Below, one piece after another: positions 1-64,000 of a stretch of 64,000 bases of DNA. Source of the DNA: Citrus sinensis (Eukaryota > Streptophyta > Magnoliopsida > Sapindales > Rutaceae); the NCBI RefSeq assembly GCF_022201045.2, contig NC_068556.1, forward strand, positions 8,410,001-8,474,000, written 5' to 3'. The notes beneath the pieces were generated by a model. That model worked only from the letters and a program-made list of their open reading frames with translations. It was not told the origin of the DNA and did no database searches. The translations under genes and the position numbers were made by a program. Numbering within the stretch: the stretch's first letter is position 1; every line of letters starts with the position of its first letter.

Positions 1-524
1 TTGAAAATAATTGGAATAAGTTTTATTGAGTTGGTTTAACCATAATTCCATATTCATGCTAGGAAATTTATAAACTTTTTTTTCATGTTAATTAAGCAAA
101 ATTATTTTTCTTGATGTGGATAAAGCCAAAACAAAACAAAAATATATTATTATATTACTAGACATAGGAAATATCAATAAAATTGGACTAACTTTCAGTG
201 TTATTATACTTTATGTAGTTTCAAACTTTACTTCTTACTTATACTAAAATATCATTTAGTGATGTTGTAGAGAAGATTTAGAAAGATGCAAAATCACTTA
301 TCTTACAAGTAGTTCTGAAAAATATGAGAAGAATAGTTTTTAAAGTTCAATTTTGAGAATAAATCTTATCCTTAATAAAATTCCACACATATCATCACAT
401 GCATTACATAGACCCAAAAATTTAGAAATAAAATCAGTAAATATAGAAGGCAATCATTATTATAATGAGTTTTTTTTGGTAAGTTTTTATTTTTTTCAAT
501 AACTCTGATATTAATTTACACTAA
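1..524. other. AT-rich intergenic DNA, nothing recognised
   Basis: Very AT-rich sequence with many short homopolymer runs. I see no open frame with recognisable protein similarity, no structured repeat and no convincing promoter. Confidence 0.6.
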
Positions 525-1315
525 ATGTTTATTTACAAATTTTATGTTAAATTTTGTAAGTTTTTATTTTGTTTTCCAAAATAATACATCATTTTACTAC
601 TCTTATGTTAATTTATTTGTTTTACCTTCTATTTATAAGTTTTATATTATATTGATTAGTTTTTGTTTTATTTACCAATGATATATTAATTTTTATTATT
701 TCTATACTAATTTACTTGTTTTACCTTCCATTTACAAGTTTTATGTTTCAATTATTTAATTTATGTTTGATTTTAAACTTATTGTTGATTTATAAATTTT
801 ATGTTATATTTGTAAATTTTTGTTTTGTTTGCCACTGATACACTAATTTACCAATATTATGTTAATTTACTTATTTTACTTTCATTTGAAAGTCTTATAT
901 TCCATTTATGTCATTTATGTTTTATTTTACACTGAGTGTTGATTTACAAGTTTTATAATATATCTATAAGTTTTTGTTTTAATTTAGTAATAGTACATTA
1001 ATTTACCTCTCTTATGTTGATTCACTTATTTTACTTTCTATTTACAAGTCTTATGTTCAATTTACACAATTTGTTTTTCATTTTAGGATTTAATATTGAA
1101 TTACAAGTTTTATGAAACATCTATAAATTTTTGTTTTGTTTACCAATAATACACCAATTTACGACTCCTATGTTAATTTACTTATTTTACCTTCCTTTTA
1201 CAAGTTTTATGTTCTATTGCCATAATTTTATGTTTTATTTTACACTTAACATTGATTTAAAAGTTTATGTTAAATTTACAATATTATGTTTCATTTACAC
1301 AATTTATTTTTAATT
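525..1315. repeat. Degenerate ~154-bp tandem repeat, about five units
   Basis: A phrase close to TGTTAATTTACTTRTTTTAC recurs near 606, 706, 860, 1015 and 1171. The last four occurrences are 154-155 bases apart; the first interval is shortened to about 100. Between these anchors the units share TTTACAAGTTTTATGTT, TTTTTGTTTTGTTTACCA and TTTATGTTTTATTTTACACT blocks in the same order. This is a diverged minisatellite or satellite-like array, extremely AT-rich, with no coding potential. Confidence 0.75.
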
Positions 1316-1949
1316 ATGGTATTGATGCCGTAATTTTAATCACGACATCATAGAATGATATAGAAAATCCAATAATTTTGTTTTTTTATGGTTATTGAAA
1401 TTTCTCTTCATTATCTTAGTTAAAAGAGGATTTTCCTTCTTCAAAAAATTATCTATATTACGTCAAAAATACTTAAATTTGAGCAATATTTTTTCAATAA
1501 TTTTTTATTTTAGTAATACTAAAAATTGTTTAATTAAAAGTTATTTTGAATAACCCTTAAATGTTATAGGAATTACTTGAATTACGGTTGCAATTCTTTC
1601 AATAAATTGAATAGCATACAAAAGACCCAATTTATAAAATAATATTAGTGTCTCAAAAAGAGAACCAATTAGAATAAATAAACTACTAAAAATCTCGAGT
1701 CACAACAGCTAGATTTTGTTTCAAGATGAAAGATCATAGGTTTTTGTTGAAGGAGGGATATGCAAAACCAAATAGTGTCATTGCAGAGATATCATTGTCT
1801 TCAAATTGAAGATGAAGCTCTCTTTTTAGCCTCTTTTATTGCACAACAACCAAGAAATAAAGGCACCGATGATGAATTGCATGTGAGATTCATTGATATT
1901 CTTTTAAAGGTTATCAAGGGCTGCTTAAGTAAATAATAATAATAGAGAC
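1316..1949. other. Intergenic, possible 5' part of the Clp-like relic
   Basis: AT-rich up to about 1700. From about 1720 the sequence is less biased and has short open stretches on the + strand that could be the eroded upstream part of the Clp-like pseudogene. I could not align them to a domain. Confidence 0.35.
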
Positions 1950-3783
1950 AAGTATCAAAAAGAACTCGACGAACACAAGTACATTCTCCACCGAGCAGTG
2001 CTTAAGTATGGGCAGCTTGTTAAAGGGAAGACTAATCATAACAATAGATCTTTTTGGCTCTGGCAGATTGATAAGGAATTAAAGGATGTTTTTTTATGAT
2101 CTGGCTTCATTTATAAAGTTGACAATGCAAGCCAAGTATGATGATGATTTTGTTGCTTATATGCATGATGTTGAGAGAATAATGAATGATTATTCAAAGA
2201 TTCTTGACCAAATTGATGCATGGGTTCGTGGGAAATTATTCAAGAAAAAACTGGCTATAGGTGGTGAAGAAATTGCAGAGGTAGCTAGTGACTTGACTGG
2301 AATACCAGCTTCTTGGCTTTGTATAAATCCTGAAAAAAGATACAAGACAATTTAAGAATGGTTGAAGAAGAGTGTAATTGGACAAAATGATTCAATTAAT
2401 GTAATTATTGATGTCTTGATAAAGAAGCCACCTAAAGCCGAAGACAGATTATTAAGGCGACCGTTAGGGCTTGTCAAGATGGCTGGTGAATCAAATTGGT
2501 TCTCCAGTAACGACAGCATTTGAGGCTTGAGAAGCTTTAGAAAGTCACGTGATACTCACTTGCATATAACAAAAACCCGACTTTACAAGACGATATGTTA
2601 ATCGTGCGTTTTTTGTCAGCAGCTTAAGTAACCACGTGAGGAAGCATGTGCTGAAACTTGAATTCAATTAGTTAAGTTTGTTAACTACATGCCAACAAAT
2701 TGTACAATCTAGAAATAAGCCTGCTATTGAAACGAAGTATAAAGGCTGGGTTTTGAGTGCTAGTTGGGCATGATTCTAAAGTCCTGTAGAAAGAGATTTG
2801 AGAGAGAGAAAATGTCATCTCGTTCTCTGTAAAATCTAGTATAAGGCTCTGTAACTGTCTCCGTTGTTGAATCAATAAAACTCATCTAAAGGCTTCTTAT
2901 GTGGATGTATGCTGAGCATTCTGTGCGCACCTGAACCATGTAAATGTTTGACGTCTGTTGATTTTGTTCTTGGTTCTTGTTTATTATTGTTTCTTGATTA
3001 ATTCTTGTTGTTGCATTGAGTGTGATATGATCTATTCAATCTTGTATTTGTGCAACTTGAATTAATTTAATCGAAAAAATCTTGGGTAGTGATCAACCTT
3101 GTTTAGTTCAAGAATAAGCTGATTACTACAAGGTTGTTTCTCTTCGCCGGACCCAATTGTTCTAAAAAGGCAAAGCTTGAACTAAGCATTTTGTTGGTTC
3201 ACTTGCTACAATGGTGAGAAATAGGCCTTGTGTGTTACTTTTGGACAAGATAGGGAAGACTAATTCCTCTGTTATTGATATATTTTTTTTTTGTTAAGAT
3301 TATGATAAGTTCATATCTTGAGGCAAAGGACATAGAAGGAATAAATGTCGCCATTGATATTACAAACACATTGATTATTATGCCATCGAACTTGAAAGAT
3401 GAACAAGTGTATGAAGTGATGCTTACTACATCGTTTGGGTGAGTTAATCAAGTGACGAGAAGGTTATTTAAGGCTGAGTTGCTCAACTTGTTGGATAAAT
3501 CGATAGTGGTTGATTTGGTTGTTCCTTATTGGATTCTACTCGGCTTTTGTTGAGAGAATGGGTGTGATTGTGTGTTCTTCAACTATAGCATTAGTTCATG
3601 TTGCATCAAATGCTGCAAGCAAGTATGGTGAAAACAGACATGGATTGAAGAGATGGGTAGATCAGAGAGTAGCGTTTCCTATGATGTCAAAGATGATTGT
3701 TGGACATGATGGAGTTGCGGAAAACATCACAGTTTACATTGGCTTTATAGAAGATCCGACATCTAATTTGAAGTGCAGCTGAT
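1950..3783 (+). pseudogene. Hsp100/Clp-type AAA+ ATPase relic, interrupted
   Basis: Fragments in three frames resemble the second half of a ClpB/Hsp101-type disaggregase in the right order. At 2260-2440 there is the linker between the two ATPase domains (IAEVASDLTGIPASWL, then VIGQNDSINVIIDVL, matching the Clp TGIP...VIGQ region). At 3207-3260 there is the Walker-B part of domain 2 (VRNRPCVLLLDKIGK, with the usual D-E changed to D-K). At 3358-3400 NTLIIMPSNL matches the sensor-1 strand, followed by FKAELLNLLDK. At 3570-3780 the C-terminal small domain ends at a stop at 3781. Walker A and the rest of domain 2 are missing. Several stops and frame changes, plus about 650 bases of unrelated sequence at roughly 2525-3190, make it non-functional. 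A SMXL-type Clp relative is the alternative parent. Confidence 0.6.
2525..3190. mobile_element. Unassigned insertion in the Clp-like relic, possibly a solo LTR
   Basis: This block sits exactly where the Clp-like homology is lost between Walker A and Walker B. Part of it (2790-3110) looks like the R/U5 side of an LTR: AATCAATAAAACTC near 2869 could be a polyadenylation region, followed by T-rich DNA. I could not find a convincing target-site duplication or exact ends, so the class is only a suggestion. Confidence 0.3.
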
Positions 3784-4119
3784 GAAGTCAAATGCAATAT
3801 GCATGCTGTTTTCTTGATGTTGTTGATTGAATCAGGGTACGTTTGGGGCAGCTATACTATGGCAATATGTAGTTCTTTTAATTATAGCTAGAAAAGTTAA
3901 GAATATAGTTGTTGATTTTTATTCAATTCTTCATTTTTAAAAAAAAATTATTTCAGTTTGCAGGTGCCTTGCAACTTAAAGAAGCATATTTGATAAAGAA
4001 ACTGAACATCGTGAAACAAAATATTCATTACATGAAATCAACAATGTATCACCCACCAAATATTCATTAGTTCTCTTGAGAGACTTAAAAATGATTTTGA
4101 AAATCTAAAAGTTAATGCT
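3784..4119. other. Intergenic, nothing recognised
   Basis: AT-rich spacer between the Clp-like relic and the next repeat. No similarity or structure seen. Confidence 0.5.
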
Positions 4120-5297
4120 AGTGTTTGGTAAAAAAATAAAAATCAAAATCATTGTTGAATCTCAATTGAAGATAGCCAATCAAGAAACCCCAAGACCTAT
4201 TAAACTCTGTGATATTTGATAAAGAAATTGAAAATAACCACACAAGAAATGAAAACAAATCAGAATCAGCAAGCAAGGAACAACAGTTTATAGTGGTTCG
4301 GCCTGGAGATGGCCTACATCAACTGAAGAACAGAGCAACAGTCTTTATTCAATCACCAAGATCAGGATACAAGCTTAAAGACGAAGTTACAAGCTTTTCA
4401 CACCCTAATTTCCCTTTTCTTAAGACTATATATACCCGCCAAAGAGAGTTCAGAAAGTTCCCTTATTAGTCAACTGCATTCTGGTTTTGTTATCAGCACC
4501 CAGAATTTTCCCGCTTTTGTAACAGAACATAATAGCCTCCTAGACACCTGTTTCTATCACGTTAATTACAAGCCCAAAACGATGACTTAACCAGCCATAT
4601 AGATAAGTGAAAGCACGTGATGCCCACGTGCTCTACTTATTCAGATATAGATGACACAACATCATTGTCATACGAGCTAATTAGAACATCAACTGACATG
4701 TCATATACCATTACAACTTCGAACTGACAAAACGTATGAACTTTTGGAAACCAGTTTCAGAACTCACACTTCAACAATCATTTTTGTCAAAATCAGCCCC
4801 TTTTCTACAATTGATTTTGAAAAGAAAAAAATGAGTAACTTTTATATTCTAATTTCGAGAATTAATTTTATCCTTTAATACAATTCCATAAATATCTTTA
4901 AAATTATTTAAACCCAAAATTATCCTTATTAAAATTGGAAACAAAATCAATACTTTAATAAATTTTTATTATAATTCATCAACATAAATTTATTAATATC
5001 AATTTATTGGTCGAATTATTATTAAATTTGTTTCATTATATTATAAATTTAATTATCAATTGTTTTAAGATAAAAAAACAATATATTACAAATTTTATTT
5101 TAGTAAAAATTATTATAATATACAATTAAAAATATTATATGTACATGTTTTTATACGTATAAGTAAATCTTATCTTACGTTATATATATTTTTAGTCATT
5201 TGTTTTCTCTCAACAGTTTAACAGTAAAATTTACCAAATATTCATAAGTGCTTTAAAAACTTACAGCACTTCTGAAAACAAAATTTATCAAACACTT
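4120..5297. mobile_element. Possible TIR element (MITE-like) hosting a solo LTR
   Basis: The left edge AGTGTTTGGTAAA and the right edge, read in reverse complement as AAGTGTTTGATAAA, form a short terminal inverted repeat typical of plant MITEs. With the nested 624-bp LTR and one copy of its duplication removed, about 0.55 kb remains. I could not find a clear target duplication, so the ends are tentative. Confidence 0.35.
4153..4776. mobile_element. Solo LTR, 624 bp, 5-bp TSD ATCAT
   Basis: The element begins TGTTGAA and ends TTCAACA, so its ends are an inverted repeat with the canonical TG...CA. It is flanked on both sides by ATCAT (4148-4152 and 4777-4781), the 5-bp duplication expected of LTR-retrotransposon integration. 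A TATATATA box lies near 4426. No gag, pol or second LTR is present, so it is a solo LTR left by LTR-LTR recombination. Superfamily (copia or gypsy) cannot be told from the LTR alone. Confidence 0.7.
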
Positions 5298-6513
5298 AAT
5301 TAATTCTCTTCACAGCTGATTATTTTTACAGTACAACTAATAACGGTTATTTTAAAACCTATATCATTCCCAAATTGGCCCTTAGCCATTGATTAGCCAA
5401 TAACCCAATACAGATCTGTGGCTTTAGACAGCTTTAGCCATTAATCCAACCCAGATTTGTGGCTGCAGACAGTTATTAATGTTAATTTATCTTCGTGACG
5501 TGTTGAAAATGAAAGCTTTGTTTTTAAGCAGAATCATAGGTCTGTTCTCATTGATACCTACAAGTAATTTAATGGAATAACCGTTGTAAAACTGTAATGA
5601 TGAATCCAAATGTTCTCCTGATTTGAGGAGGACGGTATCGAAGGAAGTTTTCCCATTGAATTGGCAATGCTTTAATTATAACGTTAGATTAATAATTAAA
5701 GAGCTGATACGAAACAAATTAAGAGTGCTAGCAAGAATGTTCTGTCAGTGCGCGAGTGGCCCAACAATGCACACGAAGCAAATAGAAACGTCCAATTTGA
5801 ATAGTATTTGATTCACAAAACAAAGCAATGGAATTATCCTTTTAAGGAATAACCGAATGAGAACAATTCCTTGTGTGACAGGAACTTGAGCCTCTCTGCC
5901 GTCGCATTTATAGCATAAACGATGCCAGATAACGAATATTGAGTCGCAAAATGTCCAACATTCCTTTTTCAAACCAACTTTTTTTTTTCATCTGAAATGG
6001 TTAAAATCTGCTTATAGATTTCAATTTGGGGTTTACAAACTAGCTCCAAAATCTACTCTCATTAACAACAGTCGAGTGAAATCTACTCTTACCTAAATTA
6101 AACATGAACAAAATTATACAAAATGATGTACTAGAATCAAGAGAATATGCCCATCCATTATAGGATAGCAGTTCCACTTGTACGGTGCCATCATTGTGCT
6201 TGTTTATGGTTTAAAGAAGAATATAATAAACTGACTATACTTTTCTATTTGGATGTTGTAATTAATTAAGTGGGTTCGCCATGTCCATGTGTAATGCAAT
6301 TGCATTTGTCCAAATGGCTAAATCTTTGATCTTCAACTTTTTGCTTCTACTTGTCCTGCAGGATGCTATTCCCTCCAATATTGACCTCCTTTTTCTGCAG
6401 ACCATGCATCTGATTGCGGGTTTTATACACACACACACACACACTCAACTATGCAAGCTGAGGTGCCTCATGGTGTTCTGCAACAACAAAAATGATGGCA
6501 GCAGCACTTTTGA
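5298..6513. other. Intergenic and upstream region of the Nudix gene
   Basis: No protein-coding similarity. Contains a nine-unit AC microsatellite at 6427-6444. The stretch 6281-6513 can be read open in one frame, but that frame does not join the downstream exon. The probable first coding exon starts at 6514, so the interval just before it is best treated as promoter and 5' UTR. Confidence 0.5.
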
Positions 6514-8417
6514 ATGGCTCGATGCTCATCAGGTTTTCATTGCCAGAATTTTGCTAAGGAACCTACAACTTCACTGCCAAAAACCCGCCCTTTCCCAATG
6601 CTGTTAAAGGGTGAGTAATTTCAAAGCTATGTGACCATTTTATTGTATCTTAGTTATCCAACTTACCATTTTATTGTGTTTTAGTTATCTAACTTATTCG
6701 ATGTGTTCTATAGCTTTCTCGTCTAAGGGATCATCAACATCCACTAGTGCAAAACTGAATTCCTCATTGATGCCATCTCTTTTGGGGGGTGGATCAGTGA
6801 TCAAGAAAAAAGAAATTAACGTTCTGTCACCGGACATAGCGGCACCAATTTTTGCCCCGGAATTTCTTGATGCATTTGATGATGAATATGATGGGGTCAT
6901 TATTAATCCGGAAAACTTACCCTCGAGTGCAAATGCTTTTGTATCAGCACTTCGAGCGTCTCTATCCAATTGGAAGTTGAAGGTTTGAAGCATGAACAAA
7001 CACACATTGATTTACGCGATTCTAAAATTATCAGATCATCTCATACATGCATTGATTGTTTAGTACTGTTATATAGCAAAACAATCTAGGCTTTAGTATA
7101 ATGTAGGATTCTCTTTCATCAGCCCACTTATATAAATGAGACCCCATAGAGTTCACCCTTTGCGGAAGTGCCTTGAGAATTGACGTGTGAACTCCTATGA
7201 CATGCAGGGGAAGAAAGGAGTGTGGCTCAAGATACTATCCAAGCAAGCTGATCTTGTTCCAATTGCAATTCAGGTGTGTTAAATTTGTCCAACAACAGAG
7301 AGAATATCTAATCATCAATCTTTCATTACGTCACAAACTAATTGCATTGTAATATTTCAACTTCTCTCTTTCTTTTGTTTTCAGGAAGGTTTTAGCTACC
7401 ACCATGCTGAACCAGGATATGTTATGTTAACTTACTGGATCCCTGTGGAGCCATGCATGCTTCCTGGTAGCCCTTCACATCAAATTGGCGTAGGCGGATT
7501 CGTGATGAACGATAAAAGAGAGGTTCAGTTAACTTCTTGTTTTCCCTTTTCTCTTCGCCGCACATTATAACCTATCCTTTCATATTGAAAAATTTTACAA
7601 CATTTAATTAGGTCCTTGTGGTGAAAGAAAAATGCCCTCGTAGTTGCTCTGGAATGTGGAAGATTCCTACTGGTTACATCAATAAGGTGATGATGCCTTT
7701 CACTTTATAGTGTCAATTCTTTTGTCCTGTTTCCTGAAATGATTGATTCACAAAAGAGTTATACAAAAAAATGTGCTTGTTTTGAATCATCTCAGTCTGA
7801 AGATTTATTCTCTGGAGCTGTAAGAGAAGTGAAAGAAGAAACTGGTGTAAGCACATTACAATTATCAATTTCCTGAAATTGCTAATTACAATTCTTTTAA
7901 CCCGTCCTTGCTTTTGCAGGTTGACACAATTTTCCTGGAAATGGTTGCTTTCAGGTGGAGTTTTTAACTTAACAAAAATATAAGCCAGTTTGTTTGGTTT
8001 TTCTAACCTTGTACTCATTGTGTGCGTAGACACGTTCACCTCGTGGCTTTCGAGAAGTCAGATTTACTCTTTGTGTGCATGCTGAAGCCACTGTCCTTTG
8101 AAATCACAATCTATGAGAAAGAAATACAGGCTGCAAAGGTAATCAAGATTTGCTCTCTGCTTTTGTCCGTAAGCTTTATTGTTTATTTACTTCCTAGTTC
8201 CATAGCTAATCCCGTTTACTTTTTGTCCCCTGATCATCAGTGGATGCCTCTTGAAGAATTTGTTAAACAGCCATTTTATTTAGAAGATGACATGTCGAGG
8301 AAGGTCATCGACATTTGCATTAAAGCATATGATGATCGCTTTAATGGATTCATAGCCCATGAGTTGGCCTCAAAATTAGACGGAAAATTATCATGCTTAT
8401 ACCACAATGATTATTGA
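6514..8417 (+). CDS. NUDT8: Nudix hydrolase, NUDT8-like, predicted organellar
   Basis: Nine exons by my reading: 6514-6610, 6714-6982, 7208-7273, 7385-7522, 7612-7686, 7796-7846, 7920-7954, 8030-8138, 8241-8417. All introns are GT-AG and all phases fit, giving 338 residues. The Nudix box (G-x5-E-x7-RE-V-x-EE-x-GV) is intact at about residues 211-233 and is split by two introns; all metal-binding glutamates are present. The family hydrolyses nucleoside diphosphates linked to other groups, such as ADP-ribose, NADH or CoA, using Mg2+; the substrate here is not readable. I chose the ATG at 6514 because its exon ends in a GTGAGT donor whose phase joins the next exon exactly. The resulting N-terminus is rich in S, T, K and R with no acidic residue before K15, like a transit peptide. 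The N-terminal ~100 residues and the SEDLFSGAVREVKEETG core resemble Arabidopsis NUDT8. Confidence 0.88.
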
Positions 8418-10576
8418 TTAGGAGAAAATTTAGGGTACCAAACTTGTGTGTGGTGCACAACAGAAAATGTGCATATAATAATACTTTGACCTGTATCTCC
8501 ATTTGAATAATGCCCCAGACGAAAGAGCAATGATATTCAGACCCAAAAAAATAAAAAATAAAAAAATTGACATTTTACCTCATGAAATTTGACCTGAGAA
8601 GTCTAAGAATGCAAGACAAGTTTTACCATCCAGAAGAAGCAAAACTGTTAAGAAATCAATCCAATAATAGACTTAGTCTCAGCCATCACAGACCTGAAAA
8701 GACAATTAATTTTCAACCATATGGAACATAGAAAATGTGCTATCATGTTGTTTTGTATATTTGGCTACTTGGTAGAACGTTCTGCAACACCCTAAAATAA
8801 TTTTCCAATAAGATATATAAATTGGGGGGAAAAAAAATTGAAGGCTTTATGGCTAGCTGTATCCATATAGAAGGACAAGTGTCATAATTTGACCCACTCA
8901 AATTCAAAATAAAAGGCTTCAGAGTTGTTGATTTTATTATTTCACAGCTTCTAGATTGAGAATGCCAGGCAATTCTAGAGAGGCCGCAATCGAGTTTCCA
9001 AGAACCTCGTGTTTGTTGTTGTTTTAGAAGGAAAAAAAAAAAAAGAAAAAAAAAATTATTATTTTCGTTGTCCCAAGTCATGGAGTTTCTGTGAGCTGCG
9101 GCTGTTTACAAGGCACTCTGGAAAATGACTCCGTCATTCACGCACGCCGACGGTCAATCTCTAGAAAAAAGTTGACCGCTCGTCTGATTAATATAAAAAT
9201 AAAACGCATTAACTGGATGGGCCATGCCATAATAAAAAATTAGATTGCATTATTTGGGGATTAAAAAAAAAATAATACAGCAAGTTGTTTGTATCGCACA
9301 CGCAGTCAGGCGCAGGTCACGTGGCAGCTTTTGTTTAATGTGAAATTGCATCATTTTTAAATGAAGCAGAAGTTTATTGACCATTCTTTAATATGCTGCT
9401 GCTGCTTCTCTACGTATGGATCCACGTTGGATCTCTTGCTGTAGAATTAATCAATTTATGGCTCGTTTGGACAGTTGCATCACATGCGAAATAAAGAGTT
9501 TAAAAAGGGGGGAAAAATGATTCAAGGATTAAATAATTACTTGAAAGTAACAGTCGGTGGGAGGGTGTGGTTGCTAGCCATATAAATTTTGTTGATGATT
9601 TTCGACGAACTGTTGTCGCATATGTTAATTTTATTACATCTTCCCTTTGCATTTCATGCATCATATAAATGAGTAAATTAACAGTAAATTACTAAATTGG
9701 GCCTATTTCGAATTTAAGAATTTATGCCGCATATTATGACGTGTGTACATGATCTACACTTCTAAAAATGTATTTGATGCAATAAAATCTTTAATAAATT
9801 AACTGCTTGGAATTATTAATATTCGATAAATTAATAAATTATTAATCTGTGAAGATATTCTTTATTTTGAAAAATATAATCACACTTATATTATTAATTT
9901 ATCTTAATTTGGTATTTATTATGTTTTATTTGAATTATAAGTAGTTGCTTTACATAGGTAGTAAAATAAGATCATTTTAGATTTTTTTTAAATTAAAGAT
10001 GACGTATGAAGCCCGTATTGTGCAAAGGAACACTCAAAGTGATATTGATATTTGATAGTTTTTTTTTGTTACAAAATGGCAGTACTAATTATAATTTCAT
10101 ATTACAAAAAAAGTTAGAGATAAGATCCAAGTTGAAATCAATCACAAGCACAACAATAAAGAATATATTTTGCAAATCCCACTAAGAACTATCATATGTA
10201 TTTAATTTCAAATTAGGTAATTATTAATTTCTATAATAAGTGGGTTCCATAAGAAAATAAAAATCATATAAGAATTTATTATCTTATAAACTTATCGTAT
10301 TATTAATTTACTATGTTGGCGCAAGTCGAGATAGATAAAAACTATTTTATTTTATTTTTATTTTTTTATCTTAGACTGATACAATAAGTATTATACTCTT
10401 AACATTTTATTATTGAGGAATTACAAACTCTTTACATTCCAACTCTTACACGTGTATTAACCTATAAAGTAGCAATAATACCCTTGATAAAAAGACAATT
10501 TTCTCCGCATTCACAATAAACCATCTAAATGGTTGGCAGTATAATTAGTAGGGGTATAATTGATATTTGATAAATG
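8418..10576. other. Intergenic, no gene seen
   Basis: Downstream of the Nudix gene. AT-rich, with A and T runs (for example 9029-9056) and no frame that looks coding. Nothing recognisable beyond low-complexity tracts. Confidence 0.55.
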
Positions 10577-10688
10577 CTAAGTTACAATAATTATAACATA
10601 CATTCTTTATGTGAACCACATAAATTGTGGATCCTACAATTTTGTGTAGTTCACATGAGAGATGTATGTTACAATTATTACAACTTAG
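10577..10688. repeat. 112-bp near-perfect inverted repeat (hairpin/MITE-like)
   Basis: The sequence starts CTAAGTTACAATAATTATAA and ends TTACAATTATTACAACTTAG. The two ~56-base arms meet at a central GGATCC and differ at only about ten positions. Such small foldbacks are typical of MITEs or of hairpins that feed small RNA pathways. No clear target duplication is visible. Confidence 0.7.
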
Positions 10689-10896
10689 AAGCTCCCTTGA
10701 TATTTTATCTGATAGTATTTTAAATTCAATTGTAAAATACTCTTTTTATTCATCAAAAGTTTAATATATAAGTCATATTGGAATATTTGCACATGAATAG
10801 ACCGATAGTAAGTCATCATAGACCGGTGTCCCACAGAAAATTTCTCTCATATTCTTTATAAAAAAAAAAAAAATCATTTATAAGTTCTTTTATTTT

Positions 10897-11315
10897 TGTG
10901 AAAACCCTGAAGACGTGCCTTTTTACTGTCCGCGAGAAATAGAATCTAACATAAAAATGTAACCGAAAATACTCGAATTAAACAAAAAATATATATATAA
11001 ACCAAAAACTATTTATTTTTTACTTGTTTATATAGAAAGAATTTACGTAGCCCTGAAGACAGCCAGCCACTGAAACAAGTAAAAATCTGGAAATTATATA
11101 TAAATCACCCAAAAAAAAATCCTATTTTTTTTTTCTCACGCTAAACACTATTCTTTTCTTTTTCTTTTTCACCACTCTCACTGTGCCAAGTGTCAACGCT
11201 ATAATTTTCTGCTTCTTCTTCTTTATTAGTTATTGTTTTTATTATTTACTTTTCTCAATAATATTAATATTTTATTTATATGGTCTGAAAACAAAAAATC
11301 ACTGATAATAAATTG
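10897..11315. repeat. Promoter-proximal duplication, copy A
   Basis: About 0.4 kb that recurs 560 bases downstream. Shared blocks in order include TGTGAAAACC, TTTTTACTGTCCG, ATTTACGTAGCCC, a CTTTTTCTTTTTC tract, AAGTGTCAACGCTATAATTT, TTCTCAATAATA and GGTCTGAAAAC. The copies have diverged by many small indels and substitutions, so the duplication is not recent. Confidence 0.75.
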
Positions 11316-11456
11316 TTAATGATTTAGTGATAAAATGATAAAAATTAAAATATTAAGCGAATAAAAGTAATTGTCAAAAAACATTTGATAGTAAAATAAT
11401 GATATCTTTAATATATATATAAATTCTTTTTTAAAATATTAAAAGTATATTATTAT

Positions 11457-11900
11457 TGTGAAAACCGCATACTTTTTTACTGTCCGACAGAAACAGAATC
11501 CAACGTAAAAATGTTAACAAAACTCAAATTAAACAAAATAATAATAATAATAATAATAATACAAACCAAAAACTAATTATTTTTAGCAAATAATTTACGT
11601 AGCCCCCAAGACAGCCACTGTAACAAGTAAGTCGCCGTAAACAAAAAATGAAAATTAAACGGAATCTTGAAATTACATATAAGTCCCCCAAAGAAACACA
11701 TCCTGTCGGACCTGTGCTGTTCTTTCTCACGCTTCGTCTTCTTTTTCTTTTTCTTTTTCGCCACTCTCTCTGTGTCAAGTGTCAACGCTATAATTTTTCC
11801 TTTTTCTCTTCATTAATTAATTATTATTATTATTTTTTTTCTCAATAATACCATTTTTTTTTATTTGTGCGGTCTGAAAACCACTAACAAAAAACTGTTA
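11457..11900. repeat. Promoter-proximal duplication, copy B
   Basis: Partner of the segment at 10897. It also carries an ATA/AAT microsatellite (about 11537-11561) absent from copy A, and pyrimidine-rich tracts. It ends about 150 bases before the TATA box of the phosphofructokinase gene, so the doubled segment probably lies in that gene's promoter. Confidence 0.75.
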
Positions 11901-12053
11901 AAACAAGGCATAAGCCACCCGTTTCGTTTCTTGCGTACACTTTTCGCACAAAACAGCCTTTCAAAACCAACTAAACATTTACGTAGCTGTTTCTAATTTT
12001 TTTAATTTTTTCTTTTACTTTGGTCAAAAACACTCTGGTTCTTGCTTGTTTCC

Positions 12054-12060
12054 TATAAAT
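12054..12060 (+). promoter_or_regulatory. TATA box of the phosphofructokinase gene
   Basis: TATAAAT in a locally appropriate context (TCCTATAAATATGG). Plant TATA boxes usually lie about 30 bases before the start site, which predicts transcription starting near 12085. Confidence 0.55.
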
Positions 12061-12089
12061 ATGGATTCCTATTGTTCGTTTTCTTTTGA

Positions 12090-12260
12090 ATGGACTCAGT
12101 AGCTCTATCATCACCCTCACCATCACCCTCAACTTCAACTTCTTCTTTGAAATCGCGTTTCCTGCAAAAGCCTTCCCAGAACTCGAAGCAGTTGTTATCT
12201 TCGGTCAGTTTTAGTTCGAGTTCGTGTTCCGATTTTCGATCTCCGACAAAAGCTATTTCG
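12090..12260 (+). other. In-frame N-terminal extension of PFK (alternative start)
   Basis: An ATG at 12090 opens 57 codons that run without a stop into the conserved PFK start at 12261. The extension is very rich in Ser, Pro and Thr with scattered Lys/Arg and few acidic residues, the composition of a plastid transit peptide. It may equally be an artefact of a pyrimidine-rich 5' leader of TCACCC-like repeats. The TATA box predicts a start site only a few bases before this ATG, so use of it would be inefficient. Confidence 0.4.
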
Positions 12261-15200
12261 ATGGCGGCGGCATCCAACAATGGAAACTCACAGCGAAAGA
12301 TTGTGACTGGTCCTGCTGGTTATGTTCTTGAAGATGTTCCTCATTTGTCTGATTATATCCCCGATCTTCCTGTAACTTGCTTTTTCACTTCCTCCTTTTT
12401 TTTTTTTTAAGAAAAACTTTTTGTTAATATATTTTATAGACTCTCTAATTGCTTGACTTGTTGACCTGTTGATCTGTTATTTTAATATTGCCGCCCTTTT
12501 AATTTGTTTATTAATTTTTGATTTTGCAGACATATCCGAATCCGCTGCAAGACAATCCTGCATATTCTGTTGTTAAGTGAGTTTTGATTTAGCTTTGTTT
12601 GTCTCTATTGTTGCTGTTAATCAGATTTCTGTTATGTCTGCTTTTGGTTATCATATCATTCATTGGGGTCATCTCTTTTTTTTTTTTCTTTTTTCTTTTG
12701 TTTTTTCAGGCAATATTTTGTTCATGTGGATGACACGGTACCACAAAAGGTGAGCTTCAACTTCTGACTTTGTTTTCTTTCTTGTACTTCAAATTTTAGG
12801 TTAACGACTTTTGTCTTAGTTAACTTTACTAACTACATTGCTTCACTATTGAGGAGTTGGAAGTGGTCTGCCTCTTCGTTATTTAATGTTACCATGATTC
12901 TTTGGTTTAGAGAGGCTGACCCGAGAATCTTTTAGCTGTTGATCTGAAATATCCTGCATCGCTAGTGAGTGAGTTCTAGGACTGGTTAATAAGTTGAGGG
13001 CTCTCCTATCTAAGTAAATGCGTTTGGGTTGCAAAGCCAAAATAACGAAACTGTGATGGGCTGTGTGCCCAAAGCGAACAATATCAACTTGGTTGTTGGC
13101 CCGGGCTGTTACATGATCTCTCCCCAGTATGTAAGTGCCCAATCATGCGTAACGGAGCTAGTTAATGCTTATGTGTCTGTATTTCTGTGAGGTAGACTGG
13201 GCCAGTAAGGATATACATGCTCTGAGACATGACATGAGATTAATTAACACAAACTGCTTACTTATATGAGATTGTTGCTTTTTTTCAACTGTAGGTTGTT
13301 GTTCATAAGGATAGTCCAAGAGGGACTCACTTCCGAAGAGCTGGACCTCGTCAAAAGGTATGTGTTTATATACCCAATGTACCAGATTGGAATGGTACCT
13401 GCTTATAATTTACATATTCTTTGGGTGATTGATGTTTCTCAGGTGTATTTTGAGTCAGATGAAGTTTATGCTTGTATCGTGACATGTGGTGGCTTATGCC
13501 CTGGACTCAACACGGTGATTAGAGAGATAGTTTACAGTCTTTACTACATGTATGGAGTGAAGAGAGTGCTGGGAATTGATGTAAGTAACTCTTCCAACCC
13601 TTTTCTTCAATACTTCATGAAGTTCATTTTCCACCACTATTTCACAGACCTTCTTGGGCATTATAGGGTTAAAGGTTTCCTCCTTGAAATTGTTGTTATG
13701 CAGTGTATCTAGCACCAGTGTCATCCCCTTTTCTAAGTGTGATTTCAGGACTATTTGTAATGATTATACTCTGCTGTGCTTGTTGTTAACAAAATACATG
13801 CGCAAAACATGTACAAGTATTTACAATTTAACTTGCACAAGGAAATTATGCCTAACTGTTGCACAAACGCTGGCCCAGAAACTTTATCCTGGTTTAGAAC
13901 GCGAGCAAAAGCTTTTTATCATATGGAAATTCTAAAGTTTTTTGTGTTTGTTTTCATCCTCCATGAGTTGTCAAGGAAAAGTCAACTATGTTGAATAAAT
14001 GGGTTGTAAATTAAAGAGAAAGTTACACCTTTCACTCCATTATTGAATATTTGCTAATTAAAGTGGTTTTTGATATGCATCATTTGGTTCTCCTCAACTG
14101 ATCAGGTGATTGATTGATGTAGGGAGGATACAGGGGCTTTTATGCTAAAAATACAATTGCTCTAACACCTAAGGGTGTGAATGACATCCATAAACGTGGT
14201 GGAACCGTCCTTGGTACTTCACGAGGTGGCCATGATACCTCAAAGATTGTTGACAGCATCCAAGACCGTGGGATCAATCAGGTTTGTGGAATTTATTATT
14301 CATCTTGAAACTTTTTACAAGTGAAGAGTCACATATGCTTTCCCTCGGTTATAGAGAGACCTATGTGAGCCAAGGATTTTGATTTTCTGTTATATGACAA
14401 CTCAGGTTTACATAATTGGAGGAGATGGAACTCAGAAGGGAGCATCTGTTATATATGAGGTAAATTCCATTTCGTAGAATATTAGTAGTTGGTGAAATAA
14501 ATTAAATTTGTTCCTTGCTGGTTTTCTATAGGACCTTGGTAGATATGATATTTTCCTTCCTTTCATTTGGTCTGAAGAAAGTATTAATTTCATGCTTGGA
14601 AGTAATTTGAACTGACTACATCTTATTGATGTTGGAAAATATTTTTCTTTATATGTCTGCAGGAAGTTAGAAGACGTGGTCTCAAAGTTGTGGTTGCTGG
14701 GATCCCCAAAACCATTGATAATGACATTCCGGTACCTCTCTTGACTTGTCAACAGCTTAACTGTTGCCTGCACAGGACACCTCATACCTCAAATCTGTTT
14801 ACATTCTCAACTTTGTTTATTGCATGACAGGTCATTGACAGGTCCTTTGGCTTTGACACTGCTGTTGAAGAGGCTCAACGTGCCATTAATGCAGCGCATG
14901 TTGAAGCCGAAAGTAGTGAGAATTGTATTGGACTTGTGAAGCTGATGGGCCGCTATAGTGGTAAGCTCCTGTTTCTTATTGAAGACATCTTCAGTAGCAT
15001 GTGCGTGCATGCATTCAGTTGCATTGAGGTCTCCTCATACCTAATGGAGAACATTTAACTTTATCTCTTTAAGAAATTAAAGGCTGCTACATCCATTTAC
15101 TAAATTAGCTATGGATAACATTTTCTTCTTACTGCATTCTCCTCTGCCTTTCAGCAGTTTAAAAAGTCGGCATGACACGTCCAACTAGTTCTTACATCAA

Positions 15201-17204
15201 CGTTACATGGGTAGATAACAAAGATGGTTTATATAACTGTCGTGATTGTTCTGTTATGTTTCCTTTCCTTTTTAATCAGTGTTTTAGTTAATATCTTACC
15301 GGGACTGGTGTTGCACTTCTGCTTTTATTTTTATTTTTTTTCTTTAAGTTCAAATAAGCAAATGCCTCAATATTTTGGCTCGTATGTTGGTATCTTTTGT
15401 GAATATAGTGATAAAACTTCTTTCAACTAATTTTAAGTCTCCCATAATTTAAGAGGATTTCAAGCTGTAATATCTTTAAGAAAAGGTTTTCCCACTGAAC
15501 TTCATATATGTATAATGTTTAGTTTCATGTTTTTGCTGGCTTTTTAAATTCCTGGTTGTCTTGTCGACAGAGTTTCTCTGCTACCTTTTCATTTTGAGTT
15601 AATTTTATGTAGTTCTTTCCTTTATTGAAAGCAAAATTTGATAATTTCTCATTCATGAAATCTAAACTTGATAAATTGTGCAGGGTTTATTGCAATGTAT
15701 GCTACTCTTGCTAGCCGAGATGTGGACTGTTGTTTAATCCCGGAGTCGCCCTTTTATCTCGAAGGGCATGGTGGACTTTTTGAATATATTGAGACACGAC
15801 TGAAAGAAAATGGGCACATGGTTATTGTGATAGCTGAAGGTGCTGGACAGGACTTGCTTGCTGAGAGCATTCGGTCAGCAACCCAGCAGGATGCTTCAGG
15901 AAACAAGCTCCTCCAAGATGTTGGGCTGTGGTTATCACAGAAGATCAAGGTAATTTCTCTAATTCTCTAGTTTCCCTATATTTCGCTCTGCCTTTTTTGT
16001 CAATATCAACTAAAAATGAGTTCCCTATCATCAGCATTCTGATTCTTTCTCATATTTTTGCATACTTAAGAACATGATTTTAGAATTAGAGATCTACTAC
16101 GACCAAGTGAATAATTTTTGTTATAGTACAACCCAGACTTCTAAATCCAGGATGGAGAGATATCTACTCCCATTACAGGGCAACAAACTACTTCACTATA
16201 TAATTAGGAGGGTGAGTCCCAAATTTGGGACTCGAACCACTTCCCTCAACTGTTAGTACCACCCAACCAAATGGCTGGGTGGTATTTAAGAACTTGATTT
16301 TAGATTTCGCCTAACTTTTGAGTTTCTTTCCCGAGGGCTAATTCATACTACTGTCAAAAGACTCCAGCTTTCAAGCGGACAATGTTAAATCTTCCTTATT
16401 ATTTGTCAATTTATTTTAATTTATGCAATTGAAATGTTTTCAGATAATTTTATAGGTCCCGTTCTGTTTTGCAGGATCATTTTGCAAAAGAAAAGAAGAT
16501 GCCCATCAACCTTAAATATATAGGTTGCTACTTTATACTTACTCTGTGTTCACAACACATTTAACTCATGGAAGCTTATTTTCTAGTGTGTTTATGCATT
16601 GCATATTTTCTGGCAGATCCTACATACATGATCCGTGCTGTTCCAAGCAATGCATCCGATAATGTGTACTGCACGCTTCTTGCTCAAAGTTGTGTACATG
16701 GAGCAATGGCTGGGTACACTGGTTATACATCCGGTCTTGTCAATGGCAGACAAACTTACATACCCTTCTATGTGAGTTCACACTCTACATAATACATATC
16801 TGTTGCTTTTTCAGAAGAATTAGGACTTAAATTTCAAAGTATGATCTGTCCCTTGCTTCATCTCCTATTCCTCTTGCACCTTTTCTGTCCTTTAACCTTC
16901 CTTATATTTATAAGCAAACATTCTTCTCTTCCTTTGATTGATAGCTGAATTGTTGGAATGCACTATGCAGCGAATAATTGAGAAACAGCACCATGTTGTG
17001 ATTACCGATAGGATGTGGGCGAGGCTCCTGTCTTCAACAAATCAGCCAAGCTTTATGAACCATAAAGATGTCATTGAAGACAAGAAAGAGGAAGAACTAC
17101 TAACCCAGATTGTCAATGAAGACAAGAAAGAGGAAGAACTACCAACCAAGATACCGGACATTTCTACTGAAGACAATTTGGTGAAGAAAGAGATAGCTGC
17201 CTAG
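12261..17204 (+). CDS. PFK1: ATP-dependent 6-phosphofructokinase (plant PFK1/PFK6 type)
   Basis: Phosphorylates fructose 6-phosphate with ATP to fructose 1,6-bisphosphate, the committed step of glycolysis. Thirteen exons: 12261-12371, 12530-12576, 12710-12749, 13295-13357, 13443-13580, 14123-14281, 14406-14459, 14663-14731, 14831-14960, 15684-15949, 16475-16523, 16617-16771, 16971-17204. All introns are GT-AG and phases match, giving 504 residues. Visible motifs: CGGLCPGLN at 102-110, GGDGT at 191-195 (the second G fits ATP rather than pyrophosphate as donor), GIPKTIDND with catalytic Asp at 223, MGRYSG at 266-271. I chose the ATG at 12261 because the protein then starts like cytosolic plant PFKs, which lack a long leader; plastid PFK4/5 differ at the GGDGT site. 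The acidic, lysine-rich C-tail carries a 14-residue repeat. PFK1, PFK6, PFK3 and PFK7 are close paralogues, so the number is provisional. Confidence 0.93.
16089..16285 (-). mobile_element. tRNA-derived SINE in PFK intron 10
   Basis: On the minus strand the element starts near 16285. It carries an A-box-like TGGTTGGGTGG (16259-16269) and, about 30 bases further, a perfect B box GGTTCGAGTCC (16228-16238), the internal RNA polymerase III promoter of tRNA-derived SINEs. It is bracketed by an imperfect ~20-base direct repeat, TTAAGAACATGATTTTAGA at 16066 and TTAAGAACTTGATTTTAGA at 16286, the long target duplication made by LINE-type integration. It lies antisense to the PFK transcript. Confidence 0.7.
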
Positions 17205-17230
17205 GAAGAACTACCAACCAAGATATCACA
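17076..17230 (+). repeat. 42-bp tandem repeat at the end of PFK, spilling past the stop
   Basis: GAAGACAAGAAAGAGGAAGA begins at 17076 and again at 17118, encoding the DKKEEEL repeat of the C-tail. A third partial copy, GGAAGAACTACCAACCAAGA, starts at 17205, immediately after the TAG at 17202-17204. The stop codon therefore sits at a repeat junction. Confidence 0.8.
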
Positions 17231-19491
17231 AAACTTATGTACATGAGTATTATCATTGTTTAGCCTACGTTTAGCGTAGCCTCAGGCCTCCGGATGTTGC
17301 TGCAACGCCCATGGCTGATTGATTCGGTTGTTTTTCTTCAGTTTTAATACGACGCATGAGAAAAATTTAGCTCTTTTATCTCATATTATGCACTGGGATG
17401 GTGTATTATTATGATGAGAGACTCGGTTAATAATACTAAGTTTGCATATATTGTCCTCCGTGAAATCTCATCCCGAGTAATGAGAGATTCTTGCAGCATA
17501 TAAATGAAGAAAATATCTCACTTAAATAATTCGATCGAAATACGTTTAATGTAGAAACGAATAGTATTAACGGCTTCTCGAAGAAACTTCGACATGATTT
17601 AGCCATTTAGGGCATTTGCGATTCGAGTCTTGTAACCGTTAATTCAAATGCTTCAAGTGTTCTGAGTCTTTGCCGTTAGTGAGCATCGCATAAATGTATT
17701 ACAATTTGCTATCGGTATCAATTGAAAAAAAAAGAAAAAAAAAGTCTATTAGTTATTGATTTCTCTTGGAGCCCAACTGGCGGAAAAGCATGCTTAGTAT
17801 TAGCGGTGATTTGAGTTACAAGTGATAACAGGGATAAAATTTAGTGTTTAATGGATGAGATTTGTTAATCTCAATTCAGACCTTGAAAATTTAAGTTGAA
17901 TCATATCAAACTAATAGCAATTGTAATGGTAATTAATTTTATTAATAATCCATCGAAGCCATATGGTGTATAATATATAATATATACATGAGATTTAGAG
18001 GTCAAATTCTGCTCATAAGGTGTATAATATATAAAGTAGCAAAAAAAGGAATAATCCATCGAAGCCATCTTCCGACGATAATTGAGCCATGACCTCAACC
18101 GTCAATAATTACTTGCCAACACTAGTAATCAATTTATCGAGATACTATTTTATTTCTGTACCTACGTTTGAATGGATTATGATTCTCTCATTATCTGATC
18201 TCTTCTTGTGAAAAAATATAAATGGGTGATTGGTAGTTAATAAATAAGGAAAATGAAGAAGTTAAATTCTACCCATACATTATCACTTAAATACACATAA
18301 CACAAAATTATTAAAAACTCATGAGAATTCAGATCAAATGAAGATCTTTATCTGGTTTGGATTACTTTTTTTTTACCGGGTAAAAGTCGCACGACTCAAG
18401 CATTTTTGTACATTATATTTTGAAAATTTCTAGGTCTAAACCTTCTTAAACCCTCTTACCTCGAAATAAGAAATTTGATCCATTACGTCAAAGATAGTTA
18501 TGTTAAATGACTACTAAAATTTTAAAATAATAACAACTTATCTAAATTACACCTTGCGAGGTTTAAAAAAAAAATTACACCTTTAAAGGTACAATAAATA
18601 CATCTAATTCTACCCTAGATAACTGGCAGAAGAGTAAGGTCATTTAAAACAGGTAATTTAAAACTATCAAACTATTTATTAAATCTATTTACTATATAAA
18701 CTCAGCTTTAAAATTTGAAATTGAAAGTTTAAGTTTTAATTAATAAATCCATCTAAATACTTAATATACCCTTAGATTTATTAAACGGAAAATTAAAATG
18801 TTGTTCAAATAGTTTACAACAAACGTAAACAATACTTTTAGTTTTAAAGCATGAAATTAAATTACTGAAAGTATGTTTAAAAAAATATTTCTATAAAATA
18901 TTAATATACAATCTAATTTATTTTTTAATGAAAAAATTATGTGTTTATTTTTTAACGTTAGTGTTGACGTGTGCATTTTAATTGTATTAAGGTTTCTTAA
19001 TTTATTCTTGTCAATTGACTTTTAAAATCTCTAAATCAATTTTGAGTACTATTTTCCACTTTAATCTCAAATCTTTCAATCACATCAACGATATTTAAAA
19101 ATCCTTAAGAGGCATTTGTCACGAATTTTTATTTTATTTTGTTTATGTTTTAAATTTACTTATGGCTCATATTGCGTTTTGTTAATGTTAGTTTGGTACA
19201 TATCAATATTGCATAGAAAATTTTTGCCAAATTAATTTTGAACACATTAAAATAAACAACTAATAATCAAAATGTTTAGTTGTAGTAAACTATCCATTCA
19301 TAGTTTATTGGGTATTTGATATCCAAACAAATGACTTTTTATATGACTTTTTTGGACGAACAATTTTTGAACTCCTAAAAATTAATAATAAAAATTTTTA
19401 GATTCATTCTACTCTACATTTTGAATTTAGATTTAGTATTGAGCTAATCTATACTCAATTTTCATAATTTTCTATCACATGTATACATATT
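17205..19491. other. Intergenic, with a short direct repeat
   Basis: 3' UTR of PFK followed by AT-rich DNA. AATAATCCATCGAAGCCAT occurs at about 17943 and 18051, and GGTGTATAATATATAA occurs twice within the same interval, so a ~108-bp unit has been partly duplicated. No gene seen. Confidence 0.55.
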
Positions 19492-20180
19492 CAGTAAAAC
19501 CTGTATAAAGTAATATTATTGGGATCGGGAAAAATATTATTGTCGGGACCGAGAAAAATACTATTTTAGTGAGGTTATGTATTTATCGATAAATTAAAAT
19601 TTATTAGTTTATGAAGAGTTTTCTTGTACATGCATTATTCTTTTCACTAAGATTCATTAATGAGTTATAAATACATGTACAAAGAAGCCAAAAACTTAAT
19701 GTGAATATATTTTAATTATCATGTATTTACAGATGATATTAGTAAATTAATGTAGTACATTGTACATAGTACATAGAACATACAACACAAACTCGATAAA
19801 TACATAATCCATTATTTTAATTTTAGACTCAAATCATTAGAATCATGCCTTCTCATTTGAAAGGAGTAAAAAAAATCTACATTGACCGATGAAATGAGGA
19901 AGGCATTGTGCAAATATAAAAATGAGATGTAAGTTATCAAGAAAAATAATCCTTCATAATATGAATTTTATATGTTGCTTATTATTAATTTTTTTAATAT
20001 TTGATCAATTATCAATTTATATATTCGTTGGGCCCTAAAGGATTCGAAAAAAAATTATTATCTTATCCATGTAGCGAAATTATTATTTTGGTACATTGTC
20101 CCAAGTCGGGATAGGAAGAATTTATTATTTAATCGAGATTATTAATTTATCGACATTTATTTATTAAGATTTTATTGTAG
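19492..20180. mobile_element. Degenerate Emigrant/Lemi1-like (pogo) element
   Basis: The left end CAGTAAAACCTGTATAAAGT closely matches the terminus I remember for Emigrant/Lemi1 elements (CAGTAAAACCTCTATAAATT). The right end, reversed, keeps a matching AAAATCT core and the interior has several TCGATAAATTAATAAT-like phrases at both ends. No transposase is visible, so it is a non-autonomous or eroded copy. Confidence 0.45.
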
Positions 20181-20289
20181 CAATATACGGTTAATATTTA
20201 ATTAGTTTTATATTTTTATTTATTAACTATCAATGGTAAAATTAATAAAAATGTCAGCTCAACATTGAATCTAAATACGTATATTTTAG

Positions 20290-21050
20290 TAGGGGTGTTC
20301 AAAATTCAATCTAATTCGCTCAATCCGTCTGATATATAGAATTATGAACTGTAAAAATCCGATCTGTGAATTAGTGGATTGGATTGGAAATTTAAAAATT
20401 TAAAAATCTGCAGTTGGTGGGTTGAATATGGATTTACTTCCATAAATCCATAAAAATCCGTGAATCCACAAAAAATGAAAAATATTTATTTAATAAAAAA
20501 TAAACTTGTAAATATGAAATTATACTTACTAATAAATAAATAAATTAAAATATAGTTACATTAACACCATTATTATATCTTATTCGATAATAATATAAAA
20601 TAAAAATAATTAAATAAAAAATACAGCTTCCTAAATAGTTAATTTCATGTACTGATCTAAACAACTGAGATTTTTTTTTCTTTTTGGTGTGTTATACTTT
20701 GAAACTTTGAATGTATTTTCTATATTCATTTAAACAATTAATTTATTTAAATCTCATTTAATTTTAAATTTGATCAGTAGTAAAATTATTTTTATCTATA
20801 TTTTTTTGTTTAGTTAGTTTGTGGGTAGGATATGATTAAAATTTTTTAACCTGCAAACTAATCCGTAAAATGGTGGATTTGATATAAATTGAGTCAAATT
20901 TATATCTGATCCACAGATATATGGATTGAATTTAAGTTGAGTTCTACCAATACGTAGATTGGATTAAATTAAAAATTTATAATTTATAAAATCGTGGATG
21001 AAATATGTATTTATGTCTAATCCGTAAACTGCGATCTACGAACGTCCCTA
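20290..21050. mobile_element. Non-autonomous hAT element, 761 bp, 8-bp TSD
   Basis: Terminal inverted repeats TAGGGGTGTTC (left) and TAGGGACGTTC (right, reversed) are of hAT type. The flanks are TATTTTAG (20282-20289) and TATTTTAA (21051-21058), an 8-bp target duplication with one mismatch, the size hAT transposases make. The interior is AT-rich with many GGATTGGATT/AATCCA phrases in both orientations and has no coding capacity. It ends about 240 bases before the AP-4 sigma start codon. Confidence 0.8.
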
Positions 21051-21292
21051 TATTTTAATGTCTAAAATTATAATTTTTATTGAATATTTAAATAATTAAA
21101 AATTTAATTTTAAAAATAAAACTGAGCAATTTATTAGATTCGAATAATCCCATCGCCAATTCAATGATTTTAAAGAAAAGAAAAATAAAAAACTAAGGTA
21201 ACCACTGAAGTCGGGTGCGCACGAGCAAGGCAGGCTTAATCAATTAGTCGTTGTTGTTCTGTACTTGTGAAGGAAGAGAGGTTGGACGAAAG

Positions 21293-22110
21293 ATGGGGAT
21301 CAGATTCATATTGATGGTGAACAAACAAGGGCAGACTCGTCTTGCCCAGTACTACGAATGGCTCACTCTCGAAGAACGTCGCGCCCTTGAGGGCGAAATT
21401 GTTCGCAAATGCCTTGCCCGCACCGAACAACAGGTCCCTTTTTCTGATTTCTTGTATTTGATTCGACAATTAGGCGTACTGCTATTGTATTGAATATGAT
21501 TTTGTTGCTGCTTTTTGCTCTGTGATAAATAACAACAGTGTTCTTTTGTTGAGCATCGCAACTACAAAATTGTTTACAGGCGCTATGCGTCTCTGTTTTT
21601 CTTGGTTGGGGTCGACAATGATGAAGTAAGTCTTCTTCTACTTCCTTTACCTTTGAATTGAATTTCAATTGAAAGACTAATGACAAATTAATGGCTCTTT
21701 GTGATTGCCGTGGAATGAGATCTGCCAAATAAATGGTTGTCTGAAGCATGTTTGATTCTTTTTTCTTGTTCATGTTGCAGAATGAGCTTGCTATATTGGA
21801 GTTCATACACTTGTTAGTCGAAACCATGGACCGTCACTTTGGCAATGTGGTAAGTTCTCTCCTGATATGAATGAATAAGTTTCTGACTCATCCTGAAAAT
21901 ATTGAGCTTGTTGATTTTGTTTAAAATTTTTGGAGTGTTAATTTAGTTCCTGGTTTTGCTTAATATGTACTGTAGTGTGAGCTAGACATCATGTTCCATT
22001 TGGAGAAAGCCCATTTTATGCTGGAGGAAATGGTCATGAATGGTTGTATTGTGGAGACAAGCAAATCAAACATTCTGTCACCGATACAACTGATGGAGAA
22101 AATGTCTTGA
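21293..22110 (+). CDS. AP4S: AP-4 complex subunit sigma
   Basis: Small subunit of the heterotetrameric AP-4 adaptor, which sorts cargo at the trans-Golgi network independently of clathrin; in plants AP-4 serves vacuolar sorting. Four exons: 21293-21433, 21539-21625, 21781-21849, 21976-22110. All are GT-AG and in phase, giving 143 residues, which is the normal length of the plant protein. The whole chain is a sigma/longin fold. Recognisable landmarks are the start [17 protein letters not shown], the [10 protein letters not shown] strand, [13 protein letters not shown], and HFGNVCELDIMF followed by the helix [14 protein letters not shown] separate it from AP-1 and AP-2 sigma by the start and by the C-terminus [13 protein letters not shown]. 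No promoter element is clear; the upstream 240 bases follow the end of a hAT element. Confidence 0.93.
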
Positions 22111-23489
22111 AATAATTACAAGTGCTCTAGGGTTTCCTGCGAGATTCATTACAGGTTTGCCTCTTGTTTATGTTGGTCGGTTCCTATTGTACAATTAAGT
22201 TTAAAACATCATGAAAATCTTGTAGCTTTTGTTATAAATGAAAATTTTTTACTATCTGATTGTATTGATTCATTGATGGATTAGTTTAAGTTGTGAATCA
22301 TTTATTTGGGTTCTTTAGAACTGGAGGTCTATGGGACTGTACAAACATTATCTGAATTTATGCCGTGCTTAATGATTGTGTTGAGGGTATGGTTTCTGGC
22401 CAGTATCAATGATGTCTTCTATGTCTTCTGACAAGGATATCTTTACTCCTAACCTGTTGGATGAAACTACCTGAATTTCTTGTTTTATGATTTCAATGTA
22501 TATTTTAGCCACCTAATCCTAGCAACGTTTCTGAGGCACTTTAACATTTTAAACCCTAGTGTTGAGATGCCAGACTGTGACTTTTAATATCTGTAATGTT
22601 GCAACTATGCTTTCTATTCTAACACTATTAGCAATAAAATCTGAGATTTGATACAGATTTGTTGAATTTTCCTTTATATGATTTTGATACTGTTTATTGC
22701 ATTGTACCACACTTGGTTATATTACCGAGTTGCATTTTCAGCAATAGTTGGAAAATGCTTGGGTGGATAAAAGAAGAAAATCTAAATTCAACGCGCAGCT
22801 CATTGTCTTTTTACCAATTAAAAGATCACAGAATTATTAGCCAAAGAATTAGAGTTTAGGTATGAACTTGAACTACACAAACTTGAGGTAGCCGTAAAAA
22901 TCATTGATTGTATTACTGTGCAATTATAACTTATCCTGGCAATGTGTTTTCCCAAAAAACAAGTATAGATCATAGTTTGATGGCCTTGTCTTCTTCACAT
23001 CTTCCCCCAAGCTTTCATTTGTTCGGAATTTATCAGATTGTTTTCGTGCAAAAAGCTGTGTGTGACAAGATCAAGTTAAATAATTTGCATTACAAAGATA
23101 TGTCCATAGATGTACGTCTATCTAGTATTGTTAATTCTCGGCTCTAGAACAATGTGTAGACCCACATTCTCTGATACTCACGCAGTCAAGATTCCCTAAA
23201 AAAATTGTTAACAAATCTTATATCACTTGTTCTAAGAATAGCTGTGGTACGCTAATATCCTAAAGGACCCAAACTGTTACTTATGTGTGACTCCCTAACA
23301 TAGGGGAAACTGAGAGAACTGATTTGGATTCTAAAGAAACTATTTTGATCAAGCTTTCAGCTTTGTTGAAGTTCTTGTACATAAATTGCACCTAAGCAGA
23401 TGAATAACAAAATAAGAATGTAGATAGTACTGACAATTTCCTTTGTTGATGAGGACAAGATCAGTAGTGAAAACTCCAATTGAGATATG

Positions 23490-23493
<4 letters not shown>
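22111..23493. other. Intergenic between convergent AP4S and GGT genes
   Basis: 3' region of AP4S, then unremarkable AT-rich DNA. No coding similarity in either strand. Confidence 0.55.

Positions 23494-23527
<34 letters not shown>
23494..23527. repeat. (CA)n microsatellite
   Basis: Uninterrupted CA dinucleotide tract of about seventeen repeats just beyond the 3' end of the GGT gene, probably in or near its 3' UTR. Confidence 0.95.
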
Positions 23528-23529
<2 letters not shown>

Positions 23530-23636
23530 GTATAGTCCTCGTGGAACAAAAATTACAGAGCAAGCTATTAAGCCAGTACAAACAATTACCCTTTCTTCCT
23601 TATGCTATGCACTTATATCCGAAACAGCTAACAAAT

Positions 23637-26300
23637 TTAAACAGCTGCTGGCCTCCCATCCTTTCTAGGGTCACTCACTGCTGTGAGAATTCCATGCAAC
23701 ACTTGTGCATTTCCCATATATTTTCTCAATTTTTGGGCTTCATTGATTGGATTCCCGAGAGTTTGAACAATAAGCTGAACGATAGCTCCCCCTGCCCTGC
23801 CCTCCAGCTGGTGACGCCTCTCTTCCAAGAAAAGCTTTGTCTCGTCAGCTAGCTCAATGTGATCTCCATCAATCACGGTCCAATTTTCATACATAACAAC
23901 ATTGGGTATCACCTGCAGAAATTTGAAGTTAAATCAAAGGACATTCTTGTGATTTTTAGATTATACATTCATTTATAGATACATGCACATTTAGGAATTA
24001 ATTATGAACCTTGTGGTAGACTCTTGGATTTTGAACTGCAGCTAAAGATTCTATCCCAAAGATAAAGTGGTTAAGGAAAACTTGAATTACTGCTGGAATT
24101 ATGTGCAATCCACCACTACCACCAATAACCCCAGCCAACTGATTATCCTGTCATGCAGGAAACAAGAATGAGACCTCAAAGAGGATAGTGAAATCTTGTA
24201 TGTTAAGAAGAGTACAATCCGAGTTTTCACTCAGATGTTGAATTGCAATCTTTTCTTCCTTTGAACTATGAACCGAGTGAAATATCAGTACCTTGGTGAT
24301 AATAAGTGGAGTCATGGAAGAAAGTGGTCTCTTGTTTGGTTTAATAAAATTTGCTGGAGTAGGTGGTAGCATGTCCGGGGGATTCTCCGTTGGTATTGAG
24401 AAGTCGCCCATCTCATTGTTAAGGACAATACCTGTAGAAGGAGAGAGAATCCCAGCTCCAAAGGGATAGTTAACGGTTGTTGTCATAGACACTGCATTTC
24501 TCTCTGCATCTACAATGCAGAAATGGCTTGTTCCGTGATCTCTGAGCTGACTCCACCTGGCCAAAAAAATGATTCAGAAATTCAGTCATGAGTAGGTGCC
24601 AACAGCATTAGCAGTCATATTAATTAAACCTTTGTTATCCGCAGTTATTGTACCTGTTCATATAGTAGTCTGGAGGGAAAGTGGTGTTATCAAATATTTT
24701 TTGCTGAATTTGCTTGGCAAAAGATAGGGAAAGCATTTCAGACAATACTGAGCTTATGTTTACAAAATTAGGGTCTCCCAAGTTCATTCTAGCGGCAAAC
24801 ATGTGCTTAAGTGCTTCAATTATTCGATGTAGACCAAGATTTCCTTTTGCAGAATCTGAACTTCCGTAGCTATCTAAGATGTTTAAAACCTGTTTCACAT
24901 CAATGTTTGGAGTAAGTCTATTAACATATCTCTACTAATATCCAAAAATCAGCTCATTCCTGAACTCCTAATCCTTACAATGCCCTTATCGGTCTTCATA
25001 CAAGTTACAAGCTAGAAGACACTAAACATATTAGGTGATTATGCAAAGGAAAAGCAAGGACAAATGGGAAAATTATCACCCACCATAGCCATCCCAGCAG
25101 TTCCACATGATGGAGGCGGCATTCCTGATATGGTGTAGCCCATAACATTTACAGAAACTGCATCCACTACATTAACCTTGTAATTCCTCAAATCCTCCAT
25201 TGTCAAGATCCCCCCAGCCTTGCTCACATCTTTGACCAACATCTCACCAACAGTTCCATTATACAAGGCCTGTGGTCCTTGTTCTGCCACTGCCTCCAGG
25301 CTCTGAGCAAGCTTTTCATTGTAGCACTTATCACCAGGTTTCAACAACTTCCCATTTGGTGCAAACACTTCTTGTAAGCCACGATCATTCAGGATCCTCC
25401 CACCGCTCTTGGCTATGTGGCGTCCAAGATAGGGAGCAACCACAAAACCTTCTTTGGCGAGCTTTATTGCAGGTTGGAACAGAGTCCTCCAAGCTAGACG
25501 CCCGTGCTTCAACCAAGCTTCATGAAGACCGGCTATCTCACCAGGAACTCCCATCGACAGTGCACCCGCATAGTTGGCTCCAGGATTGTTCTCATACATA
25601 TCCTGTTTGATGACAATTACAATATTGACCTCCAAGAGAACCAAATTTCTTATAAAAGATTTTCATAAAATCGTATGGTGTATTATTCAAACATTACCTG
25701 TGAAGCCGCTAGAGGGGCAGTTTCTCTCATATCAAAAGCCTGAGTTTGCGAGGTTGCTGAAGATCTCACAATCATAAATGAACCGCCTCCAATTCCACTT
25801 GCCATGGGATTAACAACGCCAAGGCATAATGCAGTTGCCACCGCGGCATCAACAGCATGGCCGCCCTGTCTAAGCATTGATGCTCCAATTTCGGAACAAC
25901 GGCCATCATCAGCCGCAACAACACCTTGCTCTGACTCCACAATATCGGCACCACTGGCTTTGAACCTTCCACTGTTATGGTTTCCTTCTCTGAACATCCA
26001 ACAACTTACTTCCTCTCTGTATATGAGGCCTACGACTGAAATACACAAATTAAAATTAAATAATAATAATAATAATATAATAACAACAACAACAACAACA
26101 ACAACCAATCTAACCCCCCTCCACCACCCCCCCCCCCCCCCCCCACCAAAAAAAAAAATTGGAACAGTCTTTTGAGTAAACGAACTTGATATGATTAACA
26201 GTACGAGAAGGAGCCGTAGAAGTTTGCTCCAGCTTTTGTGCTTGCTATTTGAGGAATAATCACTGCCCAAAAATGGGTCTTTGATGCCATTTGGCTTCAT
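23637..26300 (-). CDS. GGT3: Gamma-glutamyltransferase / glutathione hydrolase, copy 1 (vacuolar GGT4/GGT3 type)
   Basis: Cleaves the gamma-glutamyl bond of glutathione and its S-conjugates; the plant member of this type works in the vacuole. Seven exons on the minus strand: 26186-26300, 25698-26035, 25084-25602, 24654-24889, 24292-24556, 24010-24147, 23637-23912, giving 628 residues. A cytoplasmic tail of about 28 residues is followed by one hydrophobic segment (LLRLLLVLLIIS), a type II anchor. Active-site residues seen: Arg142 (MRETAP), nucleophile Thr412 in DHGTSHF (also the autoprocessing site), Glu451 and Asp454, the SS of PLSSMTP, and GGSGG. Gly453 replaces the Asp found here in copy 2 and in human GGT1 (NEMDD). 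Exon 1 is joined at an AA|GTTCGT donor that matches the paralogue's. Intron 1 holds a G-rich run. Arabidopsis names are confused: the gene is GGT3 in UniProt and GGT4 in other papers. Confidence 0.93.
26084..26155. repeat. Simple-sequence cluster in GGT copy 1 intron 1, 18-C run
   Basis: An AAC repeat (about 26084-26104) is followed by CCCCCC, a CCACC spacer, 18 consecutive C (26127-26144) and a run of A. On the transcribed RNA this is a long G run flanked by GG/GGG groups, so it could form a G-quadruplex. The other GGT copy lacks it. Confidence 0.9.
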
Positions 26301-26593
26301 GATTCTTCTGTAACAGTACAGAAACTGAGAATCTGAAAATTCTGAGAATGCTGAAAATAAGGGAGGTGTTAGTTGGATTCCTATGCTCGCTTGACAAGAT
26401 AGTGGGTACCTAATACCTATGGTAGTTGTATTACAAGACCACATGCGCATAGGTGATTTGTCCGAAGTTCCATTACTCTTGTCACCAATTAAAGTTTGCC
26501 ACCTCAGTAAAATTCATTAAGTAGAATTTGCATTATTTCTTTAAATAGAATTTGCATTTCTCTCCATCATCAAAATGTACATGCCCAAAAAAG
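26301..26593. promoter_or_regulatory. Upstream region of GGT copy 1
   Basis: Immediate 5' region of the minus-strand gene. No clear TATA box at the expected distance. The reading frame stays open upstream to 26450, but neither the composition nor the paralogue supports an earlier start. Confidence 0.35.
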
Positions 26594-27110
26594 CATCTGT
26601 GTACATATTTGCCATATCGAATATTGATCTCTCTTTTCATGTTTTTATTTATTCTTTTTTCTGTTAATTAGCTTATAACCTTACTCAGGTGGAGTTTTTG
26701 CTGTAACGTGAAGGTGGTGGCCCCAGAAAATCATAGCTTTTGCAACACTAAGTATGGGAATATGGATGATGATTCATAATTAAATCTCAGTCGTGGGATA
26801 CGATTACTCCATCGGAACACCATTACACAATCAAATCAGGTGGTGGCCTACAAATACATCTATGTACATGTTTGTCATACTGAATATTAATCTCTCTTTT
26901 TACGTTTATTTATTCTTTATTTTGTTAATTAGCTTACAACTACACTCAGGTGGAGTTTTGCTGTGACGTGAAGGTAATGGCCTCAAAAAATCATAGCTTT
27001 TGCAACTCTATGCATGAGAACGTGGATGATGACTCATGATTAAATGCCAGTCATGCGATACGATGACTGCTTTGGATCACAATGACACAATCAAATCACT
27101 GTTAAAAAAC
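26594..27110. repeat. Direct tandem duplication, period 263 bp
   Basis: Two copies of about 250 bases begin CATCTGTGTACATATTTG (26594) and CATCTATGTACATGTTTG (26857). They share GTTAATTAGCTTA, ACTCAGGTGGAGTTTT, AATCATAGCTTTTGCAAC and ACACAATCAAATCA in the same order. They differ by roughly 15 percent, so the event is old. It lies upstream of GGT copy 1. Confidence 0.85.
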
Positions 27111-27164
27111 TCCATTGCTTTTGAAGTTGATTTCTCCTACAAAATGGAATCAGCGTTGGCAAAT

Positions 27165-28429
27165 GGGTAATTTTTAAAAACCTCCCCTGAAGTTTGAGCT
27201 TGTTGCAAGTAGATGGTAAGAATTTATTTATTTATAAAAAATCCCCCTACATTTTTGCTCCGTTTGGTTGCCGTTTGTGTAGTTATGGGCATTGTTGACA
27301 TTTCGCAATAAAATAAATTTTTTGCAACTTTCGTTGCCTTGAGAACAATAACTAATCATTTCAGTTACTTTATTCTGACATAAATAAAAACCAAACTTGC
27401 AAAAAGAAAGTTTGTAATAAATTGTTTTAACTTAAATATCTAATCAAATCAATTGTAAGCACACAACACACAAACTCACTAATCTAATCTAAATTAACAC
27501 ACAAGAAAATATCAAAAAAGTGAAAACACAATCCAATACAACGAACACGCAGCCGGCCAAGCGGCTACCCAGCCCAGCCATCCCATCACTGTGAAGCCAA
27601 GTCAGTGCAACGCAACCTCTTCTCCACCGCGACACGACCTTTGCTCCACTGCGACCTCACTGCAATCTGCCCCCTGCAACCTCTGCTGCATCTTATTTGA
27701 CTTCGAACGCGCTGTCTCGAAGTTGACCGACTGCCACCTCTTAGATCCAAGCTGAACGACACCCTCCTAGCACCAATAGTGAAGATTTGTTTCATGCTAT
27801 ATATTAAATAATTAATTTCAATTTCCGATGGCATTTTTAGTTATTTAAATTCAATATTTTTATTATCCTTAATGATTTTTGATCGGTTACTTTTTTATTA
27901 GTATTAGCTTCCTTTTGATCAATTGTAGGTTCTTGAGTTGGTTTCGGTTTAAAATTCTCCACCAAAGATAATTAGTCAAGTTTTCAATTAATTTTTTGTG
28001 ATTATTATTATTATTATACTTCCAAAACTAAGCAACCAAAAACGTAATGCTTTTGGTAATTTTTGGTTACAGTGTATAAATTATAAGGATAATTAGTCAA
28101 GTTTTCAATAAAATTACCCTATTTTATTGCAAGTACTTCGGTTACAGTGTATAAATACTAACCGAAGTACTTGACTAATTATCCTTATAATTTATGTCAA
28201 ATTTATTTTATTTATGTCAGAATAAAGTAACTGAAATGATTAGTTACTGTTCTCAAGGCAACGAAAGTTGTAAAAAATTTATTTTATTGCGAAATGTCAA
28301 CAATGCCCACAACTACACAAACGGCAACCAAACGGAGCAAAAACGTAGGGGATTTTTTACAAATAAACGAATTCTTACCATCTACTTGCAACAAACTCAA
28401 ACATCAGGGGAGGTTTTTAAAAATTACCC
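27165..28429. mobile_element. Non-autonomous Mutator-like element with long TIRs, 10-bp TSD (candidate Pack-MULE)
   Basis: Terminal inverted repeats of about 225 bases: the left starts GGGTAATTTTTAAAAACCTC at 27165 and the right ends with its complement at 28429, with only scattered mismatches. The flanks are identical 10-mers GTTGGCAAAT (27155-27164 and 28430-28439), a target duplication in the 9-11 bp range of MULEs. Between the TIRs lies a GC-rich block at about 27547-27775 (CGCAGCCGGCC, CCACCGCGACACGACC, GAACGCGCTGTCTCG), unlike the AT-rich surroundings, and a 26-base inverted repeat at 28073-28193. No transposase is present. The GC-rich core could be captured host DNA, but I do not recognise it. 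Confidence 0.85.
28073..28193. repeat. Hairpin inside the MULE
   Basis: ATAAATTATAAGGATAATTA...GTCAAG near 28077 is answered by CTTGACTAATTATCCTTATA...ATTTAT near 28168-28193, arms of about 26 bases. The loop itself carries ACTTCGGTTA and TAACCGAAGT. A further partial copy of the left arm lies near 27967. Confidence 0.7.
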
Positions 28430-28439
28430 GTTGGCAAAT

Positions 28440-28850
28440 GGCAATGACGTGAATTTTAACTCTTTTTTTTGTGGGAAAAGATCAGATCAGATAATCTAAT
28501 ACTTGGAAATATTCTCTGATAAGATAAAAACAAATGAAGCATTTTTCTAAAGTTATTACGTTTCAATTTTTTTTTTTAAAAAAACGCCGCTGGACCAAAA
28601 TTAGCCTATCCGATGATTTTTAATTATAACCAAACCGAATATCTCTTCCTTCTTGAGAAATGCTGAATAGAGTAAAATATATATCAATAGTGCTAATAAT
28701 GTGCTATTGAGGGTAGATATATCATACAAAATGAAAAAATAATTGACTATAAATACAAAATAAAAAAATTATCAAATGAATGTGGGACAAAGGAATATCT
28801 ATTATAGGTTTCTTATCATGCAAGTGAAAATTGATTACTTGCTCAACGAA
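28440..28850. other. Spacer between transposons, nothing recognised
   Basis: AT-rich, no coding similarity or repeat structure noticed. Confidence 0.5.
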
Positions 28851-29451
28851 TAAATGGTCATTTATTTCTTATGCTTTAAGTTAAATATTTGTTTAGTTCC
28901 TATATTTAAAAAAAAAATGCCTCAAGACATTTTTGCTATTAAATATGTTACACTCTTATCCTTATTTTTTCTTTCTTTTTACAAAATGCAACAATATTCT
29001 TGGGGATATTAATTAAAAAATGATAATTTATAAAATTAACCTTAAAAGTAAAATAAAAATTTACTCAAATTTTTATATTATTATTTTGCTTTTAAGATTA
29101 GTGAATTACTTTTATAACATAATTATTGGTAAGATTATTATTAAGGATATTAAACTTGCTTTAACTTGGTTCATATTAATTTATTTATAAATAATAATTA
29201 GTAAGATTATAGCATAAGTATAAAAAATATTATTTCTTTCACACTGATATTTATTGGTTAATTTGCTAATTAACTTAAATGAATAGTTAATGTCAAGAAT
29301 ATTATTGGAAGGATGCCATTGTAAAAGAAAGTAAAAGAAATAAGTGTAAGAATGTAACATATTTTATTTTAAAGGTATTTTGAAGTGTACTTTTTAAAAT
29401 ATAAAAATTAAATGGACTCTTAAATTAAAATATAAGAACTAAAGAGCATTT
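28851..29451. mobile_element. TIR element of ~600 bp (MITE-like)
   Basis: The left end AAATGGTCATTTATTTCTTA and the right end in reverse complement, AAATGCTCTTTAGTTCTTAT, continue to match through a ~34-base terminal inverted repeat with a few mismatches. The interior is AT-rich and non-coding. The target duplication is not clear, so the superfamily is unassigned. Confidence 0.5.
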
Positions 29452-30273
29452 GAGTCAACTCTATTCCCATCTCAAACCCACACAAGAACATAGGAATGGG
29501 CCCAAAAAAAAAAAAGACAACCCCAAACCAACGAAACTTATTCAGTTTAATTTTTTGAATTTGGGTTCGGTATTGGTTCGGTTGTATGAGAACCAAATTT
29601 AGCAGTTTTATTTTGCTTGGCATTAGTCAAAACCGAAACCGAGCCGATTACAATTGCAAGCACATCGCCCATTACATTCTCTTTTGCCCATGAATCAATT
29701 TCTTTTCGAGATTTTTTTTTTAAAGAGGACCCCTAAAGGAGTTTAGTAATGAGATTTGGACACCATGGTAAAATTTGGACCCCAAAGCGAGTTAAATATC
29801 CACAATGCCCTTTTTGTTGTAAGAAGGTATAATTTTCTTACAAATTTTCTAGTCTCATTCACTCTCAATTATAAAAACTCTAAATCATTTTTCTTGGAAG
29901 CTAAAATTCACAAAGCCTCGAATTAACCAACCAATGCTCTTTCAACAATTTACAAGCTCTCTATAGGTATGAATTTAACCACATTTGTAAGTTTGGTTAT
30001 AGTACGTTTGATAAAATTTTCAAAATCTATATTTAGGGTTTATGTTTTGCGACGGAGTTGTGTAACTAACTATACATGCACGACGAAACTGTCATGTATT
30101 GCATGAAATTGTCCTCTATTGCTCTACACTATAATGAGTTACAATGTTATATTATGTGTTGCATTACTTTGTCATGTAAAAATTATAAAATGTTGTTATT
30201 AATCTGACATTGGTTAATATTGATATTATCTACTAACCATTTTTTAAGTTGATGGATCACATTCGTTTTTTGA
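29452..30273. other. Spacer, probably 5' region of the Mutator relic
   Basis: Includes a GGACCCC-bearing stretch at 29727-29800 that may be a MULE terminus, followed by T- and A-rich sequence leading to the transposase relic. No intact gene. Confidence 0.4.
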
Positions 30274-31915
30274 TTGTTTTTTTATGGCCAATGGGTTAGT
30301 GTCAATGGTCACTATAAGTTTAATGGTCATGAAGCAAAGGGGGTTTCTGTGTCTTATGCAACAACTTATGAAGATTTGCTTGTAATTATAGCGCGTATCT
30401 TACATGTCCTAATAGACGAGTCGATTATTACTATGAAATACTTATTACATGCAACGACAACAATGCCACTTATCAAAATATCATGCAATGAAGATGTTCA
30501 ATTCTTCTTGGATGAAAATAGTGGTAATGGTCCCAGAACTCCCTTATGTGTCACAGTTGAACCTTGATTGTCAAGCTCAACAGAACTACAAAGAGGGGAG
30601 GAAGTTGGTATATGGTCATTAAATGAGAATGATATTCCTGCTGCTTTCCTAAATGAACCAGAATTGCCTCTTCAAGAGTCAATACGTGTTGATATTAGTC
30701 AAGAGAAACCATTACAATCTCCCTTACATGTGCTCTGTACAAGTAGTCAACAATCCCCTTCAACAAGAATGCTTCCCAAAACTTAGATTGATGACTAGTA
30801 CAAGTAACTTTCTATGAGATGGTACTCCTTCGCAGGGTTTAGAAATTGAGTGTGGTGATGAAAAAGTGTATTTGAAAGCTATGTTTCGAGATAAGGATTA
30901 ATTGATGATTGCTATCAAAGATCAACATGTATGCAATTCAAAAAAATTTCCAATTTAGTGTAAAAAAGTCTAACAAAAAGCTTTATAAAATTACATGTCT
31001 GGATGAAGATTGCAAATGGCATCTTTGTGCAATGAGAGTAAAAGATTGTGATATATTTGAAATCACCAAGTTTTTTGACACTCACATATGCTCAAGAAAT
31101 ATTCTTCATTTAGATCATCGACAAGCTGCAACAAAACTTTTAGAAAAGACTATCATGAAGAAATTTGAAAGAGTTGGTCAATCATACACACCAAATGATA
31201 TAATAGATGATGTCCAAACAGAATACGGGTTAAGAATAAGCTACAACAAAGCATGAAAGGCCAAAGAACATGCATTGCAAATGGAAAGAGGTTCACCTAA
31301 AGAATCATTTTCATTACTTCCTTTATATTTCCACATGCTTGAAAAGAAGAAACCTGGGACAATTACACATACACATATCGACCCACAAAAACCATTTTTT
31401 GTATTGTTTTATGGCTCTTGGTTTTTGTATTCGTGGGTTTAGAAATTCAACTAGACCAGTAATTACCATGGATGGGACCTTTTTGAAAGCTTTGTACAAA
31501 AGCACAATGTTTGTAGCTGTATGCAAAGATGGAAATAATTAGATTTATCCTTTGACGTTTGGTGTAAGTGACTTTGAATATAATGAATCATAGGAATAGT
31601 TTATGACTAAGCTTGAGGCTGCTATTCGTGAGAATGATGATCTTGTTTTTATATCAGACCGCCATGGAAGCATACATTCAAGCATTGCTAAAGTGTTTCC
31701 AAACGCCAGTCATGGAGCTTGTAAATATCACCTTGCACAAACCTTAGGTCGAACCTTAGAAAAGTTGGAGGGAGTTTATATAATTTTTTTTGCAAGCAGT
31801 TGAGTTTGATGATCTGATGAACCAAATAAGAACTGCTAATCTAAGGGATGCAAAATATTTGTTTAGAGCTAGATATGAAAAATAGGCTTGCTCGCATTTC
31901 AATGGAAAAAGGTAT

Positions 31916-33230
31916 TGTTAACATATATGTTTTCATAATATTGATTTTGATGATAACAAACAAGATTAAGAATGATTAATTTTTTAAGCTCAAATTATTT
32001 TTTTATACATTTTAAATAAATCATTATTTTTACATTATAAAGGTTTTATATTTAATGGAAAAATGATTTTATGAAATTGGTTGTTTTTCAAGTTATGATT
32101 TAATTGAAAGAGTTTTGAAAACTTTGAAATCAACAAGTATTGCTTGAAATTTTGGAGAAGGACGTATTTGAAAAGTGTCATAGCATTTTGGGCTATATCA
32201 TAATTTCATAAAGTTTTGAGATTAACAAAGTATTATTTAGAAATTCTGAAATTGGATCTATTTGCAAACTTTCATAACATTTAGGGCCATAATACATTTT
32301 ATAAAGTTTTAGGGTTAAATTGTAAATTTAGAATATAATTTCATTGTAGCAATCACTGTAGCAAACGGCTAACCGATAATTTCCAGAAAGCATGTTCTGC
32401 AAAGTATTGTTAAAATGATGATTATGGAAAATAACAGTGAACCGTTTACTGAAAATGGTTAACCGATTATTTCCAGATTGCTAATCTTGAACCGTTTAGT
32501 AAGAACGGTTAAACCAAATTTGTTTTGCAGGTCTCTGAAATTTAACGGCGAAAGGGTAAACCTAAACCGCAAACCGTTTATTTGAAATTTGGCCCAACGA
32601 TAACTTTTGACCAGCCTAAACGGTTAACCATTAATAGTTAACGGCGAACCGTTTTCGGGCTGACAGTTTGTAACGGCTAGTTTTTCAGCTCCAAATATAA
32701 ATAAGCTCATTCATATTCAAAGAAGATTGATCACAACATGACCATTGAGCTTATATTCGAGAATACAATCTTCATAGAGCTTTAAACACATTCTTACTTC
32801 ATCTATTCACACATTGGGCATTGATTTGTAATCTTAAATATTGTGTGAGAGAAAAATAATTTGTAATCTTTTACTTTGAGTGATTGTAAGTGTTGTGATA
32901 CAGTTGGGTTAAGAGATTGGGGATAATCTCTTGTTGTAAAGGTTCATTGATACCTTGGAAGTCAAGTGTAAGCATTTGAAGCCTTGGAGGCTTGCTTAGT
33001 GAAATCCTCAAGCCCGGAAAGCTTGGAAGCGTGGACGTAGGCGAGGTTGGCTAAACCACGTAAAAATCTTCGTGTTTGAATCTCTCTTCCCTTATCTTTT
33101 TATATTTTGATTGATTTAATTATTATTGCTTTAAATTCGTTTTAGATTTGCATGATATTTTGTTTTAGAATTGAATAATTTTTAGAATCCCAATTCACCC
33201 CCCCTCTTGGGTTGCATAATTAGAATTTTA
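31916..33230 (+). mobile_element. Solo LTR, 1,315 bp, in the transposase relic; TSD GGTAT
   Basis: The insert starts TGTTAACATATATG and is bracketed by GGTAT (31911-31915 and 33231-33235). Removing it and one GGTAT rejoins the transposase frame at exactly the right place (GKRY to MATN), which fixes both borders. The 3' part has the pyrimidine-rich CCAATTCACCCCCCCTCTTG seen near the end of many plant copia LTRs. The end is ATTTTA rather than the usual CA, so the terminus has mutated or is atypical. No second LTR or internal genes remain. Confidence 0.8.
32358..32680. promoter_or_regulatory. Cluster of MYB-type AACGG/CCGTT motifs in the solo LTR
   Basis: About nine or ten cores in ~320 bases, in both orientations, for example AAACGGCTAACCG, GAACCGTTTACTG, AACGGTTAAACC, CCTAAACGGTTAACC and TTAACGGCGAACCGTTTT. 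AACGG/CCGTT is the core bound by plant MYB proteins, including the mitosis-specific activator element. Function in this LTR is inferred only. Confidence 0.5.
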
Positions 33231-33855
33231 GGTATAACATGATGGCTACTAATATAGTTGAAAATATGAATGTTGTTTTAAGAAAGGCTCAGGATTTTTC
33301 AATTGTTAAATTGATGGACCATATTAGATGTTTGCTCCAACAATGGTTTTAGAAACGTAGAAATGCATCTATAAGCATGACTATCACATTGACAAAATGG
33401 ACTGAAAAAGAAATGAATAAAAGATATGAGTTTTCTACTTTTTATAATTTATAACCAATTGACTTTTACTAGTTTATGGTGAAAGATGGCTATTTGGATG
33501 GTCATGTTGATTTACATGAAAGAACTTGTACTTGTAAAGAGTTTTAGCTCGAATAATTGCCTTGTAAGCAGGTTATTGTTGTTTTAAGAAAATCCTCAAT
33601 TTCTTGTTATATTATACTTTTAAGTTTTAAACTACTGAGACCTTTATATTAGTTTATGCAGAACTTGTATATCTAATTGGTGCAATACAAGAGTGAAAGA
33701 TCAGTAGTACAGTAAAAGATTGTGTAGTGGATTCTTCAAGTATTTGTCGGGGGAAGGTCAACCAAATAAGAAACTTTGTATCAGGTGAAGAGTAAAAATC
33801 ACAATGTAAATGTCGAAGGTGTGGAAGAACTACTCGTAATCGCCAAATATGTAGG

Positions 33856-34398
33856 TAGCAATCCTATTTCATTCACAGAATATGTGAAATTTTATATGAT
33901 TTTATTTGTGTAAACTTCTACTTCTTTTGTGTACTTATTAGTATTATTTCTTATTACTTGTGTAATTGTTAGTAATTCAGATGATTATGACTTTGTTATT
34001 TCATAGAAGATAAGGCAATTTTTCTATATTAATGATCTATCATATTTTACAGGTTATATCTTGTAATTTAAAACCGTGTTGTGCATTACATGATGGTTTT
34101 ATTTATGTAAAACTTCTAATTTTTTGTGTACTTGTTAGTATTATTGTTTATCAGTTGTGTAATTATTAATACTTTAGATGATTATGATTTTGTTTATGTG
34201 AGATAAATTCATAGAAGGTGATAATTTTGTTAGATTGATGATCTATTATATTTTGTGGGATTATATCTTGTAATACAAGATGTGTTGTGTACTACATGAT
34301 AATGTCATTCAATATATCTTATTTATAACAGAAAACTAAACTCATATTCACATGTACTCGAAGAAGTCTTTGAATCTAGCTATTTCAACCTTGAGCAT
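33856..34398. other. Spacer between Mutator relic and Athila-like element
   Basis: AT-rich, with a loosely repeated pair of ~190-base segments (33850-34045 and 34080-34270: ...GTACTT(A/G)TTAGTATTATT...GATGATTATGA...). No coding frame. Ends at the 5' border of the retrotransposon. Confidence 0.45.
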
Positions 34399-35725
34399 TG
34401 TAGAGTGTTAGAAAATGCATATTTATAAAGGAGAAAATCGTCATTTTACATTTCAAGTCTTACTAACAACCCTTACTTTTATGTTTTTAACATTCTTGTG
34501 ATTTAATTACGTGTGTTTTATTTTAATTAAGTAATTTATGTATTTTAGGGGCATTATAGTCATTTCACAATAAAGGAGAGATCAGACGGCAAAACAGACA
34601 TCACTTTTGAACTCAAGACGGTCGAAAACCTTAGGAGGAGCATAAAAGGAAAAATGGCACTATTCACATGTATGGTACTATTCACGTATATGGTACTGTA
34701 TACGTTACTGTTCACAGCACTGTTCACATAGACGGACGATGATGTGGCATTGACTGATGAGGTGTCACGATCCTATTGGACTAAAATTCTTATGTACTGT
34801 TGATGGTGACGTGGCAGCATATCAGTGGACGAAAAATCTCGCGTACGGTGCATGCATCACACAGGATTATTTTCAACCAAACCGCGTTACTGTTCATCCG
34901 GGTCAAACCGTGTTACTGTTCATCCACGTGGTCAAACCGTGGACTGTTGACTGATGACGTGGCGCAATCCTGAGCGTCCAAACTGTTTTTAATCCGATGA
35001 CCATAATTTACTCAATGTATCTATAAAAAAGGGGGCCTCCCCCCCCTAATTTGATATCTCTGAATCTATTTTTGGGATCCATTTTCTGTAATTCCTTCTC
35101 CATCTTGTATTTTCTTTGTATTTTAATAAATTCTCATTTTGCCCCTAGTTCAATTATGAGTGGCTAATTTTCTTTCAAGCTTGGGTTGAAGGTGAAGTCT
35201 CAACATGTGTCATGGGCTTAATTTGGTAAATTTATTTTCTCTTCCCCTCTAGTTTTTGTGGATGTTTTGACTTCTCGTCGACAAATAATAATATTCTTGT
35301 CTAGTACCGCCTTGGTTTCACCGGCCCTCTAGTACAAGGTTATTATTATTTGGCACGAGAAGCCCTTAGCACCATATTGATTAAAGCGTGGCTCATGAGG
35401 TGTGGATTCCCCCCTCATGATTTAATTGGCATTAATACGAATTATTTAGCCCATGATGCATGTTGATACGGATCCAGATACCCAAGTACGTCATTTCAAT
35501 AGATTTCGCTTCAATTTATTCTCGTCATTGCAATTCTAATTTTAGAATCTTAATTCCAATTTTAGGATAATTTAAATCACTTCCACCACAATTTCAACCA
35601 CCCATTTACAAAATTAATTCTACATATAATTAAAATCCACCTCTTCGTGGGATCGACACTCGTCACCATTGATCTATACTACAATAGATTCGTGCGCTTG
35701 CGAGTACATTAAAATTTGCACAACA
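34399..35725 (+). mobile_element. Athila-like element, 5' LTR
   Basis: Starts TGTAGAGTGTTAGAAAATGC and ends TTGCACAACA, immediately followed by the primer-binding site. A TATA box (TATAAAA, 35022-35028) lies just before a GGGGGCCTCCCCCC palindrome, and an AATAAA-type signal lies near 35125, consistent with U3/R/U5 order. U3 carries repeated TACTATTCAC/TACTGTTCA units. By eye it differs from the downstream LTR at about 25 substitutions plus a 12-13-base indel over ~1.3 kb, roughly 2 percent, so insertion was recent on a genomic time scale. Confidence 0.9.
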
Positions 35726-35731
35726 AGTTTT

Positions 35732-35745
35732 TGGCGCCGTTGCCG
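35732..35745 (+). other. Primer-binding site of the Athila-like element
   Basis: TGGCGCCGTTGCCG, the primer-binding sequence characteristic of Athila-type gypsy elements, seven bases after the LTR end. It is followed by a T-rich non-coding leader up to about 36110. Confidence 0.8.
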
Positions 35746-36108
35746 TGGAGGTAAGTAATTTTAATTCATAGAATTAATTTTTGTGAATAATTTCTTTTAT
35801 TTGTTTTCTTGTATTTTTTTATTATAAAAAAAAGAAAAAAAGAGTGAATCTACATTTAAAGGTTAGTATTTCTTTTATTTTTCTCTTCTTTAAAATTCTG
35901 TAATTTAATTTTTAATTTATTTTTCTTTGTAATTTTTTATCTTATTAATTTATTTTTAGTTAATTTATTTCACATATTTATTTTTGTGTATTTTTATAGA
36001 AAGGTTGTAATAGCGCAATAAGGTTAGTATCGTAATTTCTCCCTCTTCTTTATTTTTATTTGTTTTGTTCCCATCTTTATTTTTATTTTATTTATTTATT
36101 TTGCATAC

Positions 36109-37952
36109 ATGGTCATAGGTCATTATTACCTAATCTTGAACCTATAGACCTTGAATTAGAAAAAACACTTCGCACACACAGGCACGTTAAAAATAAAATG
36201 GATTTACAAGCACCACAGGAGAGGCCATTTAAGGATTATTTCAGTCCTTTAGCAAATTTGAGCACATCATGCATAAGATACCCAAATGTAGCTGCTAGGA
36301 GTTTTGAATTAAAACCTAGTGTGCTAAATTGTCTTCCCACATTTTATGGCCTAGAAAATGAGGATCCATATAATCATCTGAATGATTTTCATGCCATTTG
36401 TCAAACTTTTAAATATGAAAATTTTTCAGATGATGATGTAAAACTTAGACTATTCCCATTTTTTTAAAAAAATAGAGCTCGTTCATGGCTTAATACATTG
36501 CCTGCTAATAGCATTGCATCATGGGAACAAATGGTAACAAAATTTTTGAATAAATATTTCCCAGTGCATAAAACCAATGCTATTCGCAGGGAAATCTCAG
36601 AGTTTACCCAGAGAGAGGACGAGTAATTTTTCGAAACATGGGAGAGATTCAATGGGCTACTCTTGAAGTGTCCACATCATGGGTACGAGAAATGGCACCA
36701 ATGCCAATACTTTTTAGAGGGATTACTACTAAATGTGCAAGAATGGCTAATGGCAACAAGTGGAGGAGAGCTAATGTCAAAAAGTGCATTAGAGATTTGG
36801 GAATTCTTCCAGCGACAAGCGGATAATTCCCAACAACGAAGTCGATCACTCAGGAATACTAGAAGAATTAAGGGAGTGAATGAGGTTCACATTGGCGAAT
36901 CTAGTTCAGAAATTAAAGAAGTCAAAGCAATAATTGAAGGTCTCTCTCGACAAATAGCATCGTTATCGACTGCTAAATCAACAGAGCCATATGACCCTGA
37001 CTCATATCCAGATCAAGCCAATGCCATAGGTGTAATGAGAAAGCCTTCAAATTACAACCCATACTCCAACACATATAACCCTGGATAGAGAGACCACCCC
37101 AATTTTTCATGGTCTCAAGGATTCCAACAGAATGGACCAGCAGCTTCAGCTCCACCAATTCCACAAAATCCTCAAGCCTCTCAGCCACCATTTAGACCAT
37201 ACAATCAGAACCAGAATTTCTCTCAACCCAGACCATGGGAGGATTCATTCCAGAATCTCAAGAATCTTACTCACTCCACGATTGAGCAACAAAACCGCAC
37301 CATTGATGGACTACGAAATGAGTTGAGAGCAGACTTCAACTCACAAGCTCAATCAGTTTCAAGCCTCGAGAAGATGGTGGGACAACTTGCTTCTTCAGTT
37401 CAGACCTTAGCAATGACTGTTGAGAAAGACAAGTTTCCAAGTCAACCAGTGCCTAACTCTAAAGGAGTGCATGAAGCAAGTACCAGTTCACCACAGCAAT
37501 ATGGAGAAGTCAAAGCCGTCATGACCTTGCGAAAAGGAAAAGAAGTCGACAACAAAGTGGAGATGCCGGCGACAAAAGAAAATCAAATTGTACTTATAAA
37601 TGTTGACGACTCATCACCGGAGGAGAAAGAAGAAACCAACCCACGAGAATACGTTCCCAAAGCTCCATTCCCCCAGAGGTTAGCTAAAGGCAAGAAGGGA
37701 AAATCCACAGGTGAGATTCTTGAAATCTTCAAACAGGTAAGTGTTAACATCCCTTTACTTGATGCTATTAAACAAGTTCCATCTTATGCCAAGTTTCTTA
37801 AAGACCTTTGTACTAAAAAGAGAAATATGCATGTTCAAAAGAAGGCATTTTTAACAGAAAACGTTAGTTCTATCCTCCAACATAAAATTCCTTTAAAATG
37901 TAAAGACCCAGGCTCCCCTACTATTTCATATAGCATAGGGAACCCCAATTGA
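36109..37952 (+). pseudogene. gag: Athila-like gag, copy 1 (broken)
   Basis: Encodes the retrotransposon capsid polyprotein. The retrotransposon gag domain is recognisable from 36200 (RPFKDYF, then FELKPSVLNCLP, LRLFP, the RARSWL motif, PHHGYEKWH). It is followed by the YNPYSNTYNPG stretch typical of Athila gag and a long hydrophilic tail. Breaks: the initiating ATG present in the second copy (47132) is ATA here, and nonsense codons occur at 36465, 36624 and 37086. The frame runs on to 37952, where it goes out of phase with the protease. The second gag copy differs at the first two nonsense codons; its truncation leaves 37086 uncomparable. Confidence 0.85.
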
Positions 37953-40900
37953 GAATGCTTTGTTGGATTTAGGAGCTAGTGTAAATTTGTTGCCTTATTC
38001 TGTATTTGTGAAACTTGGACTAGGAGAATTACACCCAACTCTAGTGGTGTTACAGCTTGCAGATCGGTCCACGAAAATACCTCGTGGTATTGTGGAGGAC
38101 GTGCTTATCTAGGTAGACAAGTTTTATTTTCCTGTTGATTTCATTGTAATTGACACTCAACCAATACAGGATTCAAGGAAGCACATCCCCATTATTCTAG
38201 GCCGACCTTTCTTGGCAACTGCGGATGCTCACATTCAATGCATGACCGAAAATATGCAGTTGTCCTTCGGCAACATGACTATGGAGCTGAGCATCTTCAA
38301 CATTGCCAAACAACCTCACAGTGCAGATGATGGAATTGTTGATGTGGATTTAATTGAAGCATTAGTTGATGACACTTTTCTTTCAAACCTTAGTGATGAT
38401 CCTTTACAAACATGTTTAACTCACTTTGGTTTGAATTTTGATATTGACAGATCGGTCGATGAGGTCAACGCCCTGCTTGACTCAGCACCATCTATGGATA
38501 CTAATAAATGGAAGTCAAGAGTTGAACAACTAGCACCATCAGAGAAGAAACTCATCCCATCATCAGAATCACCACCGAAACTTGTGCTCAAACCATTGCC
38601 CAACACTCTGGAATATGTATTTTTGGGAGAAGAAAGTACTCTGCCGGTAATCATCTCATCATCCCTTAATGACGAACAAAAAGGTAAGTTGTTGGATGTT
38701 TTAAAAGAGCACAAAGGAGCATTAGGATGGACCATAGCAGACATAAAAGGTATAAACCCAGTAGACTGCATGCATTATATTCACCTTGATGAAAATGCTA
38801 AAATTACTAGGGAGATGCAACGTCGGTTAAATCCTAATATGAAAGAAGTTGTTAGAACTGAAGTCCTTAAGCTATTAGATGCAGGTATCATTTACCTAAT
38901 TTCTGATAGTTCATGGGTCAGTCCTGTGCAAGTTGTCCCCAAAAAGTCAGGAGTCACAGTAGTTACGAATGCTGATAATGAATTGATACCCACTAGAGTA
39001 ACTACATGATGGCGTGTATGCATTGATTATAGAAAGTTGAATTCTGTCACACGTAAAGACCATTTTCCTTTACCATTTATTGATCAAATGCTTGATAGAT
39101 TAGCAGGCCATGAATTTTATTGCTTTCTAGATGGCTACTCAGGATATAATCAGATTCCCATAGCACCAAAAGATCAAGAGAAAACTACTTTCACTTGCCC
39201 TTTTGGCACATTTGCATATAGGAGAATGCCATTTGGATTATGCAATGCACCTGCTACATTTCAACGATGCATGTTGAGCATTTTTTCTAATATGGTTGAA
39301 CGATTCCTTGAAGTCTTTATGGATGATTTTTCTGTCTTTGGTGGCTCGTTTGATCAATGTTTGCATCATCTAACACTAGTTCTGCAGAGATGTATCGAGA
39401 AGAACTTGGTCTTAAATTGGGAGAAGTGTCATTTTATGGTAAAACAAGGTATTGTTCTCGGTCACATCATTTCAAGCAAAGGTATTGAGGTTGACAAAGC
39501 CAAGGTGGATCTCATTTCTAATCTTCCTCCACCCAAAACAGTCAGAGAAGTAAGATCTTTCCTTGGGCATGCTGGTTTCTATAGACGTTTCATTAAAGAT
39601 TTTAGCAAAGTTTCTAGACCCTTATGCAATTTACTTGCTAAGGATGTACCTTTTATCTTTAATGATTCATGTCTTATGGCGTTTGAAAAATTAAAACAGT
39701 TGTTGACATCATCACCCATCATTCAGGGCCCAAACTGGAGCTTACCATTTGAGCTAATGTGTGATGCATCTGATTATGTAGTAGGAGCAGTATTAGGACA
39801 AAGAGTTGATCGAATTTCCCACGTTATTTACTATGCTAGTATGACATTAAATGATGCACAGTTGAACTATTCAACTACTGAAAAAGAAATGCTAGCAGTA
39901 GTGTTTGCATTGGAAAATTTTGATCATATCTCATTGGTTGTAAAATAATTATATTCACAGATCATGCTGCTCTTAAATATCTTCTCACAAAGAAAGATGC
40001 AAAAGCTAGACTAATTCGTTGGGTGTTACTTTTGCAGGAATTTGACTTGGAATTCAAAGATAAGAAAGGGACAGAAAATGTTGTGGCGGACCACCTCTCT
40101 CGTCTCCATTTTGACACAATTACAGAGCCATTAATATTGAATGAGTCATTTCCAGATGAACAATTAATGAATGTGGAAGTATTACCTTGGTATGCTGATA
40201 TAGTTAATTATCTTGTTACAGGTAAACTTTCAGAGCATTGGACCAAGCAAGACAAGGCTAAATTCTTTGCAGAAATAAAGAATTTCTTTTGGGATGACCC
40301 GTATTTGTTCAAGTATTGTGCAGACCAAATTGTTAGACGATGCGTCCTAGAAAGTGAAATTCCGAATATCCTTTCATTCTGCCATGAACAAGCTTGTGAA
40401 GGCCATTTCAGTGCTAAGAAAACAGCAACTAAAGTTTTACAATGTGGTTTCTATTGGCCAACTATATTTCGAGATGCTTACACTTTCTGTTCTTCATGTG
40501 ATAGGTGTCAACGAATGGGCAGCATCACGCGAAGGAATATGATGCCACTAAATCCAATTTTAGTGGTTGAGATTTTTGATGTATGGGGTATCGACTTCAT
40601 GGGACCCTTTCCCCCGTCTTTTGGCCATCAATACATATTGGTTGCTGTTGACTATGTATCGAAATGGGTAGAAGCAATTTCATGTAGGACCAATGATCAC
40701 AAAGTGGTGATAGGATTTTTGAAAAGTAATATTGTCTCACGCTTTGGATTCCCTCGAGCAATAATCAGTGATGGTGGTGCCCACTTTTGTAACAAAGCAT
40801 TCAAAGCTCTTTTGACAAAGTATTCAATCACACACAAAGTGGCGACTCCGTATCATCCGCAAACCAGTGGCCAAGTTGAGATATCCAATCGAGAAATAAA

Positions 40901-41484
40901 GCACATATTAGAAAAAAACGGTGAGGCCGGACAGAAAAGATTGGTCATTAAGACTTGATGATGCCTTATGGGCATATAGAACGGCTTTTAAGACCCCGAT
41001 TGGGATGTCACCCTACAGGCTAGTATATGGAAAAGCTTGCCACCTACCTGTGGAACTCGAGCATCGTGCATATTGGGCCATCAAGAAATTCAATTTTGAC
41101 ATGCAGCAAGCCAGCTTAGAAAGAAGATTACAACTGGCAGAACTTGAAGAAATTCGCAATGATGCATACGAAAATGCCAAGATTTACAAGCAACGAATGA
41201 AAGTCTTCCATGATAAGCAAATTATGAGAAAATCATTCACTCCAGGTCAGAAAGTGTTTTTATTCAATTCTCGCTTGCACCTATTCCCAGGTAAGTTACG
41301 CTCTCGTTGGTTTGGCCCATTTATTGTTCATACTGTTTTTCCACATGGGGCAATTGAAATTAAGGACCCAAAGAACGGTGTCACGTTTAAAGTTAATGAT
41401 CAAAGATTAAAGCCATATCTAGAATACCAACCACATGGAGAAGACACCGAAGTAAATTTGAGTGACCCACCAGATTTGAATTGA
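37953..41484 (+). pseudogene. pol: Athila-like pol (protease, RT, RNase H, integrase), several breaks
   Basis: Domains in gypsy order. An aspartic protease begins near 37955 (ALLDLGASVNLLP, where plant gypsy proteases often have DLGAS). Reverse transcriptase is at about 38800-39450 (YRKLN, FPLPFIDQML, FLDGYSGYNQI, catalytic FMDDFSVF). RNase H is at about 39760-40100 (CDASDYVVGAVLGQ, ADHLSRL). Integrase is at about 40330-40920 (zinc finger H-H-C-C with [12 protein letters not shown] core with [28 protein letters not shown]). The C-terminal integrase region continues to 41484 ([22 protein letters not shown]). Breaks: a phase change near 37940, a stop at 38110, TGA at 39007, phase changes near 39940 and 40918. 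The element cannot make a full polyprotein. Confidence 0.9.
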
Positions 41485-41606
41485 TTTTTTTTTTCTTTTC
41501 GTTGATTTGATTTTTTTTTTCTTTATATTATTCTTCTGCTAATTGAAATTATTTTTGCATAAGTGTGTTTGTTTAACTATTAAGTTTTCTTTTATCGTTT
41601 TTAATC

Positions 41607-41801
41607 ATGAGTACCTTACTTAGACCGTTCCTCCTGAACATTCTTAAACCACTTCAACGTGTCAAAACTCATCTCAAAAGGCAGATTCAATTTTGTAAAA
41701 CACATCGCATTTGGGCTCTACAACCACCAGAGTTAGTAGCCTATGTTGAGGGTTTAGAAAGCCAACTCAGAGACATTGAGAGAAGTGTTTACGACATCTA
41801 G
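41607..41801 (+). CDS. Small ORF after pol, unknown (64 aa)
   Basis: I do not recognise it. It is basic in its first half and ends in a short amphipathic, possibly coiled-coil segment (VEGLESQLRDIERSV). It lies between pol and a larger unknown ORF on the same strand inside the Athila-like element. It could be part of an element-specific gene or chance. Confidence 0.35.
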   Translation: MSTLLRPFLLNILKPLQRVKTHLKRQIQFCKTHRIWALQPPELVAYVEGLESQLRDIERSVYDI

Positions 41802-41981
41802 TTGGAGCTTGAGGTAAATTCAATAAGAGGACGATTTTAATTTTCTTTGTGTGTTTTAATTTATTTTTTTGTTTGTGTGCTTTAGTTTGTTACCCCGGTG
41901 AAGTGGCGGATAACGGTACTCCGTGACAATCAAGTCGGTTACTTCAGTTTTCCATAATAACTGATATTCTGAGGCGAAAGT

Positions 41982-42539
41982 ATGGACAAAAACAAGACTC
42001 TAGCGAAGCTTCACAAGCGATTCCCTTCATTTCCTCATAATGCCCTCCTTACGATCTATAAAGCTCGGTCCGTACGCATGCGATTACTCATGAGGAATAA
42101 CATACCTGCTGACATCCGTTGGTTAATCGAGGCTAAAGTACGATTGGCAGGTGAGTTACCTCCAAAATTTATTGCATACATGCCTGGTTGTGGTAAAGGA
42201 AATTATGCAAGAAAACGACGAGCTCGAAGAATTTCTGTTGCTTGTCATAAGTATGCCAGAATGAGTTGCAATAAAAACCCATGTTCTTTAGGAATGATGT
42301 CTGATAACAGGGAAGATAAGATTCAATTCATTAGGGATGACTTGAATAAGGAGTCATTGGATGATATCATTTTGTCTCTTGAAACGCATCCTAATGGATA
42401 TGTGCAAGGAGCGATTCTCCAGTTATGGCCATTATTCCAGAAAGAGCATGCACGATATAGTCTCGGGAATCTGACTATAAACGACCCTGTTTGCCAGTTT
42501 ATAAGAAAACTGGATAGGAAGCCTATTCTCAACCCATAG
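41982..42539 (+). CDS. Unknown element-encoded ORF, 185 aa
   Basis: An intact ORF in an otherwise decayed element, sense with pol and upstream of the captured LOG gene. It is basic, with a KRRARR cluster that could be a nuclear signal, and has clustered cysteines (CHKYARMSCNKNPC) that might bind zinc. A C-terminal region has a helical look (LDDIILSLETHPNGYVQGAI). No signal peptide or membrane segment is present, so an env-like protein is unlikely. I cannot name its family. Confidence 0.55.
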   Translation: MDKNKTLAKLHKRFPSFPHNALLTIYKARSVRMRLLMRNNIPADIRWLIEAKVRLAGELPPKFIAYMPGCGKGNYARKRRARRISVACHKYARMSCNKNPCSLGMMSDNREDKIQFIRDDLNKESLDDIILSLETHPNGYVQGAILQLWPLFQKEHARYSLGNLTINDPVCQFIRKLDRKPILNP

Positions 42540-42857
42540 AGGGCGTTCAAGCCGTTTCTGGACATAAAACCAGAGGAAGATGTGAGCCACAGTCGCAACT
42601 ACCTGTAAATATCCTTTCACTTTACTGTTATTTTATTTCACTATTGTTTTATTGTGTGCATTATTGTCTTTAATAATTTTATTACTGTTTGTTTTTCCTT
42701 TTTACTGTTTTCTTTTTGACTTGCGAGCCACGTGCTTTACGCGTTATTTGACACTGACATATTACCTCATACACAACTGTGACCCACTGTCACCAAGACT
42801 CTTAAATGTGATTTTTTTTGTCAAGCACTCACAAATTGTTTTTCGAGAAGTATCACA

Positions 42858-43556
42858 ATGGCAGCTACTCCAAATAGACAATTCAAGAACATTTGTGTGC
42901 TTGCTGGATTTACTTATGGCAAACATAAAGCTTGCTGGATTTACTTATGGCAAACATAAAGCGTTCGTTGAGGCAGCCATCGATCTTGGTCGAAGTATAG
43001 CAGAGAGAAAATTACACTTGTGTATGGAGGAGGTAACCGAGGGTTATCAAAAATGGTCTCTGAAGCAGCTTTTGTCAGAGGAAGTCAAGTGTTAGGCATC
43101 ATCCCAAGAGTCCTAAAACCGTTGGGCAGTTCGTCTGACTCATCAACTGGAGACGAGTTAGTTGTCTCAGGTATGCAAGAAAGAATAACTGAAATGCTTA
43201 ATCATGCTGATGCTTTTATTTTCCTTCCAGGAGATCTTGCGACACTAGAGGCACTTATCACACTAGCATCTTGGGCCCATCTGCACATTCACCAGAAACC
43301 CATCGGTTTGTTAAATGTCAATAACTTTTATGATGGCTTTATCGCATTTCTTAACCATGCAATAAAAAACTACTTCATTCCTTCCCATGCGAAAAAACTT
43401 TTTATTTGTGCTCACACTGCTAATGAGCTACTTGATATGTTACAAGCTTATAAACCGGAGCCGGACCCCTGGACCTTTGTGTTGGAGCGTCCAAATAATG
43501 ATGGTAACAGTAGCGGTAGTAAGAAGTACAAATTAGATTTAACTCTTCGCCTGTAA
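42858..43556 (+). pseudogene. LOG: LOG-like cytokinin riboside 5'-monophosphate phosphoribohydrolase captured by the retrotransposon
   Basis: LOG enzymes release active cytokinin bases from their riboside monophosphates. The similarity starts at the ATG at 42858 (QFKNICVLAGFTYGKHKAF) and continues through AAIDLGRSIAERKL, YGGGNRGL, VLGIIPRVLKPL, QERITEM with the conserved Arg, PGDLATLEAL with the conserved Glu, KPIGLLNVNNFYDG and SAPT-like CAHTANELL, to a stop at 43554. There are no introns, although plant LOG genes normally have several, which points to capture through RNA. Breaks: a 31-base unit is tandemly duplicated at 42899-42960, and one base is missing just before YGGG (about 43020). 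The family loop PGGxGT reads PGDLAT, so phosphate binding is probably impaired. A C-terminal extension (about 30 residues, PDPWTFVLERPNNDG...) is unlike plant LOGs I know. Confidence 0.8.
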
Positions 43557-45441
43557 ATATTTTCTTCTGTGTTACACTACCCAGGTGATGTCTTCTAAAC
43601 ACTACTTCTTTCCTTTAAAACATTGAGGACAATGTTTCGATCTGGTTGGGGGGAGGGAATAGTCGACAATTGTGGAATCTTGGTTAAGTTTTTACTGATT
43701 TTTTGTTGTATAAACTAACTGTTGCTAACTTTTTGTGTTGAAGATGGCTGAATATGGAGTGTAGTGACTCTAGAAACGCATCTTCATCGTTTAAAAAAAA
43801 ATTAAAAAAAATTACTTAAAAAAAATTAAAAAAAAATTCTTTTTCTTTATTAAGTTTTGATGTTCATTTTTTTCTTCTTTTTAATTTCTCCTCTATAAAT
43901 ATACATTTTCCAACTTTTGAGTTGAAGATGGCTGAATATGGAGTGTAGTTCCTCTAGAAACGCATCTTCTTTAAAAAAAAAAATCATTTTCGTTTTCTAT
44001 CATTTTACGTGTAACTTTTCTAATTAGTTTTTATGCATCATTTTCACATTTCTACAAGCATATTTTCATTTCATGCTTAGAATAGGTTGGGGGGTAGAAT
44101 GTTGTTTAAAAAAAAAAAATTTTGTGTGATTTGTTTTTACATTGGATGACATGATTAATTTCAAATTTTAGTATTTGTATTATCTTTGGTCTTAAGTGAT
44201 GTTACGCTATGTTTGCCACTTTACATGTTGATGTCGGAGACAAATGTGAGTTGCTTGAAGGAATGAATATGTCATAATAAGTACCAAGTGAGTTTTTGAG
44301 CTTATTATTTTTCTTGGAGAATAACCCTTTTGCCCACTCTTTATACAGCTTAGCAGTTTATTATTTTTCACACGATCTCTAAATTGCTTTTGAGTTAACC
44401 CTTAAAAAAAATTATAAAATAAAAAAAAAGTGTGTTGTTACATTGGGAGGCCCATCTAACTAGTAGATATGGATGATTATTTAGAGCTCTAAAAGACGAT
44501 GGAAATGCCATCTTTGATCCGTTTGAGCCTTTCTAGCCATCCATTTGATTAAATATCCATAGTTAACCCTTTTGAGCCTTTAAAAAAAAAAAAAACCTTT
44601 TCTTTGTCAACTTATCATCTTGACCCACTCCGATTTGGAGTATTACCCGATGTCTTATAAGTTCCATCACCTATTTATGTTTGAGAAAAATGTAAATAAT
44701 TATTTTGTTAAGTGAAGTTATGCCAAAAAAAAAAAAAAACAAAAGTTGTTGTTTCAAAAGAATAAAAATAAAAATAATAGGTGAAATCCACCTTGCAACT
44801 TCAAAAAAAAATAAAAATTCTCTGCACTTTTCTCAAACATACACTTTGTTTTCCTTATTTCCCTTATTTGTTAGCCATGTCCCTAGCCTACGTTACGTCC
44901 TAATAAAACTCCTTCTTGATTTTAGGGAACTATAGTTTGAAGTAGAAGCTAGTTATATGGGCTAAAAAGATGTAGTGATGCATAAAAAAAAAATAATAAA
45001 AAAGATAAATAAAGTGGGTTGACTAGCATTTTTGTTTGACTTGAGATCATATTATTCTAAGCTGAGGGCATATTTATTTCATCTTGGTGAGAGCATGTAA
45101 TATCACTTCTTTATTATTTTCTCTCTCAATTACCATTCATTTGAGTGACTATTTTTATTGGGTTTAATTTATTTATGAGAGTGTCACTACTTCCAGTGAG
45201 ATTTTAGGGTTTGACATGTCATTCTTGAAAGTAGCTATAACAAAGTCTACTGGGCTGATTCATGTGGATGGTTAATATGGGTGTGATATTTCTTTAGACT
45301 GTAGATAATGCTTATACTTTTATTTGATTCCTATCATTAATCTGATTGAATAAATACGAGTGTTTAAAAAAAATCATTTTGAATTTGAATTTTGTTTTCG
45401 CTTTATTTGCTAGGGACTAGCAATAAGCTGGTTCGGGGGTG
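43557..45441 (+). other. 3' non-coding region of the Athila-like element
   Basis: Starts with CATTGAGGACAATGTTTCGA and a purine-rich GGTTGGGGGGAGGGAA at 43646-43661, a motif seen after the coding region of Athila/Tat elements. A ~53-base unit, GTTGAAGATGGCTGAATATG..., occurs at 43737 and 43921 (period 184). A second G-rich tract, GGTTGGGGGG, is near 44084. Just before the 3' LTR lies GGTTCGGGGGTG, the likely polypurine tract priming plus-strand synthesis. Many A runs; no coding frame. Confidence 0.65.
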
Positions 45442-46755
45442 TGTTGAGTGTTAGAAAATGCATATTTATAAAGGAGAAAACCGTTATTTTACATTTCAAG
45501 TCTTACTAACAACCCTTACTTTTATGTTTTTAACATTCTTGTGATTTAATTACGTGTGTTTTATTTTAATTAAGTAATTTATGTATTTTAGGGGTATTAT
45601 AGTCATTTCATAATAAAGGAGAGATCAGACGGCAAAACAGACATCACTTTTGAACTCAGGACGGTCGAAAACCTTAGGAGGAGCATAAAAGGAAAAATGG
45701 CACTATTCACATGTATGGTACTATTCACGTATATGGTACTGTATACGTTACTGTTCACAGCACTGTTCACATAGACGGACGATGATGTGGCATTGACTGA
45801 TGAGGTGTCACGATCCTGTTGGACTAAAATTCTTATGTACTGTTGATGGTGACGTGACAGCATATCAGTGGACGAAAAATCTCGCGTACGGTGCATGCAT
45901 CACACAGGATTATTTTCAACCAAACCGCGTTACTGTTCATCCGGGTCAAACCATGTTACTGTTCATCCGCGTGGTCAAACCGTGGACTGTTGACTGATGA
46001 CGTGGCGCAATCCTGAGCGTCCAAACTGTTTTTAATCCGATGGCCATAATTTATTCCATGTATCTATAAAAAGGGGGCCTCCCCCCGCTAATTTGATATC
46101 TCTGAATCTATTTTTGGGATCCATTTTTTGTAATTCCTTCTCCATCTTGTATTTTCTTTGTATTTTAATAAATTCCCATTTTGCCCCTAGTTCAATTATA
46201 AGTGGCCAATTTTCTTTCAAGCTTGGGTTGAAGGTGAAGTCTCAACATGTGTCATGGGCTTAATTTGGTAAATTTATTTTCTCTTCCCCTCTAGTTTTTG
46301 TGGATGTTTTGACTTCTCGTCGACAAATAATAATATTCTTGTCTAGTACCGCCTTGGTTTCACCGACCCTCTAGTACAAGGTTATTATTATTTGGCACGA
46401 GAAGCCCTTAGCACCATATTGATTAAAGCGTGGTTCATGAGGTGTGGATTCCCCCCTCATGATTTAATTGGCATTAATACGGATTATTTAGCCCATGATG
46501 CATGTTGATATGGATCCAGATACCCAAGTACGTCATTTTAATAGATTTCGCTTCAATTTATTCTCGTCGTTGCAATTCTAATTTTAGAATCTTAATTCCA
46601 ATTTTAGGATAATTTAAATCATTTCCACCACCCATTTACAAAATTAATTCTACATATAATTAAAATCCACCTCCTCGTGGGATCGACACTCGTCACCATT
46701 GATCTATACTACAATAGATTCGTGCGCTTGCGAGTACATTAAAATTTGCACAACA
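45442..46755 (+). mobile_element. Athila-like element, shared middle LTR
   Basis: Starts TGTTGAGTGTTAGAAAATGC and ends TTGCACAACA, a perfect TGTTG/CAACA pair. It serves as the 3' LTR of the element starting at 34399 and is also followed by its own primer-binding site (46762-46775), leader and gag. It therefore doubles as the 5' LTR of a second, truncated copy. It lacks 12-13 bases present in the first LTR near 35590. Confidence 0.9.
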
Positions 46756-47790
46756 AGTTTTTGGCGCCGTTGCCGTGGAGGTAAGTAATTTTAATTCATA
46801 GAATTAATTTTTGTGAATAATTTCTTTTATTTGTTTTCTTGTATTTTTTTATTATAAAAAAAAGAAAAAAAGAGTGAATCTACATTTAAAGGTTAGTATT
46901 TCTTTTATTTTTCTCTTCTTTAAAATTCTGTAATTTAATTTTTAATTTATTTTTCTTTGTAATTTTTTTATCTTATTAATTTATTTTTAGTTAATTTATT
47001 TCACATATTTATTTTTGTGTATTTTTATAGAAAGGTTGTAATAGCGCAATAAGGTTAATATCGTAATTTCTCCATCTTCTTTATTTTTATTTGTTTTGTT
47101 CCCATCTTTATTTTTATTTTATTTATTTTGCATGCATGGTCGTAGGTCATTATTACCTAATCTTGAACCTATAGACCTTGAATTAGAAAAAACACTTCGC
47201 ACACACAGGCACGTTAAAAATAAAATGGATTTACAAGCACCACAGGAGAGGCCATTTAAGGATTATTTCAGTCCTTTAGCAAATTTGAGCACATCATGCA
47301 TAAGATACCCAAATGTAGCTGCTAGGAGTTTTGAATTAAAACCTAGTGTGCTAAATTGTCTCCCCACATTTTATGGCCTAGAAAATGAGGATCCATATAA
47401 TCATCTGAATGATTTTCATGCCATTTGTCAAACTTTTAAATATGAAAATTTTTCAGATGATGATGTAAAACTTAGACTATTCCCATTTTCTTTAAAAGAT
47501 AGAGCTCGTTCATGGCTTAATACATTGCCTGCTAATAGCATTGCATCATGGGAACAAATGGTAACAAAATTTTTGAATAAATATTTCCCAGTGTATAAAA
47601 CCAATGCTATTCGCAGGGAAATCTCAGAGTTTACCCAGAGAGAGGACGAGCAATTTTTCGAAACATGGGAGAGATTCAATGGGCTACTCTTGAAGTGTCC
47701 ACATCATGGGTACGAGAAATGACACCAATGCCAATACTTTTTAGAGGGATTACTACCAAATGTGCAAGAATGGCTAATGGCAACAAGTGG
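46756..47790 (+). pseudogene. gag: Second, truncated Athila-like internal region (leader and gag)
   Basis: Nearly identical to 35726-36761: the primer-binding site, leader, then gag from the ATG at 47132. The frame is open through the capsid region, in contrast to copy 1, but ends in a TGA at 47720-47722, where copy 1 has TGG. Homology to copy 1 stops abruptly after GGCAACAAGTGG at 47790, where a Ulp1-like sequence on the opposite strand begins. No pol or third LTR follows. Confidence 0.85.
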
Positions 47791-48690
47791 ATACACCTCA
47801 CCAACACCAATTTCTTTCAACAAGCATGAAGTGGCTTGTACATATGGTTCCATACGTGTCTTAATTTTCTTGTCCTTATATGTCGATATATCACAGTCAT
47901 ACACATAGATAATCTTGCGACGCAACTCGATAACTCCCAACGCCCAATGAAGTGACTCTATATTTACAGGAAGATATACTTGTATTTACAAACATTAAGC
48001 ATTACAAAAATATTTATATGAATCATTAACAATGTAAGAATCTTAATTATAAATTGATACCTTATCAACATCATGCCATGCGATGAGATAGTATAGTTTA
48101 AAATTTGCACCATTGATACATAATCATTCTTCTCCCACAAGATACGACAATCATTTAAGTGAGCAAGTTTTTTAGTAAAAGCATGCTGTAATTGAGTTAA
48201 GAATAGAAAATGAGTTTACATGAATTTTAACATAAGAAAACAATAAATTAATTATCAATTACCACAAATTTACTCTCCATGATAGCATGTCTCTCAATTT
48301 GGTTAGTTTTATCTTTAGTAACACCATATCTAATAATCATAAATCCTGCATCTATATGCTTTAATATATATGTATATATACTAAATTATTTGAATTGTAT
48401 TAGTGAACGAGCATTATTTTTTACATTGATATCAAGCCAATTCTCCATAGTGTACAACTGCTTAAAAGGGTCCTTTGACACTTCTTCACTTGGTATGTCC
48501 ACCAACTTATCATCAGTTGATTTCAACCACACTTCTAATGCTTTAATTTTTGATTTAGGTATAACTGCACTTGGATCATATGTGAAAGGTGCTGCAAGCA
48601 TACTTAAACCATCAGTGCAATCATGTTTTTGCTTTTTTAATGGATTCGTGTAAGGTGTTTTGCAGAACTTCATTCATGCTTGTGAACAAA
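47791..48690 (-). pseudogene. Truncated Ulp1-like cysteine protease gene of transposon origin
   Basis: On the minus strand, from about 48673, segments read KIKALEVWLKSTDDKLVD..., then ILKHIDAGFMIIRYGV and ERHAIMESKFV (about 48370-48260). Next is a middle exon at about 48060-48200, and last YLPVNIESLHWALGVIELRR...IYVYDCDI at 47855-47990. The HW and YVYD motifs are the His and Asp positions of C48 (Ulp1/SENP-like) proteases often carried by plant MULE and CACTA elements. The fragment is cut at 47791 by the retrotransposon before the Gln and catalytic Cys. Apparent introns separate the segments; a first exon beyond 48690 is not clear. Confidence 0.65.
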
Positions 48691-50363
48691 GACCTTCACG
48701 AGATCTTCGCTAAGAACTTTTACGTTTTTGGAGGGAGAGTCCTCCATAGTATCAATGGTCTCAACACGATTCTCATTAAATGTTGACTATTTTAAAAAAT
48801 AAAATTAGTGTCACTCATGAAAGCAATACAAAGTGTTTAATTTCTTTTTAAATGAACAAAATACAGCCAAAATAAAAACTCACTTGCAAACGAGGGGCAC
48901 ATGTGATGAACTTCTAGTAGCGATGGTGACCAGTATTTGTAGGGTAATTTGCTAAGACGACAGTCAAGGATTTTACAAGAGGTGGCTGTATATAAGTAAA
49001 AATAATTTTAGGGTTTTGCATGATGCCATTGTGTGTGGGTATATAATTTTTAAGATTTAATTTTAGTCTTTTTAATGTGATCAAGAGTCAAATAAAAATA
49101 AAAATTGGTCAAGGGATCAAGACCCATAACCAAAGTCAAATGGGGTCCTTGACTTGATCTTGACTTGATAATTTGGCTTTCGTCTCTCTCTAAGTCTCAC
49201 ACTTCCACAGCCTACTACTTCATTTCGTCATTGAAATAGGAGATAAGCAACCATTGCCGTACGTCATTTACTGTCCATCAGCTGTACTAAAGTCAGTTTC
49301 TCTATCTTTTCTCCATAGTTTATTTCTTTCCCTTTTTTCTTTGCCACTATTTTTGGCTTGATTTTATGATATAGGATTTTTAAATTGAGATTTTTTGAAT
49401 TTGGGCTTCTGATTTTGTCATGAGATTTACAATTTCTAAGATTTGTGTTAAGGTTTCACCTTAACTGATTACTGCTCTCTGTAGAAGATGAAGAACAACT
49501 TGTAACTTTACTCATTTGCTTCATTTGTGAAGATTGAAGGGTAAGAAGCACCTTTGTGTTGCTATAATATGATTTACAATTTCTTAATTTTGGATGTAAA
49601 ATCTTATTTGTCTATGTGACGTGATAATTGGGTTAATATCCTGTACATTTAGAAATCAAATGATGTTATTTGATTGTGTTTGATGTGTTTGTGAGTTTGT
49701 TTCTTAGCAATTACATCTATTACTTATGAATGCTTGTGTACTGTTAATCTTAACTTTTCAAAGCCTTTTTTATCTATAGAAACTAAAGAGCTGATTTGCT
49801 ATCATTTTTTTCGTAGGTCATGTGTCCATTTGATTTTAATACCCACATAGAAGCTTAGCTCCAAAATTATATTTAAATTATTTACCTCTCACTCAAAATC
49901 GTGGTTCAGTTATATGATGCCCTAAGTATCATTTTCAGTGGACTAAATTTTATTTGTATATATCTTAAGCTTTGTCCATTCCAGAAGTCTAATAATTACT
50001 TAATTTTTAATACAAGTAGTAAAGCAAAATTCTTTTTTAAGATCATAAATTGAACCTATGTCAAGTATTTTATCTTGCAAATTCCATTTTATATAATAGG
50101 CCATATCATGAAAATATCAAAAGAGAAATCATACAACTCATTTAATTAAATGTATTTGGTCCTGTAAATACCTGAGCTAACATGCGCAGTTGAGCTCCTG
50201 CATTATTAACTTTATACATTCTTGTTTTAATATGGATATATTACTTTCAGACAAATTTTTTTTTGGCCTTTTAATTCTTAAAACCCACATCATCTTATTA
50301 AGTTAGTTAGATTATTTTATTTATGCATGTGTTAGATTATTTATTTTTGTTTCTTTTTCGCAG
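48691..50363. other. Spacer and probable 5' region of the hAT relic
   Basis: AT-rich. 49190-49560 has pyrimidine-rich, UTR-like sequence (CGTCTCTCTCTAAGTCTCAC), and a TTTTTCGCAG acceptor at 50354-50363 precedes the first recognisable transposase codons. No clear transposon left terminus found. Confidence 0.4.
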
Positions 50364-52700
50364 ATGGATTTAGAATATGATAGTGTAGGGGAGTAATACC
50401 AAAGTGTAGTTAAATTAGGAGAAAAATATCAAGAACTAAAGTGTCAGATACATGGGCCCATTTTACTAGATGTGAAAGAGAACCAAGAGCTTCATGTAAT
50501 TATTGTGGTAAAACTTATGCTTGTCATCTTGTAAGAAATGGGACCATTAAAATGAACATTTTAAGGTTTGTGAAAATTACTTGAGTACTAAAGTAGATGA
50601 ATTGGAGCAAAGTAGTAGATCTCTTCGCATAGTGCTTTTAATACCGTGGTTGTTTCTTTTGATAAAGAAGATGTAGAAAATCTTGTGCTAAAATGGTTGT
50701 GCTTGATGAGTTGCCATTTAGTTTTGTTAAGGGTAAAGGATTTCGTTATTTTTGTCATGTTGCTTGTACCCAGTTTGAGCCCCTTCTTAGTGGACACTTG
50801 TTTGAGATACCTATCAGTTGTATTTACATGAGAAGATATCATTGAAAAATATCTTCATTGCTAGTAAAATGAGAGTGTGTCTTACCATTAACACAAGGAG
50901 TTCTTTATAGAATATCAATTACATGATTGTGATAGCTTGTTTTTGTTGATTATGATTGGTAGTTGCAAAGGAAAATTTTAAGTTTAAGTCAAATAACAAG
51001 TCATAGAGGGGTCTTAATTGAGAAAGATATTGAGACTATTTTGCATGTTTAGAGTATAGATAGAGTACTTATAATTGCTGTAGATAATGTTGCTGGTCAA
51101 ATGATTTGGCTGTTAAGTATATGAAGAGAAAGTTAAAAGAGTTGGCAGGTAGATGGAACATTGTTGGGTGGTAAGTTTCTATGTTAGAGTGTTGTGCACA
51201 TATTATAATCTTGATTGTTGGTGAAGGATTAACAGAATTGAAAGGTTCAGTTGCTAGCATTCCTAACGCAGTGAGATTTATAAGATCATCTCTGGTGATG
51301 GAGGATAGATATAAAAAGTGTGTTGAAAAATAGATTTAAAAAGTATATTGAATAGGAGAAGATTAGAAGTAGAGGGTATGTAGTGTTAGATGTTGTTACT
51401 CGATGGAACTCTACCTATTTGATGTTGGATAATGTATTTAAGTTTCAAAAGGTATTTGAACAATTGGAAGAAGTAGATGAACATTATCGTAACTATTTTA
51501 GAGAGGATATTAATGAAAGTGAGAACATAGTGCCACTAAATATGAAGATTGAGATAATGCAATTGTATTTATTTGATCTTTAGAGATTCTTAAAAACACC
51601 ACTTTGAAGTTTAATGCCTCTTTAATTGTAACTTCCAATCTATATTTTTATCAAGTTAGTGAAACTTGTTTGTTATTTTATTGTTGTTGTTTTTAAAATT
51701 TTATAATTGTTTTGTTCCAAAAGGTCGATTCTTCTTATTATTAGCAAAATGCTTATTATTATTAATGTAATTTCTATTATTTTGTTTATATTCTTTTAGG
51801 TGAGTACTATTCAATCTCCATTGACAGCAAAGTGTTAGGATGTAGATACTATGTTGAGTAAAATGACAAAAAAATGAAGACAAAGTTGGATAAAGATTGA
51901 GGTTCGATGCATAACATGAACAAATTGTTGATTATTGCAGTTGTCTTTGATCCTCGATATAAGTTAGAGTATGTCTCATTTTATTTTGAATCTTTGTATA
52001 ATACCAACAAGATTGAAGCAATGGTAGTGAGCATCAAAGATCAATTGGTAGGAGCTTATAACTTTTACCATGCTTTGTAGTCCAAGACTTCTTTTGATGT
52101 TTTTTCATGTGATGTGGATGTGAATGTGTGGGAAAATGAGTTATAAGGAAATACCTATGATACGGAAGAAGTTTCTAAAGGGGAAAAAAAAAAAAAAGAG
52201 AGAAAGAAAGAGAATGTGGGAAAAGAGAGATGGAAGTGTATTTAGTTCTCTTGAGTGAGGATGCATGCAACGATAGATTTGATTATGAGTTGATGGAAGA
52301 ACAATTGTACCAAACACCCAATTTTGTCACTTATTGCCAAGGAGGTGCTTGCGATTCTTGTTTCAACAATAGCTTTAGAGTCCACTTGTAGCACCAGTGG
52401 ACATATTCTTGGTCCATTTTTAGCACCAATGAAGAGGTTTATGATAAAATTGATGATCCATGCATTCAAGATTTAGAACTTTATCAAACAGTTCAATCTC
52501 ATAAGTGTTTTAATTAAAAAGTTATAATTTATGCTTATTTATTTTTTATTTGTTCAATTAATTCATATTTTAATTCTTCTTATGTAGAACTTTGAAAATT
52601 TGTACTTACGTTATTGGATGCATCAAATGTGGAGATTGGAAGCTTTTAAAAACATAAAAGATTGGAAGCTTTGTTAGGATTAAGTGAGATTATTAATTTA
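50364..52700 (+). pseudogene. hAT (Ac-type) transposase relic
   Basis: Frames switch repeatedly, but the hAT order is clear. A BED zinc finger lies at 50430-50560 (TWAHFTRC, then CNYCGKTYACH). The N-terminal catalytic region follows at 50690-50800 (LDELPFSFVKGKGFRYFCHVACTQF). At 51000-51110 a SHRGVLIEK...VDNVA-like stretch carries part of the catalytic core. At 51383-51480 LDVVTRWNSTYLMLDNVFKFQKVF is strongly diagnostic. At 51900-52000 NKLLIIAVVFDPRYKLEYV follows, and a poor remnant of the C-terminal dimerisation domain is near 52250-52470. Numerous stops make it inactive. Confidence 0.85.
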
Positions 52701-53177
52701 TTTCATTTTGTGTATTTTGTTTAGGGAGGATTGCGTCCAAGAATTTAGTTGATGATTTCTATTTTATTTTTTGGTAATTATTTAAAATATTTGATTTGAT
52801 ATATTTGAATTAATTGTGAGAATCAGGTAAGAGAGAAATGAATTATTGATTTTAATTCTAACCAAATTGAATTGAACTGAACCAATTCAAATTAGTTTGA
52901 TTTGATTCAATTCATTACCCAAAAATAAAAAAAAGGTCTAAAAAATTTTCAACTTAATAAAATTGATTCAATTTGGTTCAATTCGATTTTATATAAAACC
53001 GAATCGAACCGAAATTTACCCACTCCTACGAGAGCATATAAAAATCAAAATATTGTAATAAATATCCTTAAAGTTTAAACTAATAGTAAAGTTGCTTGAG
53101 AAAAGTTTGGCTTGCTATAATTGAGGTGAGTTTGTTGGGTGGATATTATTTTTATAAACAAATAAAAAATTAATGTC
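52701..53177. other. 3' flank of the hAT relic with possible hAT terminus
   Basis: TTTACCCACTCCTAC at about 53018-53032 reads, reversed, GTAGGAGTGGGTAAA, resembling hAT termini of the YAGRGGTGG kind. It is preceded by repeated AACCGAA/TTCGGTT-like phrases. The matching left end was not found. Confidence 0.4.
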
Positions 53178-53181
53178 TTAA

Positions 53182-53534
53182 GGCATGTTTGGTTGCTGTA
53201 TTATAACTCCTCATTGCATTAGCTTTATACAAGCCCATGTTTGGTAAGTTAAAAGCTACAGAAACACTGCATAATGGGCCAATCTAATGCGGCAGTTTGC
53301 CGCATTAGCTAAACCCGACTAGCTAATGCGGCAAACTGCTGCTTGCTCTTTCCTTTTTTTTTTTTTCCTTTTCATTTCCAACTTTTCAGCTTTTGCTAAC
53401 TTTTGCTTTTACTTTAATTTTATAATAATAATAATAAATATTATTTTTAATTTAATATTATATTATTTAATATTTGTTTCCTTTTCGTTTCCAACTTTTC
53501 AGTTTTTGCTAACTTTTGCTTTTACTTTTATTTT

Positions 53535-53569
<35 letters not shown>

Positions 53570-53960
53570 AAAATATTATTTTTTAATTTAATGTTATATT
53601 ATTTAATATTTTTATTTTTTACATTATAATTATTAATAAAAATAAATGATTATTGTTCAATAATATTATATTATATATATTTTTAATTTTTTTAATTTTA
53701 ATTTATTAATAAATTTACAATTTATTATGACTAATAATAAATATTTAAATATGAATAATATTAATTTAAAATTAATAATAATATGAAATATTAATACAAT
53801 TTAAATATATTAATATAATATAATATTTAATTTAAATTAATCAAAAAAATTATTACAGTACAGTGTTGTACCAAATATTATACATTATTATTATAATACA
53901 ATATAATATAATACACCAACATTAAAATAATACAATATAATACGTGTACCAAACGCACCC
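53182..53960. mobile_element. Harbinger-like MITE, ~779 bp, TTAA flanks
   Basis: The left end GGCATGTTTGGTTGCTGTAT and the right end, reversed, GGGTGCGTTTGGTACACGTA, share the (G)CRTTTGGT core typical of PIF/Harbinger Tourist-like MITEs. Both sides are flanked by TTAA (53178-53181 and 53961-53964), consistent with a TTA/TTAA target. Near the left end lies a perfect 19-base inverted repeat (53292-53310 and 53321-53339, GCAGTTTGCCGCATTAGCT). The interior contains a tandemly doubled ~120-base segment at 53365-53600 with TTTCCAACTTTTCAG in each unit and AAT microsatellites. Confidence 0.7.
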
Positions 53961-54089
53961 TTAATGGATAGCGTGCATACATTATTGATTACACAAAAAT
54001 CACAGTACTTTACAAAATAATAACAGCTGTGCTTATTTAATTCCATCTACTAACAGCTGTGCTTATTTAATTCCGTCTACAATAACAAA

Positions 54090-57027
54090 TCAAACAGCTG
54101 CAGGCCTCCCGTCCTTTCTTGGGTCGCTCACTGCCGTAAGAATTCCATGCAACGCTTGTGCATTGTCAATACCTTTTCCGATTTTTCGGATTCTGTTGAT
54201 GGGATTTTGAAGAGTTTGAACAACAAACTGGACTATAGCTCCCCCTGCCTTAGCCTTCAATTGGTGACCCCTCTTTTCCAAGAAAAGTTTGCTTTCCTCA
54301 GAAATCTCAATGTGATCACCATCAATCACCGTCCAATTTTCGTAACTAACAACATTTGGTATCAGCTGCACAAAATCAGAGTAAAATCATCACATGATGT
54401 CTTTGAAATTTTTGGATGCTACATGTATATGTAACCATTGGAACCAATTATTTATGAGCTTTCAAATCGTCTCTCATCTGAGCTCTCCTGAACTTTAAAA
54501 AATTTCATATCACGTGTATTCTAGTAATAATGTATTACCACTAATAACCCACGTGATTTTTGCTTACGAAAAGTTCAGATATGAGAGAATTCCAACTCTG
54601 TTTACGAACCTTGTGGTAGACTCTTGGATTCTGGACTGCAGCTAAAGGTTCCATCCCCAAGATAAAATGGTTGATAAAAACTTGGGTTACTGCTGGAATG
54701 ATGTTCATTCCACCACTACCACCAATAACCCCAGCTAGTTGATTATCCTGCAATGCAAGTAAACAAGAATGAGACTATGAGTATTGATCTGAGTAAGAAC
54801 TATGATTCTATGAACATGAATGAATGCATATGTACCTTAGTAATAATAAGTGGAGTCATGGAAGACAAAGGTCTCTTATTTGGTTCAATAAAATTTGCTG
54901 GAGCAGGTGGTAGCTTGTCAGGAGATATCTCCGTGGGTATTGAGAAGTCGTCCATCTCATTGTTGAGGACAATACCAGTAGAAGGCGAGAGAATTCCAGC
55001 TCCAAAAGCATAGTTCACCGTTGTTGTCATAGACACTGCATTTCGCTCTGCATCTACAATGCAGAAATGACTTGTTCCATGATCTCTCAACTGACTCCAC
55101 CTGGCCGTGAATGACTCAAAAGAGATTCAAAGAATCATGATGACCGCATGGCTATATGCCAGTTACATATTTAAGTAAACTGCATGATGCTTCATTGAAT
55201 TTTTGCAGTTACATACTATACCTGTACATGTAGTAGTCTGGTGGAAAAGTAGTGTTGTCAAATATTTTAAGCTGAATTTGCTCCGCGTAAGATGGAGAAA
55301 GCATTTCAGACAAAGTGTTGGTATTGTTTACAAACTTGGGGTCACCTAAGGTCATTCGAACAGCAAACATGTGTTTAAGTGCTTCAATTAATCGATGTAG
55401 ACCTAGATTTCCTTTTGCAGAATCTGAACTTCCATAACTATCGAAGATGTTTAGAATCTGCTTCATATCATCAACGTTTAGAACGTAAATCACTTAACAT
55501 GCTTCCTCCGTAATGAAATTTATAAACAGAATTGAGCAAAATTTGTTACCCACCATTGACATCCCAACAGTTCCACTTGACGGAGGTGGCATTCCAGATA
55601 TAGTGTAGCCCATTGCATTTGCAGACATTGCATCCATTACATCAACTTTGTAACTCCTTAAATCCTCAATTGTCAAAATCCCACCAGCCTCTCTAACATC
55701 TTTCACTAACTTCTCACCGACAGTTCCATTGTACAAGGCTTCTGGCCCTTGTTCTGCCAATGCCTCCAGGCTCTGAGCTAGCTCAACATTATAACACTTA
55801 TCACCTGATTTTAACAACTTCCCATTTGGTGCAAACACTTGTCGTAAGCCGCGATCATTTAAGATCACCTCTGCCTTGTTCGCTATGTGTTGTCCGAGAT
55901 AAGGAGCAACCACAAAACCTTCTTTGGCGAGCTTTATTGCAGGTTGGAACAGAGCCCTCCAAGCCAAACGCCCATGTTTCAACCAGGCTTCATGAAGACC
56001 GGCTATCTCACCGGGAACTCCAATTGATAGAGCTCCTGTATACTTGGCTTCAGTGTCGTTTTCATACATATCCTGTTTGATGACAGTTGCATTACATTTC
56101 CGGGTTCATAGCTCCAACTCGAACAAGGGTATTGTTTGATGAAAGAGTAACTTAATTACCTGTGAAGCAGCTTGAGGGGCAGTTTCTCTCATGTCAAAAG
56201 CGAGAGTCTGTGAGGTTGCTGAAGATCTCAACACCATAAATGCACCGCCGCCTATTCCACTAGCCATAGGATTAACAACGCCAAGGCACAATGCAGTTGC
56301 CACTGCAGCATCAACAGCATGGCCACCAAGTCTAAGCGTTGATGCTCCAATTTCAGAGCAATGACCATCATCAGCTGCAACAACACCATGCTCTGATTCC
56401 ACAACATCCCCATAATTGACTTTGAGTTTGAGCTTTCCATTAAAAAAAATTAAGCACTTGTCTTTGAATACGAGGCCTAGAACTGAATTGCAAACAAAAC
56501 AAGATGACCATCTCTTACTTAGTTGAATAAAATCACCATAATAAATCAGGAGAAAAGAAACAAATCAAACTAAAATCAGGATTTATATATATAGCTATAA
56601 ACCCACATTAAAAATAACAATAAAAGAAACTAAATCACAATCATTGAATGTCTTTTTCAGGATTTCAACCAGGTCATAAGTGAAGCGGCTAATAGTAACC
56701 AAGGTCCAAAAGCAAAAACCACTTAAAAAAAGAAAAAGATAAATGGTAAATTTAATTCCAAAAAGTCAGCAAATTAATAGATGGTCCTTCAACTTCACGG
56801 AGGGTGGATATGGAATTTGCCTACAAAGTCATCCTCACAGAATATTGAACTTTAAAAAAAAAGAAAGAAGAAAGAAATGAGAGAAAAGGATAATTGATAA
56901 ACAAACTTGATGAAATGGCAAAGAACACAAGAAGCAGGCGCAGAGCTCTGTGCTTGGGAGCTGACGACACATGAATATTGATATGATTACTGCTCAAAAG
57001 TGGAGCCTCTGCGCTTTGTTGCCTCAT
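54090..57027 (-). CDS. GGT3: Gamma-glutamyltransferase / glutathione hydrolase, copy 2
   Basis: Paralogue of the gene at 23637-26300, same strand. Exons: 56907-57027, 56160-56482, 55554-56072, 55222-55457, 54836-55100, 54610-54747, 54090-54365. All GT-AG, all in phase, 625 residues. The last five exons have exactly the same lengths as in copy 1; only exons 1 and 2 differ. The N-terminus is a cytoplasmic tail followed by a hydrophobic anchor (LRLLLVFFAIS). Nucleophile Thr409 in DHGTSHF, the Arg of MRETAP, NNEMDDF (Glu448, Asp451), PLSSMTP and GGSGG are all present. It differs from copy 1 mainly in exon 2 just after the anchor, where copy 1 has an extra block. No sign of decay, so both copies are probably active. 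Confidence 0.93.
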
Positions 57028-58233
57028 AATACTTCTGTAGAAACTGAAGTAGGAATGCCGAAAGAGAAATTCTTCTTGTTTTTTTTTTTTTTTTGGGAAT
57101 AGAGAAAGAGAAAGAGAAGAGTTTGGTTTAGTAGGGTGGGCTGCTGGACTGTTCCCTATATTTTGGCATTATGTCAGCGATGGAATCTCTTCTCTCAAAT
57201 GTCTGCGATAGGATTCCCTTACCGCCTACCCAATCAAATTTCGCCGCGTCACCAAAGCGCAGCAAATTAGCCTGACCAAAATTAGAATCCGTTTCCGTGG
57301 GAGAACCAAACGGAGAGATGGTCAAATCTGTAAAATTAAATAAAATAAAAAAGATCTCGCAGGCCACACGCAAGAACAAATGATCGTCGGCGATTACGTC
57401 ATTTTCGTAAAATTTAAAGAGAGGCAGGTTTGGCTGCTGCAGCACACGTGGAAGAAAGCAATTAACTGGATGATGTAAAATTCTCGATTTCTATCACGCT
57501 TTAACCCGGGTTGATTTGAAAATTTATGATTTGTGCCCTTCGAGAAAAACGAACGTGACGCACGGTAGGTCCCAAAATAGAACCATCTGTGAATCCTAAA
57601 CCCATTAAAATTCCATACTTAAAATATAAATCCACAAGTGAGACCGACGAAGATTAAAAGCTTCTCGCAATTCTCATGTTGCTAAAAATGGTGCTCCCAT
57701 CCACAGTCAGAACCCACCACCGACCATTTACTGCGCAGTGAAGTCATGGACTAACCAATTTACCATTCAAATCAGAAATTTACGCAGATAGTGATGTCTT
57801 ATGAATCATTGCATCAATTTGCTCAAAATAGGTTACTTCAACGTGCGGTCATGGAGTAACCAATTTGCAATTTAAATGAGAGATTTACGCTCAAATTGAT
57901 ATATAAACAAACATTACAATGTCTTTCATAATCTTTTTCAGTACGTACAAAGGCCAAAAATCAAAAGAGGAGGGGGAGAAAAAAAAAAGTGAGAAAATGA
58001 TATATTGCACAAAGAAAACCAACCAATAATCTATGGACACCGCAAAGTGCACACTGTTATTTACATTACAAAAATATGGCTGCCACTTCGTCTCCTCTCT
58101 CTATACTATCCAATCTGTACACACACCATTTAAGTCGCCTATTCTCTCAACAAATCAAAAATATGAAAAAAGATGAACAAAACACATCTTAACACACTCA
58201 ACCGTGGCTAGAACCCTATTCAGGGAATGCTTT
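57028..58233. other. Intergenic: GGT copy 2 promoter and 3' region of the next gene
   Basis: Upstream of GGT copy 2 there is a T run of about twenty (57078-57097 region) and GAGAAAGAGAAAGAG near 57104. The rest is unremarkable. GTTACTTCAACGTGCGGTCATGGAGTAACCAATTTG-like phrases around 57735-57870 form a loose ~100-bp direct repeat. No gene seen. Confidence 0.5.
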
Positions 58234-61200
58234 TCATGACTGCCAGAACACGTCAGGATCCTTGCTATACAGGGAGTAATCTTGAATTTCTTGATTGGCC
58301 ACATGGAAATCAATCAACCGGGCTTGAATAATTTTACACAACAATAATCCAGAAGGAAGCATCCACCATTCACTTTCGTCCCTGCACCCACCAACACCCC
58401 ACAAAAATCACATATTTCAGCCGTACAGTCTGTACTGCATTCAATAGCACAATTAGCAAAGGCAACTTCCCACATAATTTGCCACGCCATCGAATAAAAT
58501 ATACTTACATGCTAAAATTCCAGGACTGAAAGTTCAAAGTCTTTTTACTTGAATGGTCTCTGTAATGAAGATATCCACATATGAAGGCAGTTGCCTGTTA
58601 TCCAGAAATAAATTGGATTGAGAATACGTGAACAAGCAACAGTTTGGTGTTCAAATTCAATCACATCGTATATGAAGGATAAAAAAGAATAAGGCTGAAC
58701 TATCCAGGACCCAAAAAAAAAAAAAAAAAAACAAGACTGAACGGTTACAAAAAATAAAATTGCTGGAGTTCATATTTCCATCTTTGGATAAGTCAGATTA
58801 TTGTAAAAAAATTAAAACCACATTTTCCATTCTTGAATTATCAGAGGTGAATTTGTATTATCAGAATACGGCTGATGCTTGTTTCTTGCAACCTAGATCA
58901 GCATATATATTCAATTCTTTCAAGCATCAAATAATTTTAAAAGATGGACAGAGATTTAACTTACAACATTGATTAAGGATGTTATGTTCCACAAAGCATA
59001 TATACGGGCTAGGCCTGCTGACCTTCTAGGTCCATGACTGAATAGAGCACTTATTCCAGCCGGGAATGGAAACAGCAGACCAAGAGGAAGGATAAAGAGG
59101 ACTAGAAAAAAGTTGAGAAGTGAAATAGAATACATCTGTAGCAATGTAAGCAAGACTAAGCTAAAATCCGCTAATAGTAGTACAGAGACAAGCAAGCCAA
59201 CAAGATCCTGCAAAATGAGATAAACAAAAGGTCAGAGTACCATCTCAAGTTTCGGCCAAATATTGGAAAAAGAAAATGGATCTGTCAATGTATACACTAG
59301 AAGTATGTCAACTACCTGATGACCAACGGGTTTAGAATTATGAACAATAAAGGAAAAGGGATAACATATAGCTCTCTTTGTCTTAAGACTTTGTAAGCTT
59401 TTGGCATCCAAAATCCCTCCAAATATCCGTCTTCGTGTCATTAGATGTTCATTGACTCTCAAATAATGTACCGCATCCTCCCTATGGATTCTAAGCAAAC
59501 TGCTGATTACAATAGTTGGAAAATTAGTTGCTTCCAACAAAAAAAGTAAAATAAATAAAAATAAAAATTACCTTGACTGTTGCTCATGTAGCAAAGATCT
59601 ATCTTGAACTTCAAAAACATGTGCCAGACTTCTGTTCTCAGTAGCATATACCACAACTCCAAACTGGCAATATCCAGAAGATGTAGGCTGAAACCAAGCA
59701 AGATCAACACGTATACCATATTGACATAAACTAGGATTTGCATGAGTGTCAAGCCAACTGATAAGATGACCAAAAGTAGTTTTTAAATGTCCACAGTGAA
59801 CCAATCGCAGTTGAGCGTTTACACCAGCTACTAGTCGGTACCACACAGTTGGTGGAACAGACTGGAAAATGCAAACAAAACAATTCTCGTCATTTAGGAA
59901 TACCATATAATTTACAAAGGGACAACCTTGTAAATTAATAAAATCATTAACCTGACTCATAAGGCTGGTCACAATGTTATCATTATGAAGAGAGAAAGGA
60001 GACATGTAGCTTCCATCTCCCCCAAAACACAAAGACATTGGTAATCTTTGATTAAGTCGAGGAGGAAGATCAGCTCTCTTTTCATCTCCGCCAAGAAAAA
60101 AGTCGATATATGCTAGCATTAAATCAGCGGTTGCAGCTACCTGCAACAGAATACAGTGAGCATTAATGTCAAATTTGCTGATTCCGTTATAATTAAACAG
60201 AAAATATGCTTGGGAGGACAATAAATGAGGACAGATTGAAAGCATCTGCAGGAAGGATGCCCTGGGTGAAACAGAACAGGACAGTCTAAATGCAACAAAG
60301 ATCTTCCTAGGCCACTTGAGCCCTTCCTGATCATTCTCATCTATATCACTTCAGAAGATTTTAAGCTTTTCAACAACAAAATAGCAAAGTGTTGTACAAG
60401 AACCAACACCAAACAATAAAGATCCTCAAGAGTCTAAATTTTAGGTTCAGTACCACAAAAACTATGCTAAATTTTGCAGGCAGCAGATCTAATTGATATT
60501 GGGAATAAATTATTAACTAAGTTTACTAAGGTATACTCAAGGACAGCATTTCAACATTAGTCAACAAGATCATAATCCTAATGGAAACACAAAACTCAAT
60601 TTCAAAGGCCATTACCAAATCCAAATCCTAAATACCTGTAACATTGACACCCTTAGATTTAAAAATTTTGTAGTGGAAAAAGATGAGTGGTTGAAATGCT
60701 GTCTACAATCACAAAAAATAAAAATTACAAATAACCCAACAAATGTATATAACAAACATAAGGAGAGCAAAACAAATTGGAAAAAAGGGCAATAAAGAGG
60801 CAATTTGGAATATATTTAAGAGAAAAGAACCTTAAGCCCTTCATATAGAGCACGTGAGCGACAAGAACGTAAGCAGGAATGGTCATACTCTGACCGAACA
60901 AATTCACGAAGTTGTTGTAATTTATTTTTCCGACATAGCTGTAGCCAGGACCACGCAAGTGGATATGCAAGGACAGAAAGAATACTATAAACTGAACCCT
61001 CCCACCACTGATAAGCAGCTAAAGCATTAATCTCATCTGCAAATCTATTGAATGCATCCTCATATCTGTGATGCAAATGATATATTAGAGCACAAATTAC
61101 AGTAAAAGACTAAATTATACAAAACAATAAATTATTAAATATGTAAAATACTTTAGAGCTTCTAGAAACAAAGAACTTGTAACTTGATATTAAAGACGAC

Positions 61201-64000
61201 CTTCAGAGTAACACCTAACAAAGTCATTTTATATCTAGAGAGATAAGAGAACTTACACAATTTCTATTACTTGTTCTGGAGGAGAATGAGGCAGATGCCA
61301 AGGCTCACTGAAAGTATTTTGCCCCATAAAATACATTCTATGAACATGACTCTGTGACTCCTCAGTTCTATTTGTCTCCATAACCTGAAAGAAGAAACAA
61401 ATTATCATCCTCGGAATAATGCAACAAATCGCAATGGTATCCTAATGTTGCTGCCTACTGGTTCCATATAAAAGATGAAATATTAAATAAAGCAGCAATA
61501 AAATTGGATAGCAACCTCATTTAAAGACTCTAGGAAAGGGAAGGAGTGATCTATCCGACGAGCTGGCACAAGAGCTGGCAGTTCATCCCCACCCATGTAT
61601 TTCATCCGTGCAACACTAAGAACAAGAGCTAACAGGATGAGGAGACCTAAGAGAATAAGACCAAACAACCACGGCCCACCAAAAGTGTATACCAACTCTT
61701 CAAGCGTTGTATAACAGTGAGGCATGTGATATCTCTCAGAAACGCACTTATATGGACAAGGACATTCAGTGACACCACCTGTTTAACATATTGTACAAAT
61801 TTAAGAACAGAATTAACCAGAGAAATAACAACCTTAAAGCACCTAAGACAATTTCAAAGGTTTTTAGATCAAAAAGTAACATTCACAGCAATGACAACAG
61901 GTCTTTCACATACAGAAGAAGCTTAATTAGAAATTTAAAATACCTCGAATAGGAATATACAAAGCACGATGCGGAAGCTCATTAGATGAGCAATTACGAC
62001 AAAGAGCTCTATCAGATCCACTCACATTCTTAAAAGTCCCAACAGGGCATTCCTGCAGTACAATTGCTCAACCAGTGAGGACAAGCACATCAACAAGTTA
62101 AAAGGCAAGGTAACAGAAAAGTGTCACCATTAGAAGGAGTAAAATATTAAAAAAAAAAAAAACAACCACAAAGATATTGCTGGAAAACAAATAACTAGAT
62201 ATGGGTAGAGGTTTGAGGTCAAAAAATCAAAAGTTTTTCTATACGTCACTAAAATACTTTACATGCAACATCGCACAGATAATGTTAAATGATCAAAACT
62301 ATTGGGTTGCGAAACAAGTCAAATATCACAAGACATAAAAAGATGAAGCTACCTCACAAAAGACGCCATAAAGACCTCTAGGGCAAGCCTTCCCTGTAAC
62401 AGTCCCATTTCCACCAGCAAGACCCTGACCTCTACCAAGTCCTCCCCTGGCATCAGGGAAATAAGGCTCAAAATCTAACCAATTCAATTCAGAATCCATA
62501 ATTTACCATGGTTAATAACAAAACAAACAGAAAATGGCCGAGGGTGAAGATGAAAAAAACATCAGCCTAAAGCCAAAAGAACACATGGAATAGTTACTTA
62601 TAAGCAAGCTGCTGGGGCCAGTAGGAGACTTGTCCAATTAAAATTTGGTTGGTTGGAATAATCAAAAATACAAATTCACGTCTGTGTGCCCGAGGTACAT
62701 GCGCAGCTAAAGAATAATGACTATTCATTGCCAAAATGTGTATAAACTAATTGAGGGAGTCATACAAATTTTTTCATGAGATTTACACTTATAAACAAAC
62801 TTATTTCAAGTATTATAGCAGTTTCACACACACACCATCATGTTGCAGCATAAACATTCGATATTATAGATATACATACATGTTTGACTTGAGTACTTTT
62901 AGTCTCAATTTTTGAGAGTTGCCACGACCCAGTGGGGAAAAAAAAGAATACACGCTTGTCTTCATGACAGGGTTATATGACACCATGACGCTTCACTGTT
63001 GGCACTAACAGAGGTTTTTGTACACTTCTTATGGGTTCTTTTTTCAATAACCTTATTAATGAAATAGGCACAGGATTCCGACATGCATATCAACATGTCT
63101 TCTTCAGCAATAGGATCAAAGTTTATGCAAATTATTTTCACAGAATCTTATAATACATCCACTTCAAGTCCTTTGAACAGATACCTATCTTGCACAGTAT
63201 TGAAGGATGAATCCTACCAGTAGTCAAGAGTCTTTCATGACTTAATAACAACTTAAAATCTGAGCTACGGTCTCACCTCAATCACTTCTAGAATTCAACA
63301 AGTCAGACATCGTACTTCGGAAGTTTTAAAATGCCGAAAAACAATGAGTCAAGGAGTACTTAAAAATTTCCCATAACAGGGTGTAGGAAATATGCTTGAA
63401 AGTAAAGCTGCTTTTAATACTTCAACTGCATGATATATTTAATAGCTCCAAACTCAGAACCATTTATTTTCAACAATCTGCCAGACCAAGCAGCAAATGT
63501 TTGGTAAAGGACCATTGGCATTAAAATAGACAAACCATAGAAGGAAACAAGCAGTCTAATCATTCACAAGGAATTGAATGCAAGAAAAGAGTACAGTTTG
63601 CTGGATGCAAACCTAGCATCAATGCTTCCATTCACACTTGCCAAGGGAAGATACTCATCTCCAATTGGTATATCTGACCAATGAAAATGAATCCTTCCAC
63701 CACCACCACCACCACCGCCACTATGACTGCCACGTCCACCAGTAGTGGAGATAGAAGAAGACTCACCAAGTACTAATGTATGAATAAACAAAAGAATGGT
63801 TCCACCAGATCCACCCCCAGGACCTACAGTTGAGATAAGCCTACCATCTTGCTGATGGATTTCTTCTTCAAAGCTTTCGCCATCAGCTCTAATTGAACCG
63901 TAAACAGATAAACTTGTCAGTGAATGCTCCAATGAACCCATCACTGTCCAAAGAAAAAGATAAAGTAATGATCCATAAGGAGGGTAAAAAAGAAAATCCA
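58234..64000 (-). CDS. Glycine/cysteine-rich multi-pass membrane protein (At5g11700/At5g47020-like), 5' end outside window
   Basis: Partial: twelve 3' exons, coding about 765 residues, with the N-terminal half beyond the right edge. Exons: 63613-63943, 62353-62446, 61944-62052, 61516-61778, 61257-61384, 60831-61065, 59952-60140, 59572-59861, 59316-59499, 58965-59207, 58509-58594, 58234-58381. All phases agree. Order: a glycine-rich domain (GGGSGGTILLF, an eight-Gly run, RIHFHW), a Cys-rich module (CPRGLYGVFCEECPVGTFKN...CPYKC...HCYTTLEELV), one membrane helix (WLFGLILLGLLILLALVLSVA), a long conserved soluble region, then at least three more helices near the end (GLLVSVLLLADFSLVLLTLL, NFFLVLFILPLGLLF, TSLINVATAFICGYL). 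It ends PDVFWQS. Function unknown; the extracellular glycine-rich and Cys modules suggest a cell-surface role. First exon phases imply continuation past 64000. Confidence 0.88.
63695..63720. repeat. CCA trinucleotide repeat coding for a Gly tract
   Basis: CCACCACCACCACCACC... within the exon at 63613-63943, encoding consecutive glycines (GGN codons on the minus strand). Length polymorphism here would change the glycine run without shifting the frame. Confidence 0.85.

Follow-up and report, generated by a model that had tools for sequence, protein, structure and literature searches.

Extra ORFs are frequent in plant LTR elements, and most of them have no known function. LOG enzymes activate cytokinins, which are plant hormones. 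The closest system described so far is a YgdH/LONELY GUY domain that Alvarado-Marchena (2022, PMC9289625) mentions for Gypsy consensus sequences from two Citrus species, C. sinensis and C. clementina, and, with the filter off, from P. trichocarpa, where Steinbauerova 2011 is cited. To judge from that passage, these are almost certainly the same element family as the one analysed here, so that the earlier note on this DNA, which knew of no described family of this kind, has been overtaken. For other extra ORFs, a modulation of silencing has been proposed, as stated in part of PMC11728184. In our literature search, YgdH and retrotransposon occurred together in PMC9289625 alone, and the LOG-bearing element family was nowhere connected with an NABP gene, a loss of catalysis or an EAR tail; five papers that mention LTR retrotransposons along with a carlavirus bear titles on other subjects. 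Among papers on Citrus retrotransposons, PMC7145672 gave no match for LOG and cytokinin, and PMC6466647 gave none for LOG, phosphoribohydrolase and lysine; LOG-domain terms were absent from PMC7264820, and retrotransposons and citrus found no match in PMC11593424, which deals with plant LOG evolution. Not encountered in print in that search were the cassette formed by the LOG-derived gene and its partner, the catalytic loss, the selection, the EAR-like tail and the clade apart from host LOGs.

The window analysed here is a stretch of 64,000 nucleotides from Citrus sinensis, and the features of its element are collected in Table 1. Pfam profile matches placed RT, RNase H and integrase in that order between a pair of LTRs found by alignment, which makes the element a member of Ty3/gypsy. 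The PBS-like stretch is tentatively assigned to a tRNA type. The two LTRs (34399-35727 versus 45442-46757) were the same at 1290 of 1316 aligned bases and differed at 26, a divergence of 1.98% with gaps uncounted, in line with the identity of about 98 percent claimed before. Their length of ~1.33 kb was similar to the mean of 1,302 bp given for Citrus Athila solo-LTRs in a passage of PMC6466647. The LOG-derived gene lies in sense orientation and without introns between the end of the integrase frame (41484) and the start of the second LTR (45442), as the coordinates bear out.

Table 1. Features of the Ty3/gypsy element in the window (positions are those of the whole stretch)
Feature	Position	Strand	Evidence or remark
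First LTR	34399..35725	+	3' end approximate, set at last CA ahead of the PBS-like stretch
PBS-like stretch TGGCGCCGTTGCC	35732..35744	+	
gag region, several broken frames	36036..37952	+	weak PF03732, E 0.058 in 36627-37085
pol (RT, RNase H, integrase), broken frames	38113..41484	+	PF00078 E 1.6e-29, PF17919 E 1.9e-27, PF00665 E 2.8e-16
Open accessory ORF resembling viral NABP/Carla_C4 (basic patch and Cys cluster)	41982..42539	+	profile matches of relatives
LOG-derived accessory gene, broken here	42858..43556	+	PDB 2a33, PF03641, tblastn over P0002 1-222
31-bp tandem duplication, 5' part of LOG gene	42899..42960	+	
Changed catalytic motif P-G-D-L-A-T-L-E-A (canonical PGGxGTxxE)	43227..43253	+	
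C-terminal tail KKYKLDLTLRL, basic patch then LxLxL (EAR-like)	43521..43553	+	
Second LTR	45442..46755	+	3' end approximate
Second internal region, truncated: 5' leader and gag	46756..47791	+	~98% identity to region ending 36764

The LTR at 45442 had been taken for the 3' LTR of the element; it is an LTR, but the element's own 5' internal region resumes behind it and this repeat ends at 47791, giving the arrangement LTR, internal region, LTR, partial internal region. In the second gag copy (47045-47719), PF03732 matched with E 1.2e-17. The LTR pair may be a product of tandem recombination, so an insertion age estimated from the LTRs would be unsafe. A long 3' region separates the LOG gene from the second LTR, and a 69-bp repeat was observed in it (43731-43799 and 43915-43983, 87% identity), both copies of which end in an A-run. 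On the flanks of the element we observed a MuDR-type DNA-binding domain (PF03108, E 5.3e-10, 30909-31253, plus strand) and a Ulp1 protease domain (PF02902, E 4.6e-11, 47707-47985, minus strand), which places the element within or close to MULE-like DNA.

The LOG-like sequence previously noticed at 42858-43556 proved to be real. Its open part (42975-43553) matched AtLOG3 (PDB 2a33, E 2.7e-35) and the Pfam family PF03641 (E 7.9e-28). In the window the gene is disrupted by the 31-bp tandem duplication and by another break in the frame, which lies before 43015, and two stops fall within 42858-43013. The AlphaFold model of a Citrus relative, P0002, was confident in its core (pLDDT 80.7, pTM 0.77), with residues 199-222 below a pLDDT of 50, as expected for a disordered tail, and the nearest folds retrieved with Foldseek were the LOG structures 1ydh (E 2.4e-21) and 2a33 (E 8.3e-21). 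The earlier note had proposed to search LOG and its upstream sequence from 41982 as a single stretch; 41982-42539 is a separate gene, and this NABP-like neighbour had been overlooked together with the EAR-like tail.

To determine how widely the LOG-derived gene is carried, we searched the genome (299.7 Mb). First-look candidates, which are unconfirmed copies, numbered 2,122 for LOG, 1,877 for the upstream NABP-like ORF and 6,534 for RT, the last possibly including other lineages. At least 150 LOG matches were scored, with 91-100% identity to the query and 147 of the 150 free of stops, and the Citrus element copies with the LOG-derived gene number more than 1,000. When 12 NABP-like copies hand-picked at intervals from the 150 scored were inspected, LOG was found 3' of the NABP-like ORF in all of them (11 as one piece and 1 as two), at the same place, ~320 nt past that ORF. 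In the reverse direction, the NABP-like ORF was present inside the fetched flank of 68 of 70 LOG loci, the exceptions being L077 and L078. LOG and the NABP-like ORF form a two-gene cassette that is fixed among the sampled copies, and because the pair is fixed in all of them, at the same site, a later nested insertion of LOG is excluded. The view that the element takes LOG along when it multiplies is upheld by these 12 copies and the 2,122 first-look candidates, and none of the 12 lacked LOG. All named rows among the 120 LOG relatives listed were from Citrus, and 103 of the 120 had NCBI gene names, either hypothetical protein or cytokinin riboside 5'-monophosphate phosphoribohydrolase. We infer that most of these named relatives are element copies; if so, LOG gene-family counts would be inflated, which is a warning for annotation.

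The partner gene was characterized through its relatives. The window ORF itself matched Carla_C4 below the cut-off (E 0.22, 12 bits against 20.9). Among 10 relatives scanned first, 6 exceeded at least one Pfam cut-off, P0140 reaching 33.8 bits for Viral_NABP (cut-off 23) and 28.5 bits for Carla_C4 (cut-off 20.9); Citrus P0121, as well as P0192, P0239 and P0168, stayed below the cut-offs. In total, 281 related proteins were found, and the named rows among the matches listed came from Citrus, Xanthoceras, Acer, Populus and Rhamnella. From the 120 listed we chose 40, mostly near full length, and at E<=0.01 Viral_NABP was matched by 36 of these and Carla_C4 by 34 (best E 1.2e-8). The AlphaFold model of the NABP-like protein was poor (pLDDT 60), so we claim homology on profiles alone. 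Relatives of the NABP-like protein and of the LOG protein were not found among IMG/VR viral contigs. In the parts of the literature consulted, carlavirus CRPs are described as RNA-silencing suppressors (PMC12172455, PMC3689765), CVB p12 gave no silencing suppression in one assay (PMC3689765), and hyperplasia is attributed to p12 acting as a transcription factor (PMC12172455, PMC3689765).

The same pairing was observed outside Citrus. The Rhamnella protein P0239 is a single gene model that joins an NABP-like relative, with 56% identity to the window ORF over 97%, to a LOG part (PF03641, E 1.8e-15). This LOG part found 46 proteins, including 6 from Rhamnella, 1 from Parasponia and 21 from Reevesia, the last spread across 12 different chromosome-sized contigs. 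These three genera belong to Rosales and Malvales, and the order of Citrus is Sapindales. From the copy number and the one joined gene model, the non-Citrus LOGs appear to belong to elements. In addition, the longest contig given for P0140 (NABP) and for P0252 (LOG) has the same length, 8,723 bases, so the two may lie on one contig.

To establish the relationship between element and host LOGs, a phylogeny that the earlier note had also proposed, we built a tree of 37 element rows (9 from Citrus and 28 of the 46 matches to the LOG part of P0239), 10 host LOGs and two bacterial outgroups; the host rows were AtLOG3, AtLOG8 and eight Citrus host genes pieced together from exons, some of them partial. 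All 37 element rows, among them those of Citrus, Rhamnella, Parasponia and Reevesia, formed one clade with a support of 99/99 and a long stem (0.47), apart from a host clade supported at 95/96, and the Citrus element rows were nested in the element clade (100/100). From the sequences, the acquisition of LOG looks single and old. The long residence in the element family that had been suspected is in agreement with this separation and with the presence of LOG in 12 of 12 sampled copies. In AU tests, joining the element LOG to the AtLOG3-type group (p 0.043) or to L065/68/69 (p 0.007) was rejected, and joining it to the AtLOG8 group (p 0.116) or to L064/L067 (p 0.268) was not.

The host donor gene was not found in a genome search with an AtLOG3 fragment, in which all of the best 150 scored matches were element-type copies, each covering nearly the full fragment in one intronless stretch; the 30 that were fetched (L031-L060) had the altered motif and an NABP-like neighbour. 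The canonical GG[FY]GTxEE pattern gave 11 genome sites, against 1 for the reversed control, and of the 10 sites fetched, 8 were intron-split host LOG exons and 2 were chance-like. The transduction of a spliced host mRNA, as first suggested, fits the absence of introns, but the donor search was without result and two host groups remain.

In CgLOG, whose numbering we use for element and host LOGs alike, Arg99 and Glu122 are the proposed catalytic residues, Ala substitution at active-site residues almost abolishes activity, Gly116 and Gly118 contact the phosphate, and Lys100 and Glu125 belong to the sites for adenine and the prenyl group, as stated in the portion of PMC4979012 consulted. All 10 host rows had Glu at position 122, as did 40 of 43 element rows from outside Citrus. 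None of the 64 intact Citrus rows had it (Ala in 60, Thr in 2, Val in 1 and Ser in 1), and neither did any of the 118 Citrus proteins among the matches listed. Genome-wide, exact codes for DLATLEA numbered 1,031 versus 4 for DLATLEE, with 0 for the reversed-pattern control. The intact Citrus rows also carried Gly116 to Asp (64/64), Gly118 to Ala (63/64) and His97 to Gln (64/64). Arg99 was present in all 64 intact Citrus rows, in 99 of 110 Citrus proteins among the matches listed and in 39 of 45 non-Citrus rows. Lys100 and Glu125, retained in 10 of 10 host rows, were replaced in elements of both groups: among 45 non-Citrus rows, position 100 was occupied by Ile 37 times, by Met 5 times and by Lys once, and position 125 was Gln in 40 of 43 and Glu in none, while in intact Citrus rows the two positions were Ile (62/64) and Thr (63/64), with no Lys and no Glu.

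Because Glu122 and the motif glycines are replaced, the Citrus element LOG is most likely no LOG enzyme, and the derived protein is probably a pseudoenzyme. The cytokinin activation with which the gene had been associated is not supported for the Citrus protein, in which the catalytic Glu and motif glycines 116 and 118 are all changed. The non-Citrus LOGs mostly retain PGG[FY]GTLEE and may still be enzymes. It could be argued that the element carries a functional cytokinin-activating enzyme that raises local cytokinin, for example for cell division or open chromatin, as Glu122 and Arg99 are kept in most non-Citrus rows and the LOG fold is retained in the Citrus model; we consider this quite improbable, given that intact Citrus rows have lost Glu122 and both glycines, and that Lys100 and Glu125 are replaced nearly element-wide. 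For Citrus in particular, an active LOG enzyme is unsupported, at 1,031 Ala sites against 4 with Glu.

Alternatively, the pocket changes at Lys100 and Glu125 might have given a new nucleotide specificity, the Citrus protein later being restricted to nucleotide binding. These changes are near clade-wide, and the bacterial LOG structure 5zbk, which in alignment with 5zbj shows just this replacement of Glu by Ala, was solved with AMP bound, so nucleotide binding by the Citrus element LOG is possible. The loss in Citrus of the glycines that contact the phosphate in CgLOG speaks against a changed substrate, which we regard as unlikely, if less so than an active cytokinin enzyme.

To evaluate if the LOG-derived gene has been under selection, we calculated dN/dS by the Nei-Gojobori method on single representatives, with 1000 codon bootstraps, from intact rows (64 of 70 LOG loci, and 53 NABP-like rows, of which A 25, B 2 and C 26). 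Subfamily A comprised the best matches to the window, subfamily C the best matches to the AtLOG3 fragment, and subfamily B rows 1-8, 12 and 13 of 150 P0094 hits, rows 9-11 being omitted for their one to four stops. For LOG, dN/dS was 0.219 between A and C (0.145-0.331; 0.226 in a second A-C pair), 0.156 between A and B (0.099-0.233) and 0.224 between B and C (0.148-0.341), at a between-subfamily dS of 0.61-0.83. The NABP-like ORF gave 0.244, 0.201 and 0.280 between subfamilies. A value of 1 was reached in 0 of 1000 bootstraps for each of the 7 pairs, and the all-pair LOG medians (0.176-0.234) were near those of the representatives. LOG is under purifying selection between the Citrus subfamilies. 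Since the Glu122 change is common to A, B and C, the simplest reading is that it is older than the split of the subfamilies and that the protein was retained afterwards. Within subfamilies, LOG dN/dS was 0.11 for A, 0.28 for C and 0.56 for B, the last of which fits drift after insertion. As a separate observation, the Citrus gene model P0216 joins, by eye, a subfamily-C-like upstream ORF to a subfamily-B-like LOG part, possibly through inter-subfamily recombination or as a gene-model artefact.

These values bear on two further readings. A single copying event could have turned a host transcript into a functionless, neutral passenger that multiplied along with the element, and the broken copy in the window and the post-insertion drift seen among B copies would suit this. 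However, the between-subfamily dN/dS of 0.16-0.22, the altered motif and tail common to A, B and C, and the recurrence of the same type of partner in another plant order (P0239) make a neutral passenger very unlikely. The LOG sequence might instead work via small RNAs against host LOG transcripts, but the selection on it is strong at the amino-acid level, and the 150 scored element copies have only 42-47% protein identity to the AtLOG3 fragment, presumably too distant for much pairing; we give this the least credence of all the explanations weighed, to the point of near dismissal.

The C-terminal extension had been described as atypical of host LOGs, and this was confirmed. AtLOG3 and AtLOG8 align just to residues 161-162 of the 193-residue query; likewise, AtLOG3 aligns to residue 201 of the 216 in non-Citrus P0242, a protein whose alignment with Citrus copies runs through to its C-terminal end. 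The tail consists of a basic patch followed by L-x-L-x-L (LDLTLRL in the window). LxLxL was present within the last 12 residues of all 64 intact Citrus rows, as compared with a shuffle expectation of ~1.3 (A 0.46, B 0.37, C 0.44), and in 0 of 5 Citrus host C-ends. Outside Citrus, it occurred in 22 of 29 rows (shuffle expectation 0.83), these being the rows among the 45 in the full-length range of 205-232 residues, plus P0246; the 7 without it include three Reevesia models that stop ahead of the tail and P0256, with LNLTISL. A narrower tail pattern, scored on all rows including truncated ones, was found in 16 of 45 non-Citrus rows and in 84 of 120 Citrus proteins among the matches listed. Of the 45 non-Citrus rows, 27 extend into the tail; among these 27, the three Leu were conserved in 27, 25 and 26, and of the positions between them one had its commonest residue in 21 of 27 and the other a mix of Ser and Arg. 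For Leu conservation we rely on these unselected rows, another column table having used rows pre-chosen for LxLxL, and the conservation stems partly from common descent. LxLxL is one of two EAR consensus forms, according to the part of PMC9956375 consulted. In the portion of PMC7446885 consulted, the oomycete effector HaRxL21 binds TPL via a C-terminal EAR and none of ten other LxLxL effectors tested bound TPL, so the motif is insufficient for binding.

Taken together, our results favour, with moderate confidence, the view that the LOG sequence resides as an accessory gene, kept by selection, in a long-established Ty3/gypsy lineage with many copies, its product in Citrus probably being a pseudoenzyme whose EAR-like tail would recruit TOPLESS. 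The evolutionary part, an old and selected LOG-derived accessory gene paired with an NABP-like gene, we hold with high confidence. Recruitment of TOPLESS/TPR by the tail is a tentative proposal that the motif suggests and about which doubt outweighs belief. Under the favoured reading, the Citrus LOG-derived protein would be a folded pseudoenzyme, its basic, EAR-like tail would recruit the host corepressor TOPLESS/TPR in the nucleus, and the NABP-like partner would bind element nucleic acid and perhaps blunt RNA silencing; the pair could then serve as a counter-defence or host-reprogramming module that aids the spread of the element. The most far-reaching form of this proposal, in which a lineage shared among several orders of rosids carries a counter-defence module made up of an NABP-type silencing suppressor and an EAR-tailed LOG that hijacks TOPLESS and is a pseudoenzyme in Citrus, is conceivable though somewhat less likely again. 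In that form it would be, to our knowledge, the first transposable element seen to encode an EAR effector. With its recognisable history, its fixed partner of plant-virus type and its many open copies, the LOG ORF makes an element-host conflict testable.

As compared with the YgdH-bearing Gypsy elements of PMC9289625, the common feature is LOG as an extra domain in Citrus Ty3/gypsy; the passage concerned deals with its presence alone and is silent about any viral-NABP partner, lost catalysis, selective constraint, EAR-like tail or clade separate from host LOGs. With the type-I plant LOGs AtLOG3 and AtLOG8, the element proteins share the fold, YGGG and the Arg of the MxxR motif. Citrus host LOG genes have introns and GG[YF]GT[LM]EE, whereas the element LOGs are mostly devoid of Lys100 and Glu125 and bear the LxLxL tail, those of Citrus also being without Glu122. 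The partner has in common with the carlavirus Cys-rich/NABP proteins (PF01623, PF05515) a basic patch and a Cys cluster, but it is encoded by an LTR element, measures ~182-185 residues and has a long C-terminal region beyond the Pfam match. HaRxL21 resembles the element LOG in having a C-terminal LxLxL in a non-host protein; it is, in the part of PMC7446885 consulted, an oomycete effector with demonstrated TPL binding, whereas the element LOG is known from sequence alone. Finally, the AlkB m6A-demethylase ORF of Phalaenopsis Ty3/gypsy elements is likewise a captured enzyme of cellular type with a plausible role in RNA-level counter-defence and, in the passage of PMC9289625 concerned, shows activity in vitro and, of the genomes screened there, is confined to Phalaenopsis; in contrast, the element LOG of Citrus is without the enzyme motif, and genes related to it are spread over several plant orders.
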